Source of the DNA: CBDFMG01 sp965221205 [NCBI: bacterium]
Lineage (GTDB): Bacteria > SM23-31
DNA length: 64,000 nucleotides
Assembly (NCBI GenBank): GCA_965221205.1
Contig: OZ244870.1
Span: 3,286,001 to 3,350,000, forward strand
Direction of reading: 5' to 3'
The position numbers were made by a program, and so were the translations under genes. This document shows, piece after piece, positions 1-64,000 of the stretch (positions are counted from its first letter, which is position 1; each line of letters opens with the position of its first letter). The notes beneath the pieces are model-generated. The model did no database searches, was not told the DNA's origin, and saw only the letters and a list, made by a program, of their open reading frames with translations.

Positions 1-2
1 CA

Positions 3-446
3 CTGTTTTACTCCGAACGACTTGGAATTGATTGGGCTATTCTTACAAATGGAATACGCTGGAAAGTTTATAAAATTCATTTTGGCAAACCAATGTCTTA
101 TCAATTATTGTTTGAATTCGATTTTTTAAAAGATTTCATCTCTGATGAAAGCTTCCAAGAAAAACTGTATGTACTCAGTAAAGAAGCGCTCTACAAGAGT
201 GCTATTGCTACATATCATGAAGAAAAGAGTATTGTCAATAAATTTACAATTGCTGCTTTATTACAAAGAGACAATGCCCTTAATTTACTCAGAAGGGATT
301 TACGGTCTATTTCTAAAGGTATACGCGTTGAAAACGATCAAATTTTAGATATCATAAAAAATGATGTGCTTAAACGCGATTTATTTGATTGTAATGAGGC
401 AAAAGAAGCAGAGAGAAAAAGAATAAATCAGCAAAAAATTAAATAA
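3..446 (+). CDS. HsdR N-terminal-domain type restriction protein, C-terminal part
   Basis: The frame is open from the window edge, so the gene starts outside. The visible 147 residues contain WAILTNGIRWKVYKIHFGKP, then an EFDFL segment and a charged tail rich in K, R and E. This order is typical of the C-terminal half of stand-alone proteins carrying the HsdR N-terminal nuclease domain: the TNG...W..Y strand ends the nuclease fold and is followed by a helical bundle. The ATG at 93 lies inside the conserved block and is not the real start. The catalytic D/E-x-K part would lie upstream. Role inferred: DNA cleavage or DNA-end binding. Confidence 0.7.
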   Translation: MFYSERLGIDWAILTNGIRWKVYKIHFGKPMSYQLLFEFDFLKDFISDESFQEKLYVLSKEALYKSAIATYHEEKSIVNKFTIAALLQRDNALNLLRRDLRSISKGIRVENDQILDIIKNDVLKRDLFDCNEAKEAERKRINQQKIK

Positions 447-565
447 ATACTAAATCCGGACAATTCCAATTACGAAATTTCCATCCATGATATAAGAGAA
501 TTTGCATATCATCATAGAGTAGTTCGGTCTTCGAAAGTATATTGATATCATAAAGGAGGTTAATT

Positions 566-1402
566 ATGGCATCAATTAAAAAAATATTTAAAATATCGCT
601 ATTAGTATTTGGAATATTTATAACACTGTTATTCATTATCGGTATCTTTGGAGTGGAAAAGGAAAACAAGGAAAATGCCGAATATTTTTCACTAAACAAA
701 ACTTCCATTATAAGCGATATTCAGGCAAATATTGATGAAGGGAATTTTGACGTTGCTCGTGATAGCTCTGAAAAATACTTAGTTTCGAATGATGAAGATT
801 TACAAGAAATCCATAATTTAATCACTCAAAAAGTGAAGCAGGAATTAATTGCTAAGAACAAAAATCGAGAACAAGAATTACTTGCAGAGGTGAAAAGCAT
901 TCCGACATCCGAGTACCGGAAAAATCGAGATATCTATAAAGAATTGGTTTCTCTAAACTCAAACAATGATGAATATCAGGAGAAACTTGGATTGTATGAG
1001 AAGCAACTTAGAGAAGATGAAATTGAAAAAGCACGACCATCTCTCGATAGTATAACTTTTGGAACAATAAGAGATTACTATAACAATTCAACCGAAGCAC
1101 GATGGGATATCTATAAGGTACAACAAAAAGGGAAAAGAATTGAATGGACTGGATGGGTTGATGATGTCGAGAAAGACATGTTTGGAGATTACTATACAGT
1201 TATTATTGATATGGATTCTCCTGAAGATATTTTAAGTATTTATGACTTAACATTAAATAATATATCCGAAACCACTGCTCTTAAATTTACCAAACTTCAA
1301 AAGATTAAATTTAATGGAATCATTGAATCCATGGATGATATATTGGGAACAGTACATGTGGCAATAGAACCAGTTTTTGAAATTACATATTACCGCGAAT
1401 AA
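566..1402 (+). CDS. Membrane-anchored hypothetical protein
   Basis: This 278-residue protein has one N-terminal membrane helix (about residues 10-32, LLVFGIFITLLFIIGIFG). A charged coiled-coil-like stretch follows (35-165), and a C-terminal mixed alpha/beta region (about 170-278) has alternating strands such as KRIEWTGWVDDV and YYTVIIDMDS. That C-terminal pattern resembles OB-fold nucleic-acid-binding-like domains, but no residue proves it. A strong Shine-Dalgarno (AAAGGAGG, about 10 bases before the ATG) fixes the start. It is followed 17 bases later by the next gene in the same direction. Function unknown. Confidence 0.7.
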   Translation: MASIKKIFKISLLVFGIFITLLFIIGIFGVEKENKENAEYFSLNKTSIISDIQANIDEGNFDVARDSSEKYLVSNDEDLQEIHNLITQKVKQELIAKNKNREQELLAEVKSIPTSEYRKNRDIYKELVSLNSNNDEYQEKLGLYEKQLREDEIEKARPSLDSITFGTIRDYYNNSTEARWDIYKVQQKGKRIEWTGWVDDVEKDMFGDYYTVIIDMDSPEDILSIYDLTLNNISETTALKFTKLQKIKFNGIIESMDDILGTVHVAIEPVFEITYYRE

Positions 1403-1419
1403 TAATTAGATACGTCACA

Positions 1420-1815
1420 ATGAAGGTCCGCAAACTACATACTAATAATGAACCACCTTATGATCCAATCTATGTAAAACCGGATGATGCCGGTGTTTCT
1501 GCAATAATTGATATCCCAGCAATGATTGAAACAATATGTGATGAATTAGCAGAGGCAGTAAAAACATATATAAAAATATCAAAATATGAATATGTACGGG
1601 ATTATCATAAAGATGAAGCAGTTGAACGAGCATTACATTATTTAAGCAGAATTACCAGAATACTAAAATATCATGCTATTTTTGAAGACCTTGAGGTACT
1701 TGCGCTTCTGAAAAAACATAAGCGTCAATGGGATATATATTTGAAGGAGATTGAGGAAGAGAGGGAGGCGGATAGGGAAACAATGCAAAATGTAATTGAA
1801 AAACCAATGCCATGA
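1420..1815 (+). CDS. Hypothetical 131-residue helical protein
   Basis: The protein is highly charged and mostly helical (HKDEAVERALHYLSRITRIL, then LKKHKRQWDIYLKEIEEERE). I do not recognise a family. Its last codons overlap the ATG of the next gene by four bases (ATGA), so the two are probably translationally coupled. A decayed copy of this gene lies at 14173-14430, which shows that the sequence has been duplicated in this genome. There is no clear Shine-Dalgarno before the ATG. Confidence 0.6.
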   Translation: MKVRKLHTNNEPPYDPIYVKPDDAGVSAIIDIPAMIETICDELAEAVKTYIKISKYEYVRDYHKDEAVERALHYLSRITRILKYHAIFEDLEVLALLKKHKRQWDIYLKEIEEEREADRETMQNVIEKPMP

Positions 1816-2036
1816 AAGACAAATTAGGTATCAGAAAGCAAAAGATCTCTTTTTCTTGCCCTCAATGTGGTGAGAAGTTCACAAAAACTATCGCTTGGCT
1901 TGAGGACAACAATAATTTCGTTTGTCCTAATTGCAGTCTCAAAATCAACACCAAAGACTTTAACGTCACCAATATCATTGACAAAAGTATTGAAGACCTC
2001 CAAAAACGCATTAGAGATTTTAATAAGCCCCATTAA
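1812..2036 (+). CDS. Small zinc-ribbon protein
   Basis: This 74-residue protein has two CPxC knuckles, CPQCGEKF (about residue 16) and CPNCSLKI (about residue 38), the spacing of a single zinc ribbon. A short charged helical tail follows. Zinc binding is well supported by the four cysteines; a nucleic-acid or protein-binding role is only general knowledge of such ribbons. The start overlaps the stop of the upstream gene, which indicates a two-gene unit. The following 280 bases to 2315 hold no gene I can support. Confidence 0.65.
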   Translation: MKDKLGIRKQKISFSCPQCGEKFTKTIAWLEDNNNFVCPNCSLKINTKDFNVTNIIDKSIEDLQKRIRDFNKPH

Positions 2037-2315
2037 TTCCTTGATTGCATTTTGATATAACGTTGTATCTGATTTCATATTAATGTTTTTCATTTCGTAT
2101 TGCCACCCTAATTTACGATTCCACCCTATTAAGCCATCCCCGAATAAATACTTCATCTTTTTTACGCTTCCTTACCAACTGCAGATAATGCCATGTGAGA
2201 AATCCTTTAAAGGCAAGAAACAAATAACGCAATTCATTTTCAATCATAAGAGTCAAGGTTTTTGGCTAACAATGTATATAGTCCCCTATTTTTGTAATGT
2301 GTCTGCTGGTCCGCT

Positions 2316-3089
2316 TTACTTTATAATCTGACAATTCCCTAACTTTACAAAAAAAATCTTCTTCGGGGGAAGTATCTGAAAAATAAAATCAGCCATAATA
2401 ATCATGTTTACGCTATGTTTATGTTTCGAATATGACACCAGCCCGTACTCGACAGCATGGCGATTGGGAGTGAAGTCCTGTTCATATTCTTTCCTGTTCT
2501 CATCGTTTACTGTTTTATACACGTGGTTCACCAGTCGATCGAGTAGAACCCAAAAATAGGCTTGTATTGAACCGGAATCCCCTTGTGGCCAATGACCAGT
2601 TAATTCCTTGATTATTTCGTGGGAAGTTAAGTTTTGCAATGTATCGAAGAGAGCTGATTCGTAGAGGATTTTTGATGGGTTTTGGTCGGTCAGGAAATAA
2701 AATTCCCTGTCTATTGCCGAAAACAACGGGGCGCTGACACATCGATAATTTTTAGCTTCATGGACAGAAAGTGCTTCGCGAAATGTCTCTCTCGTTTCCT
2801 CAGAAACATGATAACTCTCCAATCTTGACTCGATGTCCCGGCGAATTTCATCCCAGTGCGTTGTATAGTAATTCGAAAGGCGGTTTTCGAGTAAATCTAT
2901 ATTTCCGTCACATTCTTCGACATAATGGAATGGAACAGAATAATAAGGTAACCAACCCGTTTCATTTACAGATTTTATGAATGTCTGGTACTTCTCGAAA
3001 CGAGGCGCTAATTTTTGAGAAATTGACTCAAATGTCTGAAAAAATTCCTGTAAAGAAATTTCAAAGGAAAATTGATTATTGCTCAACAT
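2316..3089 (-). CDS. Hypothetical protein, possible HEPN-like C-terminus
   Basis: This 257-residue protein has an aromatic, acidic N-terminal half (GWLPYYSVPFHYVEE) and a C-terminal segment with NRHAVEYGLVSYSKHKHSVN. The NRHxxxHG-like pattern followed by a hydrophobic helix (MIIMADFIFQIL) recalls HEPN or abortive-infection proteins, but the second histidine is replaced by tyrosine. Function is not assigned. Its first codons overlap, head to head, the truncated nuclease gene starting near 3072, so the 5' end may be a recombination product. It sits among restriction-gene remnants. Confidence 0.5.
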   Translation of the reverse strand: MLSNNQFSFEISLQEFFQTFESISQKLAPRFEKYQTFIKSVNETGWLPYYSVPFHYVEECDGNIDLLENRLSNYYTTHWDEIRRDIESRLESYHVSEETRETFREALSVHEAKNYRCVSAPLFSAIDREFYFLTDQNPSKILYESALFDTLQNLTSHEIIKELTGHWPQGDSGSIQAYFWVLLDRLVNHVYKTVNDENRKEYEQDFTPNRHAVEYGLVSYSKHKHSVNMIIMADFIFQILPPKKIFFVKLGNCQIIK

Positions 3090-3497
3090 ACCACTATAAA
3101 TGCTGAATCTTTCAATCAGCTCAAAGGTAGACCTGGCTTCAAAATTAAAGTAGGCTCTAATAGGCTATACTTGATTAATATTGAAAATGAAGAATTATGC
3201 TATTGGGAAAGAGATTTGTTAAAAAATGCCTTTGAAAGAAAAATTCCCAAGCTACTATATGTAAAGGCGGATTTCAGAGGTAAAGGCTCTAATGAAGAAT
3301 TCTGGTTCAACGAAGCTTGGTTATTAAGTGGTTTTGACTTTGAAAATTTTGTTGAATTGGTAAAAAACAAAGAAGTATTTATTGATATTCGCATAGGTCA
3401 ATATCCAAATGGAAGAACACATGATCATGGAACTGGATTTAGAATATTTCCAGATAAATTAGATTTGTGTTTTACACATAGAGAAAAAGTTATATGA
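3072..3497 (+). pseudogene. MvaI/BcnI-type restriction endonuclease, C-terminal fragment
   Basis: The 141 residues contain IPKLLYVKADFRGKGSNEEF, FWFNEAWLLSGF, then DIRIGQYPNGRTHDHGTGFR and a REK end. This block matches my memory of the C-terminal half of MvaI/BcnI-like type II nucleases, which act as monomers on CCNGG/CCWGG-like sites. Those enzymes are usually about 240 residues, so the N-terminal part, including much of the active site, is missing. The fragment starts exactly where the opposing gene begins, a sign of a deletion or recombination join near 3085. No cognate methylase is adjacent. Confidence 0.6.
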
Positions 3498-3526
3498 TAT
3501 TTTAAAGAAGCATTTAATGACAAATA

Positions 3527-4390
3527 TCAATAATGTGTAGTAGTCACGACTTGTTCAGACAACTCCACTGTTTTAGGCTGCTGTCTGTACGGTATGAGGA
3601 CTGTTTTATGGAAGCGCTCACATATACCATTACTCTGAGGTGAGCGGGCTTTCGTTTTGCTGTGATCGATGTTCTCAACGGCAAGATAGAGTTCATATTC
3701 ATGATGTTCTCTTCTACCGCAGTACTCTGCTCCACGACCGGTAAGTACCCGGAGTAAAAGGATACCCTGATCTTCGAAGAATGGTAGAACGGTATCATTC
3801 AATATAGCAGCAGCCACAAGAGCGTTCTTACGGTCATAGAGCGTGGCAAAGGCAACTTTGCTGTAGGTAGCAAGGCCTGTCTGCTGGTAGATTCTGCCGA
3901 CACCTTTGAGTGTGCCAACGTACATGGTATCCTGAGCGCCGAGATAGCCGGGATGCTCGGTCTCGATCTCCCCATGCGCTTCCTTCTCCTGTTTCGCACG
4001 CTCTAATGCCTGGAGTTGGTCCTCACTTAGAATAAAGTCCTCTTGTGCTGCCTGTGCTTCAAGAGCCTTCAGCAGTTTCCTGAAGGTCTCCAGATTATGT
4101 CTGAGCCAGACACTTCTGACCCAACCCGGTGAAATGAATTGACCCTCTTTCTTCAGCTCGCTCGATACACGGTTCTTGTGGCAGGGTTTGCGGCGGCTGA
4201 TCTCCTGAAGAGCTTGTTCTCTGCCTTCATCATACAACTCTTTGAACCGGTAAAAGCTGTCCCGGGAGTATCCAAACAGCTTACATGCCTGGGAAATGTT
4301 ACATCACTGCTTGGCGAGTTCTAACAGACCCACTTTGTTCTTGATGATCGTCTCTTCTACTGTCAGCTCTCCACTTCTCCTTTCTACAAC
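3527..4390 (-). pseudogene. IS481-family transposase, broken
   Basis: The frame reads an N-terminal helix-turn-helix (NISQACKLFGYSRDSFYRFK) and part of a DDE integrase core (RVLTGRGAEYCG, then KARSPQSNGICERFHKT). A TGA stop interrupts it just before the NISQACK block, and the C-terminus ends early (ELSEQVVTTTHY) instead of with the usual RPHQG tail. The second catalytic position reads GRGAEY where active copies have DRGTEY. It is therefore an inactive IS481 remnant. I could not define terminal inverted repeats. Confidence 0.8.
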
Positions 4391-4446
4391 ATTTAATATA
4401 GTATCGTTTATGAAGAAGTGTCAGATTAAGTTTTGACTATCTCACT

Positions 4447-4475
4447 TTAAAGGTTCGCAAAACGTCACGTACGCA
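4447..4475. repeat. Repeat family B, short 5' piece
   Basis: The segment TTTAAAGGTTCGCAAAACGT matches the start of the longer intergenic repeats at 38630 and 54256. It runs directly into a family A copy, as if both belong to one composite intergenic element. Confidence 0.45.
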
Positions 4476-4477
4476 CC

Positions 4478-4600
4478 ATTTAGGTCATTCAGTTTTGCCC
4501 AGTTTTTCGACTCTTCTATCTTTTTGTAAAAAACATCCATATAAACAAATGAAGTTTGTATAATAGTCATTATATATGCTGGTGGAGAACTGTATGGAAA
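4478..4600. repeat. Repeat family A, copy 1
   Basis: The copy shares CAGTTTTGCCCAGTTTTTCG and the 3' part ATATATGCTGGTGGAGA with intergenic copies at 13264, 18963, 28838 and 54547. It has no open frame. It lies between the dead IS481 and the PadR promoter. Confidence 0.55.
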
Positions 4601-4665
4601 GGTAGGTTCAGAAAAATGTTATTAAGTAAGATAATAAAAAAGTGAAATTCGTTGAGAAAAATTAC

Positions 4666-4693
4666 TTGACAATTCTCAAAATACTATTATATT
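4666..4693 (+). promoter_or_regulatory. Sigma-70-like promoter of the padR pair
   Basis: TTGACA at 4666-4671, a 16-base spacer and TATATT at 4688-4693 form a near-consensus promoter about 45 bases before the PadR start codon. The -10 box runs into the inverted repeat that starts at 4692. Confidence 0.65.
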
Positions 4694-4720
4694 AGTATTA
4701 TACCAGATATATAATACTAA
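4692..4720. promoter_or_regulatory. Perfect 11-bp inverted repeat, probable PadR operator
   Basis: TTAGTATTATA (4692-4702) and TATAATACTAA (4710-4720) are exact inverted copies separated by seven bases. The site overlaps the end of the -10 box and the start of transcription, so a bound dimer would block initiation. PadR proteins are dimeric winged-helix repressors that usually control their own operon, so autoregulation is the simplest reading. Confidence 0.65.
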
Positions 4721-4736
4721 AACACACATTAAAATT

Positions 4737-5141
4737 ATGGTAAATCAAGAAAATTATAAGCAAGAACTCTTGAAAACGTGGGAAGAAACGTACAAAAAGG
4801 GACAACTTACATTATGGCTGTTACTCTCCCTCAAGAATAAACCTCGATATGTTAGTGATATTAAGGAATATGTACAATCTATCACTGAAAGTACAATTAG
4901 CTGCGAAGAGCAAAGTTTATACAGAGCTCTGAGAAAATTTTATGATCTGGAAATAGTCGATTATGAGTTCCGTGCAGGTAATAAAGGTCCCGATAGGAAA
5001 TATTACTCTCTTACATCTCTTGGTTACGAGTTGTTAGAAGAATTTATACAAAGGAATATTCGTATACTTTACAATAAAAAATTAGTTGATTTATTACTTA
5101 ATGCAGGAGAACATCATGAAACTACTAAAAAGAAACTTTAA
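4737..5141 (+). CDS. PadR-family transcriptional regulator
   Basis: This 134-residue protein has the PadR winged helix. QLTLWLLLSLKNKPRYVSDI forms helices 1 and 2, SLYRALRKFYDLEIVDYEF forms the recognition helix and wing start, and GPDRKYYSLTSLGYELLEEF is the typical wing and dimer helix. The tail is short, as in subfamily 2 members that sense small molecules or pair with membrane proteins. A promoter and a perfect inverted repeat lie just upstream. Its 3' end overlaps the next gene by 26 bases, so the two are co-translated. No good Shine-Dalgarno precedes the ATG. Confidence 0.85.
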   Translation: MVNQENYKQELLKTWEETYKKGQLTLWLLLSLKNKPRYVSDIKEYVQSITESTISCEEQSLYRALRKFYDLEIVDYEFRAGNKGPDRKYYSLTSLGYELLEEFIQRNIRILYNKKLVDLLLNAGEHHETTKKKL

Positions 5142-5541
5142 AGTATTGGGAATCTATGGATCTCTGTTAATTCTTTACACTTTTACATTTTTATATTTTC
5201 GTTTATATTTTCATTCTCACGATCAATACTCCTACATATGGATAAGTGCTTCTATTTTTACACTAGCTATGTTTTTCACCGGTTTACTTTTCGGAAAATA
5301 TTGCCGTATACATGAAATTGGTTATTATTTTGGATTTTTCTATCATCTGATGGCGTTCATTATTTTCAATGCTATGTGGCTCATATTGATATTTGCCGGT
5401 TTATCCTTGCAACATGATTTAATGAATGCTCTGATAGTTATAGCTACCTGGGGAATTGGGCTTCTATTTCATTTTCTATTCTTTTTTAAGAGTCGAAAAT
5501 ATATTATAAAAGGTATGAATAAAAATGAGATATTTGAGTAA
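5116..5541 (+). CDS. Four-helix membrane protein coupled to padR
   Basis: About 141 residues are predicted with four membrane helices: YGSLLILYTFTFLYF, ASIFTLAMFFTGLLF, MAFIIFNAMWLILIFAGL and ALIVIATWGIGLLFHFLFFF, followed by a basic end. The ATG at 5116 is chosen because CAGGAGA precedes it at good spacing; an earlier in-frame ATG at 5086 lacks this. The end resembles 2TM-domain proteins found next to regulators. It probably is the target or partner of the PadR protein; the ligand is unknown. Confidence 0.65.
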   Translation: MKLLKRNFKVLGIYGSLLILYTFTFLYFRLYFHSHDQYSYIWISASIFTLAMFFTGLLFGKYCRIHEIGYYFGFFYHLMAFIIFNAMWLILIFAGLSLQHDLMNALIVIATWGIGLLFHFLFFFKSRKYIIKGMNKNEIFE

Positions 5542-5600
5542 AATCACTACATTTTTTTTACTTACCACTAATTCCTGTAGAGATTCTTTTTGTGAATGGG

Positions 5601-5680
5601 TGACCTTGCCCCCAAAAGTTGAGCCAGACAGTATATTAGTATAGTGAATACTTTTGAAAGAAAGGAGCAAGGTCAGATGG
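5601..5680 (+). mobile_element. Orphan left end of the IS3-type element
   Basis: About 80 bases starting TGACCTTGCCCCCAAAAG and ending in AAAGGAGCAAGGTCAGATGG align with roughly 85% identity to the left end of the complete IS3 element at 58954-60232. Similarity stops just after the orfA start codon. No right end follows. The rest of 5542-5992 shows no gene. Confidence 0.75.
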
Positions 5681-5992
5681 CTTTCTCGCTATCAAATCCT
5701 GAATACCATTCCTGCACGCCCCAATAACCTTTCTTTTTCAAAAGCGCTCTCAGTTTCAACAATTCAGAATGACTCAATTTTAGACCTCACATTGTACTTG
5801 CAATATTCTTGTCTAAATGATATATTATTTCATCCAATTTTAGGGGGTGTCCTAATAAGTGTCCTCAGTGTTGAAACCAATCAAGCACAACGACTCATAA
5901 CTATTAATGATTGTGAATATTAGATATTTGTAGGATTGATAGGTGTTTTAGAAGGTTTAAATATAGAAGAAACAGCTACTTAGTTTTATGTT

Positions 5993-6065
<73 letters not shown>

Positions 6066-6088
6066 CAAAGTCTTATCTCATTATACGA

Positions 6089-6134
6089 CAACAGGTTACA
6101 GTGAATTCAATAACTACTTAGCCTGTTGCTTTTT
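6089..6134 (+). terminator. Probable rho-independent terminator after tRNA-Phe
   Basis: CAACAGG (6089-6095) can pair with CCTGTTG (6122-6128), and a run of six T follows after one C. The loop is long (26 bases), so confidence is moderate. Confidence 0.5.
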
Positions 6135-6214
6135 TCGTTAATTGTGTCAAAATTGTGACAAATGTTACGGTGTTTTTGCATTTTTTGTTTATTTAGTTCC
6201 GCTTTTGTTCCGCG

Positions 6215-7281
6215 TTAATATTCCATTTTATTTATTGCTTGTTGTAAATGCCTGTGTTCCTCTGATAAGTACGAATATCTATCCACCATCTTCTGTGAAC
6301 TCCATCCGCATATTTCTTTAAGCTCGGCTGTTGTGCCGCCTGATTTCAGAAACTTTGTTGGGAAAGTGTGGCGTGTGCAATGGAACTGTCTGTACTTGAT
6401 TCCGGATCGTCTGATAGCGCCATACCAATGCCTTATTGAAATATTATATCCCGCATTGCTCCTGTACGTGGATTGGGAAACACATAAATGCTCTCGTGTC
6501 TGTTTTCTTCAGAGACCACAAGTTCATTGCGCAACTCGGGGTGTATTCCAATGTATCGGATTCTGCCATTCTTTGTAGATTTATCAAAACTACGTGAAAC
6601 CTGTATTAGATTTCTTTCCAGGTCCCCATATCCTGCCATTGCAGCCCAATCAACTCACCCTTCCTCATACCCGTATAGAATGCCATCACAAAGATGGGTC
6701 TAAAATCATGGCCGGCACACGCAATAAGTTCGGTAAAATATTTGAATGGTTGATGTGCTGAATCTTCCGGGAACTTATCTATGTTCTTGACCGGGTTATA
6801 TGCTATGTACCCATGCTTCATTGCATAGGAGAACACTGACGATAACAGTGCCATGTACCTGTTGCAAGACGCATTCGATATATTCCTTGTGCGTTTTAGA
6901 TCGAATATTAAATCCATTATATATGTGGTGTGTCAATCAGATGTACTGTCTGGCCATTGAAATACGGCTGAAATACGGCTTTATAATACCTATTCTTCGC
7001 TTGTAATCTATGATTGTGGTTTCTGCTAATCGCATTTGTGCATGTCGCTCAATGTATTCGCTGGTGAGTTTAGAGAACACAATACCCGCAGATAGTGGTG
7101 TTACTGTCATGGGATTTAATTGTGCCTGCAGGTGTTCTACCTTTGCTTCCGCTTTACGTCTTTTGGTTGCATGCACAGATTCCCGTCTGCGACCACCCGT
7201 CATCGGGTCTTTATATTCAAGCTGATAGTACCTACTATCTGGTCGCTTGACAATTCTTACTGATGTTGGTTTATGTAACAT
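6215..7281 (-). pseudogene. Tyrosine recombinase (integrase), frameshifted
   Basis: Four overlapping pieces in different frames rebuild one integrase of about 350 residues. They are an N-terminal arm-binding part (VRIVKRPDSRYYQLEY), a core-binding SAM-like part, the first catalytic arginine region (FYTGMRKGELIGLQWQDM), and a C-terminal box with HCTRHTFPTKFLKSGG, CGWSS and DRYSYL, which carry the H-x-x-R, the W and the nucleophile Tyr. At least three frameshifts separate them, so it is dead. Its position beside tRNA-Phe suggests site-specific integration of a prophage or integrative element there. Small phage-type genes follow upstream on the same strand. Confidence 0.85.
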
Positions 7282-7496
7282 ATCAAAATCCTACCCGATG
7301 CCGATCGGGTGGTACCCTCTGTCCATATTGAACATCGGCACCGGGTAATCTGCCATTTTGTCATTGGTGGGTATAGTGTTGTGTTGCCCTCTTCAACTGC
7401 TTCTGTCATTTCCGCAAAAGACCGCAGTATATCTGTCTGTATGACGGCTGCCCGGAACAATCTATCAACGTCAATTTCGTATGATGAATGGAGCAT
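7257..7496 (-). CDS. Hypothetical small gene of the integrated element
   Basis: The reading frame continues upstream of the ATG without a stop to about 7570 (HTLSEILEDFVRNIPAIDGM), so the true start is unclear or lost. The N-terminal part is acidic and helical. The last 30 residues overlap the integrase start and look non-native, which suggests a frameshift near 7370. No family is recognised. Same strand and order as integrase-associated genes of prophages. Confidence 0.35.
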   Translation of the reverse strand: MLHSSYEIDVDRLFRAAVIQTDILRSFAEMTEAVEEGNTTLYPPMTKWQITRCRCSIWTEGTTRSASGRILICYINQHQ

Positions 7497-7694
7497 ACCG
7501 TCTATTGCTGGAATGTTCCTTACGAAATCCTCAAGTATCTCAGACAGTGTGTGATAATCGAGAAAACAAGCTGATTAACACGTCCAGGTTCGGGATCATA
7601 TGGCGGCATTTACAAACGGCAAAAATTATTTACTATGACAAAGGTAGGGCAAAAATATATATTGTTATAAATTAACGGCTGCATGTTTCGCTGT

Positions 7695-8131
7695 TTATTT
7701 GGATTCGATTATAGCATTATCAACCAATGTGATGAATCTCATTTTTAAAAACAAAACGATTTCACGCTCTATCGATTCGGGTATCTCGTGCGCAGACAAT
7801 ATCTGGAGAGCACTCTTTAAGCTTGTGTGCTTTGTGTCTATGTGGTTTACAGAGCGCTTTATGTCGTACAGGGTCTCAATGTCGTCGAGTCGGTCGTGCG
7901 CTAATGCTGTTACGTTATGTATTTGACGACCTCTTTGGTTGTTTCACTTTTATTATTGAATATGTCGGTAGGTTTACAGTCAAGCAACTCTGCCAAACGG
8001 ATTTTTTGATCTTCAGGAAGTTGTGCTCTTCCTCGAATAACACGAGAAAACCACCGGTTCGAAAACCCCTAATTAAAGAAGGGCGCTTCGCCAAGCTGAA
8101 GAAACTCCCAGCATATGCATGTCCGTCGTAG
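7695..8131 (-). pseudogene. XRE-like regulator remnant of the integrated element
   Basis: Joining two frames gives a plausible phage-type regulator. GFSNRWFSRVIRGRAQLPED and IRLAELLDCKPTDIF read like the recognition helix and last helix of an XRE domain, and a helical tail follows (LDDIETLYDIKRSVNHIDTK, ending IIESK). A TAG stop before GFSNRW and a frameshift near 7930 break it. Assignment rests on pattern only. Confidence 0.4.
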
Positions 8132-8345
8132 CGTTCCGTGATAAGTTCATTGTCAAACCCATACGCCATTTCGGTACGCGCTTTACAACGTAAGGCATCG
8201 CCTGGAAGTACATCTGTCTTCTGACCCTGGAACGCCGCTAGCCATTCTCCATCCTCGATTTTCGCCAATGCCTCTATGTTTTCAATGTCCCAATGGTTAC
8301 TACAATTGTCTCCGCAGATATGCAGCGTTTTTGCCCGATGAATAC
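7915..8345 (-). pseudogene. Conserved phage-type hypothetical protein, decayed
   Basis: The frame can be read from about 8345 (KTLHICGDNCSNHWDIENIE), with IEDGEWLAAFQGQKTDVLPG and DALRCKARTEMAYG following. The stretch E-G-x-W-x-A-x-F-Q-G ... G-D-A-L-R is shared by small hypothetical proteins of integrated elements in Bacteroidota-like genomes, as I recall them. No ATG is found at the natural start and the C-terminal half after ITERY runs into the XRE remnant in another frame, so it is judged broken. Confidence 0.4.
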
Positions 8346-8935
8346 CCTAAAATTTCCGAAGAGAAATTCCAGAATGCAGCAATTGTTGTAAATCAAATGA
8401 ACAACGTTGCACAGAACGAATGAGAGAAAAGATTATCAGATTTATCAAAAGGTATGTTGTACTGGGAATGGAAAAATTATGATATTGCCACTGTCATATA
8501 CAGAAATTCAGTCACCCAATATCCAAAAAATAAGAGATTTAAGGAAGACCTTGCTACGATACTTGTGGAGACATCACAGTTTGTGGAAGCACGAGACCTA
8601 TATAGGGAATTGTATGAAGCAGAGAAGAATGCCCGGTACAGTATCTTGGTATGTTGGCTCAGGGTATGCTGAGGCCGCAGGTAAGGCAAATTCTCAGAGC
8701 AGTGAACTAAATAATGCGCTCAATGCCTGATTAGTTGCAATATCAAAAAAAACTGACGAGTCCTTCTCATATCATGCTGTTGCGGTTGTTTACAAAAAAA
8801 TGAAAATATGGATAAAGCCATTGAGTATATTCAGAAAGCTGGAGGGTTAGAGGGTAATCGAGAAACTAGCATGCACACTTACGACAGAAAGAGACACTTA
8901 CTTTATCGTCGATTACTACAAAAATGGATGATGGA
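8336..8935 (+). pseudogene. TPR-type protein remnant
   Basis: The readable pieces are DEYPKISEEKFQNAAIVVNQ, then after a TGA stop LSKGMLYWEWKNYDIATVIY and DLATILVETSQFVEARDLY. In a second frame come FSYHAVAVVYKKM and, in a third, DKAIEYIQKAGGLEGNRE. Together they form tetratricopeptide-like helices of one protein with a nonsense codon and two or more frameshifts. Both ends are missing, and the 5' side butts directly against the opposing hypothetical gene at 8336. Confidence 0.5.
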
Positions 8936-9090
8936 TTAGAACATAATTTACAGATCGAAAAAATTCAAATAGCATTTCAGAAATACCTAATTTCTACTGT
9001 TCTTCTCTCAATAGCCTCTACTCAGAAAACAATGTATAAATAATCAATTAACTGTTTATAAACGAGTTATGAGGAATAACTTTTAATCCT

Positions 9091-9371
9091 ATGCCAAGAT
9101 ACCCCCCGGAAAAATATCGCCACCTCCCCACAGCCTCCGGACTGCTGGATAGACCTGATCTATCTTTATATCCGGTTTGTTCAATAACGTACAGGGTGTT
9201 CATAAAAGTAACCGGTTCGAATTCAGCGACAAAGCAGTTTCGTATTTACAGATAATGCACACATCTGATGAAAACCATGAAATATTCCGGGATCCGGTGG
9301 TAGTGGAGTTCATAGACTGTATTGGCCGTTTCTGGAAAGACGGAAAACTGGTGGAAAAACCCGGAGAATAA
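9091..9371 (+). pseudogene. Hypothetical gene remnant
   Basis: An ATG at 9091 opens MPRYPPEKYRHLPTASGLLD, and a second frame from 9177 carries FRDPVVVEFIDCIGRFWKDG to a TAA at 9371. The two can be joined by one frameshift near 9180. I do not recognise the protein. The rest of 8936-9442 shows no gene. Confidence 0.3.
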
Positions 9372-9442
9372 ACTTTTAAGCGGAAATAATGAATTATTGG
9401 GAAAATAACTGAGCACAATACAACTCATCTCAAGGAGAAAAA

Positions 9443-9805
9443 ATGATTGCACACATAGCGACAGTTGGCATCTATGTCGAGGACCAAAATAAAGCCGAAT
9501 CGTTTTGGATTGGAAAGATCGGATTTGAAGTTAAGAATAAAATTTCTATGGAAAAAGATGCTCATTGGCTTGAATTAGGTCCACAAGGCGGACAATCAAG
9601 TTTGGTTTTATATCCAAAATCAATGATGCAAAATTGGGAAGAATTAAAACCTTCTATTGTGTTTAATTGTGCGGATTTTAATGAAACATACAAAAGAATG
9701 GTGGATAATGGAGTAGATTTTACCGAAAAACCTCAAAAAATGTCGTGGGGAATTTACGCTAAATTCAAAGATTTTGATGACAATGAATATCTTTTAAAAG
9801 GCTAA
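9443..9805 (+). CDS. VOC (glyoxalase/bleomycin-resistance fold) protein
   Basis: This complete 120-residue single-unit VOC protein has an N-terminal strand IAHIATVGIYVEDQNKAESF (first beta-alpha module), a WLELGPQGGQSSLVL central strand with a possible metal-ligand glutamate, and a C-terminal module ending GIYAKFKDFDDNEYLL. Members of this superfamily bind a metal and act as isomerases, dioxygenases or drug-binding proteins, but the substrate cannot be read from the sequence. CAAGGAG lies seven bases before the ATG. It stands alone. Confidence 0.85.
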   Translation: MIAHIATVGIYVEDQNKAESFWIGKIGFEVKNKISMEKDAHWLELGPQGGQSSLVLYPKSMMQNWEELKPSIVFNCADFNETYKRMVDNGVDFTEKPQKMSWGIYAKFKDFDDNEYLLKG

Positions 9806-9812
9806 ATCCATA

Positions 9813-10877
9813 ATGAATGGTTACAGTATTACATTAAATGAAGAAATACTGAAGTTTGAAAACATAAATGATATAACAGATTATCTTAAAATAATAAATG
9901 TCGGGACACCACAAACGGACAAATCAAGCGATAATTGGAAGGTTTTTCAGATTACCGGCAATTCCTATACACTCGATAAGTGAACAGCTTCTACAATACA
10001 TGAAACCAATGGCTTATCTTCAAGCTATTTCTCTGGTGAATCTACCGTCATTTTTGGTCCAGATGAAATGCCTGACAAGATAATTTTGACTGAGACGATC
10101 GCCTCATGGAATATTGCAGTAGATCAAGTTTTGATTCAACACTTCATAAAGGGTTATTTAGTGATAGGGTGTCTTCGATATTTTGGTGGTGATCATTCTG
10201 AAACGTATGGCGCACGAGTTGAAATTCTACTGAACGAAAAACATGTAGATGGATTTGGCTTAATGATCACTCCTGAAAACCATACCGATTACTTTCATAG
10301 AATTCCATTACTGGACCTCCCCCGAATATGGCCTCTTTCCGGCTGTCAAACGCTTTACGCTTGGCCTATACACAATGAAATCTTAAAAACGCATGGCGAT
10401 CAAAAAGTGACTGTTCACATTGACAAGGATGTTAACCGGGATATTGATTATGTTGCAATTACCTGTTTCGCAGAAAAGCTACCACAAAAAGTATTCTTGA
10501 GTCATTCATGGAATGACAAAAAGATAGCTCGGCAAATTGCTAAAGATCTGAATGCAAAAGGGATCGGTGTTTGGATTGACGAGGTTGAAATGAAACTTGG
10601 AGATTCTTTATTAGATAAGATTATTAATGCGATAGACTCCATAGATTTTATGGTAGCGCTCCTTTCAAAAGCATCAGTAAAATCTCCGTGGATAAAAACA
10701 GAATTAGATATTGCTATACATCAAGAAGTTGAAGGCAAGCACGTCAAAGCTATACCTATCCTTCTTGATGACTGTGAGCTTCCTGTATTCTTGAAACACA
10801 AACTTAGGGGAGATCTCCGATCAATATCGGACTACACTAAAGTAATCAGAGAAATCGAGGAAAGCATTCGAAAATAG
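9813..10877 (+). pseudogene. TIR-domain protein split by an in-frame TGA
   Basis: A single frame of 354 codons runs from ATG 9813 to 10877 and is interrupted only by TGA at 9981-9983. The N-terminal 260 residues are unrecognised. The C-terminal part is a TIR domain: KVFLSHSWNDKKIARQIAKD, then GIGVWIDEVEMKLGDSL, then VKSPWIKTELDIAI, which holds the W-x-x-x-E glutamate needed for NAD cleavage in active TIRs. Bacterial TIR proteins serve in anti-phage defence by NAD depletion. Translation could restart at ATG 10068 and give 269 residues with the whole TIR domain. I see no stem-loop of selenocysteine type after this TGA, so a nonsense mutation is likelier. Confidence 0.7.
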
Positions 10878-11240
10878 ATAAATACAGACAGCAATAGAAT
10901 TATTACTATATGCCGCTTATTTATTCGATGGACGTGAAACCATTGAAAAGCCCGGATATTTTACACTTAAGGGAAATAAATTGACTGTTCTACAAAGGAG
11001 CTTGACATGAAACGTACATTAGCCTTCATAGTAATTCTTCTATTTCCATGAGTAGCTTATGGGCAGGAGTCGGTTATAAAATTGAAAAACAAATTGAAAA
11101 ACAATTAGGATTGATAAGAAAATATTAAACAATCCGTATACACTTCCACTGCTTCACATCATTACTCTTTCACATCAGGTCTACCGTGCCATATATCCAT
11201 ACTTGATACCATGTATTCTAACACAAGAGAATGGAATGTA
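10878..11240 (+). other. Gap with remnants of secreted-protein genes
   Basis: One short frame reads YAAYLFDGRETIEKPGYF up to about 11009. After AAAGGAG, an ATG at 11007 opens MKRTLAFIVILLFP, a stop TGA, then VAYGQESV: the signal peptide of a decayed exported protein with a nonsense codon. Nothing else is readable. Confidence 0.4.
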
Positions 11241-12911
11241 TTAATTCTTTATTTTCATACGGCTCGATACTACATCCTGGTGAAGTTGAGGGTATTTATT
11301 AAGAGTAAATATTTTCAATGCCTCATCATAAGCACGGGTTGCTTTTGTAATGTTTTCCTCTGCATTTTGAACTCTTGAAAGAATTTCATATGTGTTCCCA
11401 AGATTATTCTGGGTATGCGCATAGTCCAGAGGGTGTTTATCAATTGTTCTGATTTTTAAGGCTTTTTCACAAGCTTCAATTGCTTTTGTCAGGTTTTCCT
11501 TCGCATCTCGAATCTCAGCAAGGGTTTTATAGGCAGCTCCAAGGTTGTTCTGGATCATTGCATAGTCCAGAGGGTGTCCACTAATTGTGTATATTTTCAA
11601 TGCCTCTTTATAAGCATTAATCGCTTTTGTTATATTCCTGACTTTATCCGCATCCTCATTAACAGTTCTCTTAAGTATCATGCTCACTTCGCTCTTGTAA
11701 TCTATAAATCTTTGTGTCTTTTTTATTCCCCGGGGCAGAACTTCTGCAAGAGACCAGTATGCGCTCCCAAGATTATTCTGGGTTAATGCATAATTAAGAG
11801 GGTACCGCTCAATTGTGTATATCTTCAATGCCTCTTCATACGCACGGATCGCCTTATTAAGGCTCTCCTCCTTAATGCGAAACTCTGAATAAATCGAACC
11901 TGTAAATTGAATTTCAAAAAAAGACACGTATGCGCTCCCAAGATTATTCTGAGCTAATGCGTACTTTAGAGGGTACCGATCAATTGTGTATATCTTCAAT
12001 GCCTCTTCATACATACGGATTGCCGTATTAAGGTTCTCCTCCTTATTTCGTACATCAGAAAAGGTTACATAGGCATTCCCAAGATTATTCTGTACGGAAG
12101 CAAAGTCAGCAGGATTTCGCTCAATAGTGATTAATTTTAGTGCTTCTTCATAAGCTCCAACTGCTTTTGTCAGGTTTTCCTCCATATCCCGGACTCTTGC
12201 AAGCATTTCATAGGCAGTACCAAGATTGTTCTTGGCTATAGCATGTCTACCTGGGTATTGCTCAACAGTAAATATCTTCAGCACCTCCTCATAAGCTCCA
12301 ATTGCGCTTTTCAGGTTATTCTCCGTATCGCGAACCCTGGAGAGTGTTCCATAAGCAGCCCCAAGATTATTCTGGGTTGAAGCATATTGTATAGGGTATC
12401 TCTCAAATGTGTATACCTTCAATGCCTCTTCATATACTATGATCGCTTTCGTCAGGTTTTCCTCCGTATATCGGATTTCGGAGAGCGTTCCATAAACAGC
12501 TCCAATGTGATTCTGTATTAAGGCGTATTGTATAGGGTGTTTCTCAATGGTATATATCTTCAGCGCCTTTTCAAAATTTATAATAGCTTGTATCAGGTTT
12601 TCCTCAGAATTTTTTAATCTGGCTAAATAACGGTAAGAAATCCCTTCATTGTTTTTAATCCTGGCATATAATTCCGGTTTGTCTTTTTTCAATTCCTCAT
12701 TCGAACTATCATCGTATATTTCAATTATCTGTTCAAGAGTCTCTTCGGATGCATCCTCTTTTAGTTGTCTATCTGCATCATAAAACGTTACCATAAGTTC
12801 ACCAATTGAAGCTTTCTGAGTCGCGCATCCGGAAAAGTAAATAAGCATTATCCCCACAAGTACTCCATCGGATATTGTTTTTAGCCAGGGAATTTTTCTG
12901 TTAGATTTCAT
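11241..12911 (-). CDS. TPR-repeat lipoprotein
   Basis: The 556-residue protein begins at the ATG at 12911, which has AAAGGAG at seven bases; an earlier in-frame ATG lacks this. The signal segment ends in a lipobox (LIYFSGC), so the protein is probably lipid-anchored. Nine repeats of about 44 residues follow. Their consensus is ENLTKAIxAYEEALKIYTIE followed by YPLxYAxTQNNLGxAY, a long-form tetratricopeptide. Units 5 and 6 carry insertions. TPR solenoids bind partner proteins; the partner is unknown. The repeats are similar at DNA level, so unit number may vary by recombination. It is monocistronic and intact. Confidence 0.85.
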   Translation of the reverse strand: MKSNRKIPWLKTISDGVLVGIMLIYFSGCATQKASIGELMVTFYDADRQLKEDASEETLEQIIEIYDDSSNEELKKDKPELYARIKNNEGISYRYLARLKNSEENLIQAIINFEKALKIYTIEKHPIQYALIQNHIGAVYGTLSEIRYTEENLTKAIIVYEEALKVYTFERYPIQYASTQNNLGAAYGTLSRVRDTENNLKSAIGAYEEVLKIFTVEQYPGRHAIAKNNLGTAYEMLARVRDMEENLTKAVGAYEEALKLITIERNPADFASVQNNLGNAYVTFSDVRNKEENLNTAIRMYEEALKIYTIDRYPLKYALAQNNLGSAYVSFFEIQFTGSIYSEFRIKEESLNKAIRAYEEALKIYTIERYPLNYALTQNNLGSAYWSLAEVLPRGIKKTQRFIDYKSEVSMILKRTVNEDADKVRNITKAINAYKEALKIYTISGHPLDYAMIQNNLGAAYKTLAEIRDAKENLTKAIEACEKALKIRTIDKHPLDYAHTQNNLGNTYEILSRVQNAEENITKATRAYDEALKIFTLNKYPQLHQDVVSSRMKIKN

Positions 12912-13263
12912 GTCATGTCTCCTTTGCTTAAAAGAAAGATAATGCAATCTCTATTTTAAACAAATGATCGCTTTAATAACGCAGTAATCGTCTGTAATAA
13001 AAATTTGCTCCGCGATTGTACTATTTATACCATTAGAACCTGAAAAAAAGTTCCATTTGCAAGCATAAAGTTTTTGATTTGAATATTAAAAGTGAACACA
13101 ATAAATCTTCGAAATCGCAACCATGTTCTATCCATTCACTTCTCTTCTAAATGTTTGCTAATCGCAGCTAATCGTACAAGTCCGAAGAGCCTTCACATAA
13201 TTAAAACCCCGCCTCTGATCTAATTCCTATTTCATTCGGTAACAGTCATCCCAGCAGGTAGAT

Positions 13264-13312
13264 AAGGTTTTGAATGGCTCGTCTATATATGCTGATGGAG
13301 AGTTATCCGGAA
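13264..13312. repeat. Repeat family A, 3' piece
   Basis: ATATATGCTGATGGAGAGTT followed by ATCCGG matches the 3' end of the full copies at 18963 and 54547. Confidence 0.6.
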
Positions 13313-13430
13313 GGGCGACATTTGGCACTGTATTACGTCTTTGAGACCGGATATTCATTTGTGTATGTACGAAGGTCTTATTGATAATTGAATTACAATG
13401 TCTGAATTATTATAACAACATACACGGAGT

Positions 13431-13457
13431 GATATTCGACAATTCGTGTCGTATATC
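13431..13457. promoter_or_regulatory. Imperfect 11-bp palindrome
   Basis: GATATTCGACA and TGTCGTATATC are inverted copies with one mismatch, separated by ATTCG. It could be an operator or a small hairpin, and no adjacent gene makes the choice clear. Confidence 0.3.
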
Positions 13458-13720
13458 ACTGTATTCAAAGGAAGATGCTATAGTTATTACATGAAATTAA
13501 GATTAGATTTTTATAAGTATCTCACTATAGTTATATCTTTATTGTTTTTTTGTTTTTATCCATTAAATATTTCACGGCAACTTAAATTTCTCCTCAAAAC
13601 TTGAGAAAATCATGAGAAGGTTTTCTCCCATACAAAATCCGGATTACCTCTTTAAACCGATCAAACTAAAATTACATTTCTTCATACCTACGTGAACCAA
13701 CTCTATAAGTTGGGGGGGTT

Positions 13721-14172
13721 ATGAATAATGTAATCGTAAAAGATCCGTCTTTTGGAACCATAACCCTTGCTTTAGGGCTCCTTACCTTCGGCTGCAGTGA
13801 TAATACTACGACAACAAATCCGGTGGGAACACAGAATAATCCACCCGTTTTAGCATCCATTGAGAACAAAGATATTTACGAAAATGCGACATTAACAATA
13901 TGGTTAACGGTAACGGGTCCCGATGGAGATTCGCTGATCTTACAGGTAACATTTTCATCCGGACACCGACAAATGCTCAGACCGAATCATTCCATGTGAC
14001 CTTTACTGTATCAGATGGTGAAGTTACCGATTCCAAAACTATCTCGATAATCGTGATGGAATTGTCGCTTCAGTATCAGTACAAGATCGCATTCACATCG
14101 TCAAGAGATGATAATGATGAAATCTATGTAATGAATGGTGACGGTTCCAATCAAACACAATTAACTGATAAT
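13721..14172 (+). pseudogene. Lipoprotein with Ig-like and PD40 repeat, truncated chimera
   Basis: The N-terminus holds a hydrophobic segment and lipobox (LLTFGC), then NNPPVLASIENKDIYENATL, the start of a cadherin/Ig-like putative domain. A frameshift near 13930 is needed to reach FHVTFTVSDGEVTDSKTISI, the end of that domain. One TolB-type PD40 repeat follows (KIAFTSSRDDNDEIYVMNGD). At 14173 the sequence passes without a break into a copy of the 1420-1815 gene, so the frame ends in unrelated sequence. Confidence 0.65.
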
Positions 14173-14430
14173 TCCGCAAACTACATCCCGATAAAGAACC
14201 ACCTTACGATCGAATCTACGTAAAACCGGATGCTGCGGATGTTTCTGCCGTGATTGATTATATTGATTATAATGAGGAAGCAATTGAAAGGGCATTACAT
14301 TATTTAAGCAGAATTACCAAAGTTTTTAAAGATCATGAAATTTATGAAGATTTCGAGGTACTTGCGCTTTTTAAAAAACATAAGCATAAATGGGAAAAAT
14401 ATTTGAAGAGAATTTAAGGAAGAGAATAAG
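14173..14430 (+). pseudogene. Decayed copy of the hypothetical gene at 1420-1815
   Basis: Similarity to the gene at 1420 begins abruptly at TCCGCAAACTACAT and continues through GAACCACCTTACGATC and GAAAGGGCATTACATTATTT to GGAAGAGAATAAG. About 100 bases of the middle are deleted. It has no start codon of its own and is joined to the lipoprotein remnant. Confidence 0.8.
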
Positions 14431-14600
14431 GATGACAGTGAAAAGTAAATTTTAGTTATTCAGTATTAATCGAATCACTATGGAACTATTCTGAATTGAA
14501 ATTATAGTATATTATTACGATAATTAAAGAAAATCTTGCTTTAATATATACTCGTTATTACATTAGGCAACTCGATTTATTTCTTGTTACGGGAGGGCAT

Positions 14601-14792
14601 AATGAGTGTGAGTGATAGAAATATCAAAAAAATTTTAAAACGATTGAATTACCCAATACGCATAATGTTCAAATTCCTGCCAAAAAATCCATATTTTATA
14701 GATATGTCTCCTATGATGATACATCTATAGTTTGGGACAATGTGACTACTCCCCTAAAAAAATCCGGAGTGAAGTTTGCCGAATTGGAATGA
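14601..14792 (+). pseudogene. Small gene upstream of the SDH-like protease, frameshifted
   Basis: GGGAGG precedes an ATG at 14601. The first frame soon becomes unlikely, but a second frame reads IELPNTHNVQIPAKKSIF and DDTSIVWDNVTTPLKKSG, ending KFAELE. The shift falls in an A-rich run near 14625. The stop overlaps the start of the protease remnant, so the two were probably one operon. Family not recognised. Confidence 0.4.
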
Positions 14793-15669
14793 TATTAATG
14801 ATGAAATAAAACAAAGTGGAGCTACTCTTGATATTGTTCGTAGAAAATATATAAAAGCTCTCCATAATCTCACCTCAAGAAATGTAATAATTTATTATTC
14901 AGGTTGGCTGCAATTTAAAAATCAGATTGAATCTCTGATCAATGATGATGATAAGAATGGATTTATGACAACCATTCAGGGACTTGATAAGTCTAAAGGG
15001 CTGGACTTGATTTTGCATACACCTGGAGGCGATTTAGCAGCGACAGAATCAATTATTGATTATTTATTAAATATGTTTCGTCAAGATATTAGGGATTAGG
15101 GCTATAGTTCCACAACTTGCTATGTCTGGTGGAACAATGATGTGTCTTGCCTGTAAATCTATTGTTATGGGAAAACAATCAAGTTTAGGCCCTATTGATC
15201 CGCAGTTGGATGGAATTCCTACACATGGAATAATTGAAGAATTTAATAGGGCATATGAAGAATGCAAGTCCGACCCGGATAAAATTCCTGTATGACAGCC
15301 TATTTTGAATAATTATACACCAACATTAATTGGAGAATGTCAGAAAGCAATAACTTGGTCTAAAGAATTGGCTGGTACATATTTGTCAAATAAAATGTTA
15401 AAAGGTGATAAAAAATCAAAAAGATTAAGATAGCGTTTATATTAAAAGTTTTAACTGATCCCTCATTTACTTTATCACATAGAAGACATCTGGACATAGA
15501 TATATGTAAACAACTATTAACGATTGAGAGAATGGAAGACAATCATGATTTTCAAGATGCTATTTTATCAGTTCATCACGCTTGCATGCATACAATTGCC
15601 CAAACAGGAACTACAAAATTAATTGAAAATCAAGATGGGAAAGCATATATTAAATTAAAAAGAAATTAA
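14776..15669 (+). pseudogene. SDH-type serine protease (ClpP-like fold), broken
   Basis: The pieces match the SDH (serine dehydrogenase proteinase) family, soluble relatives of SppA/ClpP. They include MPNWNDINDEIKQSGATLDI, YYSGWLQ, KSKGLDLILHTPGGDLAATE, then in a shifted frame AIVPQLAMSGGTMMCLACKS with the nucleophile serine block, and GKQSSLGPIDPQLDGIPTHG. A TGA replaces a tryptophan before QPILNNYTPTLIGECQKA, and another frameshift near 15425 leads to the C-terminus. The start is a TTG. At least two frameshifts and one nonsense codon make it dead. Confidence 0.75.
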
Positions 15670-15683
15670 TTATTATGACATTC

Positions 15684-16110
15684 AGCCAATCTGCCCCTAT
15701 TGCGGATCCGTCAACACTCCCCGCAATCAGCATCGTCACCGTTGATGACTGTAAGACCTCGTTCAGCGTGACGGTTGGTACCATCTTGCACCATACTCAT
15801 GTGCCGCTTCAAAAGTGGTTTCTGGCAATCATGCTCATGTTGAACGCCAGAAAGGGGCTTTCAGCTCTGCATGAAATTGTCCTGCGATGCAAATTCGCAA
15901 GGCGATGACCAGAGCTGAACAGCGCGACCTTCCGACGAGCATTGTCGAAATGGATGAAATCTATATCGGTGGCAAGCCTCGCAGGGTAATCGACTCGATG
16001 ATGACAAACAGCTGCACGTTTCGACTAAATCGCAAAAAACCAATCTCTACTCAAAGAGTAATAGACTTGTTGGACAATGCTATGGCCGTCTTACCTACAC
16101 AGGGTTGACG
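15684..16110 (+). pseudogene. IS1595-family (ISXO2-like) transposase remnant
   Basis: It reads a zinc-ribbon start (CPYCGSVNTPRNQHRHR), CKTSFSVTVGTILHHTHVPL and QKWFLAIMLMLNARKGLSAL, then EQRDLPTSIVEMDEIYIGGK with the first catalytic Asp. Frame changes occur near 15750 and 15890, and the C-terminal half is missing. A second, different IS1595 remnant lies at 57852-58490. Inverted ends were not found. Confidence 0.75.
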
Positions 16111-16112
16111 CA

Positions 16113-16412
16113 ATGACTAACACAGCAAGGATTTTACCCTTTGAACGGGTCGTGACTTATACAAAACGCCCTTGCCTGCCCAAGACAGTGACGATTCCGT
16201 TCGCCAAATTGGCCAGTGGCAGACGCTCCCTTATCCCATATATCAGCGAAAAGCTACCCGAAGATATTAGCCGTTACCATGAACTCTTCGTTGGGGACGA
16301 CGCTGTATTTTTTGCGATGTCACACTTGATTCAAAGCGCAATCCTTGCAGACTTGAATGATGAGCTTGTCTTGACGTATCACGTTATTGTGACAGCAAAA
16401 GGCGGCGCGTAG
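16113..16412 (+). pseudogene. D12-class adenine DNA methylase, N-terminal fragment
   Basis: The order PFAKLASGRRSLIPYISEKL, RYHELFVGDDAVFFAMSH and ILADLNDELVLTYHVI matches the start of Dam/DpnM-type adenine methylases, where active proteins read PFVKWAGGKR and EPFVGGGAVFF. Key glycines of the AdoMet-binding loop are changed to Asp and Ser, and the catalytic DPPY part is absent. The fragment stops just before a nuclease remnant, which suggests a former methylase-nuclease restriction pair. Confidence 0.6.
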
Positions 16413-16690
16413 ATTTTATACTGTATCATCCCGAACGCCGGCCTGATTGCTTGGTTATTCAGTGCAAGTGGCAGGCGGGCCGGGGAGGCGTTGAGGAAAA
16501 ATACCCAATGAGGTACGTTCTATTCAGACGAATGAGTATACTACCATCATTCTATGAGTATAGTGACGGTTATTCGAAGGGAGCAGAGCAGTGGTTGAAA
16601 TCTCAAGCGGGCAAAAACAAACTTCTCTATGTCCTTGTCCTTAGATCACGGCGAATTTCACCGCTTTGTCGCGCGAGGACAATTATAACC
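16413..16690 (+). pseudogene. PD-(D/E)XK nuclease remnant
   Basis: Out-of-frame pieces read FILYHPERRPDCLVIQCKWQ, which holds the D...QxK core of PD-(D/E)XK nucleases, then GGVEEKYP, YSKGAEQWLKSQAGKNKLLY and, shifted, LDHGEFHRFVARGQL. This resembles a conserved nuclease C-terminus found next to methylases. At least three frame changes are needed. Confidence 0.5.
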
Positions 16691-16843
16691 CAATATAACC
16701 CAAGAATCGTCAAACATATAATTCTCTTTTTTAATGGTTTTCTTCTATATAGTATGCTGCTCATTCACGACACATAGTGTTTGGCGAGCACATTTCAGTA
16801 TGAGGAAACAGCATAAGCATTCAAGTGTAATCAATATTGTACA

Positions 16844-18933
16844 TTGCAGAGCAGAATGAATTATAAATATATTGAAGAGATCAATCATCTGGAAAGATTG
16901 ATTGTAAAAAAATCTTTTAAAGCGTCTAAAACATATTTAGAGCAATTAGACACGACAATCAAGGGCTATGTGTTTGTAGAATATTTGGCGCTGTTATATA
17001 GAGGTAATGGGTGGTTAGCTGCAATACAGGAAGGCAAAGGCGATGCGGGAGGAGATTTATTATTGTTCCATCCGGAAGCACCGGATACCGTTGCCTTTGT
17101 AGTGCAAGCAAAGAATTGGATGCATCCTTTGACGTATGACGACACAAAAATTGAACTGCTCAAATTTGAAGAACAGGGGAAGAACAAATACACCTGTTCA
17201 TTGTATAAGCTGGTTGCTGTTAATGGTTTCGTGAAAGGAGCGCGTGCCTTATCCAGATTTAATCTTCAGTTGTCTTCCTGGCACTCCATTGAGCAAGACT
17301 TACTACGCAGTTACAATAAAGATGGTCATACTGAGCCCCGATTGGAATTGTATCCACATAATGAGCGCAGCTATAAAAATGTGGTAAAATTATTTAAAAA
17401 GAACCGGAAAGTGTGCCTTATCCAGGCAACGGGCACGGGTAAAAGTTATGTCATTGCACAACTCATTGCGGATACTATGAAAACACAATCAATCATTGTG
17501 GCTCCCTCACATTATATCTTAAACCAATTGAGGGGAAAATTTCGATCTGTTTTATCGAAGTGCACATTAATGACATATGCGAAAGTATCACGATATTCAT
17601 CACAAGCATTCCATGACAAACAGTATGATCTTATCGTGTTGGACGAATTCCATCGTCCAGGTTCAAGAGTGTGGGGTAAAGGAGTTGAGAGATTACTGAA
17701 AATAAACAAAAATTCAAAGGTGTTTGGAACAAGCGCGACACCGATTAGATATCTTGATCAGAGCAGAGACATGTCATCAGAGTTATTTGATGGTAACATA
17801 GCTGAACATATAAATCTCATTACTGCTATTGTGCGCGGCATAGTAAAAGCGCCCGTTTATGTTTCAGCGCTCTATACGCTGGATGAAGAGTCTACCACTC
17901 TAAAACAAAAAATTTCTGAGAGCAATCTGGATAGCGCTGATAAAGAAGAAAAACTGGAAGCAATTAAGAATGCTTCTATTAATTGGGAAAACACGAAAGG
18001 AATTCCCCATATACTCACAAAGTACCTTAAAAGCAGTGTTCGTAAACTCATAGTATTCTGCCGGGATACAGATCATTTAAAGGCAATGGAACTTGAAGTT
18101 CAAAAATGGTTTTTAACGTCATTTCGGAATAAGAAAAGGAAAACATATCGTGTCTTGAGTTCAGACAATGAAGATGACACATGTATCCATTTACTGTTCT
18201 GTATCGATATGTTAAATGAGGGGCTGCATGTTCCGGATGCGGCAGGAGTGATCCTTGTAAGACCGACTGAATCTCCAAGAGTGTTTTATCAGCAGATAGG
18301 ACGCTGCATTCAGGCTGGCAGCGGAAACACACCCATTATATTTGACTTTGTTAATAATTTCCGAAATATTTCTGCAAATAATTTTATTGAGGATATAAAG
18401 ACAGAAGTTGACGAAGAAAACGAGATTAGAAAAACCATGATTTACCTGCAAGAGTTTGTAACGTACACATCTACGATGAAACCAAAGAAATCATTGAGCT
18501 TTTTGAAACAATTGAAGTAACGCTGCAATCATGGAGAGTAAATTATAATCACTTACAGGAATACCGGAAAATACATCCCGACAGATGGCCGGCTCTGAGA
18601 GAAGACTATCCCGTTGATAATAACCTGGGTTCGTGGTGTACTACACAACGTGTAAAATACACTAAGCAGGAATTATCTCCTGAGCGGATACACCTACTTG
18701 AAGCCATAGGATTTATGTGGGACCCATTTGAATCAGCATGGCAAAAACAGTATACCTACCTACAAGAATACCGGACAATACATCCCGACAGATGGCCGGC
18801 TCAGAAAGAAGACTATCCCGTTGATAATAACCTGGGTTCGTGGTGTGCTAACCAACGAGCAACTTATATTCAGCAGAAATTATCTCCTGAGCGGATACAA
18901 CTCCTTGAAGCCATAGGGTTTATGCGGGGCTAA
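16844..18933 (+). pseudogene. Mrr-like nuclease / SF2 helicase / helicase-associated repeats, one frameshift
   Basis: Residues 40-160 form a PD-(D/E)XK domain (GDAGGDLLLF, then VVQAK). An SF2 helicase follows with Walker A QATGTGKS (K200), DEFH box LDEFHRPG, GTSATP and a motif VI-like QQIGRCIQAG. The main frame stops at 18520, but a shift near 18462 gives IYDETKEIIELFETIEVTLQ and continues into two helicase-associated (HA, PF03457-like) repeats ending at 18933. The complete gene is of the type I-like nuclease-helicase defence sort. The single indel may be a true mutation or an assembly error; without it the protein would be about 695 residues. Confidence 0.75.
18556..18932 (+). repeat. Tandem 207-bp repeat coding two HA domains
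   Basis: Two nearly identical units, starting CAGGAATACCGGAAAATACA and CAAGAATACCGGACAATACA, are 207 bases (69 codons) apart. They encode EYRKIHPDRWPALREDYPVD and EYRTIHPDRWPAQKEDYPVD. The high DNA identity points to recent duplication of an HA module. Confidence 0.85.
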
Positions 18934-18962
18934 ACTTTATTGAGTGAAGTGTAAAGGGGGAA

Positions 18963-19147
18963 TGGAAAATATTTTAACTCTACCCGCAGTATCAACCAAC
19001 ATTGGAATACGTTCACTCGGGTAATTCGGTTTTGCACGGTTATTCGACTCTTCAATCATACTACCCATTCGTTACAAATCGTCCTTGCAGGCAAACGAAG
19101 TTTTGAATTGCTGTCTCTATAAACGTAGGCAAAGAATTGTCTGGAGA
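18963..19147. repeat. Repeat family A, copy 3
   Basis: It starts GAAAATATTTTAACTCTACC, as does the copy at 54547, and shares TTCGGTTTTGCACGGTTATT and GCAGGCAAACGAAGTTTTGA with the other copies. The gap 18934-19370 holds nothing else convincing; the open frame at 19137 is probably chance. Confidence 0.6.
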
Positions 19148-19370
19148 GGTGGTTAATAGTAGAATACGAACAATTTCAAACCGGGAAAAACACTTGTTAT
19201 TGCTCAAGGTTTTTCTGATATTTAATGCAAAGTGTTTGAAATATTCTGACGATATTCAACGAATGTTACATGAACAACATAATTCAACACAATTTCAAAT
19301 AACATTATTCAAAGGATTGATACGGAATTTATCAGATTACATCACTTAAACGGGTAATCTTTATAATCAA

Positions 19371-20807
19371 ATGAAGGCGGGCAGTATGATTGGAATGGAT
19401 AGAATGTACGGTTATTTTACGTTGAGGTTTGCCGCATTCCTAGCAAGCCTGCTCATTGTATTCTCTGGTGTTTTTTGTACTTCGCAGTCTGAATACCATG
19501 CAGAAAATACTACTCCACCGGATGAAATATCTGTTTTTATTGCGGGCGACGCGATCATCACTCAACCATGGTCGCATTTTGATGAACCTGAGTTTTTGAA
19601 GCTTATGGATGAAGTAAGCGGTGCGGATGTAGCTGCGCTCAATCTCGAAATGCTTATCCATGACTTTGAGGCATATCCGTCTGCGAACAGCGGCGGGACC
19701 TGGATGGCAGCAAGACCGTTAATTGCGCAGGAATTGAAGTGGGCGGGCTTCGACATGGTCGGAAACGCAAATAACCATTCCTTTGACTATGGTACGATCG
19801 GGGTCTTAAAAACCATCGAACACATAGAAAACGCCGGAATTAAGATAGCCGGGACCGGTAAAGATTTACAGAGAGCAAGCTCCCCTGTCTATTATGATAC
19901 ACCAAAAGGGAGAATAGCGTTAGTATCTACCGCCTCAACTTTTACAGATTACGGAAGGGCTGGACGTTCCAGACCTGACCTCCATGGAAGACCGGGATTG
20001 AATCCGCTCGAAATCAACACAACAACAATAACAACGATAACACAATCCTCTGCAGATAAGCTCCGTAGATTTATCGAAAGCGAAGGAATTAAGGCTAGTG
20101 GGAGTGGCAGAGAAGGAAACAGCGGTCGTGGTGGAGAAACTGTAAATATTCTTAGTCAAACTTTTCAAATAGGCGACAAAAATGAGACAACTTCCGTTGC
20201 GACTATAAACAAGGATGACTTGGAACGAAATCTGAATTCCATACGTAAAGCGCGTCAGAATGCAGATATTGTTATCGTTGCCATCCACCAACATGAATGG
20301 GACGGTCTTGTCGAATTTGCGCATAAATCTATCGAAGCCGGAGCGGATTTGTTTTTCGGACACGGTCCGCACGTAATACGAGGCATAGAAATGTACCGGG
20401 GAAAACCTATATTCTACAGTCTTGGAGATTTTGTTTTCCAGAATGAGCAAGTTGAATTACTCCCTGACGAATTCTACAGGCAGTACGGGCTTGGTGATGA
20501 AGCTTCGCCTGAAGATGCACAGAACGCCCGGTCTAATAACGGGACAACGGGGTTTCCCGCACGCAGGACAGCATGGGAAGGACTAGCTGCGACCATCAAT
20601 TTTAAAAACGGCGAAGTCACGGGTATCCTTCTTTTTCCTGTTGACATGGGCTTTGGAAAACCCTTGCCAGTACGAGGCAGACCGAAATATGCGAATAACG
20701 AACTTGGAAAATATATAATTGATTTCATAATCGAAGAATCAAAAGAGTACGGGACTGAAATCGAATATGTCGAAGCCGAAAATGTTGGAATTGTTACAAT
20801 AAAATAG
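19371..20807 (+). CDS. CapA-family metallophosphatase-like exported protein
   Basis: The 478-residue protein has a signal segment (about 18-36, FAAFLASLLIVFSGVFC, possible lipidation at the cysteine). It then shows the PGA_cap fold: FIAGDAIITQ, NLEMLIHDF, MVGNANNHSFDYGTIG, IVIVAIHQHEW and FGHGPHVIRGIEMYRG, then YSLGDFVFQN. These are the conserved Asp, Asn-His and His blocks of CapA proteins, calcineurin-like enzymes acting on polyglutamate or cell-wall substrates. A low-complexity NTTTITTITQ segment is present. Start could also be Met-6 or later. Monocistronic and intact. Confidence 0.8.
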   Translation: MKAGSMIGMDRMYGYFTLRFAAFLASLLIVFSGVFCTSQSEYHAENTTPPDEISVFIAGDAIITQPWSHFDEPEFLKLMDEVSGADVAALNLEMLIHDFEAYPSANSGGTWMAARPLIAQELKWAGFDMVGNANNHSFDYGTIGVLKTIEHIENAGIKIAGTGKDLQRASSPVYYDTPKGRIALVSTASTFTDYGRAGRSRPDLHGRPGLNPLEINTTTITTITQSSADKLRRFIESEGIKASGSGREGNSGRGGETVNILSQTFQIGDKNETTSVATINKDDLERNLNSIRKARQNADIVIVAIHQHEWDGLVEFAHKSIEAGADLFFGHGPHVIRGIEMYRGKPIFYSLGDFVFQNEQVELLPDEFYRQYGLGDEASPEDAQNARSNNGTTGFPARRTAWEGLAATINFKNGEVTGILLFPVDMGFGKPLPVRGRPKYANNELGKYIIDFIIEESKEYGTEIEYVEAENVGIVTIK

Positions 20808-21168
20808 ATCATTTTTGTATACGGTCTATGAACAAACCGCTGCAAGATTAATGATGTCACAAAGCCTGACCAAACTTGAAGCAATTCACAAATATAATTT
20901 TTATAAGAAACTACGTTTATTTAATTTTACAGACCGGATTAGATGTTAACTTTACTAAGCACTCCATATCTTAGTCTTTCAGAGTTTGATACGGCAAATT
21001 TCGAATTGATCAGGTGAAAAATTAAACTTTAAAGCAAAATACAGTCGAATATAAATATATTTGAAGAATTTTATACTTATTAAGGTATTGAATGTGTATC
21101 TGATTTTCAATCTTCTAAAAACTTAAACAATTGGCATTAATTTTTCGATTTTTCGGAGATTTTACTGT
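20808..21168. other. Intergenic, AT-rich
   Basis: No gene or clear hairpin is seen. A CGGAG sequence about 12 bases before 21169 serves as ribosome site of the next gene. Confidence 0.5.
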
Positions 21169-23943
21169 ATGCTATCAAGAGTAGTTATACAAATATATAG
21201 AATCGTATTTATTTTCACGATACTGACGATCGCTACTTTGGCCACTCAGCTTCACGCCCAGAACAATCACAATGGATCGCAACCTGTCACGTATATTCCC
21301 CTGACCACCTTCGAATATGAAAATGCACCGTTCTCGATACCAGGCCCGTTCAACGTGCTTACTGTCAGCGAGGGTGCATTGCGGGCGTATTTCGATCTGG
21401 AAAATTCAGGAAGTTCGGAAATCAAAGAACTGCAGGTCTGGCTCATGGTTTACTATCAAGGGCGTCCCGATCCTGCATTGTTCGAAAGAACATTCTCAAC
21501 ATCGATCTGGCCGGATACCACTTTCAGCTTTTTCTGGGATCAGCCGCTGAATGACGGGGAAGTTCCAATTGATGGTACTATCGTTCCATTCAGGATTACT
21601 TTTGCGGATAACTCAGTCTGGAGCTTAATGGAAAATCACCTTGCGGGCGGAAACGAAAACGGTCAACGGGAGCAGTCGAACGGAAGAGAACTCCCGTCGA
21701 ATAATCGTATCGGTCGTAGAACCAGACCTGCGGCTGCCGCAAAAAATTTGGAAGCAGTTCGTATTGCCGGGCAGATAAGTATTGACGGTGTCCTTGATGA
21801 AGAAGTCTGGCAACGGGCGGAACCAGCCACTGATTTTTTGCAAACAGAGCCGACAGAGGGTCTGGAGGCGTCCGAAAATACGGAAGTTTTCGTGCTGTAT
21901 GACGAGAAAAATCTCTATATCGGAGCGAATCTGTTTGATAGTGATTCAAATGGCATTCTCGGTTACCAGAAGCAACGTGATGAAGGACTCTGGTCGGACG
22001 ATAGATTTATGTGGATCATTGATACGTTCCTGGATGGGAGGACCGGTTATTTTTTTGAAACGAACCCTGCCGGTTTGCTGGGTGATGGTTTAATCGGATC
22101 CAGCGGCGGTCGCGGAAGAGGAGGAGGATTTTTTTCCGGTGGTGGTGGTACAAATAAGTCATGGGACGGTATTTGGACTGTTGAGACAACGATACACGAT
22201 CAGGGTTGGACTGCAGAGATACGTATTCCCTTCCAAACGTTGAATTTCAATCCGACAAATGATGCCTGGGGTATCAATTTTCAGAGGACGATACGGCGGA
22301 AAAATGAAGAATTGAGATGGAGCGGCCACAAACGAAATCAACCACTCACCAAGCCCATACATGCGGGAATGCTAACTGGTCTTAATAATATTTCGCAGGG
22401 TTTCGGCCTTGAAATCAAGCCGTATGCAACACTCGGTAGGAACAATACTCCGAATATTATCGAAGACGGTGTATTTATGCCGAATCCGGATGAACAGTCG
22501 GACGATCCGAGAGATATTGGTTTGGATGTCTCATATAACATCACCTCGAGCCTCCGCGGCGCACTGTCGGTCAACACCGACTTTGCCGAAGTTGATGTTG
22601 ATCAAAGACGCGTCAATTTAACCCGTTTTCCTTTGTTTTTCCAGGAAAAGCGGGACTTTTTCCTGGAAGGTTCGAGCGTATTTAGTTTTGCTCCTAATAA
22701 TGATGTAACCCCTTATTTCAGCAGGCGTATCGGTCTGACGGAAGGCGAGCAGATTCCTATCATATTCGGTGCCCGCCTTACCGGTACAGTCGGGCGTAAT
22801 GAGATAGGGTTATTGCAGGTAAGGACCGATAAAAATTCTCTTGCCGAAGCACCGGTTGAGGATTTCAGTGTTGCCCGGATCAAACGTAGCTTATTCGATC
22901 AGTCTACGATCGGTATGATCTATACCCGCAGAACAAGCGAAGCGTTTAATGGTGAACCTGCACTCGATGACCGGCATACCGTTGGTGCCGACGTGAACTT
23001 ATATACCGCGAAGTTTCTCGGGGACAAAAATCTTCAGTTCGAAGGATTCCTGGTATGGCACACCGATCCTAAAGATCCGGAACGGGAAGGGGTTCCAACT
23101 TTTAATAATCTGAGTGCCAGGGGAATCAGAATCAATTATCCGAATGATGTGTGGAACGGCAGTGTTTCTTACAGAGAATTGGGTGATGATTACGATCCGT
23201 CATTAGGATTCGTTAGAAGAAACGGTTTTCGGCGAGTAGACCCGAATATAGGGTTCAATCCCCGCGTCCAATTCATCTCCTGGCTTCGACAGTTACGATT
23301 TCGGGGGAACTGGCGACATCTGTGGGATATGTCGAACAATCTTGTAACCCGGAATATCCGATATACGGTTTTCAATCCCAGATTTGAAAGCGGCGATAGT
23401 TTTACGGTTCGGTTTATCCAGAATCTTGAATTACTTGATGAAGAATTCGAGATCAGCGACGGTATAATTCTCCCAGTCGGAGAGTATAATTATAGCGAAT
23501 GGAGTTTTTCTGCATTTTCTGCAGGAAAACGCCCCGTATCAGGATTTTTCAATGTTACTTTCGGTGATTTCTGGACCGGTTCACGTCTGCAGTATTTTGC
23601 AAATTTTGACGTTAAACCGGCTCCAGGATTGAATCTTGAACTATCTTATGAAGTCAATGACGTAACGCTTCCCGAAGGAAATTTCAAAACGACTCTCTAC
23701 CGGTTTGAAGGAGGATTTTTCCCGACACCATGGTCGTCACTTACCAGTAGCCTTCAATATGACGATATCAGCGAGGTTATCGGTCTTTTTGCCAAACTCA
23801 GATGGATTGTCAATCCGGGAAATGATATATTTATGGTATATACACACAACTGGAGAAATATAGGCGAAAATATCTGGGACTTTAACACCAAAACACTCTC
23901 ACAAGGTGCAACATCAAAGATCAACTATACGCACAGATTTTAA
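21169..23943 (+). CDS. DUF5916 outer-membrane protein with CBM9-like domain
   Basis: This 924-residue protein has a signal peptide (VFIFTILTIATLATQLHAQ), an extra N-terminal beta-rich domain (about 35-165, FEYENAPFSIPGPFNVLTVS), then a family-9-like carbohydrate-binding domain (about 190-300, ISIDGVLDEEVW, VFVLYDEKNLYIGANLFDSD). A long DUF5916 beta-barrel follows, with FFLEGSSVFSF and PYFSRRIG and a terminal Phe (INYTHRF) typical of outer-membrane barrels. Its substrate is unknown, with uptake or binding of an oligosaccharide or peptide plausible. A glycine-rich linker (about 310-325) precedes the barrel. It is intact and monocistronic. Confidence 0.85.
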   Translation: MLSRVVIQIYRIVFIFTILTIATLATQLHAQNNHNGSQPVTYIPLTTFEYENAPFSIPGPFNVLTVSEGALRAYFDLENSGSSEIKELQVWLMVYYQGRPDPALFERTFSTSIWPDTTFSFFWDQPLNDGEVPIDGTIVPFRITFADNSVWSLMENHLAGGNENGQREQSNGRELPSNNRIGRRTRPAAAAKNLEAVRIAGQISIDGVLDEEVWQRAEPATDFLQTEPTEGLEASENTEVFVLYDEKNLYIGANLFDSDSNGILGYQKQRDEGLWSDDRFMWIIDTFLDGRTGYFFETNPAGLLGDGLIGSSGGRGRGGGFFSGGGGTNKSWDGIWTVETTIHDQGWTAEIRIPFQTLNFNPTNDAWGINFQRTIRRKNEELRWSGHKRNQPLTKPIHAGMLTGLNNISQGFGLEIKPYATLGRNNTPNIIEDGVFMPNPDEQSDDPRDIGLDVSYNITSSLRGALSVNTDFAEVDVDQRRVNLTRFPLFFQEKRDFFLEGSSVFSFAPNNDVTPYFSRRIGLTEGEQIPIIFGARLTGTVGRNEIGLLQVRTDKNSLAEAPVEDFSVARIKRSLFDQSTIGMIYTRRTSEAFNGEPALDDRHTVGADVNLYTAKFLGDKNLQFEGFLVWHTDPKDPEREGVPTFNNLSARGIRINYPNDVWNGSVSYRELGDDYDPSLGFVRRNGFRRVDPNIGFNPRVQFISWLRQLRFRGNWRHLWDMSNNLVTRNIRYTVFNPRFESGDSFTVRFIQNLELLDEEFEISDGIILPVGEYNYSEWSFSAFSAGKRPVSGFFNVTFGDFWTGSRLQYFANFDVKPAPGLNLELSYEVNDVTLPEGNFKTTLYRFEGGFFPTPWSSLTSSLQYDDISEVIGLFAKLRWIVNPGNDIFMVYTHNWRNIGENIWDFNTKTLSQGATSKINYTHRF

Positions 23944-24076
23944 CGATTATTTTAAAAAATATTTTCAATTGTTCACAATGTGCTCACGTAAGAAATTACA
24001 ATCTTTCGCTCCCTGAAGTACTCTATCCCTATATTTTTATATTTTTCTAAAAGGGTGCCACGTCGGTTAATGAGCG

Positions 24077-24409
24077 TTAGAGCTTAACGTTTATTCTGTT
24101 AAAGGTGACGACTCGCAGCACGAACCTTCCCAATAGTTTTTGTTTCGGCCAGAAGAATTTAAGTTGCCCCAGAAGCACTGAATACAGCAATGTTGCTACT
24201 TGATACAAAGGAATAAACAATAGAATTTTGACAGTTATTTTAACTGCATTATGTGTGTCTACACCAAATCCTAAAAAGCTGCTGACATACTGAGAGCAAT
24301 AAAGCGTGGTATATCCGGAAAATGCAAATACCATGAGGATCAATATAATATCACGGGTTCCGTTAATACCCCATTTAATCTTTAATCGGTCAAAATATCG
24401 CTTCAACAC
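24077..24409 (-). CDS. DUF6787-like small membrane protein
   Basis: This 110-residue protein starts MLKRYFDRLKIKWGINGTRD and has two or three membrane helices (IILILMVFAFSGYTTLY, ILLFIPLYQVATLLYSVLLG) and GQLKFFWPKQKLLGRF near the end. The KW...N...L..F..G pattern and GQ(L/F)xFF motif resemble DUF6787 proteins of Bacteroidota-type genomes, whose role is unknown. Head-to-head distance to other genes is large, so it is a single-gene unit. Confidence 0.55.
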   Translation of the reverse strand: MLKRYFDRLKIKWGINGTRDIILILMVFAFSGYTTLYCSQYVSSFLGFGVDTHNAVKITVKILLFIPLYQVATLLYSVLLGQLKFFWPKQKLLGRFVLRVVTFNRINVKL

Positions 24410-24536
24410 CTTACCGTTCTTTCATATATACTGATATTTCTTGTATCATTTTACTGAAAGAGTTTGACATGGAATATTCTACATTAAAACGCCAAATTAA
24501 CAAATGAATTTACCAATTTCAAATGATAAACTGCTT

Positions 24537-24743
24537 TGAACTTCCCCCAAATTTGTGGACACAAGAAAAAGAGTGTATTTTATCTTTCAAGGAGGTGTTC
24601 ACATGTCAAGACGAATGGCCCATACCCGCGAGTTTAAGATTGAGGCAGTAGAACTGGCAACCCGAGGCGACAAGAGTATGGCTCAAGTAGCCCGCGACCT
24701 TAGTATCAATCCCAATGTGCTATCCACCAGAAACGCTACATAA
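24537..24743 (+). mobile_element. Left end of a second IS3-type element
   Basis: Starting TGAACTTCCCCCAAATTTG, the segment contains AAGGAGG and an ATG at 24603 that opens MSRRMAHTREFKIEAVELAT and RGDKSMAQVARDLSINPNVL, the N-terminus of an IS3 OrfA. It breaks off at the recognition helix. This element differs from the one at 58954. Confidence 0.7.
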
Positions 24744-24833
24744 GTATTAGTTAGGTTTTGCAAATTTATTTTTAGTATTTTTAGTGAACTATATTGAAAA
24801 TGACCGGATCAAAGCAACCTTGGAGGAATGCAT

Positions 24834-25709
24834 ATGAAAGCAATTGTATACACGAAATACGGACCACCCGATGTTCTTCAGCTCAAAGAGGTGGAAAAAC
24901 CTACTACCAAGGACAATGAAGTACTGATAAGAGTATATGCGGCAGCAGTTATAGCAGGGGACTGTGAACTTCGAAGTTTCAAATTCCCAATCTGGTTCTG
25001 GCTCTCCCTTCGAATATATACAGGTCTCATAAGATCAACAAGAGTAAATATATTAGGGCAAGAATTAGTCGGGGAAATTGAATCCGTCGGCAAAGATGTA
25101 AAACTATTTAGTAAAGGTGACCAGGTTTTCGCAGCTACCGCAATTGGTTGTGGTGCTTATGCCAAGTACAAGTGTATACGTGAAGAAAAGACGCTAGCAA
25201 TAAAACCGGCCAATATGACTTATGAGGAAGTCTCCGCCGTTCCTACTGGGAAACTTAATGCATTACATTATCTTAGAAAAGGAAAATATCTAGAGCGGAG
25301 AAAAAGTTCTTATCAATGGCGCTTCTGGAAATATAGGTACTTTTGTGGTGCAACTTGCCAAGTACTTTGGGGCTGAGGTGACTGGCGTGGACAGCACGGA
25401 AAAATTGGACATACTGCGCTCGATTGGTGCAGACCACGTCATTGATTACACTCAAGAAGATTTCACCAAAAACGGTGAAACCTACGATGTTATTTTTGAT
25501 GCAGTTGGCAAGAGTTCATTTTCACATAGTGTAAGGTCTCTAAAGCAAAATGGACCTATATCTTAGCCAACCCCCTCCTGTTACAGATGATTCGATGGCT
25601 ATGGACTTCAATGATAAGCAGCAAGAAAGTAATATTTGAGATTTCAAGCTATAAATTAGGAGATTTTTTGAATAAATTATTTTGTTGCATATATTGCTAT
25701 ATACACTAG
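24834..25709 (+). pseudogene. Zinc-type medium-chain dehydrogenase/reductase, broken
   Basis: The start at 24834 follows GGAGGA at seven bases. The N-terminal catalytic fold is clear ([40 protein letters not shown]). A frameshift near 25265 and a TAG in place of a glutamine codon lead into the Rossmann part in another frame ([33 protein letters not shown]). A further shift near 25556 gives [17 protein letters not shown], after which the end is lost. Family: quinone oxidoreductase-like NAD(P)H enzymes. At least three lesions. Confidence 0.8.
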
Positions 25710-25992
25710 CTTATATTTATAAATGTTGGAGTGATTTAGTAACTGACCTGAGAATTTACCTTCGGCACCTAATTTTAAGGGTGCCTGTACAGGAAACGGA
25801 ATATACTGCACACGATTCTCTAATCTTTTTGCCTGAAAAGTCAAGCTTTTTTGACGATATACATCATTTTTCTTACACAATCTCATTTAAACTCTTTCAG
25901 AAGTTTGATATGCGCAATAACGGATGGACATCATTTTTATTATAACTCTGTTTAAACTCTATTTTGTATAATTAGGACAAAGGAGATTTACT

Positions 25993-26562
25993 ATGCATAG
26001 AAGAGCTATACAGCTGTTGCTGCTCATCGGGATGCTTGTAATCTCATGCGGTCGGAGTTCGTCCGACACACAACCGGCAGCAATACCGGTACCCGGCGGT
26101 ATGGTAAAACTAACGGTCGGCGAAGACGCCCCAATGTTTACCTTACCAGGCACTCCCGATGGAAAAGAGATCGTCCTCAGTGACGTTCTGGAAAATAAAC
26201 CTGTGCTGCTTGCTTTCTTTCCAAAGGCCTTTACAGGCGGTTGAACCAAGGAACTCTCAGGTTTTGAGAGAGATATCCAGAAGTTTCTGGATCTTGATGT
26301 GCAGATATTTGGTATCAGCGTTGATTCTTTTGAAGACAATAAAGCATTTGCAAAAAGCATGGGTCTTTCGTATCCGCTTCTTAGCGATATCGATAATAAT
26401 ATTGTCGATGCGTATGGAGTTCTAAACGATAACGGAACCTTTGCTCTTCGGTCTTACTTTCTCATAGGAATGGACGGAAAATTGAAATGGCTTGCCGTTA
26501 ACCAGGGAATTATTCCGAATGAAACGGTTATTGAAGCATTGAATAATGCTCTTGGCAATTAA
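25993..26562 (+). CDS. Lipoprotein peroxiredoxin (PrxQ/BCP-like) with putative selenocysteine
   Basis: Read through one TGA (26242-26244), the frame gives 189 residues. The N-terminus is a lipoprotein signal (LLLLIGMLVISC, lipidated Cys19), so the enzyme should face the periplasm. The thioredoxin-fold core follows: GEDAPMFTLPGT, then FFPKAFTGG-U-TKELSGF, where U84 replaces the peroxidatic cysteine of the PxxxTxxC motif, and ALRSYFLIGMDGKL with the conserved Arg. Apart from Cys19 there is no cysteine, so no resolving thiol exists. A 6-bp stem with loop GGTTT follows the TGA. AAAGGAG lies seven bases before the ATG. The alternative is a nonsense mutation or a sequencing error of TGC or TGT. Confidence 0.75.
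26254..26270 (+). promoter_or_regulatory. Putative bacterial SECIS hairpin
   Basis: CTCTCA (26254-26259) pairs perfectly with TGAGAG (26265-26270) around the loop GGTTT. The stem starts 9 bases, and the loop 15 bases, after the TGA. Bacterial SelB elements typically have a short stem with a G in the first two loop positions, and the loop lies roughly 16-37 bases after the UGA. This one is at the short edge of that range. GGA/TCC (26250-26252/26276-26278) could extend the stem across an internal loop. Confidence 0.6.
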
Positions 26563-26597
26563 CCAGGAAAAATAGTATAAACAGAGAAAGTACAGAA

Positions 26598-26930
26598 TTA
26601 CATATAATCAGCCTCCTTTTGGTTTTTCATCATAGGTTCCTGGATTTTTAAATGTGGTACGGACATTATATTTCTTACATCTTGCTTAAAATCATTTTTG
26701 TCGTATTTTTCCCAATTATTAATTAATTCGATTTTAAGAGGATTTCCAGGTTTTGCATTGATAATTCTCCTATTAAGAAGCTGATCGATTGCATGACTAA
26801 ATAGGTCACGACTAATGCTACGTTTATCAGCATCTTTGTAAGTACCGAATTTCTCTATTATTCTCAATTACCCATACTTTCTCTTTTCCAACACGTTTGC
26901 TTAACAAAATACAGTAAACATGAGGAGTCT
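26598..26930 (-). pseudogene. Hypothetical gene remnant
   Basis: The downstream frame carries DLFSHAIDQLLNRRIINAKP and LKIELINNWEKYDKNDF. Upstream, in another frame, KTPHVYCILLSKRVGKEKVW joins it with one shift near 26865. No family is recognised and the 5' end is missing. Confidence 0.35.
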
Positions 26931-26948
26931 TAACAGGTAACGCTATAA

Positions 26949-27164
26949 AACCTTCGGTATCCCGACGGTCACGAAATCGCGAACAACGACCACGTCATCA
27001 TTGGAGGCAACCTGATCTCATTAGAATACAACGTCTATGCCCCGGTACTCGAATGGGAACGAGGGAAAAAGGTCTATATCCCGATCGAAGATAACATTAT
27101 CATCACTAAAAACGGTACCGAATCCCTCTACCCGCCGATCACGCGGATTCTCCTGATCCGATGA
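26949..27164 (+). pseudogene. M24 peptidase-like C-terminal fragment
   Basis: DHVIIGGNLISLEYNVYAPV, then KKVYIPIEDNIIITKNGTES and LYPPITRILLIR correspond to the last 70 residues of the M24 proteins at 51410 and 52864, including both glutamate ligand positions (LEY, IED). No N-terminal part is present; the frame opens after a TAA at 26946. Confidence 0.7.
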
Positions 27165-27304
27165 CGATATTGTGATTGAAAAGAGTTATATTCCTGTCGG
27201 AAACCGTCAATAAATAGGAGTAAGTTCAATACCATGCAATTTATGGATATCTCAAAGTAACCGATGTTCCAACCTCCATTCTTGGACGGAAAAAGGCAAG
27301 AAAA

Positions 27305-28722
27305 ATGAAAAAAATGTCAAGCAGCAGCGTCAAAAATTAACCCGGCGTGAATTTATTGGCAGCTCAGCAGCAGCAGCAGCGTTCACGATTGTTCCAAGTT
27401 GCGTCATGGGACGGTTCGCACCAAGCAACAAGATCAACGTGGCCTTTATCGGCACCGGAGGACAAGGAACCGGTAATATCAGGAGATTGATCCAGCTTCC
27501 GGATGTGCAAGTGATTGCCCTTTGTGATGTCAATCAAGAAAGCGACTATGGTCCTTTTTACTACGACTATCCTACTGCGGGACTGAAACCTGCTCTCGAG
27601 AGAGTAAATACGTATTACACTGAACAAAGCAAATCGGGGACCTACAAAGGTTGTGCCAGCTATATTGATTTCCGTGAGATGCTGGAAAAAGAAAATGATA
27701 TCGATGCCGTGGTTATATCCACTCCCGATCACGTTCACGCAGCAGCATGTCTTGCAGCCATTGAACGAGGCAAACATGTGTACTGCGAAAAGCCTCTTAC
27801 TCATTCGGTTTACGAGACACGAATTGTCACGGAGGCAGCTCTTAAAGCTGGAGTGGCAACCCAGATGGGAAATCAAGGCAATTCCGGCGAAGGGATGCGT
27901 TTGACGGTAGAATGGATACGAGACGGAGCGATCGGAACAGTTCGTGAGGTCCACGCGTGGAGCAACTCAGGCGGATTGGAATGGACAGAACTGTCAAACA
28001 GACCCGAGGAGACGCCGCCAGTACCGGATACACTTGACTGGGATCGCTGGCTCGGTCCAACGCCGTACCGACCTTATCATTCTGCTTATGCACCATATAA
28101 TTGGCGTGGCTGGTGGAATTTTGGTACCAGTGCAATCGGTGATATGGCCTGTCATAACATTGATCCGGCATTTTGGGCCCTTGATCTGGGTGCTCCCACC
28201 AGTGTGGAAGCAAGTGGCACCAGATTGAATGACGAAACAGTACCCTCAGGAGCATTATACCATTACGAGTTTCCGGCCCGTGGAAATATGCCTCCGGTCA
28301 GTTTGAAATGGTATGACGGTGGATTGATGCCTCAACGGCCGCTGGAATTGGAAGAGGGCCGTAAAATGGGGGGAAACGGAATTTATTTTGTAGGTGACGA
28401 CGGTATAATATTATGCGGCGGCTGGTCCGGCTCTCCACGCATAATACCCGAGACAAAAATGCAGGCGTATGAACAACCACCTCAGACAATCCCCCGGCTT
28501 GAAAGCCATCATGGAGATTGGATAAAATTCTGCAAGGGAGGCAGTCCCACCAGCTCGAATTTCGACTATTCCGGCCCATTAACCGAAATGGTACTGGTGG
28601 GCAATGTTGCGCTGCGGGCAGGTAAGAAGATATACTGGGATAGCGTAAACATGAAGGCAACCAATACACCGGAAGCGGATCAATATATCAAGCCTTCATT
28701 TCGGGATGGTTGGGGTCTTTAG
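27305..28722 (+). CDS. Tat-exported Gfo/Idh/MocA-type oxidoreductase
   Basis: A Rossmann start (NKINVAFIGTGGQGTGNIRR), HVYCEKPLTHSVYETR with the EKP motif and the GFO/MocA C-terminal half (WWNFGTSAIGDMACHNIDPA) are all in one frame from about 27340. This frame begins with a Tat signal, LTRREFIGSSAAAAAFTIVP, but has no start codon. The natural ATG at 27305 (MKKMSSSSVKN) is one frame off, and one extra A in the AAAAA run near 27333 would join them. Such proteins are periplasmic NAD(P)-dependent sugar oxidoreductases. The body is intact; the indel decides whether the gene is alive. Confidence 0.8.
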
Positions 28723-28837
28723 ACTCAATAATCAGCAGTTGAGCCCGTATTCTAAGTGTGCGGGGATCAATGGATTCAACTGATTTACGTAACAGGATTT
28801 ATCTGTTGTCTCTAAACTTTCAACCTAAAACAAACCA

Positions 28838-28990
28838 ACTTGTTCTGAATATTTTCAACAACCTGGATTGAATTCCTATCGGTTCGAGTTCCAGTTTTGC
28901 CCAGTTTTCAATTCTTCAGTCCCCTTCTACAATTCATTGAGAATTGTCCTTAATCGGGTAAATCTGTAAAATCATGGATGAAAATTTCTG
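28838..28990. repeat. Repeat family A, copy 4
   Basis: It contains TCCAGTTTTGCCCAGTTTTC and TACAATTCATTGAGAATTGT, shared with the copies at 4478, 18963 and 54547. The remainder of 28723-29100 shows no gene. Confidence 0.5.
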
Positions 28991-29100
28991 TACGCTTTTA
29001 TGCAGGACCCCGATGACAGTACATTACAGTTAGGTGATCGAATATTAAATTCAAATAAAGAAAAGTCTTATAAAATAACTGGATTACAATATATTTAAAC

Positions 29101-32100
29101 ATGTTTATCGTCGAAACAAATAGAATAAAAGAATTAGGACGTACTCCTGGTGGAGTTCATTTCACAGGGTTGATTGATGCAATTATTTATGCGCAAGCAA
29201 GGATTTCCAATATTCCAATATCTAATGTTCAAACTAATTTACGTACTAATTTACCGGATGGTGGTGTTGATACATCTGTTGATGGATTTTCGTCAAATGA
29301 TAAATCAGGATATTTAAATAATTGTCCGACAATTTGGCAGTATAAAGCAAAAGATTTTAAGTGATGCAATTAAAAAAATTTGTGGTAATGGCTCAAATGT
29401 ACAAGTATTATCGATTAACGATTTGCAAAAATGGTTAATCGAGTTTCCAGGTCTTGTCTTATATTATTTTCATAGAGAAATTCGATCATATTGTACAAGT
29501 ATTGAAAGATGGTCTGGGAGTAAAGCAATTACTGATCCGCCAAAATTTATTTGGACAGAGCAAGCTAATGAATATTTATCTCAAATTAATAATCATATAG
29601 ATTTTTCTCGGGAACCCGCTGATGTTGTTTTTCCTCTCACGGGTTTTCCGGGGACCGGAAAAACTCGATTAATCTATGAAATATTGAATAAAGATTCATC
29701 CAATAAGAGCCTTGTGATTTATGCACAAAGCGATAAAAATTTAGATCAATTAATTAATAATTTATTAAATGAGCAATCCACAAATGCTATAATAGTAATA
29801 GATGAATGTAGTCTGAAATCTAGGGAGAATTTAAATGACAGGCTTAATGGTCGCAAAGAAAATATACGAGTTATTACAATTGAAAACCGTAGTGAATTAC
29901 AGAAAAACATTGCTGCAAGCTTTGTGCTTAAGAGATGTTCAGTGAAGGAAACAGAAGAAATACTAACAAAGAATTTCCCACATCAAACTCAAAATAATAT
30001 TCGGCATATTGCTAATTACACCGAGGGATATCTAAGATTAGCAATTATTTTGGGTAATGATCCTCACTTTACTGATGAAGCTCCTGCAAATATAAAAAAT
30101 TATTTAAGTGATCGTTTTAAATTGAGTAAGGATGAAAATAATGTATTAATGGTACTTTCATTATTTTTGAAAATTGGTTTTAAAGATGACAGATTAGATG
30201 AATTAAAAGCTGTTTGTACAAATTTTCAAGATTATCTTGGCTTTGACCACAATAATTTTATTCGTATTGCAAATAAATTGGTTCAAAAAATGGGATCTGT
30301 TGCCAAAGCAGGAAGATATTATTACTTAATACCAAAGCTTATAGCCAGATCGTATTTTAATGATGCATGGGATGAATTTGCAAAAGATAGATTATGTGAT
30401 TTTAGAAAAAGAATTCCTCCTCAGCTTCTTGAACAATTTATTAATAGAGTTACAATTAGTAGTAATAGCGAAGCAAAAATTCATCTCTACTTCTTTTTTT
30501 AATGAAATAAAAAATTTAAAAATTGCTGATCTCTATAATCAAAAAAATGTTCGATACTTAGCAAAACTTATTGAAATTGAACCGGGAAAATATCTTGATG
30601 TCTTACATAATTTAATCGTTAAAGCAACCCCTCAGGAACTATTAGAAATTAAAGGCAATAGTTATTGTGGGGAATGGGGCCCAAGACGACATATAGTATG
30701 GTTATGTGAGAACTTAATACCATTTTCTGAATATTTTTATCGTGCTGAAGAAATATTATTTAGACTTGCATTGGCTGAATCAGAACCAAAAACTTGGAAT
30801 AATGCTACTGCTATTTGGAAACAAATATTTAAAGTTTATTTATCAGGTACAAGCACCCATTTTGATGATAGATTTAAACTTATAGAGAAACGAATCTATA
30901 TTAAAGACAATAAAATATTTTCCATATGCTTAGACGCATTGAAACATATTTTCGATAATCACTCAAGAGTGTCGGACAGACCAGTTTTTGGAGAACATAC
31001 ATCACCAGAAGATTGGAGACCAAAGACAACACAGGAAGGAGATGGGTGCTATAAGAAGGCCTTTGATTTCATTATAGAATATATATCCGAAAGAAAAATT
31101 GATGATCATAGAAAAAGTAAACTTAAAGATTTATTAATTGAAGAAGTCTGGAGTTTACTTGAGTTTGGATTTTTTGATAATTTACGAGCACAGTTAAAAG
31201 CAGAGAAAATAAATGATGAGCAACGTATAAAATTAATTCAAAATTTGGAGAATATTTTTCATCTTAATTCTAAAGATGAAAAAATCAAAAAGGAATTTAT
31301 CGACGAATTAAGCAATTGGATTCAAAAGTTAAGACCTAAAGATAATATAAATGTTATCCTGAAAGAAGTAACAGGCATTGAACCTTGGCATTCATCGGAA
31401 GTTGGAAGAGAGGAAGAATGGGAAAAAGATCTTCGACAAATTACTAAAGAGTGTATTAACAATCCAGATATTGTTAAAAACAATATAGAATGGCTATATT
31501 CACATAATGCAAAAAGCGCTTTTAATTTGGGAAAGTATCTTGGAGAAGCGGATAGAAAAGGAATTTTACTTGATCTCATTCTTGATTCATGTAAAAAATA
31601 CAAATCTACGCCGCTAACAACTGAATATATTGAGTCTATTGCATTAAAACATCATTCATCATTAATACTTCAAATTAATACATTTTTGGATGAAATTCAA
31701 GATACCAATCCTAAATTAGCTTTTGAATTAGGTGTTTCTGGTTGGAGAAAAACAAAATCCCTTGAAAGAGCAATACATCTCGTAGAAAATGACCTATTAT
31801 CTGTTGCAGAGATGGCACATTTTTCATTTTACGAGGAGCTTAATGAAATAACAGAATTGGATGTAACAAAAATATTAGAAGTAATAAAAAGTTGTCTAAA
31901 AAAAGACCCGACAGAGGCAACGAATGTATTTTTGAACTTCCTTGGTCGGTTATTATCGCATGGCAGTACGAATAAAAAAAAGAGAGTCAATTTATTAGAC
32001 AATGAAACAATAAGGAATGTGTCTTGGGAATTAATTGAAAATTGTTATACTGGCGGTCAAAAGAATGTGCATTATTGGGAAATAATAATGAGAAATTTGA

Positions 32101-32690
32101 TAAACTATGATACTCATAAATCTATAGAAATTATTATACAAATAATAAGCTCAGACAGTCTATATTTTAGTGGTTCATCTTATAAAATTCTAAGTGAAAT
32201 TAAAAAATCAGATCCGGAACTAGTGATGAGTAAAATTGGAGAACTATTATTAGATAAATCAAAAAAATTGAACCTTTTAATTGATACAAATAAAAAAACA
32301 ATTTTTATGAATTTACCGAGTGAAGTAGTAATCAACTGGATAGATAATCATGGAGTTGATGCAGCGCGGATTGCATCTTTTCTTTTACCTTTACCGAATA
32401 TAGATAGTCAAAAAAATGCTGTAATACCTGAATTAACAGAGAAAGTCCTAACTAAATATGGAAGCGATAAAAAAGTATTTGATAATTTCTGTGCTGGATC
32501 ACATGATATACAATGTTATACAGGAGATATTGCCAAAATGAAGGAAAATAAAGCAGAAGAATTAAAACCTTTATTAAATCACCGGTTAGATTTCATAAGA
32601 AAATGGGCCAACTATATGATTGATTCTGCAATGCATGAAGCAAATTGGCATAGACAGCAAGATGAGGAATTCTTTTTGGAGTTGGAGTAG
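29101..32690 (+). pseudogene. Large nuclease-NTPase (STAND-like) defence-type protein, frameshifted
   Basis: Three consecutive frames make one protein of about 1190 residues. Part 1 is a nuclease-like domain (GGVHFTGLIDAIIYAQA, DGGVD...WQYKAKD, a D...QxK pattern). Part 2 is a P-loop NTPase with Walker A GFPGTGKT and Walker B AIIVIDECS followed by winged-helix-like segments. Part 3 is a long helical region of 700 residues. Between parts 1 and 2 about 35 residues expected after WQYKAKDFK are missing along with the frame. Parts 2 and 3 are joined by one surplus A in an A5 run at about 30476. Similar proteins occur in defence islands, as I recall. Probably dead because of the deletion. Confidence 0.7.
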
Positions 32691-32701
32691 GTTAAAAGTA
32701 T

Positions 32702-32842
32702 ATGCCATTTACATTTGAAAAAATCAATAAAGATATTTCCGATGCTGTAGCAAAGCTTTTTGAAGATGATAAATTTACTCATCAATATATACAGTGGTCA
32801 TTTTTATGGTATAAATTCATACATTATATCTCAAACACTTAA
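32702..32842 (+). CDS. Short hypothetical frame after the NTPase gene
   Basis: A 46-codon frame, MPFTFEKINKDISDAVAKLF to HYISNT, begins 11 bases after the NTPase stop. It may be the start of a lost second gene of the same operon. No ribosome site is obvious. The stretch 32843-33063 is AT-rich and empty. Confidence 0.35.
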   Translation: MPFTFEKINKDISDAVAKLFEDDKFTHQYIQWSFLWYKFIHYISNT

Positions 32843-33063
32843 CTCCACATTACACAATCTCATACAACTATTTTCTCAATACAAGTTATTTTGTGCGGTA
32901 ACATTTGTATTTTGTATCTTCATGAACCCACGTTAAGAGAAAAATCCGAGTAATATCAGGTTATATTGTAATAAGAATTGAAAAGACATATTTCATCCCA
33001 TGTTGTCGAAATAGGTAATTTGATAACAGATTAATCAGTTTTACTGTCGATATAAGGAATAGT

Positions 33064-34203
33064 ATGAAAAAATCTATACAATTTGCAATATCGTTCTTGC
33101 TGCCGGTTTTGATCCTGGCATTTTCAATAACCGCTTATGCACAGATCTCCAAACCGTATATGCAGTTAGAAAGAATAAAAATGCCTGACGGATTTAAAAT
33201 CGAACTATATGCCGATGGAGTCCGCGGTGCACGTTCTATGACTTTGAGCCCCAACGGAACACTGTTTGTCGGTTCTTATGGAGAAAGATTATATGCAATT
33301 GTTGACAGAAACAAGGATCATAAAGTTGATGAAGTCATTGTACTCGCAGAAGGACTTACCCAGCCGAATGGTGTGCAATTTATTGACGGCGATCTCTATG
33401 TTGCTGAAAGAAACCGTATTATTCGTTATGATGATATAGAAAGCAATTTATACGATCCTCCAGAGCCGGTTGTTCTGAATGATTCTTTTCCGAGCGAGCG
33501 TGCTCACGGCAAGAAATACCTCCGACTTGGCCCTGATGACAAACTTTATTTTGATAACGGCGCACCGTGCAATATTTGTGAACCGGAAGAGCTATTCGGT
33601 AAAATTCTTAGAATAAATAAAGATGGCGGTGATCTCGAAGTGTTTGCAGACGGCATACGGCACTCGGTAGGATTGGACTGGGATCCTCGGACTGAAGAAT
33701 TGTGGTTTACAGATAACGGAAGAGATGAACTTGGCGATGAAATTCCTCCTGAAGAATTAAATCACGCTCCACGTCAGGGTCTACATTTCGGTTTTCCGTA
33801 CTATTTCGGAATAGATATTAAAGATCCTGTCTTCGGTCATAAACGCAACATCCGTGAATTTCAACCTACCAAAATTGAAATGCCCGCCCATGCTGCAGCA
33901 ATAGGAATGCAGTTTTACACTGGCTCTATGTTTCCAGAAAAATACAAAAACGGTATTTTTATAGCCGAACACGGCTCTTGGGACCGGAGTCCTGCAGTCC
34001 GTTTTAATGGATATAGAGTTTCCTTTGTATCGATCAATAACAGTGAGGCTGAGTATTATGAGCCCTTTGCAGAGGGGTGGCTCCTTGATGACGGACGTAA
34101 GCGGTTTGGACGTCCCGTGGATGTCTGTACTATGTCCGATGGTTCATTGCTGGTATCGGATGATTTTGCCGGCGTAATTTACCGTATTACGTACAACCGG
34201 TAA
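33064..34203 (+). CDS. Exported PQQ-type sugar (sorbosone) dehydrogenase-like protein
   Basis: The 379 residues begin with a signal peptide (ISFLLPVLILAFSITAYAQ). A six-bladed propeller follows, with MPDGFKIELYADGVRGARSM, LYVAERNRIIRYD, FGKILRINKDGGDLEVFADG, IRHSVGLDWDPRTEELWFTD and NGRDELGDEIPPEELN. These are signature blocks of soluble-glucose/L-sorbosone dehydrogenase-like proteins. PQQ binding is not certain. AAGGA precedes the ATG. The next gene begins 29 bases downstream in the same direction, so the two form an operon of secreted proteins. Confidence 0.8.
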   Translation: MKKSIQFAISFLLPVLILAFSITAYAQISKPYMQLERIKMPDGFKIELYADGVRGARSMTLSPNGTLFVGSYGERLYAIVDRNKDHKVDEVIVLAEGLTQPNGVQFIDGDLYVAERNRIIRYDDIESNLYDPPEPVVLNDSFPSERAHGKKYLRLGPDDKLYFDNGAPCNICEPEELFGKILRINKDGGDLEVFADGIRHSVGLDWDPRTEELWFTDNGRDELGDEIPPEELNHAPRQGLHFGFPYYFGIDIKDPVFGHKRNIREFQPTKIEMPAHAAAIGMQFYTGSMFPEKYKNGIFIAEHGSWDRSPAVRFNGYRVSFVSINNSEAEYYEPFAEGWLLDDGRKRFGRPVDVCTMSDGSLLVSDDFAGVIYRITYNR

Positions 34204-34232
34204 TGTGTAAATAATAAAAGGAGATATATAGC

Positions 34233-35619
34233 ATGATGAAACTACTTACAAAGTCTATTTTTTTCTGTCTTATAGGAATATTTACATTTTTTGGATTAGT
34301 GCTGGCTCAGGAAAAGGCACAGGATCGAAGAACGTGGATCGATAAAAATGCCAACACCACTGATGACCCTCGGCGCATCCCCATGCCCCCGGGGCAAAAT
34401 GGTCCCGAAGGTACATTGGTGATAACGGGCGGACGGATTTTTGACGGGACCGGTGCTGCGGTTCGCAATGGAACTATTGTCATTGAACGGAACAAAATCA
34501 AAGAAATTCTTCCACCCGGTTCTAGAATATGGTCCCGGGATGCTCACGTGATCGATGTTGATGGGAGCACCGTAATGCCGGGTCTAATATCTCTCCATGA
34601 ACATATGACAGAAGCAGGTAGTATGAGCGGCCCGACTGTTCTTTCTAACGAAGCAATAAATACGCTTAAATCAGTGGAACGTATGCGCTGGTATATTGAA
34701 AGCGGTATAACAAGCATTCGAGACCTTGCGTCACACGGAGATATACCATTCCGAATAAAGGAATTTATTTCTGAGAATAGAATACCAGGTCCCCGAGTTT
34801 TTCCTGCCGGTCAGCAAATTACTTCTACGGGGGGGGCACGGAACTGAGGGAAAACACATGGACAACCCGCTTGTCAATGCAGAACGGGCCGTTGATGGCC
34901 CTGACGAATGGCGGAAAGCAATCCGGGAACAGTTCAACAAAGGTGCTGATCTCATCAAGACTGCCAGTCACTTTAGCCGTGATGAGATCAAAGCAGCCGT
35001 TGAAGAAGCTCACGCTCTTGGGATGAAAGTGACAACCGATTCAGAGGCTTTCTATGTTCAATGGGCAGTTGAAGCGGGTGTGGATTGTGTTGAGCATCTG
35101 CAACCCCGTTCGGAAGAAGCGATCAGATTAATGGCGGAAAAAGGCACAGCATCTGTTCCGACAATTATGACTTTTATGAGATCACAAGACAAGGAAGGCG
35201 GAGAATTTGGCGGTTCTACAAACAGGTATACAGTTACAAGAGAATCATTGATGGAGTTGTTTCGGAAACAGAAACATGCCGGAATAAAAATGGGAATTGG
35301 AATTGATGAGGGAATGGATGTTATTTCTTTTCCCAATATCTACATAGAGGAATTAGAATTTTTTGTCGAGGGAGGATATACCATTTCAGAAGCTCTTGTT
35401 GCTGCCACGAAGACAAGTGCAAAGATCCTCGATATGGATGATAAGCTTGGAACAATAGAACCCGGAAAGCTTGCTGATGTCATTGTGATCGATGGCAAAC
35501 CGGATGTTAATCTCGGCGACCTTGCGAATATGGATATAGTCATTCGTGACGGATACATCGTTGTCGAAGACGGCAGGATATTTGTTCCACGTCATGTTCC
35601 ACCCGGTCAAGAACAATAA
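34233..35619 (+). pseudogene. Exported amidohydrolase, frameshifted at a G8 run
   Basis: It has a signal peptide (IFFCLIGIFTFFGLVLAQ) and an amidohydrolase fold: TLVITGGRIFDGTGAAVRNG, VMPGLISLHEHM with the HxH metal pair, ADLIKTASHF with the Lys, CVEHLQ, and LGTIEPGKLADVIVIDGKPD at the end. A run of eight G at 34829-34836 holds one base too many; removing it joins the two halves with THG-like sequence. The usual VTTHS histidine reads VTTDS here. It follows the dehydrogenase closely. Imidazolonepropionase- or prolidase-like secreted members are common in such genomes. Confidence 0.8.
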
Positions 35620-35740
35620 AGTTGTTTACATTTATAAACAGCACTGCCCAGGAAGTATAAACCAGTTGTAAAAGTTAAATGCTTAACTTTATATTCATCA
35701 CCAATAATCAAAAGAGGTGCAAGTCATGATATCTTGAGTA

Positions 35741-37285
35741 ATGATATTTTTACTATCTGTGATTTTCACTGTACCCGTTGCCAATGCACAACCTGGTATT
35801 CATACGGCAAAAACCGGTTCTGAAATTCTCCGGCTGATACGGAATGAAAAATTTGATCTTATCCTTCCGGGAGCAATGCGCGAGAATAATGTGGACATGT
35901 GGATTCACATCACGCGTAATGGAGACCCTGATCCATTAACTGAGAATTTTGGATTGATGTCCAGCTATCTGATTTTTACCGATCTTGGTAACAGGATCGA
36001 GCGGGCAGTGTTTGGTTCGGCAGGAACTGTTGAAAATGTTGACATACGCGGCTCCAACGAAATTTCAATGGCTATCGCAGGATATAAGTATCGAACGGAA
36101 GACTTCTCCGTTTACGACGAATTGAGAGATTTTGTTGCCGAACGCGATCCGCAGACGATCGCTGTCAACACATCCGATTGGCTCACTGCGGACGAGATGA
36201 CGTTCGAACAGAAAGTCCAGTTGAGGTTGGCAACACTCCTAGCCGTGATGACGTCCCTCCATCTTGCCAGGCGTGGCGAGAAGGTACGTCTCAAGATTGC
36301 GGTTGGCATCCGTCGGATAATTCGTGGTGACAAAAGTCCTCGTGAAGACCACGTGTGCTTCGATGTAACGAATGTGGGGGAACGGCCCGTAATCATCAAC
36401 AACACAGCAGGTTGGGTTGTCCGGAAAGCGGAAGAAGCGCAGGTACTGCATTCAGCTCCTATCGAATCTCTTGGCGCAGCAAGGCTCTTTTGAACTCACG
36501 CACGGGTAAAATGTCAAACTCACGGTTTCGCTGACCGAAGCGCCGAACTGGGTGAGGGATTCCAAGACATTCCTCGATGACACCTCAGGCCAGTCACTGA
36601 AGACGCTCAGGGCGCAGGTCTTTACATCGGTAGGACAAACCTTCGAAGTCAAACCCGAAAGCAAGCTGATTGACCGGCTTCGTCAGGATTGCTGAAAGAA
36701 TGGCGCGGCGGCTCGGATGACGGAGGGATGGCCAGGGCCGAGGGATGCAAGATCAGGACGCCCGGAGCCGTCGCGTAGTTCAACTCCGGCCAAGCTATGC
36801 GGTGGTCGTTGGCCTTGGAGGGGTGCAGACCGAATTGCAGACGGCATCTCATATTCTCCATACGTAAAACTGGAAAAAATATTAGGGCCGAAATACTCTG
36901 GTCGAATTGTGTCTGCTGAAAACGTGATCACTGATTTCAGGGCAAGAAGGATACTCAGGGAAGTTTCAACTATGATCAATGCATTGGAAGCTCATCGTCA
37001 AATCCTCGAGCGCTCTTTATCTCGTGAGGTTATCACACCGGGTGTTACTACTCTGCGTGAGATAGGTTGGTGGGTCCGAGAAGAACATCATAAACGGGGA
37101 TTAGGCAGGAGACATAATACTGGAGTTGGTATTCCGCATATTCTATATTCCGTAAAATCTGAACCTATTGATCCACCTTCTACGGGAGGTTGGATTTATC
37201 ACCCTGATTATGTAATTCAGCGCGGTGACTTTTTAAATTTTGATAATGGAGTTAGATATCTGGATTATTTTTCGACAGATTATAC
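35741..37285 (+). pseudogene. M24 peptidase-like protein interrupted by foreign DNA
   Basis: After a TGA four codons from an upstream ATG, a signal peptide (IFLLSVIFTVPVANAQ) leads into the family's N-terminal domain (LIRNEKFDLILPGAMRENNV, DMWIHI, IERAVFG, ERDPQTIAVNTSDWLTAD). At about 36192 an unrelated segment begins. The M24 sequence resumes at about 36837 with DGISYSPYVKLEKILGPKYS and VSAENVITDFRARRI, then REVITPGVTTLREIGWWVRE and GDFLNFDNGVRYLDYFSTDY. At about 37286 it changes again into a GH43-type sequence. Frame is kept across 35741-36493 only by chance. Confidence 0.75.
36197..36695 (+). pseudogene. Inserted conserved hypothetical gene, frameshifted
   Basis: The foreign block holds a whole small gene from ATG 36197 (MTFEQKVQLRLATLLAVMTS) through DKSPREDHVCFDVTNVGERP to, after one frameshift near 36490, VKLTVSLTEAPNWVRDSKTF and GQTFEVKPESKLIDRL with TGA at 36695. 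The DHVCFDVTNVGERPVxI pattern belongs to a family of hypothetical proteins I recall from phage-like and proteobacterial genomes. The block is GC-richer than its surroundings. About 140 bases of non-coding sequence follow before M24 resumes. Confidence 0.55.
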
Positions 37286-38556
37286 CCAAAGCACCAATAG
37301 AACGGTTGAGGCTCCTGCTGTTTTTGTATATCGAGACTACGTGTACTTTACAGGAATCGATGCCGGACTCTTTCGGAGCCGCGATCCGTTGGGACCGTTC
37401 GAATACTACGGCGATTTCAAGGACGAAGATGGTAAGAGTTTAAAGGATGACCGAGTCTATTTTTATTTCGCCGGGCGCTCAGTTAACGGGATATCTGGAG
37501 CCGAACTCGACAGTAGAGACGTGAGGAATTTTTTTTGTCCTGCCAAACGTTTCTTCCAGTTCGAGCCGTCGCATATCTGGGAACAATACGGCAACCGGCA
37601 ACCGGAATGAGTACAGCGGCGTGAGTTGGATAGAAGGGCCCTGGATGACCAAGCGAAATGGAATTTATTATCTTCAGTATACAGCCCCGGGAACTGATTG
37701 GAAAACATATGCTGTCGGCTTATATACCAGTAGAAATCCGCTGGGTCCATTCACGTACTACGAGGGAAGTCCTATCCTTGTTCATAAGAACTGGGGCTAA
37801 TCAATGGTATCGGACATCACAGCATAATTGAGGCTCCTGACGACACCTTATGGGCATTCTAAACCCTGCTCTACCGGAACTGGAACCGCTGGTTAGAGCG
37901 GGCGCATCGGTATGGATCCGGTTGGCTTTGATGAGCAGGGGAATATGTTTATTAATGGGCCATCGGAGATGCCGCAGTGGGCTCCAGGAGTAAAGGCCAA
38001 TCCTTGGGAAAACAATGATAGTGGGTCAATATCCTTGACGGAAGACGACAAGAGCTATGTCGTCAGCAGTGAGGCCCCAAGACGAAATGCACCCTATGCT
38101 TTCGATAATAACCTCAGGACCTGGTGGAAACCAGCTGAAAATGATACAGAACCCTGGCTTATCCTCGATCTTGGAGTCGTCACAGAGGTAGATCCACTTC
38201 AAGATTTCATCATTGACTCAGATCGAATCCTTTTCTCAATTCCACCAGAACGCTGGACAGAAACTAACGTGATCAGAACCAGGAAACACAAGATCGAAGT
38301 ATCATCGGATGGTGAAACTTTTCAGACTGTAGTAGACAAGACCGGGAACAACGCGGACAATGTTGTTGAATTCGACGATTTTGCACCGGTTCAATGCCGT
38401 TATGTGAAACTGACGATCACCGGATGGCCAAAAGAAGTGTCGTTCGGAGTGGTTGAGTTCACGGTCTTTGGGAAGCCAGGACCAGTTTATCCAGGCCGTA
38501 TTCCTCAAAAATATGGTTTTGGTAAGCCATCTGAGCCCGTTATCCCTAAACGCTGA
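37286..38556 (+). pseudogene. GH43-type glycosidase with C-terminal sugar-binding domain, broken
   Basis: The readable parts are APAVFVYRDYVYFTG, LGPFEYYGDFKDEDGK, then in a second frame SWIEGPWMTKRNGIYYLQYT and APGTDWKTYAVGLYTSRNPL. Next come GIGHHSIIEAPDDTLW and, from 37912, MDPVGFDEQGNMFINGPSEM. The last 180 residues form an F5/8 discoidin-like domain (PYAFDNNLRTWWKPAENDTE, PVQCRYVKLTITGWPKEVSF). Four frame changes and a stop occur, and the N-terminal catalytic Asp is replaced by the M24 join. GH43 enzymes attack arabinan or xylan side chains. Confidence 0.7.
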
Positions 38557-38629
38557 AGAGTGTCCGACGGCACAATCAATGACGTAACCAATAAGGTCCA
38601 CAAATCCTTTTAATTTCTACAAATCAAAT

Positions 38630-38780
38630 TTACTTTAAAAGTTCGCAAATCGTACAACCCAATGAGCAGAAACCACATGTAAAAGCCAAACACTTACCGT
38701 AATAATTAACCCAAAATATCCAATTTGCTTTGATGACTTACACATTTTGCAAGCATAAGAGCATCTTATTCATTACGATT
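38630..38780. repeat. Repeat family B, copy 1
   Basis: AAAAGTTCGCAAATCGTACA and the following 100 bases (CCCAATGAGCAGAAACC ... CAAAATATCCAATTTGC) align with about 70% identity to 54256-54400. It contains no open frame. Confidence 0.55.
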
Positions 38781-38829
38781 AGTATTTTAATAAAAATTAC
38801 CCATTGCCTTCAATCTTTAATGGTGAGTT

Positions 38830-41227
38830 TCAGTCGGACCACCTTTTGTTTTTCAGTTCCCTGATCAGCTCCGGAAAACGCTCTAATGTTTTTGATAAAA
38901 CACTGAATTCGGATTTGCTTACCTGATCTGTAAGTTGTTTTCCTCACTCCACAAGTTTGGAATATCAATATTTCATACCAAGTTTTTCAATACTTGAAGC
39001 AAATTCCTCAATCTCATTTATAGTCAGATTAACATTTATATTTTTCCATTTCGGTTGAAACTCGGTTTTAAGAGCCCGTAATAAAGAACCGATAGAATAA
39101 GACCAGTACCGGGACGTATCAGGCCAAGGTTGAATGTTCTCTTTTGCAATAATGACATCCTGCTCGACATCTTCCAGAATCTGCCACCAGTCGAGTAGCC
39201 GTGTTCGGGAAAATAGCTGCGGCTTATACTGATTCGTAGCGGTAGATGTATATGACTTCCAATGGTTGATTGCCGCTTCGAGCAATTGAACCGCCTCCTG
39301 CTGCCGCACAGAATCATTGGTAATTCGAAAATATGCCAGTTCTACGGCCCAACGGATCTTGTCGGCAAAATAATTCCCGAGATGGGACATCGACTCAATG
39401 TCTGTCAGGGTCTGCTCAAGTTCTTTGGAAAGTTCTTTATCTCTCCTGAGAGTGGAAACACCCGCGAGTGCTCGATCGGCAAATCGTTCCGGATTAAACG
39501 CCACCTGAAGTGGTTTCATACCCGGGTTGTCAGTACCAGTGATAATTCACATACTGCTTGATAGTCTGAGTTCCAGCATGGTCCAGAATGCTGTTATCAC
39601 GTTTCTCATAATCGATGAACCGGTTAACACTGTGAAATTTATTCAGCATATCGAAGCCCGCTTCCGGGGTCCCACTGTCTGTCATTTACGAACCAATAGA
39701 AACGGTTGAGCTACTGAATGATCTCTGAGGATGCCGACCAGGTATCGAACAGCAGTGACGCATCAACACTTGGAAATTGATCGACCAATTTGTCTTCAAA
39801 AAAGGTGCGGTCCAGGGTTGGGTCGTACGCTAGACGACCCAAGAGCATGAAGCGGTACCAGTGTTTCCGAATCTTCAGTTAACGCGGCTGCTCAGGACCA
39901 AGACTAATAAACTCCCTCCCCGGCACATACTCGTCCGATCCCATGTAAAACCCAGCCATTAAACCGGGAGGCAGGTTAACCAAAAATTTCCGCACATGAT
40001 CAGGATTACTCCAGTGGTGAACGAGAATATCATCGTTCCGCAGATTCATCCAGCTCTTCATTTGGTTCTATTCGACATCTTCGCGATACTCTTGATCGAA
40101 AAATGGTGGATTAGTTGTCGTATAGATCCGGGCACGAGAATATTTATAACTCGTTTCAAACGTATCGGGGTAATCCTCGAATGTCTTGCAGATTTTTGAT
40201 AAACAACTTTCAAGTTTTCGGAAAATAAAGCGCACATTTCCTTCAGGCTGAACAATTTTGGCATCCATAATACCCAAACTATACGTCTTCCATATCCAGC
40301 TTTCGGTGCTGTACTCCTCTGTCAGTTCCCGGCCTTCAGCGACTGTACTGTTTAAGTTTCCGTGCACCCGTTCACCTGCCGTCACACCGATTCCTTTTTG
40401 AGGAGAGGATAAGTCAGGAGCAGCTCCTTTAGGCTCGCTCGCAGATAGGCAATAGTGTCTAAGTTATCTTGCCGGTGGTCAATGCTATATTTCCCAAATG
40501 CGCCGTGCATGTGGATGTTTCAGTGAAATAAATAAATATCGATGCCGCGGTCTCTGCGGCATACTGCATGACACGCTGCCAAAAAACGGTTTTTTCATCA
40601 ATAGTGACGTGCTTGACTACACATAGATTGGCAGAATCCATAATGTTAATATCGTTCAAGTCGGTGTCGTACCAGTGCGGATTCATGTCATGATCGAACG
40701 GAACATCAGGGAGGGGTCGACCAAAGTGTCAGCAGGTTATATCGGTCCAGCACCATTTCGTCTTTACAATATTCTTTTGAGCTGAATCGCCGGTATCGTC
40801 GTAACTCGGTGCCCGTGCATCGAGGGGAATATTGAATTTAATACCTCGCCGGAGAATAAATGGTTTGCCTTCACGTTGTGGAAGGGCGGACAAATCCGTG
40901 CCAAACCGAAGCATCGCCGCCCGTTACACGAAGAACGTCAGGCTGTTCGTAGCGGATCCGATAGTGCTGAGGCTCAAAAGTCGAGAAACCGTAGTCAGAG
41001 TAATTCTTGTGTCTGCATTGTCTCTCTGGATGGAATATCCCAGGCTATTCAATCGTTTGACCAATCTCTCTGGCTGCGAAGGTTAACTGTGGTGACTCAG
41101 TATCATAATCTAATGACACATTGAATCCGGAACCTCTCTGGGCAAAAACATTTGTTACAAGGATGGAAAACCATACAGGAATAAATAGAAATTTAATCCC
41201 GGCAAATATTCTGTTATGAAAAAACAT
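38830..41227 (-). pseudogene. Secreted GH67-like (alpha-glucuronidase-like) glycosidase, heavily decayed
   Basis: A start at 41227 gives a signal peptide (FLFIPVWFSILVTNVFAQ). Downstream, several frames carry LRRGIKFNIPLDARAPSYDD, WYDTDLNDINIMDSANLCVV, VTAGERVHGNLNST, WKTYSLGIMDAKIVQPEGNV, SWMNLRNDDILVHHWSNPDH, then YDPTLDRTFF and ALAGVSTLRRDKELSKELEQ. The last frame continues through two TGA codons to RFPELIRELKNKRWSD at 38830. This order matches a family of exported GH67-like proteins. At least six frameshifts and three stops. Substrate would be glucuronate-decorated xylan, by analogy only. Confidence 0.6.
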
Positions 41228-41647
41228 AGGTGTTCCTTTTCCAAAGCTTTCTTTAACATGTTATTTTTACTTAATTTATGTAATGATATCCAACCCATAA
41301 TAAGTACACTTTTTATAGACGGAATTTAGAAACAATGTGTATGGTTAATCTTCGATATCGCTTCATGTGTGAGTAATTTCATAATTAGTTCCATACTGTA
41401 ACGCTTGTATGCCGTCTGAACAAGTTGGATAAATTTTATTATTTATTAAGATTTATAACATTAAGATACAAGTAAATTATTTTATTTTTCTGGGCAATTG
41501 TACAAAAAAATCTTTCCTGTATACGAAAATTTAAAATATATTATGTTGCATAACCCAATTAATCTCATTATATATAATTTTTGCATTAGGTCTTTTGATT
41601 TTGAATATGTTTGTATAATAATACAATAAACAGAGATAAGATATTGT
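41228..41647. other. Divergent intergenic region
   Basis: This very AT-rich stretch lies between the dead GH67-like gene and the oxidoreductase. It must contain the promoter of the latter, but I cannot pick boxes with confidence. No hairpin or gene is seen. Confidence 0.4.
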
Positions 41648-42550
41648 ATGTCACTCCGTGTCGGAATAGTTGGTTGGGGCGAAATTGCTCAGGTCCATGC
41701 ATCGAAGATCAAAAAAGCAGGTGCACAGGTGAACGCAATCGTTGAAGACCCAAAAATCAAACTGGATATTGACATCCCCGTTTTTCATTCAATTGATGAT
41801 ATGCTCCCTCATGTCGATGCTGTCACTGTCGCTGTGCCGAACTTTTTACACGCTTCGATTTGTCTCAAGACTGTTCGTGCAGGTAAACCAGTTTACGTTG
41901 AAAAGCCCTTATGTATAACCAATGGCGAACTTGATGAACTAGAGATTGTTCTCCTGAAACAAAAGATTACGGTGCATGTTGGGTACCGCCTCAGATGGAA
42001 TCCATTAGTAATGAATATTCGAGAACATGTCAAAGGGATCCGAAAGATAAGCTGTATGTACAACTTACCAATGAAGACCCTCGATGATAATAAAGGTTGG
42101 ACATTGCAGAATAAAACGACCGGCGGTGGATTTTTTACACTCGGTGTTCATTCACTCGATCTTGCTCGGTGGATTGCGGGTGCACGGGGCGAAGCTATGA
42201 CCAATTTTTCAGCACTCGCAGAAAGCATTGAAGAATCGTGTGACTTTCCTCTTTATGTCCGGCTCTCCGGAACACTGCCTTCAGGAATTGAGATTGTCGC
42301 TGGGGCCGATCATCGCAAAGGAGCGCCAACCGGCTTAGAGATCGAGATAGAAGCCGATGAAGGCGGTAAAACCTATTCTATACTCCCCCCACATTTATTT
42401 GATGATGAAGATATTGAGTTTGAAGCGATCATTCGTAATTTCATTTCTTCTGCTGAACAGAAGATCTGGGACAGGGATGAATACAATGAATTTATCCAGA
42501 CACACCGAGAGCTTCTTGAGGCAAGAAGGATTGCAAGTTTTTCTAAATAA
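41648..42550 (+). CDS. Cytoplasmic Gfo/Idh/MocA-family oxidoreductase
   Basis: The 300 residues start without a signal: MSLRVGIVGWGEIAQVHASK is the dinucleotide-binding strand and turn (GWGEIA). VDAVTVAVPNFLHASICL and KPVYVEKPLCITNGEL give the EKP catalytic-site motif. GGGFFTLGVHSLDLARWIAG holds the conserved H...D block. These are NAD(P)-dependent sugar dehydrogenases; the substrate is unknown. Short for the family (usually 330-400), but both ends look natural. It precedes the galactose genes by 330 bases and may belong with them. Confidence 0.85.
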   Translation: MSLRVGIVGWGEIAQVHASKIKKAGAQVNAIVEDPKIKLDIDIPVFHSIDDMLPHVDAVTVAVPNFLHASICLKTVRAGKPVYVEKPLCITNGELDELEIVLLKQKITVHVGYRLRWNPLVMNIREHVKGIRKISCMYNLPMKTLDDNKGWTLQNKTTGGGFFTLGVHSLDLARWIAGARGEAMTNFSALAESIEESCDFPLYVRLSGTLPSGIEIVAGADHRKGAPTGLEIEIEADEGGKTYSILPPHLFDDEDIEFEAIIRNFISSAEQKIWDRDEYNEFIQTHRELLEARRIASFSK

Positions 42551-42880
42551 TTTATAAAGCAATATTGCACCCCTATAATTGAAAAACTGGAAAATAAAAC
42601 GAAAATAAACAATCCGTATGCAATCGGCTCTTCCTATGAGTAGTGTTGGCGTCGTAGTGGTAACCAAACTATCTTGCAAAACTCTTTAATGATGTTTTGT
42701 ATATCAAACAGGACGAACATAAAAGGATTTATTGAATTTTCTGACTCTGACATTGTAAAATATGTTCATTTTTGTTGCAGTGTGTTGGTGCTATCGCCAA
42801 CAGAGTTGTTGCAATAAATATAATGTCAAAAAAAACAATATGACACTTGACGTTTAACAAAGCAAAAACATATTAACGAT
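42551..42880. other. Region upstream of the galactose operon
   Basis: No gene is present. A hairpin lies at 42783-42802, flanked by direct TTGTTGCA copies at about 42773 and 42806. TTGACG (42847-42852) and TATTAA (42871-42876) make a weak promoter pair that would start transcription very close to the galM ATG. Confidence 0.4.
42783..42802. promoter_or_regulatory. Hairpin/inverted repeat before galM
   Basis: TGTTGGTG and CGCCAACA pair over eight positions (one G-T) around CTAT. The position about 80 bases before galM would suit a terminator of the upstream gene or an operator; no T-run follows, so an operator is the better guess. Confidence 0.4.
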
Positions 42881-44035
42881 ATGGGCATGATGAAATTACA
42901 TAAATCTTTGATCGCATTCATTTTGGGTAGTATAATAATAATATCACTCGGTTTCTGCAAGAAAACAGGTGTAACAATGAACATTGAGAAGCAAGCGTTC
43001 GGGATAACAGAGGATGGGACCTCCGTTGACCTTTACACTCTGACAAATGCCAGTGGATTAGAAGCAACGATTACGAACTATGGAGGAATCATTGTATCTA
43101 TCACGGTACCTGATCGGAATAGGAAGCTGGAAGATGTCGTATTGGGATATGACACGCTGCAGGAATACATGAACGATAATGCCTATTTTGGCGCCATAAT
43201 CGGGCGGTATGGAAACCGGATTGCGCATGGCAGGTTCACGTTAGATGGGGTTGAATACACCCTTGCACAAAACAATGGTGAGAACCATCTGCACGGAGGG
43301 ATCAAGGGATTTGATAAAGTCGTGTGGCAAGCAGAACCATTCAGGGATGACCATGGTGTTGGAATAAAGCTCACCTACCTGAGTAAAGACGGCGAGGAAG
43401 GATACCCTGGCAATCTTTCGGTAACAGTTGTCTATACCCTCACCAATGACAATGAGCTCAAAATAGAATATACTGCCACGACAGACCACGTAACAGTGGT
43501 TAACGTAACCAATCACTCTTATTTCAATCTTGCCGGTGCGGGTTCGGGAGATATTCTGAAACATGAGTTAATGATTAATGCAGACAGGTTTACGCCTGTC
43601 GATGAAGGTCTGATACCGACAGGAGAACTGAGGAGCGTCAAAGACACTCCCATGGATTTTACCAAGCCAACTGCTATAGGCACTCGAATTGAACAGGATA
43701 CCGAGCAATTAACGTTCGGTGGCGGTTATGATCATAGTTGGGTGCTGAACACTGGTGATGGGTCAGTGACGTTGGCAGGCAGCGTCTATGAGCCAACAAC
43801 CGGACGTATCATGGAAGTTTATACCACCGAACCCGATCTGCATTTCTATTCAGGAAATTTTCTGGACGGCAGTAACACCGGGAAAGGCCGTAACGTTTAT
43901 GGGCATCGGTACGGGTTCTGCCTTGAAACACAGCATTTCCCCGATTCCCCGAACAAGCCCAACTTTCCCTCGACAGTTCTCAATCCGGATGAGGAATATG
44001 CCACGACTACAATTTATAAATTTTCTGCGAAATAA
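42881..44035 (+). CDS. galM: Aldose 1-epimerase (galactose mutarotase)
   Basis: This 384-residue protein has an N-terminal hydrophobic segment ending in SLGFCKK, so it may be a lipoprotein or exported. The mutarotase core is complete: [61 protein letters not shown] with the catalytic His, [10 protein letters not shown], and [17 protein letters not shown] with the general-base region. It converts beta- to alpha-galactose before phosphorylation. ATG codons at 42881, 42887 and 42890 compete; none has a strong ribosome site. First gene of galM-galT-galK. Confidence 0.9.
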
Positions 44036-44110
44036 AGCGGTGGATATGCGAGGAGAGACCTAAATCGAAAAGAGCAGATTTCTTCGGTCGCCTAATAAAA
44101 TTTCTATCAC

Positions 44111-45148
44111 ATGTTGAAAAAAAAATCGATTAAACGCTGGAACCCACTACTGGGAGAATGGATAATCATCGCTCCCGTCACTGGTGAGAGGCCGTGGGAC
44201 GGAACCGTTGTAAAACAACCGAAACACATTCTTCCTGAATTTGATCCGGCTTGTTACCTCTGTCCAGGCGTAAAACGCGCAAGCGGGAAAGTGACCCCTG
44301 AATATAAAGAAACGTATGTTTTTGAGAATGATTTCCCATCATTTTCAAAGAATAATACGATGAACAAACACAATAAAATTTATCCACAGGATAATCCCGC
44401 TCAGGGTATTTGTCGCGTCGTATGTTTCAGCCCGAAACACAATATTACGCTTGCAGAAATGGATGAAGAACAGATTGTGAAGGTGTTATGTACATTACGC
44501 CACCAATTCAAGGAACTTTCTTCTTTACAAGAAATTGAGAATGTCCTGCTGTTTGAAAATAAAGGTGAAATAATCGGTGTTTCAAATCCTCACCCGCACG
44601 GACAGATTTACGCCACGGGTTTCATACCCAGGATTCCTTTAACTCGATATAATAATGCTCAAGCATTTATGGAGAATAACGGAACCTGCCTCTTATGTAG
44701 CATTTTAGAAGAGGTACTCCGTGACGATCAACATATTGTGAGTCATAATCAACAATTTGTTGCATTTGTACCCTATTTTGCCCGTTACACATATGAAGTA
44801 CTCATTATGCCTCGACACCATTACACATATATCACCGAATTAAATGGAGAAGAACTGATATCACTGGCGTCTCTTTATCGGGAAATCCTGATACGCTATG
44901 ACAATCTGTTTCAAACTCCGTTTCCCAATATCACGATTTTCCAGAATGCGCCCTGTTCCAAAGCAATGGATCCTGCACCTTATCATTTTCACATCGAATT
45001 TTGTCCCCCTCTTCGAGCCCATGATAAACTTAAATACATGGCAGGATTTGAAACCGGTGGAGGGAATATAATTAATCCCTCTCTCCCAAATGAATCCGCT
45101 GAAGAACTGAGATCCTTGCCCACGATTCATTACACAAAGCGTTCGTAA
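44111..45148 (+). CDS. galT: Galactose-1-phosphate uridylyltransferase
   Basis: The 345 residues start RWNPLLGEWIIIAPVTGERP, have the zinc motif CYLCPG and the second ligand region (CLLCSI), and the catalytic loop GVSNPHPHGQIYATG with the uridylylated histidine of HPH. PAPYHFHIEFCPPLR closes the HIT-like fold. It swaps UMP between UDP-glucose and galactose-1-phosphate in the Leloir pathway. It lies 75 bases after galM and 20 before galK, all in the same direction. Confidence 0.95.
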   Translation: MLKKKSIKRWNPLLGEWIIIAPVTGERPWDGTVVKQPKHILPEFDPACYLCPGVKRASGKVTPEYKETYVFENDFPSFSKNNTMNKHNKIYPQDNPAQGICRVVCFSPKHNITLAEMDEEQIVKVLCTLRHQFKELSSLQEIENVLLFENKGEIIGVSNPHPHGQIYATGFIPRIPLTRYNNAQAFMENNGTCLLCSILEEVLRDDQHIVSHNQQFVAFVPYFARYTYEVLIMPRHHYTYITELNGEELISLASLYREILIRYDNLFQTPFPNITIFQNAPCSKAMDPAPYHFHIEFCPPLRAHDKLKYMAGFETGGGNIINPSLPNESAEELRSLPTIHYTKRS

Positions 45149-45168
45149 TTGTTACTTCGAATGAAACG

Positions 45169-46347
45169 ATGAACAGACTAATTACCACCGAGATAAAAAG
45201 ATTCGGAAAAACGTGGTCAGCAGACCCTGACGTTATCGGTGTTGCACCGGGAAGAGTAAATATTATTGGCGAACACACCGATTACACGGGCGGATTCGTC
45301 CTACCTGCTGCAATTGATAAAGAAGTGGTCTTTGCGGCAAGGAAAATACATGGAAATATTATATCCGGCTTCTCAATGAATTTCAGTGAAGAAGCGTCAT
45401 GTAAGGTTGGTGAATATAACTCAAAACATCCATGTGGGTGGTTCCGCTATGTTATGGGTGTGTTAGCTGAATTAGAGCGGAAAGACGTGCTCATTGAGGG
45501 ATTTAATTTTACAGTGGGAGGAAACGTTCCAATCGGTTCGGGTCTTTCTTCTTCAGCAGCCCTTGAAATGGCTGTTCTCACCGCAATGGAAGACTTATTC
45601 AGATTTCAATTGGATGATAAAGAAGCTGCTCTTCTCTGTCAAAGAGCAGAAAACAACTTTGTAGGTGTGAATTGCGGTATCATGGATCAGTATATCGCCA
45701 GGACGGGGAAAAAAGATCATGCAATTCTCATCGACTGTACAGACTTTTCTGTAAACGCCATTAAAATTAATACTCCTGGTTATGTCTGGCTTATTATTGA
45801 CTCTAAGAAAAGGCGAGAACTGGTAGAATCGGAATATAACAATAGACGTATGGAGTGTGAAAAAGGAGTGTCGTCCACCCAAACTGCATTCCCCAAAAGA
45901 AACATTAAGGGTTTACGCGATATTTCTGTTGATGATCTGCGCACTCTTAAGAACGCATGTAGTGAAAATGTTTTTCGAAGAGTAAAACATGTGATTACCG
46001 AAAACAACCGCGTTTTAAATACAATAAGAGCATTGGAAGCAGGTAATATTGATGTTGTTGGCAAAAATCTTTATGCGTCTCATGCGAGTCTGCGTGATGA
46101 TTTTGAGGTATCCTGCAAGGAACTTGATACGCTGGTTGAAATTCTTTCAGAAATTGATGGCGTATCCGGTGCTCGATTAACCGGTGCAGGATTCGGGGGC
46201 TGTCTTATAGCTCTTGTAAGGAAGGACTCAGTTAAGACCGTTGAACGGGCTATGAGAAAAAAATATCATCCGAAAAGTCTGCCAGAGGGTGAAAATGCCG
46301 CAATATGGACAGTTAACATTTCTGACGGCGCCAGATGTTTTAATTGA
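45169..46347 (+). CDS. galK: Galactokinase
   Basis: The 392-residue GHMP kinase carries the galactokinase signature GRVNIIGEHTDYTGGFVLPA, the ATP loop PIGSGLSSSAALEMAV, NFVGVNCGIMDQYIA with the catalytic Asp, and GARLTGAGFGGCLIALV. It phosphorylates alpha-galactose at C1. Length matches the family. It overlaps nothing and directly follows galT. The end is TGA, with two further stops nearby, consistent with TGA being a normal stop in this genome. Confidence 0.95.
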   Translation: MNRLITTEIKRFGKTWSADPDVIGVAPGRVNIIGEHTDYTGGFVLPAAIDKEVVFAARKIHGNIISGFSMNFSEEASCKVGEYNSKHPCGWFRYVMGVLAELERKDVLIEGFNFTVGGNVPIGSGLSSSAALEMAVLTAMEDLFRFQLDDKEAALLCQRAENNFVGVNCGIMDQYIARTGKKDHAILIDCTDFSVNAIKINTPGYVWLIIDSKKRRELVESEYNNRRMECEKGVSSTQTAFPKRNIKGLRDISVDDLRTLKNACSENVFRRVKHVITENNRVLNTIRALEAGNIDVVGKNLYASHASLRDDFEVSCKELDTLVEILSEIDGVSGARLTGAGFGGCLIALVRKDSVKTVERAMRKKYHPKSLPEGENAAIWTVNISDGARCFN

Positions 46348-46476
46348 TGGGAATTTTAATGACAATCCAATCAATTATTAATAATAATGATTATTGTGCC
46401 ACAAACGTGTCAATGTTTTTTTTAATGTTCACAGGCAAAAATAAATGTGACAGTAAAAAGTGAAACGGTGTGAATT

Positions 46477-48885
46477 ATGAACATACGTAAAAAAGTTGGA
46501 ATAGTATTGGCATGTGTGTTTGGTATGGCGGTTGTAATAAACACTTTATTTCACATTTATTCTTCAGACTGGACTGAGAACTGTGACACACAATCTGCGG
46601 AATTGCTCAATTCGGTACGAAATCCATCGTTTGAGGAATTAGCAAGTCGATTAGTGCTTGAAGAAACAGATGGACAGACGCCAAAAAATTGGGATAAGTT
46701 TGAATTGGATGGGGAAGCAAAATTTGAGTTAGATCGGATCAGCGACTCTGGAAAGTGAAGCGCAATGGTTTCCTCGGAAGAAGGTTCAGATGCTGTCTGG
46801 CGGACGTTTTTGTCCGTGAAGCCATTTTCTCAATACATGTTATCTGCCTGGATGAAAAACTGAAAATGTTGTTCCTCTGACAGGCAAAGGTGTCCTCCTC
46901 ACACTGCATACACGTCCGGGAGATGAAACTACCCCGCTCACCGGAACCAATGACTGGACGCTGATTGAAATGGTGTTTGACTCTGGAACTGACGACACCA
47001 TACAAATTAATTGTGTCCTTGGTTTCGATGGTTTAGTCAGGGGAACGGTGTGGTTTGATGACATACGTTTAAAATTTATTTCTTCTCAGATTCTGAAGCC
47101 AACTGTGGCTATAGGTGCAGAGAAGACAGCGGATCCTATATCGAAATATATTTACGGACAGTTTATTGAACATGTGGGACGTACTATCTATGGTGGTTTA
47201 TGGTCAGAAATGCTCAAGGACAGGAGATTTTATAGAGCACCAGGTGATTCATCTCCGTGGAAAGTCAGTGGAAAGTCATTGGAGGAAACGGTCTGGTTGA
47301 AAAAAAAAGAATATTCGGGATACCGGGATACATTGTAATTGCAAGGAGTCCTGGAGCTGCGCCGATAGAAGTGAGCCTGATATGGGATCAGGGTGAAGGC
47401 GATAAGAAGACGGTTCTCATAACCATGGTCGCACATGAATTTATCAAAGTACCATTGAAATTCTCGGCCGGAAAAACTACTGGAAGAGGCCGTTTGGAAA
47501 TTGTCAGCCGCAAGAGAGGGGCGTTTCGCATTGGAACAGTCTCACTGATGCCGGCCGACAATGTTAAAGGTTTCCGGGCGGACGTTTTGAGTGTAATGAA
47601 GGAGCTCAACGCAACAATCTACCGCTGACCAGGGGGCAATTTTGTAAGTGGTTACGACTGGAAAAACGGCATTGGTGAACGTGACCGGCGTCTATACCCC
47701 GGCAAACCAATAGGAGCAGAATTGAACCTAACGATGTTGGTATCCATGAGTTCATAGGGTTGTGCCGTGAATTGAACGCAGAACCATTCATTGCGGTAAA
47801 TACAGGCCTTGGTGATGCCCTTTCTGCCGCTGAAGAGGTTGAATACATCAATGGAACTGTGGAAACGCCCATGAGAAAGCTTCGGGCTGAAAACGGTCAT
47901 CCTGTGAACCATTCAATGTAACGTGGTGGGCTGTTGGTAACGAGATGTACGGCTATTGGCAGTTGGGTCACATGCCTGTAGAAAACTATGCAAAGAAACA
48001 TAACAGAGTTGCCGAAGCAATGTATTCAGTGGATCCCGGAATAAAACTTGTTGGTGTTGGCTACTTAGGTGACTGGGATGAAAAAATGCTTGCCGAGTCC
48101 GCAGGTCATATGGACCTGGTCAGTGAATATTTTTACATTGATTATTTATCACAGTTCTGGCACAATGTCAGTGAGCTGTTGGAAAGACTGACCATTTACT
48201 GGCAGACAGGCGGGCTCCTGACACATGTCAATCAGATACCATATACGATAAAAACCATAGCGGACACACACCACAACTACCGCAAGACTATAGAATCTCT
48301 TGCAGGTAAAGACCTTCGAATCGCCGTGGATGAATGGAATTATTGGTACGGTCCACATATTTGTGGTTCATCCGGCACGCGATCTTTTCTGAGGGATGCT
48401 TTGGGAATTGCCGCGGGTCTCCATGAATATTTCCGCAATAGCAATATTGTGTTCATGGCAAACTATTCACACACGATTAATCGTCGCGGATGTATCAAGA
48501 CCAGCGCTACTGCTGCCGGACTTGCCGTCACGGGACAGGTGTTGAAACTTTACAGAAACAATTTTGGTGTGATTTCTGTGGAGATAAGCAGCATACCCGA
48601 ACCCCTGGGCGTTGTTGCAGCCTAGACAGATGACCACAAAACATTGACAATAGCGATTATCAACGCCACAGAAGAAAAGTACGATCTATCTCCCTGAACT
48701 TAGAGAATGTCTCCTTATCGGGGAATGGTATCTTATACGTGATCACGGGTTCTAATGAGTGGGCATACAACGAACCCGGTAAAGAGCCTAATGTGAAAAT
48801 AGATGAAAAACCATTGAGGAGTAATTCAGATAAGCTTGAAGTAGCACCGATCAGTGTGTCACTTTATACCCTTGCTGTGAAATAA
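46477..48885 (+). pseudogene. GH51 alpha-L-arabinofuranosidase, broken
   Basis: The start has a signal segment (VGIVLACVFGMAVVINTLFH) and a CBM-like N-terminal domain. The GH51 barrel follows in pieces: ISKYIYGQFIEHVGRTIYGG, WWAVGNEM with the acid/base Glu, IAVDEWNYWYG with the nucleophile Glu, and TINRRGCIKTSATAAGLAVT. TGA at 46756, frameshifts near 46860, 47340 and 47640-47900 and a TAG at a tryptophan position (48623) disrupt it. It lies between galK and the sugar symporter, so it once supplied sugar to the same pathway. Confidence 0.85.
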
Positions 48886-49000
48886 AGAGTAGGTAGTAAG
48901 CTGTTAAGATTTTTCAACATAAATTGTGGTCACAAAAATTAATGATATTAATACCTGGAAGTAAAAATCGTGAATATGCGCAATATATGGATAAAGCATT

Positions 49001-50536
49001 ATGGAATTAAACTGGCTTGACATCGGACTGTTTATTGCATTTTTTATAGTTGCTATTGGAACCAGCCTGTATAAAAGCCGTAAAGAAGAAACTGGTGAAG
49101 ACTTCTTTCTGGCAAGTCGTGGACTGCATTGGCCGTTAATCGGCCTATCCCTTATAGCCGCCAATATTTCCACCGAGCACTTCGTAGGAATGGCTGGACA
49201 GGGCGCCGGTATAGCCGGTATGGCCGTTGCAAGTTATGAATGGATGGCAGCAATCACGTTAGTATTTGTGGCGCTTTTTTTCCTTCCTAAGTTCCTCAAA
49301 AGCGGTGTTTATACAATTCCGGAATACCTTGAATATCGCTACAATGCAACAGCACGAGCAATTATGGCATTCTACACAGTAATTATATACATTTTTGTCA
49401 CTATTTCAGCTGTCGTTTATTCAGGAGCTTTGACACTGCATACTATATTCGAAATGAAGATGATCCATGCAGTATGGCTCATCGGAGGTGCCGCTGCTCT
49501 CTATACCACGTGGGGTGGATTAAAAGCCGTCGCCTGGGCTGACCTTTTTCAAGGTTCGGCACTTATTATCGGAGGAGCGATAACGATGATCCTCGGCTTC
49601 ATAGCAGTAGGCGGGGTTGGTGCCTTTTTTGAAACCAATGCCGAAAAACTTCATGTTATTCTTCCCCGGGATCATTCCGTTTTACCCTGGACTGCTCTTG
49701 TCATTGGTCTCTGGATCCCCAACTTCTACTACTGGGGTCTGAATCAGTACATTACACAAAGAACGCTTGCAGCAAAAACTCTTAGACAAGGCCAATTAGG
49801 TATTATATTCGCGGCATGTATCAAACTCTTCATTCCGTTCATCATTATCTTTCCCGGGATAATGGCTGCACAGCTTTACAAAGACCAACTCGCGATTACA
49901 AACGATGCCGCATACCCGTTACTTATCAAAAATCTTATACCTTCTGGTTTAAAAGGATTTATATTCGCAGCCTTAACCGGAGCGGTTATAAGTTCGCTCG
50001 CATCGATGCTCAACTCAGCATCGACTATCTTTACTATGGATTTATATAAACGACACTGGAAAAAAGATGTGTCCTCCCATTCTCTGGTAACAATCGGTCG
50101 TATTATGACATTATTATTTGTCGTAATTGGCTGTCTGTTAGCCCCACAATTGGGAGCGGAACGGTTCAAAGGAATCTTCAATTACATCCAAGAGTTTCAG
50201 GGATTTATTTCCCCTGGAATCCTTGCAGTCTTTGTCTTTGGTTTGATCTTTAAATACACTCCTGCTTCAGCCGGCGTTATTGCATTGCTGCTTAATGTTC
50301 CCATTTATGGCTTACTTTTGTTTTATTTCGGGAACATTGCTTTTTTGAATAGAATGGCAATTACATTTGGAATATTGGTTTTAGCAATGGCAATCATCAC
50401 GAAGATCATGCCCCTTCCCCATCCTAAAGCTATACCCACGAGAGAAGGGTTTGATATGAAGCCGGATCCTGCGGTTCTATGGCTTGGTTTAGCGGTGATA
50501 GCAGTTACAATAATACTTTATATTGTCTTCTGGTAA
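49001..50536 (+). CDS. SSF-family sodium/sugar symporter
   Basis: The 511 residues contain about 13-14 membrane helices. Hallmarks are EDFFLASRGLHWPLIGLSLI and AANISTEHFVGMAGQGAGIA (the S-E-x-F-V-G-M-x-G block of vSGLT-type carriers), AWADLFQGSALIIGG, and IPNFYYWGLNQYITQRTLAA with the sugar-pathway YWGxNQ motif. Vibrio vSGLT of this subfamily carries Na+/galactose, which fits the galactose genes just upstream. It probably sits at the inner membrane and feeds galactose to GalK. Intact. Confidence 0.9.
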   Translation: MELNWLDIGLFIAFFIVAIGTSLYKSRKEETGEDFFLASRGLHWPLIGLSLIAANISTEHFVGMAGQGAGIAGMAVASYEWMAAITLVFVALFFLPKFLKSGVYTIPEYLEYRYNATARAIMAFYTVIIYIFVTISAVVYSGALTLHTIFEMKMIHAVWLIGGAAALYTTWGGLKAVAWADLFQGSALIIGGAITMILGFIAVGGVGAFFETNAEKLHVILPRDHSVLPWTALVIGLWIPNFYYWGLNQYITQRTLAAKTLRQGQLGIIFAACIKLFIPFIIIFPGIMAAQLYKDQLAITNDAAYPLLIKNLIPSGLKGFIFAALTGAVISSLASMLNSASTIFTMDLYKRHWKKDVSSHSLVTIGRIMTLLFVVIGCLLAPQLGAERFKGIFNYIQEFQGFISPGILAVFVFGLIFKYTPASAGVIALLLNVPIYGLLLFYFGNIAFLNRMAITFGILVLAMAIITKIMPLPHPKAIPTREGFDMKPDPAVLWLGLAVIAVTIILYIVFW

Positions 50537-50587
50537 AAGATATTTGGTACAAAAAAAGATAGAACAATAAACAAGGTAAAGTGAACT

Positions 50588-51232
50588 ATGATTCTACAAA
50601 CCATCAAGGGAGTTTCTCTCCTTCTTGCAATCATATTTATTATTAGTTCATGTGGGAACAATCCGCAAACTAATATGGAACAAATTACACATCAAAGAAT
50701 CGCTTTTAATTCCGGCAGAGATGGCGATTCCGAGATTTACGCAATCGGTAGAGATGGAAAAAACAGGAGAAACCTGACACAGAACCCGGGAGATGATGAA
50801 TCTGCCCGGTGGTCTTTAGACGGCACAAAAATCGCATTTCAATCCAACAGGAACGACGATTACGACATTTATATAATGGATGCTGACGGCTCAAATCAGA
50901 GAAGGTTGACCGAGATGTCCGGCGATGAAGAAAATCCACACTGGTCCCCTGATGGATCACAAATTGTATTCAACTCCAACATAAACGATCTTGGTGACAT
51001 TTATACAATAAACATTGACGGATCGATCCTTATCAGATTAACAAAAAATCCTGAAAAAGATGCATACGCTTCCTGGTCGAAAGACGGATCGAAGGTCGCT
51101 TTTTATTCGTTCAGAGATGGCGGTAAGCAAGAAGAACTCTACAGTATGAATGCCAACGGGACCGCACAGACACGGCTCACACATAGTGAGGGAGGAAATA
51201 GGGCCTCGTCCTGGTCACCGGTTGCAAAGTAA
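50588..51232 (+). CDS. TolB-like PD40-repeat lipoprotein
   Basis: The 214-residue protein has a lipoprotein signal (LLLAIIFIISSC) and four to five PD40/WD40-like repeats of about 42 residues: IAFNSGRDGDSEIYAIGRDG, IAFQSNRNDDYDIYIMDADG, IVFNSNINDLGDIYTINIDG and others, each with a WSPDGS-type turn. This is a short propeller of the TolB-C-terminal type, used for protein contacts in the periplasm. It follows the symporter by 51 bases and may share its transcript. Confidence 0.8.
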   Translation: MILQTIKGVSLLLAIIFIISSCGNNPQTNMEQITHQRIAFNSGRDGDSEIYAIGRDGKNRRNLTQNPGDDESARWSLDGTKIAFQSNRNDDYDIYIMDADGSNQRRLTEMSGDEENPHWSPDGSQIVFNSNINDLGDIYTINIDGSILIRLTKNPEKDAYASWSKDGSKVAFYSFRDGGKQEELYSMNANGTAQTRLTHSEGGNRASSWSPVAK

Positions 51233-51409
51233 ACTCCGTAGAAACTGTTTTTCCGCACCATTGATTGGTACGTGAGTTCTCCCTGATTCACAGGAATCCT
51301 CTCAAAGAGTAAAAACCCTATGCCAATTTATTAAAGTAATAATCTTACTAATTAGATCAATGTTTCTAATTTGTTCCGAAAATACATATTGTTCAAAGGA
51401 GATTGTGTC

Positions 51410-52771
51410 ATGAGTTTAAAAGGATTATTGACCGTTTTTGTCACTTTTATTGTTCTTGTGTCCGGGATTGATGCATACGCTCAGAAATCAAAGCAAAATT
51501 ATGAGATTATGAGACTAATACGGCATGAGAAATTTAATCTGATTTTGCCCGGTGCTCTGCGCGATAACAACGTTGACATGTGGATTCACGTTGTGGAAAG
51601 TGGAAATAGGGATCCTCTCGCTTTAGATTTAGGGGGATGGTTTGAATATAGATTATGGGAACCGGTCGGTTATTATATATTTACTGACCGGGGTGGTGAC
51701 AGGGTCGAGAGGATAATCTTGGGTGGCTCTGATCGAGAAGGTCTCTACGATATTCGCGGCTCAGGAGAAGACCTGCTGAAATTTGTGAAGGAACGCGATC
51801 CCGAAGTGATTGCTGTCAACATGTCGAACTCGCTTACCATAGCTAATGGTCTTTCTCATACAGCATATTTAAGGTTAACTGAGGTATTGGGTGAAAAATA
51901 TACCGACAGACTTATTTCCGCAGAAAATGTCATAACCGATTTTCGTGTGAGAAGAATTCAAAGAGAGATTATCGCATTCGCAAACGCCGTTGAAATTCAA
52001 AGACAGATAATGGAAGAAGCGTTGCAGAATATTAAGCCGGGTATAACGACACGAGAAGAGGTCGGTTGGTGGGCACAGGACCAGCTGCTGGCACAAGGGA
52101 TCCCTCCAACGTATCAATCGGCGACCTTGTTTCTACCGTATATGCCGGGAGTATCCCATTCCGAATCACAAAACCAGTCAGAGAACAGGGCATTTCAGCG
52201 CGGAGATTTCTTGTCATGGGACATGGGCATCGGATACTTGAACTTTGGTACTGATATTAAGAGAAATGCGTATATTCTGAAGGAGGATGAGACTGACATT
52301 CCTGATGGGTTGAAACTCGCATGGGAACGCGGGATGAAGGGACGTGAGATTATTCGGAAAACTCTCAAGGTTGGCAAGAATACGGAAGAATCAGTGAATA
52401 ATATTGTTCGAGCTCTTGAAGCGGGAGGTTATATTTCAACTCCATCCGATGATAGAACTTCACAATACAGAGACTTGATGAATGCTCTCGGTGACGACGA
52501 GAGATCCGGATTCTCTCTCGGCCTCCACCCTACCGGCAACACCAGCGTGGGCGATGACGGAGCAGGTCCGTATATTGCCTTATATCGACCGGATCGCCAC
52601 CATTTCATGATTCAGCCAAATTTTATCTTTTCCTTAGAGTTTGTGATTAATACATGGATACCTGAATGGAATAGACGAATTAGTATAAATTTCGAAGATA
52701 ATGCAATTGTCACAAACAATGGAGTCGAGTATTTGTATCCATATAATGAAAAAATAATAGTAGTCCGTTAG
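51410..52771 (+). CDS. Exported M24 (pita-bread) peptidase-like protein 1
   Basis: The start at 51410 follows AAAGGAG at eight bases; an earlier in-frame ATG has no such site. It has 453 residues and a signal peptide (LTVFVTFIVLVSGIDAYAQ). The N-terminal creatinase-like domain reads LPGALRDNNVDMWIHV. The pita-bread domain has GITTREEVGWWAQDQLLAQG, LSWDMGIGYLNFGTDIKRNA with the first Asp, GLHPTGNTSVGDDG with the His, SLEFVINTWI and NFEDNAIVTNNGVEYLYP with two Glu. Ligand positions look kept, but the GH-rich active loops are unusual, so activity is uncertain. It is a tandem paralogue of the next gene. Confidence 0.8.
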   Translation: MSLKGLLTVFVTFIVLVSGIDAYAQKSKQNYEIMRLIRHEKFNLILPGALRDNNVDMWIHVVESGNRDPLALDLGGWFEYRLWEPVGYYIFTDRGGDRVERIILGGSDREGLYDIRGSGEDLLKFVKERDPEVIAVNMSNSLTIANGLSHTAYLRLTEVLGEKYTDRLISAENVITDFRVRRIQREIIAFANAVEIQRQIMEEALQNIKPGITTREEVGWWAQDQLLAQGIPPTYQSATLFLPYMPGVSHSESQNQSENRAFQRGDFLSWDMGIGYLNFGTDIKRNAYILKEDETDIPDGLKLAWERGMKGREIIRKTLKVGKNTEESVNNIVRALEAGGYISTPSDDRTSQYRDLMNALGDDERSGFSLGLHPTGNTSVGDDGAGPYIALYRPDRHHFMIQPNFIFSLEFVINTWIPEWNRRISINFEDNAIVTNNGVEYLYPYNEKIIVVR

Positions 52772-52863
52772 TATCGTTTGCACGTTTTTACGGTTGGATT
52801 TTGTTACAATAAATGCTATTGACATTCAGGACTATGAGCATATACAAATATGGGAGATATAGA

Positions 52864-54192
52864 ATGAGCACGAAACAGGTTTTTTGGACTTTGGTTTTAA
52901 TGGCCGTCCTCATGCTGAATGGGTTTGATGCATTTGCACAAGAGGCACGCGCGCGCTACGAGACGATGAAGCTGATCCGGCAGGAAAAGTTCGATCTCGT
53001 TCTGCCTGGAGCCCTGAGAGATAGCGACGTAGACATGTGGATCCACGTTATGCAGAAAGGCAATCCGGATGCGCTTGAAATGGATCTTGGCGGCAATGCT
53101 TCTTATAGTGTGGACGACACTCTGGGATTTTTCGTTTTTACAGATCGGGGCGGTGATCGTATCGAGCGGGCAGTTCTGGGAGGTCGCGCAGACCGGGACT
53201 TATATGATATTTTCGGGAAGGAGAAAGATATTACGGACTTCGTCACAGAGAGAGATCCGAAGCGTATCGCGGTCAATATGTCCGACCGGCTTCCCTCTGC
53301 TGATGGAATGTCCTATAGCGCATACAAACGATTAGTGAGACTTATTGGTGATAAATATACACAGAGGCTGGTTTCTGCAGAGAATGTCATTACCCTTTTT
53401 CGTGTAAGAAGAGTTCAAAGCGAAATCGAAGCCTTTGCGAAAATGTGCGAGATTCAAAGACTGCTTATGGAGGAGACCTTCGGAAGGATCGTACCCGGAG
53501 TTACCACGAGCGAAGAACTTGGCTGGTGGGTTCAGGACCAATTGCTTCTTCGCGGGCTTGATTCAGGAGACAGATCACCATATGGCCCGGTTGCACCGGA
53601 CAGCAGAGAAGGAGTTTATGAACGAGGACTATTTACGTCATGGGATTTTAAAATAAGATATTTGAATTTCGGTACAGATTACAAACGGAATGCCTTCATT
53701 CTTCGCGAAGGAGAAACAGATGTTCCCGAAGGGATTAAGCACGCGTGGGAACGCGGGCAGAGGGCACGTGAAATTCTCAAACCGACCTTAAAGATTGGTA
53801 TGACCTCCGGTGAAGCTCTACAGGTTATGATTCGTTCACTTGAAAGAGAAGGCTACGTCCACAACCTTTCCAATGATAAAGGACTTTACCGGATTAACAT
53901 GAATAAGTTAGGAGATTCCGAGCAGTCCGGTTTCACAATCGACTGTCATGCGATGGGCAACACTGGAAACAGCGAAATAAACGAAGGTATATCTATAGCC
54001 GCCTACCGTTCAGGACGCGACCATTATAAAATTCAACAGAACAATCTCTTTTCCTTTGAATTTGTCGTAGATACCTGGGTACCTGAACTGGGAAGAAGGA
54101 TGAGTATTAATTTTGAGGATAACGCTATAATTACCGAAAAAGGTGTCGAATTTCTGTATCCGGTAAACAAAGAAATTATAATCATTCATTAA
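52864..54192 (+). CDS. Exported M24 (pita-bread) peptidase-like protein 2
   Basis: The start at 52864 (MSTKQVFWTLVLMAVLMLNG) follows GGGAGATATAGA; earlier in-frame ATGs lack a signal peptide start. The 442 residues match the preceding gene block for block: LVLPGALRDSDVDMWIHVMQ, GGDRIERAVLGG, VSAENVITLFRVRRV, GVTTSEELGWWVQDQLL, SWDFKIRYLNFGTDYKRNA, IDCHAMGNTGNSEINEG and NFEDNAIITEKGVEFLYP. It lies 92 bases after its paralogue. Probable metal-dependent peptidase or pseudo-enzyme in the periplasm. Confidence 0.8.
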   Translation: MSTKQVFWTLVLMAVLMLNGFDAFAQEARARYETMKLIRQEKFDLVLPGALRDSDVDMWIHVMQKGNPDALEMDLGGNASYSVDDTLGFFVFTDRGGDRIERAVLGGRADRDLYDIFGKEKDITDFVTERDPKRIAVNMSDRLPSADGMSYSAYKRLVRLIGDKYTQRLVSAENVITLFRVRRVQSEIEAFAKMCEIQRLLMEETFGRIVPGVTTSEELGWWVQDQLLLRGLDSGDRSPYGPVAPDSREGVYERGLFTSWDFKIRYLNFGTDYKRNAFILREGETDVPEGIKHAWERGQRAREILKPTLKIGMTSGEALQVMIRSLEREGYVHNLSNDKGLYRINMNKLGDSEQSGFTIDCHAMGNTGNSEINEGISIAAYRSGRDHYKIQQNNLFSFEFVVDTWVPELGRRMSINFEDNAIITEKGVEFLYPVNKEIIIIH

Positions 54193-54255
54193 ATTCTCTT
54201 AGTTTATGTCATGATACACGTTATAGAGTCTATATTTGCTGTTGAGCAATAACAA

Positions 54256-54420
54256 ATCCAAAGGTTCGCAAATCGTGCATCCCGATGAGTAAAAATCGTT
54301 TGTAAATATACAGTACATACTTTATTATATATAACTCAAAATGTCCGATTTGTTCTCGATGACATACCTTGTATCGATTCAAATTCTTATGGCAAGATTT
54401 AGCTATTTAATTAAGGGCAG
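54256..54420. repeat. Repeat family B, copy 2
   Basis: CCAAAGGTTCGCAAATCGTG, then CCCGATGAGTAAAAATCG and CTCAAAATGTCCGATTTG, align with the copy at 38630. Confidence 0.55.
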
Positions 54421-54546
54421 TCTTGATTTGGTTAAAGTTTTCTGATGAGCAGAGTTACTTAGAGATTATCGTTTGAAAGAAATATTCAACATTTTACAAC
54501 TATATAATTTCCCCGCAACTACATAGACAATTACTCAAAATTTTTA

Positions 54547-54728
54547 TGGAAATATTTTAACTTAACTCACAGCATCAAACTATTCCTTTATAACTTTCGA
54601 ATCGGGTTTCGGTTTTGCCTAGTTTTTTGATTTATCAAGTCCCTTTGCAATTTATTTAGAATCGCTTTTGCAGTCAAACAATGTTTAAACTGTTGTCTAT
54701 CTATACGCTGATGGAGAGTTATCTGGAT
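54547..54728. repeat. Repeat family A, copy 5
   Basis: GGAAATATTTTAACTTAACT at the left, TTTCGGTTTTGCCTAGTTTT in the middle and ATACGCTGATGGAGAGTTAT at the right define the most complete copy together with 18963-19147. Confidence 0.65.
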
Positions 54729-55424
54729 TGCTTCCTCTCCGAAGGGCAAATAAATACACCTGAAAAACTCAACGTATCTTTTAATTCCAATATATGCTGT
54801 CCTACTTGTTTTGATCTTCTACAAAAGTGGGGAATTGACTGAAGTTTGATAAATGTATTGATGGGGAGTTGAACAGGAAGTATAATGCTCCTGTCAAACA
54901 ATATGCGAATACTCATAATCTTACATCTAAAAAATTTCCAATCAGAATAATTCTCTTCAATAATACAAAAGCATTGCAATCTTTAATTATCGTGTGATTC
55001 ATACTGCAATTATTAGGGGTGAAGAAAATGGATAAAAAGAAATAAGGTGTGAACAATAAGTCAAATTGTTCCGTGAACTGCAAAAAGGATTACTGATTTT
55101 GAATATTATTATTTGAAGGAACCATATATCAATTTAATAAAATAATTCAAACAAAATAAGCTTGCCTGCGATTACCTTTTTTTGCTTAGTATAATCATCT
55201 ACAATAACGTTTCTCAATCATTTAAGCGCGTCATGAGGAAGAAAAATACATTTTCCGTAAGTTCTCACATCAACTCAAAAAGGCAGCAATATTATACTGT
55301 AATTATCAACCGGTAAATACAGATGTAAACGTAAAATCATCCTCCTTCCACAGATACTTCGGTACACACATAATATCTATTATATTTGGAATTATGTACT
55401 TGACTACCAAACGATTAAACGATG

Positions 55425-55595
55425 TTAGCAATCTGCGAACCGTCTATCTGCCTTAAACAGGGACTTGGCTGCCTCTCTGGCTCGTTCATGGACTTCATCG
55501 GGTATTTCATTCTCGCTCATCTTTTTAGCAGGTTTCTGTCCTTTATCAATTTCGGTCATATCACTCAAAGTCCTCGGGCTTGTCTCTTTTTCCAT
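55425..55595 (-). CDS. Small charged protein downstream of hsdS
   Basis: The 56 residues begin MEKETSPRTLSDMTEIDKGQ and end REAAKSLFKADRRFADC. It is helical and highly charged, without a recognised family. It lies in the direction of hsdS, separated by a short frame (about 55632-55742) ending MHEIIKEANKQLSGIL. Such small genes sometimes sit inside type I restriction operons between hsdS and hsdR; hsdR is not seen here. Confidence 0.4.
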   Translation of the reverse strand: MEKETSPRTLSDMTEIDKGQKPAKKMSENEIPDEVHERAREAAKSLFKADRRFADC

Positions 55596-55719
55596 TTCAG
55601 GTTCCTTATTTTTCAGGCTGTAGCTTATTCATAATATGCCTGACAGCTGTTTATTGGCCTCTTTGATGATTTCGTGCATATCAACATGTTTTCCTCTGGC
55701 AGGCAAAAAGACCTCCAAT

Positions 55720-57153
55720 TTATTCAGGTTGACCGGCCGCACATAATTTTTCCTCCAGCCATTCAAGTGCAGTTTGTTCATCTTGCTCAATGGCTATTTC
55801 CACCGCATGTTTCGCGCATTCCAGTAGGTGTTTGGATTGCTTCCGCAGACGGAAAGACTCTCTCACTTTCTGCTGAATTTCGGCTTGGGTTTCTTCGGGT
55901 AGAATGGGGATGACCGTGCCTCTCACCTGATCTGGTCGCCAATGAAGAATGACTGAGCCGCCTGCATCACGGTTGACTTGCTGTTTTGTCAGTACAGAGT
56001 TGAGCACCAGGGTTAGATACTCGTTGTTGACTAAAGCTGTTTTGTTTTGCAATCTGAGAATGCCCCCTGAGGGGATCATTTTTTCCGGCTTTTGACTCAA
56101 GTAAAAGGCGATTCCGGGTGTCGCATCTTTGCTAAAAAGTATTTCGCCTCTGCGTGGTTGACATTCTTTGCTTTCAGAATAGAGCGTTTCGGAGATGTAC
56201 TTTTCTTGGGTGATTCCAAAGGGGCTTAGATTGCTAACCCGAACAAACGGGATGCCTTCATCAAGGTATTCGTTACTTCCAACCTCCACGCATTTTTGTA
56301 TTGAGACCAGATTCTCCAGCGTATCCCAGCCACCTGGATAGCTTTTAATGACTTTGACGATTTCCTCATATTTCGGCTGGAAATATTCGGCATCAACGCG
56401 TTCGGCTTGTTGGGTGTCTGAGTAGTTCTTAATAAAGGTCAACTGGTGTTTTGGTTTCCAATCAACAAGTCCAAGTTTGGAGATGAGGAGAGTTTGGGCT
56501 TGGGTGTATTTTGCTTCGGATGCTTGAATGGAATCAAAGGCATTGTCAAAAGCTGTTGTTATTTTTAACTGAAATTCATTTGAAAGCAAGGGTATTTCTA
56601 CTAGTTTTAATTCTTCTGCATTAACATTAGACTGGTTGATAGATATTCTTGCTCGTCTTTTCACATCAAGAATACCATATTTGGTATTTAGAAATGCAGT
56701 TAAATACTCAGGCGCAATAATATCAGGATTTGGATTCACACGAACGAGGTAAGATGCAAAAATAAAATCCTCATTTGAGAATTTTCTGAATATTCCTGTT
56801 CTGCCCACAAACACCTGTGAATTTGTTCTATTAAATAGAACATCTCTATCGTGTAGCTTATAGGTTTCTCTTTCCTCATGCCCGATAGGTGCATATTTCA
56901 ATATGTTGCGATCACACATCATATTGCTGATTTCATTCATCCTGTAAATTTTTGTTCCGTCGCCTTCCTCGTTCATTTTTATCGACAGCCCATATTGTGA
57001 AGATAAAAGAGCGTCGCCGATTGGAATATATTTGAAATTCATATTTTTGTATGGCTTGAAACATATGTATTCACTATCCCAACGGAAATCTGGGTGTAAA
57101 AATATATCTGATAGATTACCGATAAAAACTTGCATCCTTACCCATCCACCCAA
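55720..57153 (-). CDS. hsdS: Type I restriction specificity subunit HsdS
   Basis: The 477 residues hold two target-recognition domains, each followed by a helical spacer. The first includes TNSQVFVGRTGIFRKF and ASYLVRVNPN; its spacer is FDNAFDSIQASEAKYTQAQT. The second includes GIPFVRVSNLSPFG, GEILFSKDATPGIAFYL and ILPEETQAEIQQKV. HsdS gives the methylase and nuclease their DNA site. The gene is complete, but its partner hsdM is truncated and no hsdR follows, so the system cannot work from this locus. Its start overlaps the end of hsdM by 16 bases. Confidence 0.9.
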   Translation of the reverse strand: MGGWVRMQVFIGNLSDIFLHPDFRWDSEYICFKPYKNMNFKYIPIGDALLSSQYGLSIKMNEEGDGTKIYRMNEISNMMCDRNILKYAPIGHEERETYKLHDRDVLFNRTNSQVFVGRTGIFRKFSNEDFIFASYLVRVNPNPDIIAPEYLTAFLNTKYGILDVKRRARISINQSNVNAEELKLVEIPLLSNEFQLKITTAFDNAFDSIQASEAKYTQAQTLLISKLGLVDWKPKHQLTFIKNYSDTQQAERVDAEYFQPKYEEIVKVIKSYPGGWDTLENLVSIQKCVEVGSNEYLDEGIPFVRVSNLSPFGITQEKYISETLYSESKECQPRRGEILFSKDATPGIAFYLSQKPEKMIPSGGILRLQNKTALVNNEYLTLVLNSVLTKQQVNRDAGGSVILHWRPDQVRGTVIPILPEETQAEIQQKVRESFRLRKQSKHLLECAKHAVEIAIEQDEQTALEWLEEKLCAAGQPE

Positions 57154-57851
57154 AAACTCAACTTTTCACCCTTCGCCCACTCAATAAAGGCTTCTGCTAT
57201 CCCGTCGGGCAATTCCCTATCGTGATTGTGCAAATCATGGTCAACGATCAGATGACCGTGTTTGTCCAGCTTGTCTTGTCCACTCTCATTTTTGAGATAG
57301 ACATAATCGCCGGAATTGTTTTTGCCGCCTTTCTCACTTACGGCAAAAAAGATTGGATAATCATCTGCTTTTGGGCAAAGCTCATCGTCCCATTTCTGTA
57401 CAAACAATACGCTCGTTTTGGTGCCGGTATGGGGCTTGAAGGTGTTGCCGTGCAAGCCCACCACTGCGAGAATACGTGCTCGCTCGGTGATAAATTCCCG
57501 TATGTATTTATCGGAAGTGTTGTTGAATCTGCCTTGCGGAAGCACAATCGCCATACGTCCGCCTGGTTTGAGAAAATCCATGTTTCTTTCTATGAACAGA
57601 ATATCCCGTCCGACCTTGGTCTGCCACTTTCCTTTTTTCTTCCTGCCGAGTTCATATTGATACAGGATGCGGCTTTCCTTGATGTCTCCGGCAAAGGGTG
57701 GGTTCGCCATGAGGATATCAAAATTAAACTGCTTGTTTTCGCCAGTCTCGGCTCTCCGCATGCTCAGTCGCTCAAATCCCTTTCCGTAGGTGTTCATCCA
57801 TTTCGAGTCTTTTTTGGTTCTATCCGCCCAACGGTCAAAGTCCAGTGTATT
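57138..57851 (-). pseudogene. hsdM: Type I methylase HsdM, C-terminal fragment
   Basis: Genuine sequence starts near 57851 (LNTLDFDRWADRTKKDSKWM) and includes the catalytic NPPF motif (FDILMANPPFAGDI), FLKPGGRMAIVLPQGRFNN, FKPHTGTKTSVLFVQKW and the C-terminus. The upstream half with the AdoMet-binding motif is missing, because an IS1595-type remnant occupies that place on the opposite strand. The open frame runs on to 57971 by reading antisense into the transposase. The protein cannot bind AdoMet normally. Confidence 0.85.
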
Positions 57852-58490
57852 TAGGTGCAAAACAAAGCATCCTAAGAGGCAGTTCAACATCAAGGTCGGC
57901 ACGATCTTTGAAGGATCGCCGATCAAGCTGTCTAAGTGGATGTGTGCAGTCTGGATGCTTACCAGCTGCAAAAACGGCGTTTCGTCTTACGAAATCCATC
58001 GCGCCCTCGGCGTCACACAGAAGACCGCATGATTCATGCTTCAGCGAAGCGGCAAAGCTCGCAACATGCATAAGGATAAGCGTGCACAAAAAAGACCACC
58101 GGGACCGGTGACAAGGACAGGACTATTGTCTTCGGAATGCTCGAACGTGGGGGACAGGCCAAGGCGACCGTTCTTGAAAACCGGAAACGTACCGCCCTGC
58201 ATGCGCAGATCCACAAGCATGTCAAGGCTGGCTCCCGTATCTTCAGTGATGAGTTGAAGTCCTACGACGGACTGGCGACAGACTACGAACACGCTGTCAT
58301 CAATCACGCTGACGAGTACATCAATGGCAGTGTTCACACGAACGGAATGGAAAATTTCTGGTTGCTCCTGAAGCGCGGTATTCGCGGAACGTACGTCTCC
58401 ATTTGTATCGCTACCTCGACGAACAATGCTTTCGTTTCAATTTTCGTGCTGAACTGATCGGCAAGGACGGCAAAAAACAAGCCGTCGTCT
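57852..58490 (+). pseudogene. IS1595-family transposase remnant
   Basis: It reads CKTKHPKRQFNIKVGTIFEG, LSKWMCAVWMLTSCKNGVSS and YEIHRALGVTQKTAWFML, then KARNMHKDKRAQK, MLERGGQAKATVLENRKR, GSRIFSDELKSYDGLATDYE and VHTNGMENFWLLLKRGIRGT. Frame changes at about 58070, 58130 and 58405 and the missing N-terminal zinc ribbon show it is dead. It has replaced the first half of hsdM. Confidence 0.8.
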
Positions 58491-58669
58491 AAGCGCACCC
58501 TCGACAGAAACGCGGGAAGCGTGGAAGGCTTAACGGCTTTCCGCCCTTTCTTTGTTTTCTCTTCAGTGGAGATCCGCCGCTGCAACTCTTCATACGACAC
58601 GCCAAGTAACTTCTTCACTGCGGCGTCGAAGCGGGAGAACTCCGTTCTACCCTTGGCGGTGATCTTCAT
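58334..58669 (-). CDS. Hypothetical protein, second of a coupled pair
   Basis: The N-terminal 45-55 residues (MKITAKGRTEFSRFDAAVKK, LLGVSYEELQRRISTEEK) look like a conserved small DNA-associated protein; the remainder is antisense to the IS1595 remnant and probably not native. Its ATG overlaps the stop of the upstream gene (ATGA), which indicates translational coupling. Toxin-antitoxin-like arrangement is possible but unproven. Confidence 0.45.
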   Translation of the reverse strand: MKITAKGRTEFSRFDAAVKKLLGVSYEELQRRISTEEKTKKGRKAVKPSTLPAFLSRVRLDDGLFFAVLADQFSTKIETKALFVEVAIQMETYVPRIPRFRSNQKFSIPFV

Positions 58670-58952
58670 TCCAAGCTGCAGACTTCCGAGTACAGAGCCT
58701 GCAACAAGTCATCCGACATATCAACAATCGGCTCGTACATGAATGCATTTAGGTGGATGTTCTCCGGTGTCATCAATACAACCTTCCTCAGAATCTTTAT
58801 CGACTCAAGGAAGTCAGCCTTCTCTTTATCTATGTCGGTGTGTAGCTTCACGTATTCCTTTCGGAGGGTGTTGTTCACAAGAAGAGTTGATGCTTTCTCA
58901 GCATGGCCGAAGAATTCGTCATAAGGTGGTATGACGAAAACGCTTTCTTTCG
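58666..58952 (-). pseudogene. Hypothetical gene cut by the IS3 element
   Basis: The frame ESVFVIPPYDEFFGHAEKAS, KADFLESIKILRKVVLMTPE and DLLQALYSEVCSLE is open into the IS3 left end, so the native start has been lost to the insertion. The protein is acidic and helical with no recognised family. It is the first gene of a two-gene unit with 58334-58669. Confidence 0.5.
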
Positions 58953-59028
58953 GTGACCTTGCCCCCAAAAGTTGATCCAGATAGTATATTAGTACAGGGA
59001 TTAGATTGAAAAGAAAGGAGCAAGATCA

Positions 59029-59316
59029 ATGGCACGTAGAATTCACACATCAGAACAAATTATCCACAAGCTTCGAGAGGCAGAAGTACTGCTCGCTCAA
59101 GGTCAGTCGGTTCAACAAGCTGCTCGCCAGATTGAGGTTACAGAGCAGACCTATTATCGTTGGCGAAAGGAGTATGGTGGTCTTCGGGTGAATCAGGCGA
59201 AACGATTGAAAGCGTTAGAGAGAGAGAATATTCGCCTGAAACGCCTGGTTGCCGAGAAAGAGTTGGATATTCAAATCCTCAATGAGACTCTGGCGGTTGA
59301 TGCAAAAAACTTCTGA
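59029..59316 (+). CDS. IS3 OrfA
   Basis: The 95 residues form a helix-turn-helix (QSVQQAARQIEVTEQTYYRW) and a leucine zipper (LKALERENIRLKRLVAEKEL). They match the IS407-like branch of IS3. AAAGGAG precedes the ATG. The frame ends six bases after a slippery run. Confidence 0.9.
   Translation: MARRIHTSEQIIHKLREAEVLLAQGQSVQQAARQIEVTEQTYYRWRKEYGGLRVNQAKRLKALERENIRLKRLVAEKELDIQILNETLAVDAKNF
59304..59310 (+). promoter_or_regulatory. Programmed -1 frameshift site between orfA and orfB
   Basis: AAAAAAC near the end of orfA (frame A AAA AAC) allows a -1 slip that continues LLSPAKRREVVQHLC straight into orfB. This is the standard way IS3 elements make their OrfAB transposase. Confidence 0.7.
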
Positions 59317-59336
59317 GCCCGGCGAAGCGACGGGAG

Positions 59337-60194
59337 GTGGTGCAGCATCTTTGCACGACTCTCGAGATCTCGCAGCGCCGGGCCTGTAGTGTGTTGGGAG
59401 TACCGCGCAGCACTCATCAATATCGCCCGATTTCTCCTGCGGATGAACCGGTGTTCGTGCAACGTATGGTCGAGTTGGCCACGCAGTATGGTCGGTATGG
59501 TTATCGACGAATTACCGCACTGTTACAGCCAGAAGGCTTCAAGGTCAATCATAAGAGAGTGGAGCGTTTGTGGCGTCGAGAAGGATTAAAAGTTCCCCGG
59601 AGGCAACCGAAGCGCAAACGGTTATGGCTCAATGACGGTTCGTGTATTCGGCTGCGACCTGCGTACCGGGATCATGTCTGGAGTTATGACTTCATGCAAG
59701 CACGAACCCGAGAGGGAAGGAGCTATCGTTTGTTAACAATATTAGATGAATACAGTCGGGAGTGTCAGGCAATTGTGGTAGGCAGGAGGCTGACTCACAA
59801 TGACGTCATAGAACATCTTGCAACACTGTTCGTGCAGCGAGGAGTTCCGGTTCACCTGAGAAGTGATAATGGCACAGAGTTCACTGCTCAAGCGGTCCGG
59901 ACATGGCTCATGCGCCTGGGAGTAAAAACATTGTATATTGAACCAGGCAGTCCATGGGAGAACGGGTATATTGAGTCGTTCAATGGCAAACTGCGTGATG
60001 AAGTGCTCAACCGGGAAATCTTCGATACCTTACACGAAGCAAAAGTGCTTGTGGAACGCTGGCGAAATGAGTATAATCATAAGAGACCGCATAGTGCCCT
60101 CAGATACCGGCCACCCGCCCCCGAGGCCGTTATACCACCGGATTCGGTCTCAAGGCCAATGGATAATACAACAATGAATATATCGATGAATTGA
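59337..60194 (+). CDS. IS3 OrfB transposase (DDE)
   Basis: About 285 residues carry the HTH_21-like region (RRITALLQPEGFKVNHKRVE) and an rve core with all three acidic residues: Asp in WSYDFMQART, Asp in LRSDNGTEF and Glu in GYIESFNGKLRDEVL. The tail YNHKRPHSALRYRPPAPE is intact. The annotated GTG start is secondary to the frameshifted OrfAB fusion. It appears competent for transposition. Confidence 0.9.
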   Translation: MVQHLCTTLEISQRRACSVLGVPRSTHQYRPISPADEPVFVQRMVELATQYGRYGYRRITALLQPEGFKVNHKRVERLWRREGLKVPRRQPKRKRLWLNDGSCIRLRPAYRDHVWSYDFMQARTREGRSYRLLTILDEYSRECQAIVVGRRLTHNDVIEHLATLFVQRGVPVHLRSDNGTEFTAQAVRTWLMRLGVKTLYIEPGSPWENGYIESFNGKLRDEVLNREIFDTLHEAKVLVERWRNEYNHKRPHSALRYRPPAPEAVIPPDSVSRPMDNTTMNISMN

Positions 60195-60242
60195 CTAACT
60201 TAAATAATGGCCCAAACATTAGGGGCAGGTCACTTTAAAAAA

Positions 60243-61302
60243 TGTTTGAATATTCTCTTCAACAGCTTCTGGTGACCATACCTCCCAAATAAGATTAGGC
60301 ACCCTCGAATAATTCTTAGGCAAATATAAACTCCCGTACTAATATCTGATCTTTTATAGGAAAAGCTTTATTTTCGAATAAAGGTTTCAATTCACTAAAT
60401 AGCCATGCCTTTGTATATTCTTTATTCCTATATTCGTCTGGATGCTCTTGGAAATACAAAGCAAAACTAAATCTTTTTTCTACTAATTCAAGTAATTTTT
60501 CTCTCGAAACTTTTTTTATTTGCAAATCATTTTTGTTATACTTGATTGGATAAAGCGAATGTACAACCGAAGTTCCGTATTCTGCATAAACATATCCTAA
60601 TTTCCATGCTGAGTCATAATAAATTTCTTTAATTATAGAATAATTCACATCTAATTCGTAGTTAAGTATATCAAGAAATTTATGAATTTCAATGAAGATT
60701 CCATTTTCTTCACCTGAAATCGCTTCTGTTTTACTAACTATAGCACGGAGAGCCTTGTTTTCCTGCTTTAACGTGTTATGATTGAATGCCTTTTCTTTAC
60801 AGTCATCAATAATTTTTATCCAACTCTTAACATAATCAGTATCTCCTTTTTTAATAATATTAGATTTGGGGATATCAACATTAACAGAATTTACGCCTTT
60901 TTTTGAATCTAAGGGAAATAATAAATCTTGATCCATTAGATTCCAATAGGCTACATCATTATTAGTATCAACTAAAATAAGTAAAACAGGTAGCTGAAAA
61001 TTCCGCCAACAATAAGATAGAAATTTCTTATCGCATTGATATTTAGGAGAATCGGCATTACCTCCTGGCAATTTTTTTATTTGTACTTCAAGTTTTCCAA
61101 TAGGTGTTTGATCTTTTTTAGTAATCTCAATCATTCCGTCATAGTTGGGAACTTTATCCATATCTTTTATTGAGTGGGTTTTAACACATTCTCGATCTAT
61201 TATATAGTTAAATACGGCGAGAGAATCTGATTCAGCAGTATTTGTTTTGGGATACTTCGCAGGTCCTCCATCAAAATTTTTTTTAAAATTATCCGTAGTC
61301 AT
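60243..61302 (-). CDS. DUF4365-type nuclease-like protein
   Basis: The start is set at MTTDNFKKNFDGGPAKYPKT (61302). The N-terminal 150 residues show SLAVFNYIIDRECVKTHSIK, VPNYDGMIEI and KLEVQIKKL, a D...ExQxK pattern like DUF4365/PD-(D/E)XK nucleases seen in defence loci. The C-terminal half is helical. The main frame stops at 60316, but a second frame continues PKNYSRVPNLIWEVWSPEAV to the IS3 edge at 60233, so either a frameshift or the insertion has altered the end. Confidence 0.65.
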
Positions 61303-61634
61303 TATTAACCACAATTATTTGTTTTACTTACTGGTTCACTTTTGCAAATTACAATAAATCTTGATAATTTGTCAAGGAAAAGATATTACTCGAGGGTAAG
61401 ATTAAGCTAGAATTGGGGATGTGATAGAATAGCGTATGGAAGATGAAACTTTTGAGGTTATTTCTAATCTAAATTAGAGATATTCAAAAATTAAATGAGA
61501 GCAGTTTTTTATATTTTATAATAGATTATATTAATAATTGGAAGAATTTGGCTCTCGATTTACGTGTGTTATTTTGAGGGTATTTTGTTTATCTATCATA
61601 TATGATATTTGTTAGATAGGTCTTTTTTATAATT
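61303..61634. other. AT-rich intergenic region
   Basis: No gene, hairpin or repeat is recognised. Base composition changes sharply at about 61635, where the GC-richer M24 remnant starts. Confidence 0.4.
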
Positions 61635-62639
61635 ATTTCCAAACAGAACTACGGGAGCGTATCACGGTCGCGGCACCGAGCCGATGATGCTCGATTTCGG
61701 CATTGAGACCGCCTACGGTCATGGAACATATGTCTTCTACGACGGGGGTGGTGACCGTATCGAACGGTATTCTCTTGGTGGTCCAAGCAGTTCTGAAATG
61801 ACTGATATATGCGGTGCCTACGACAAGATCGAGGGAGGAAGTGATCTCCGGTCGATAATCGAGGAGCGCGACCCGAAACGAATCGCTTTGAATTACCTCG
61901 ATCCTCCAATCAGAGAGGAAGGAGTTCACACTGCAGATGACCTTTCTCACACGGACTACAAGTTCCTCGAGGGAAGAATTAGGCGAGAAATATGTTGAAC
62001 GCTTCGTGTCCGCTCAGCGTCTTATTGCCGATTTTCACGGTGGGCATGTTGTCAGCGAAATCATCGAATTCTCCAAGATCAGTGACATCACACGAAGAGG
62101 AATTGAACGTGCCTTGTCCAACGAAGTTATCACGCCTGGTAAGACGACCTACTATGATATCGCCCTGTAGTTAGAGGAGCACCGTGAAGCGATGGGTTTA
62201 CACAGAACCTGGTTTCCAAGGGGGAGTATCAAGGCTTTTGAAGAGACCAAGAAAGTTCGCGAGATCATTCGAAGAGATCATTCGAAAAAACGTCCGTTCC
62301 GGACGAACCGGCTAGGAACAATTAGATGAGCTCAAACAGCATATTCGAGATGCCGGCTACGTTTACACAGATGTAGAACGCCCCAGTGACGTCCCGGGTA
62401 TTGCCGCGGGCAACATTGCCCACGATGTAGCGGCCGGGCTTGCCGAATGGTCCCCCGAACTGATCAAATACGAAGTCAGACCCAACGCCATCATTTCCTT
62501 GGAATTCAGAGTTTTCACACCGGCGGACGAATGGAACGGAGAAAAAATCCCTGTCGCCATCGAAGAAAATGTGCAGGTCACGGAACACGGTCTTGAATGG
62601 TTGTACCCACCGCAAGACCGGGTACTCCTGATCCGATAA
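61635..62639 (+). pseudogene. M24 peptidase-like gene, 5'-truncated and decayed
   Basis: It begins inside the N-terminal domain (EPMMLDFGIETAYG, GGGDRIERYSLGG) and continues with ERDPKRIALNYLDPP. After a frameshift near 61975 come LGEKYVERFVSAQRLIADFH and EVITPGKTTYYDIAL, a TAG at a tryptophan position and LEEHREAMGL, then after more shifts IISLEFRVFTPADEWNGEKI, NVQVTEHGLEWLYPP and VLLIR. The fifth M24-family locus in this window. Confidence 0.75.
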
Positions 62640-62672
62640 CAGCCGCGATATAATTGAGTGTAAATAATATTA

Positions 62673-63923
62673 TTACTTCACATTGCCGGAGGATAGCGTT
62701 TCATTTGTAAACTGCAGCTGTTCAATATTCTTGAGTGTGACGATCCCGTCCCGGCCGGAAATGTTATCATCAACTATGATTCCGTTCTCTGATCGCTTGA
62801 TTTTGTATTGATCCGAAGATCCTGAAAACATGGCTGTATCATTTCCTTCTCTGCCATCTAAAATATTCTTTCCGCTGTTTCCACTCAATTGATTATTCCG
62901 GTCGTTTCCGGTGAGATTTGAGTTTTTATCACCAGTTAATGTCGCATTAACAAGATACTGTGATTTGTGTGTGTATGGCATAGCGTCATCAAAAGCCATT
63001 GAGAATGTTCCTTCAAAGCGACTGTCGATACGGGCATTGATAGTAAGGTAAGGACTGAAGAATTTCTCCATGATTGCATAGCCCATGGGGTCCTTTTCAG
63101 CAATTTCTTTTCGCGATTTAGCTACGTACCCGCCAATTCCGGTTTCACGTGTTTTATTTGCACCCCACAAACCATAGTAACTGTCCACAATGGCAGCCAG
63201 GTATTCCTGAGTCAAACTGCCTTCCTCTGCCAATTCCGCTATCCATCTCGCCATTCTCTCACTTCCATGCCCCCACAGTTTATTAGTAAAATGGGCATTA
63301 TTGAGAGCAGCCCGAATCTCTTTCTGGTACTCCGGAGCAGCTCCTTTATCGTATCCCTCAATATCGATACCAATACCGGTGTCCTGGACCAAATGAATAA
63401 TCTCTTCAAAACTGGCATCGCGGTACTCGTCAGTATCAAGATACTCCGGTGTACCTACGGGAATTACCTCTTCATCATATAAAGGTTGACCACTCAATCC
63501 TCGAATATTGAGCCTGTATTTCCCGTCATACCCATTGCGCATAACCAATATGGCTCTATTATCCGTCATCTTGTTGGCAACCGCTGATTTGTCAGCGCCA
63601 TACTCCAAGCCGGAAACGCTCTTAAGATAAAACGCCAGGAGGTCGCGTGCAAAAATAAGCTGATTGTTTGAAATTTCGTTCTGCGCAAAGATATGGATCG
63701 GCTTGCCATTCGGGGCAACTACCTTGGAGTACTTACAATAAGCTTGTTTGTATGCTGACATTGACTCCGGAATTTCCGTAATGCCAAAATCTTTGCCATT
63801 GGCGATGTCCTCAGAGCAAACCGTAGAGAACCAATTGCTGTCTGTTTCATTTTTTGTTTGACTATATAATTGAGTGGCAACTACCACAATATACAAGATC
63901 AGAAGGAGTGAAAAACGTTTCAT
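62673..63923 (-). CDS. Secreted protein with degenerate metallopeptidase-like and RTX-like parts
   Basis: The 416 residues start with a signal peptide (SLLLILYIVVVATQLYSQ). A central domain holds EYRDASFEEIIHLVQDTGIG, where an HExxH would be expected in related peptidase-like proteins but reads EEIIH. The last 90 residues (NSNLTGNDRNNQLSGNSGKN, ILDGREGNDTAMFSG, IVTLKNIEQLQFTNET) resemble hemolysin-type Ca-binding repeats with few clean nonapeptides. GAGGTAA before the ATG fixes the start. It could be a sugar- or cell-surface-binding protein; activity doubtful. Confidence 0.65.
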   Translation of the reverse strand: MKRFSLLLILYIVVVATQLYSQTKNETDSNWFSTVCSEDIANGKDFGITEIPESMSAYKQAYCKYSKVVAPNGKPIHIFAQNEISNNQLIFARDLLAFYLKSVSGLEYGADKSAVANKMTDNRAILVMRNGYDGKYRLNIRGLSGQPLYDEEVIPVGTPEYLDTDEYRDASFEEIIHLVQDTGIGIDIEGYDKGAAPEYQKEIRAALNNAHFTNKLWGHGSERMARWIAELAEEGSLTQEYLAAIVDSYYGLWGANKTRETGIGGYVAKSRKEIAEKDPMGYAIMEKFFSPYLTINARIDSRFEGTFSMAFDDAMPYTHKSQYLVNATLTGDKNSNLTGNDRNNQLSGNSGKNILDGREGNDTAMFSGSSDQYKIKRSENGIIVDDNISGRDGIVTLKNIEQLQFTNETLSSGNVK

Positions 63924-64000
63924 ACTATTACCTCATGCTTTAGGTAGATGTTATATTATCTGAATAGGAATTCTACTTTTGCTGAATTTCGTCAGTGTGC

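What the first reader, a model, noticed from the sequence alone, without database searches (positions are those of the whole stretch)
25993..26562. Putative selenocysteine-containing lipoprotein peroxiredoxin
The only stop in a 190-codon frame is a TGA at the exact position of the peroxidatic cysteine (FPKAFTGG-TGA-TKEL). A perfect 6-bp stem with GGTTT loop follows within 26 bases. Apart from the lipidated Cys19 the protein has no cysteine, so it would be a 1-Sec peroxiredoxin without resolving thiol, anchored in the periplasm. Sec peroxiredoxins are known in a few bacteria; a lipoprotein PrxQ-like form in this lineage would be unusual. Peroxide reduction outside the cytoplasm would need an external reductant.
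Basis: partly seen in the sequence, partly recalled or inferred. Interest (0 to 1): 0.8.

Follow-up and report, generated by a model that had tools for sequence, protein, structure and literature searches.

The report
Selenium-containing lipid-anchored peroxide reductase
This bacterial gene very probably reads an internal TGA as selenocysteine at the active site of a membrane-anchored peroxide-destroying enzyme; selenium forms of this enzyme are already known, but this one has no second usable cysteine and so would need an outside helper to complete its reaction.

Summary
Window 25993-26562 (+) is an intact peroxiredoxin gene (PF00578) with a lipobox Cys19; its only internal stop is TGA at codon 84, the peroxidatic position of PxxxTxxC. 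Of the best 80 kept from 247 relatives in GTDB genomes, 70 have TGA at exactly that codon, 9 TGC and 1 TGT. A SECIS-like hairpin follows the Sec codon in 68 of 71 TGA genes (window included) and in 2 of 10 Cys genes. SelB passes its curated cut-off in 59 of 61 TGA-form genomes tested and 6 of 10 Cys-form genomes. The window's hairpins are stronger than synonymous codon choice predicts (P 0.002-0.006; 0.165 for a shorter stretch) but not stronger than dinucleotide shuffles. So it is very probably a selenoprotein of the known TxxU Sec-peroxiredoxin family. Distinctive: TGA-form relatives keep a plausible resolving Cys (U+4 in 38, near the C-terminus in 30), and this protein has neither, so it would be a true 1-Sec enzyme with an AhpE-like fold. 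The window's own genome is not held, so its sel genes, lineage and reductant are unchecked.

The parts
25993..26562 (+). Sec-peroxiredoxin gene (189 codons plus TAA), AhpC-TSA/Redoxin fold
   Evidence: Pfam PF00578 E 1.8e-33, PF08534 1.1e-22; AlphaFold2 mean pLDDT 85.4; PDB fold matches Bcp/PrxQ and AhpE
25993..26049 (+). lipoprotein signal peptide ending in lipobox VIS-C19
   Evidence: sequence; lipobox rule recalled, no predictor run
25979..25985 (+). Shine-Dalgarno-like AAAGGAG before the ATG
   Evidence: sequence
26242..26244 (+). TGA codon 84, read as selenocysteine (peroxidatic position; P77, T81 and R153 invariant)
   Evidence: 70 of 80 relatives have TGA here, 10 have a Cys codon; invariant columns in a 21-row alignment
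26254..26270 (+). hairpin 1, SECIS candidate: 6 bp, loop GGTTT (spacing 15 nt), or 7 bp with a G-U closing pair, loop GTT (spacing 16 nt)
   Evidence: the minimum-energy fold is the 6-bp form; bSECIS model in PMC13188914
26275..26292 (+). hairpin 2: 7 bp, loop AGTT, spacing 37 nt, alternative or additional SECIS candidate
   Evidence: -7.8 kcal/mol alone

Best explanation
The gene encodes a lipid-anchored extracytoplasmic peroxiredoxin in which UGA at codon 84 is decoded as selenocysteine by SelB and tRNA-Sec with a SECIS hairpin just downstream. Sec84 attacks the peroxide and becomes a selenenic acid. With no other free thiol in the mature protein (Cys19 would be lipidated), resolution must come from outside: a low-molecular-weight thiol, or a periplasmic thioredoxin-like protein fed by a DsbD/CcdA/ScsB-type membrane transporter, as described for the periplasmic peroxiredoxin PprX of Caulobacter. 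Shown: intact frame, TGA at the peroxidatic codon, conserved Prx residues, TGA/Cys exchange in relatives, Sec-site hairpins, SelB in relatives' genomes. Inferred: Sec insertion in this organism, lipidation, cell location, peroxidase activity, identity of the reductant.
For: 70 of 80 relatives carry TGA at the same codon, 10 carry TGC/TGT. Hairpin criterion met at 68 of 71 Sec sites (window included), 2 of 10 Cys sites, and 9-45 of 69-71 at 23 shifted positions. 40 of 70 Sec relatives but 0 of 10 Cys relatives beat synonymous recoding at p<0.05. SelB over the cut-off in 59 of 61 TGA-form genomes tested against 6 of 10 Cys-form ones (Fisher p 0.003, related genomes not corrected for). Window hairpins P 0.002-0.006 against synonymous recoding. 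TGA is not simply reassigned: 5 of 26 window ORFs checked end in TGA. The AlphaFold model matches M. tuberculosis AhpE, a 1-Cys Prx, at target TM 0.87-0.90. Envelope peroxiredoxin precedent in PMC5403849 (passage).
Against: The own genome is not held, so no sel gene of this organism was seen; the window itself holds no tRNA-Sec. Hairpin 1 in its minimum-energy form has spacing 15 nt, one short of the published 16-37, alone reaches only -5.9 to -7.0 kcal/mol against the published -7.5, and sits 6-8 nt closer to the UGA than in relatives (21 or 23 nt in 69 of 70). Dinucleotide shuffles fold as well and a 48-nt stretch is not unusual against recoding (P 0.165). The neighbouring alcohol dehydrogenase gene is broken, so decay occurs nearby. 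SelB was not found in 2 of 61 TGA-form genomes, and one TGA-form genome (G006) had no tRNA-Sec over the cut-off. No operon partner points to a reductant.
Confidence: 0.87

Rival explanations
1. The TGA is a nonsense mutation or sequencing error in an ordinary Cys peroxiredoxin, in a region where genes decay.
For: TGA is one base from TGC/TGT; the neighbouring alcohol dehydrogenase is frameshifted and ends early; transposase genes or fragments (by eye) lie in the window; dinucleotide shuffles of the hairpin region fold as well.
Against: The stop falls exactly on the peroxidatic codon, where 70 of 80 relatives also have TGA; no other lesion in 189 codons; hairpins exceed synonymous expectation over 60 nt.
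Confidence: 0.06
2. It is a real selenoprotein but not mainly a peroxidase: a thiol-disulfide or redox-sensing protein with a peroxiredoxin fold.
For: Prx-fold proteins of other function exist (the ResA model NF002854 also matches, 44 bits against a cut-off of 170); absence of any resolving Cys could limit turnover.
Against: The Prx catalytic set P77, T81, U84, R153 is kept; TxxU is the motif of Sec peroxiredoxins, distinct from the thioredoxin-like UxxC (PMC1088965, passage).
Confidence: 0.06
3. It is a Sec peroxiredoxin resolved by a dedicated protein partner (or between subunits) rather than by a general thiol or thioredoxin-like protein.
For: No internal resolving thiol.
Against: No dedicated partner gene was recognised by eye in the 25 commonest neighbour clusters of relatives or beside the window gene.
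Confidence: 0.1

Closest known systems
Sec-containing peroxiredoxin, TxxU motif (COG1225/PF00578); PrxU of Eubacterium acidaminophilum as type case (name from NCBIfam and reference list; identity of the two recalled)
   Same: Prx fold, Sec at the peroxidatic position of PxxxTxxU, Sec/Cys exchange among relatives
   Different: Lipobox and no second Cys; NCBIfam PrxU model NF040737 scores 58.7 bits against a cut-off of 270
TGA-form peroxiredoxins of Acidobacteriota, Gammaproteobacteria and one Hydrogenedentota genome found here (70 of L001-L080)
   Same: Motif AFFPKAFTxxU, N-terminal export signals by eye, SECIS-like hairpin; 37-50% identical over the best segment (all 80), at most 40% over the tree alignment
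   Different: 38 carry a Cys at U+4, 30 a Cys near the C-terminus; the window has neither. Their hairpin loop starts 21 or 23 nt after the UGA in 69 of 70, the window's at 15-16 or 37
AhpE, 1-Cys peroxiredoxin of Mycobacterium tuberculosis
   Same: Fold (target TM 0.87-0.90) and 1-Cys type
   Different: Cys enzyme, 31-32% identical in the structural alignments listed; cytoplasmic as recalled
Periplasmic peroxiredoxin PprX of Caulobacter crescentus (ScsB-TlpA pathway)
   Same: Peroxide reduction in the cell envelope using cytoplasmic electrons (PMC5403849 passage)
   Different: Not compared by sequence here; not called a selenoprotein in that passage
PrxQ/Bcp thioredoxin-dependent thiol peroxidase
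   Same: Best NCBIfam match, NF006960, 73.1 bits; top PDB fold hit by E-value is a Bcp (3hjp)
   Different: Below the curated cut-off of 140; no second Cys

Membership tests
Sec-containing peroxiredoxin (TxxU) | AhpC-TSA/Redoxin domain | tested here: met
   PF00578 115.5 bits, cut-off 26
Sec-containing peroxiredoxin (TxxU) | in-frame TGA at the peroxidatic position with Cys in homologues | tested here: met
   70 TGA, 10 Cys of 80 relatives
Sec-containing peroxiredoxin (TxxU) | bacterial SECIS: loop 3-9 nt, G in first two, 16-37 nt from UGA, MFE at most -7.5 | tested here: inconclusive
   Hairpin 1: spacing 15 in its minimum-energy form (16 only with a G-U closing pair), -5.9 alone, -7.0 with flanking bases; hairpin 2: spacing 37, -7.8; both together -15.0 kcal/mol. 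bSECISearch itself not run
Sec-containing peroxiredoxin (TxxU) | Sec machinery (SelA, SelB, tRNA-Sec, SelD) in the organism | not testable with these tools
   Own genome not held; no tRNA-Sec in the window
PrxU equivalog (NCBIfam NF040737) | score over the curated cut-off of 270 bits | tested here: not met
   58.7 bits
PrxQ/Bcp | resolving Cys 5 residues after the peroxidatic one (position recalled) | tested here: not met
   No Cys besides C19
1-Cys type peroxiredoxin (mechanistic class) | no resolving Cys in the protein | tested here: met
   AhpE chains have the highest target TM among the 50 hits listed
Bacterial lipoprotein | signal peptide with lipobox ending in Cys | tested here: met
   MHRRAIQLLLLIGMLVIS-C19 read by eye against a recalled rule; no predictor run, lipidation not shown

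The most novel reading that the evidence does not exclude
A lipid-anchored peroxiredoxin with selenocysteine as its only redox residue, which has lost both the U+4 Cys and the C-terminal Cys kept by its relatives and depends wholly on an external envelope reductant: a Sec variant of the AhpE-type 1-Cys mechanism working at the membrane surface.
Probability: 0.5. Interest if true: 0.45.

Novelty: new member of a known kind. Interest (0 to 1): 0.36.

Why it matters
A gene that looks broken is very probably a working selenoenzyme, and 70 relatives with the same TGA were found in Acidobacteriota, Gammaproteobacteria and one Hydrogenedentota genome. The Cys-less form would be a natural test of how a selenenic acid is recycled outside the cytoplasm without a resolving thiol. 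A gene caller that stops at TGA would cut such genes in two at the active site.

Tried and rejected
Own-genome check for tRNA-Sec: no genome held. Lineage, left open: best-scoring GalK hit 43% identical in 60 genomes of the Hydrogenedentota genome's phylum; the peptidase at 52813-54192 had no match at 1e-90 in 81 genomes of the Gemmatimonas genome's phylum (the tool warns that an empty answer shows nothing) and matched in 6 of 80 Acidobacteriota-phylum genomes, all six in one class of 9 genomes, best hits 52-55%; the DUF5916 protein is only 31-42% identical in those 9. The peroxiredoxin itself matched in 4 of those 9 at 1e-15, 35-40% identical and without stops. Only three phyla could be tried, because only they could be centred on. 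Viral contigs: no relative. Plasmids: 336 records, all under 60% identity; the active-site codon was not examined there. The tRNA-Sec model did not discriminate: over the cut-off in 5 of 14 control genomes and in 5 of 6 genomes tried, among them two Cys-form ones (G004 49.7 bits, G005 79.3) but not the TGA-form G006 (41.3; cut-off 47); three TGA-form genomes had 70.9-74.6. SelB was used instead. Operon partner: the script printed the 25 commonest neighbour clusters of 80 loci; by eye none is a thioredoxin or DsbD-like protein; they were not scanned against Pfam. Tree (quick method): window on a long branch (0.92) with no supported placement; row L097 was read on the wrong strand, so the tree and its count of state changes are not relied on. 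Other single-TGA frames: 25 in all, 15 outside long ORFs (this one included), none of the other 14 looked like a selenoprotein by eye, no family search run on them. TGA reassignment rejected. A consensus promoter/terminator scan of 25560-26900 gave nothing above shuffles. Papers: a search for periplasmic, peroxiredoxin, selenocysteine and lipoprotein together gave 4 papers, none on this subject by title; only the listing was seen. Searches were seen as listings, apart from the papers cited, of which passages were seen.

Full report
WHAT IS THERE. Window 25993-26562 (+) reads as a 189-residue peroxiredoxin if TGA at 26242-26244 is decoded. Pfam finds AhpC-TSA (1.8e-33, residues 42-166) and Redoxin (1.1e-22, residues 42-173). 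Residues 1-18 look like a signal peptide with lipobox VIS-C19 (by eye). C19 is the only cysteine. An AAAGGAG sequence at 25979-25985 precedes the ATG. The AlphaFold2 model, made from an alignment of 21 sequences, has mean pLDDT 85.4, with blocks under 60 only in residues 1-40, the signal and linker. Its best PDB match by E-value is a Bcp (3hjp); the AhpE chains have the highest target TM scores among the 50 hits listed (0.87-0.90).

IS THE TGA SELENOCYSTEINE? One scan of GTDB-representative contigs found 247 relatives, of which the best 80 were kept. At the aligned position 70 have TGA, 9 TGC and 1 TGT. The TGA forms are in Acidobacteriota, Gammaproteobacteria (Pseudomonadota) and one Hydrogenedentota genome; the ten Cys forms are in Acidobacteriota, Pseudomonadota, Myxococcota, Gemmatimonadota and Chloroflexota. 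The patterns used favour relatives that keep AFFPKAFT, and the other 167 relatives were not seen. In the phylum of the Hydrogenedentota genome a separate search found 8 of 68 genomes with a match at 1e-20: one with a single TGA, which is the genome of L080 again, and seven without stops. In a small class of 9 Acidobacteriota-phylum genomes 4 matched at 1e-15, all without stops.

SECIS. I scored a hairpin within the 60 nt from the Sec codon: loop 3-14 nt, spacing 14-37 nt, at least 4 bp, G in the first two loop bases. This is looser than the published limits (loop 3-9, spacing 16-37, MFE at most -7.5; PMC13188914, passages). It is met at 68 of 71 Sec sites including the window, 2 of 10 Cys sites, and 9 to 45 of 69-71 at 23 shifted positions. 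In a second test with spacing 15-37 and loop 3-9, 40 of 70 Sec relatives and 0 of 10 Cys relatives beat synonymous recoding at p<0.05. In 69 of 70 Sec relatives the best loop starts 21 or 23 nt after the UGA; in the window hairpin 1 starts at 15, or 16 with a G-U closing pair, and hairpin 2 at 37. The window's best hairpin has P 0.002 (spacing 15-37), 0.003 (16-37) or 0.004 (15-23), and its 60-nt folding energy P 0.006, but a 48-nt stretch gives 0.165 and dinucleotide shuffles fold as well (z -0.42, 55 of 200). Hairpin 1 alone reaches -5.9 kcal/mol (-7.0 with flanking bases), hairpin 2 -7.8, both together -15.0. So a SECIS is likely, but which hairpin acts is open.

MACHINERY. SelB (TIGR00475) is over its cut-off in 17 of 21 genomes (11 of 11 TGA-form, 6 of 10 Cys-form) and in 48 of 50 further TGA-form genomes: 59 of 61 against 6 of 10 (Fisher p 0.003, without correction for kinship). 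Of the 14 control genomes 2 pass the cut-off. Nine TGA-form genomes were not tested. tRNA-Sec was searched in six genomes only and the model rings in controls too; it was strong (over 70 bits) in three TGA-form genomes and one Cys-form genome, and not over the cut-off in the TGA-form genome G006. SelA and SelD were not searched. The window's own genome is not held, and the window has only a tRNA-Phe.

RESOLVING CYSTEINE. Of 71 Sec forms, 38 have a Cys at U+4, 30 have a Cys more than 85 residues after the U, near the C-terminus, and 3 have neither: the window, L019 and L021. L021 runs off its contig end, and L019 ends in a short tail unlike its relatives, so the window is the only Sec form with an apparently intact C-terminus and no candidate. 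P77, T81, position 84 and R153 are invariant in a 21-row alignment that includes three Cys forms. The mature protein would therefore be a one-Sec enzyme.

HOW IT PROBABLY WORKS. Sec84 reduces peroxide at the membrane surface outside the cytoplasm; the selenenic acid is then reduced by an external thiol or thioredoxin-like protein. The Caulobacter chain ScsB-TlpA-PprX shows that such electron supply exists in a bacterial envelope (PMC5403849, passage; the original paper was not read). No thioredoxin or DsbD-like partner gene was recognised by eye in the 25 commonest neighbour clusters of the relatives or beside the window gene.

KNOWN OR NEW. Sec peroxiredoxins with a TxxU motif are an established family: 43 genes in the Sargasso Sea set (PMC1088965, passages), 253 in the Global Ocean Sampling set (PMC2398784, passages), an entry of 12 in a table of the 2006 genome survey (PMC1794560, passages), and listed in the 2026 review (PMC13188914, passages). 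This is therefore a new member of a known kind. The lipid anchor together with the lack of any other Cys is the noteworthy variation. Word look-ups found no 'lipoprotein' in PMC13188914, PMC1794560 or PMC9312934 and no 'periplasm' in PMC13188914, PMC1088965 or PMC2398784; that does not show that such a form is unreported.

MAIN RIVAL. A decayed Cys gene remains possible, since the upstream alcohol dehydrogenase is broken, but the position of the TGA, the otherwise intact frame and the family pattern make this unlikely (about 0.06).

Noticed in passing
24834-25566: Alcohol dehydrogenase gene upstream (PF08240 N-terminal domain) is broken: the N-terminal half continues in another frame and ends early.
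   Followed up: partly
51371-54192: Two adjacent paralogous secreted peptidases (M24-type by eye, no family search run), with a further partial copy near 35741-37610 and what looks like a C-terminal remnant near 27010-27165. In 80 Acidobacteriota-phylum genomes the six that match at 1e-90 all fall in a single class of 9 genomes.
   Followed up: partly
27300-28722: Gfo/Idh/MocA protein whose Tat-like N-terminus (RREFIGSSAAAAAFTIVPSC) lies upstream of the first ATG of the listed ORF, with no obvious start codon in that frame.
   Followed up: no
59029-60194: IS3-type transposase pair in two frames by eye; other transposase genes or fragments by eye at 3527-4237, 24603-24743 and 58137-58742.
   Followed up: no
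L001-L080: TGA-form peroxiredoxins with export signals (by eye) occur in many Acidobacteriota and Gammaproteobacteria, with two different resolving-Cys layouts (U+4 or C-terminal); the isolate names suggest sponge and marine samples, which was not checked.
   Followed up: yes
L044 and 24 other gamma loci, downstream of the Prx gene: A conserved unidentified gene on the same strand follows the Sec-Prx gene in 25 loci, within 200 bp in 15 cases; further down, in 22 loci, lies a gene that by eye resembles a sulfurtransferase.
   Followed up: no
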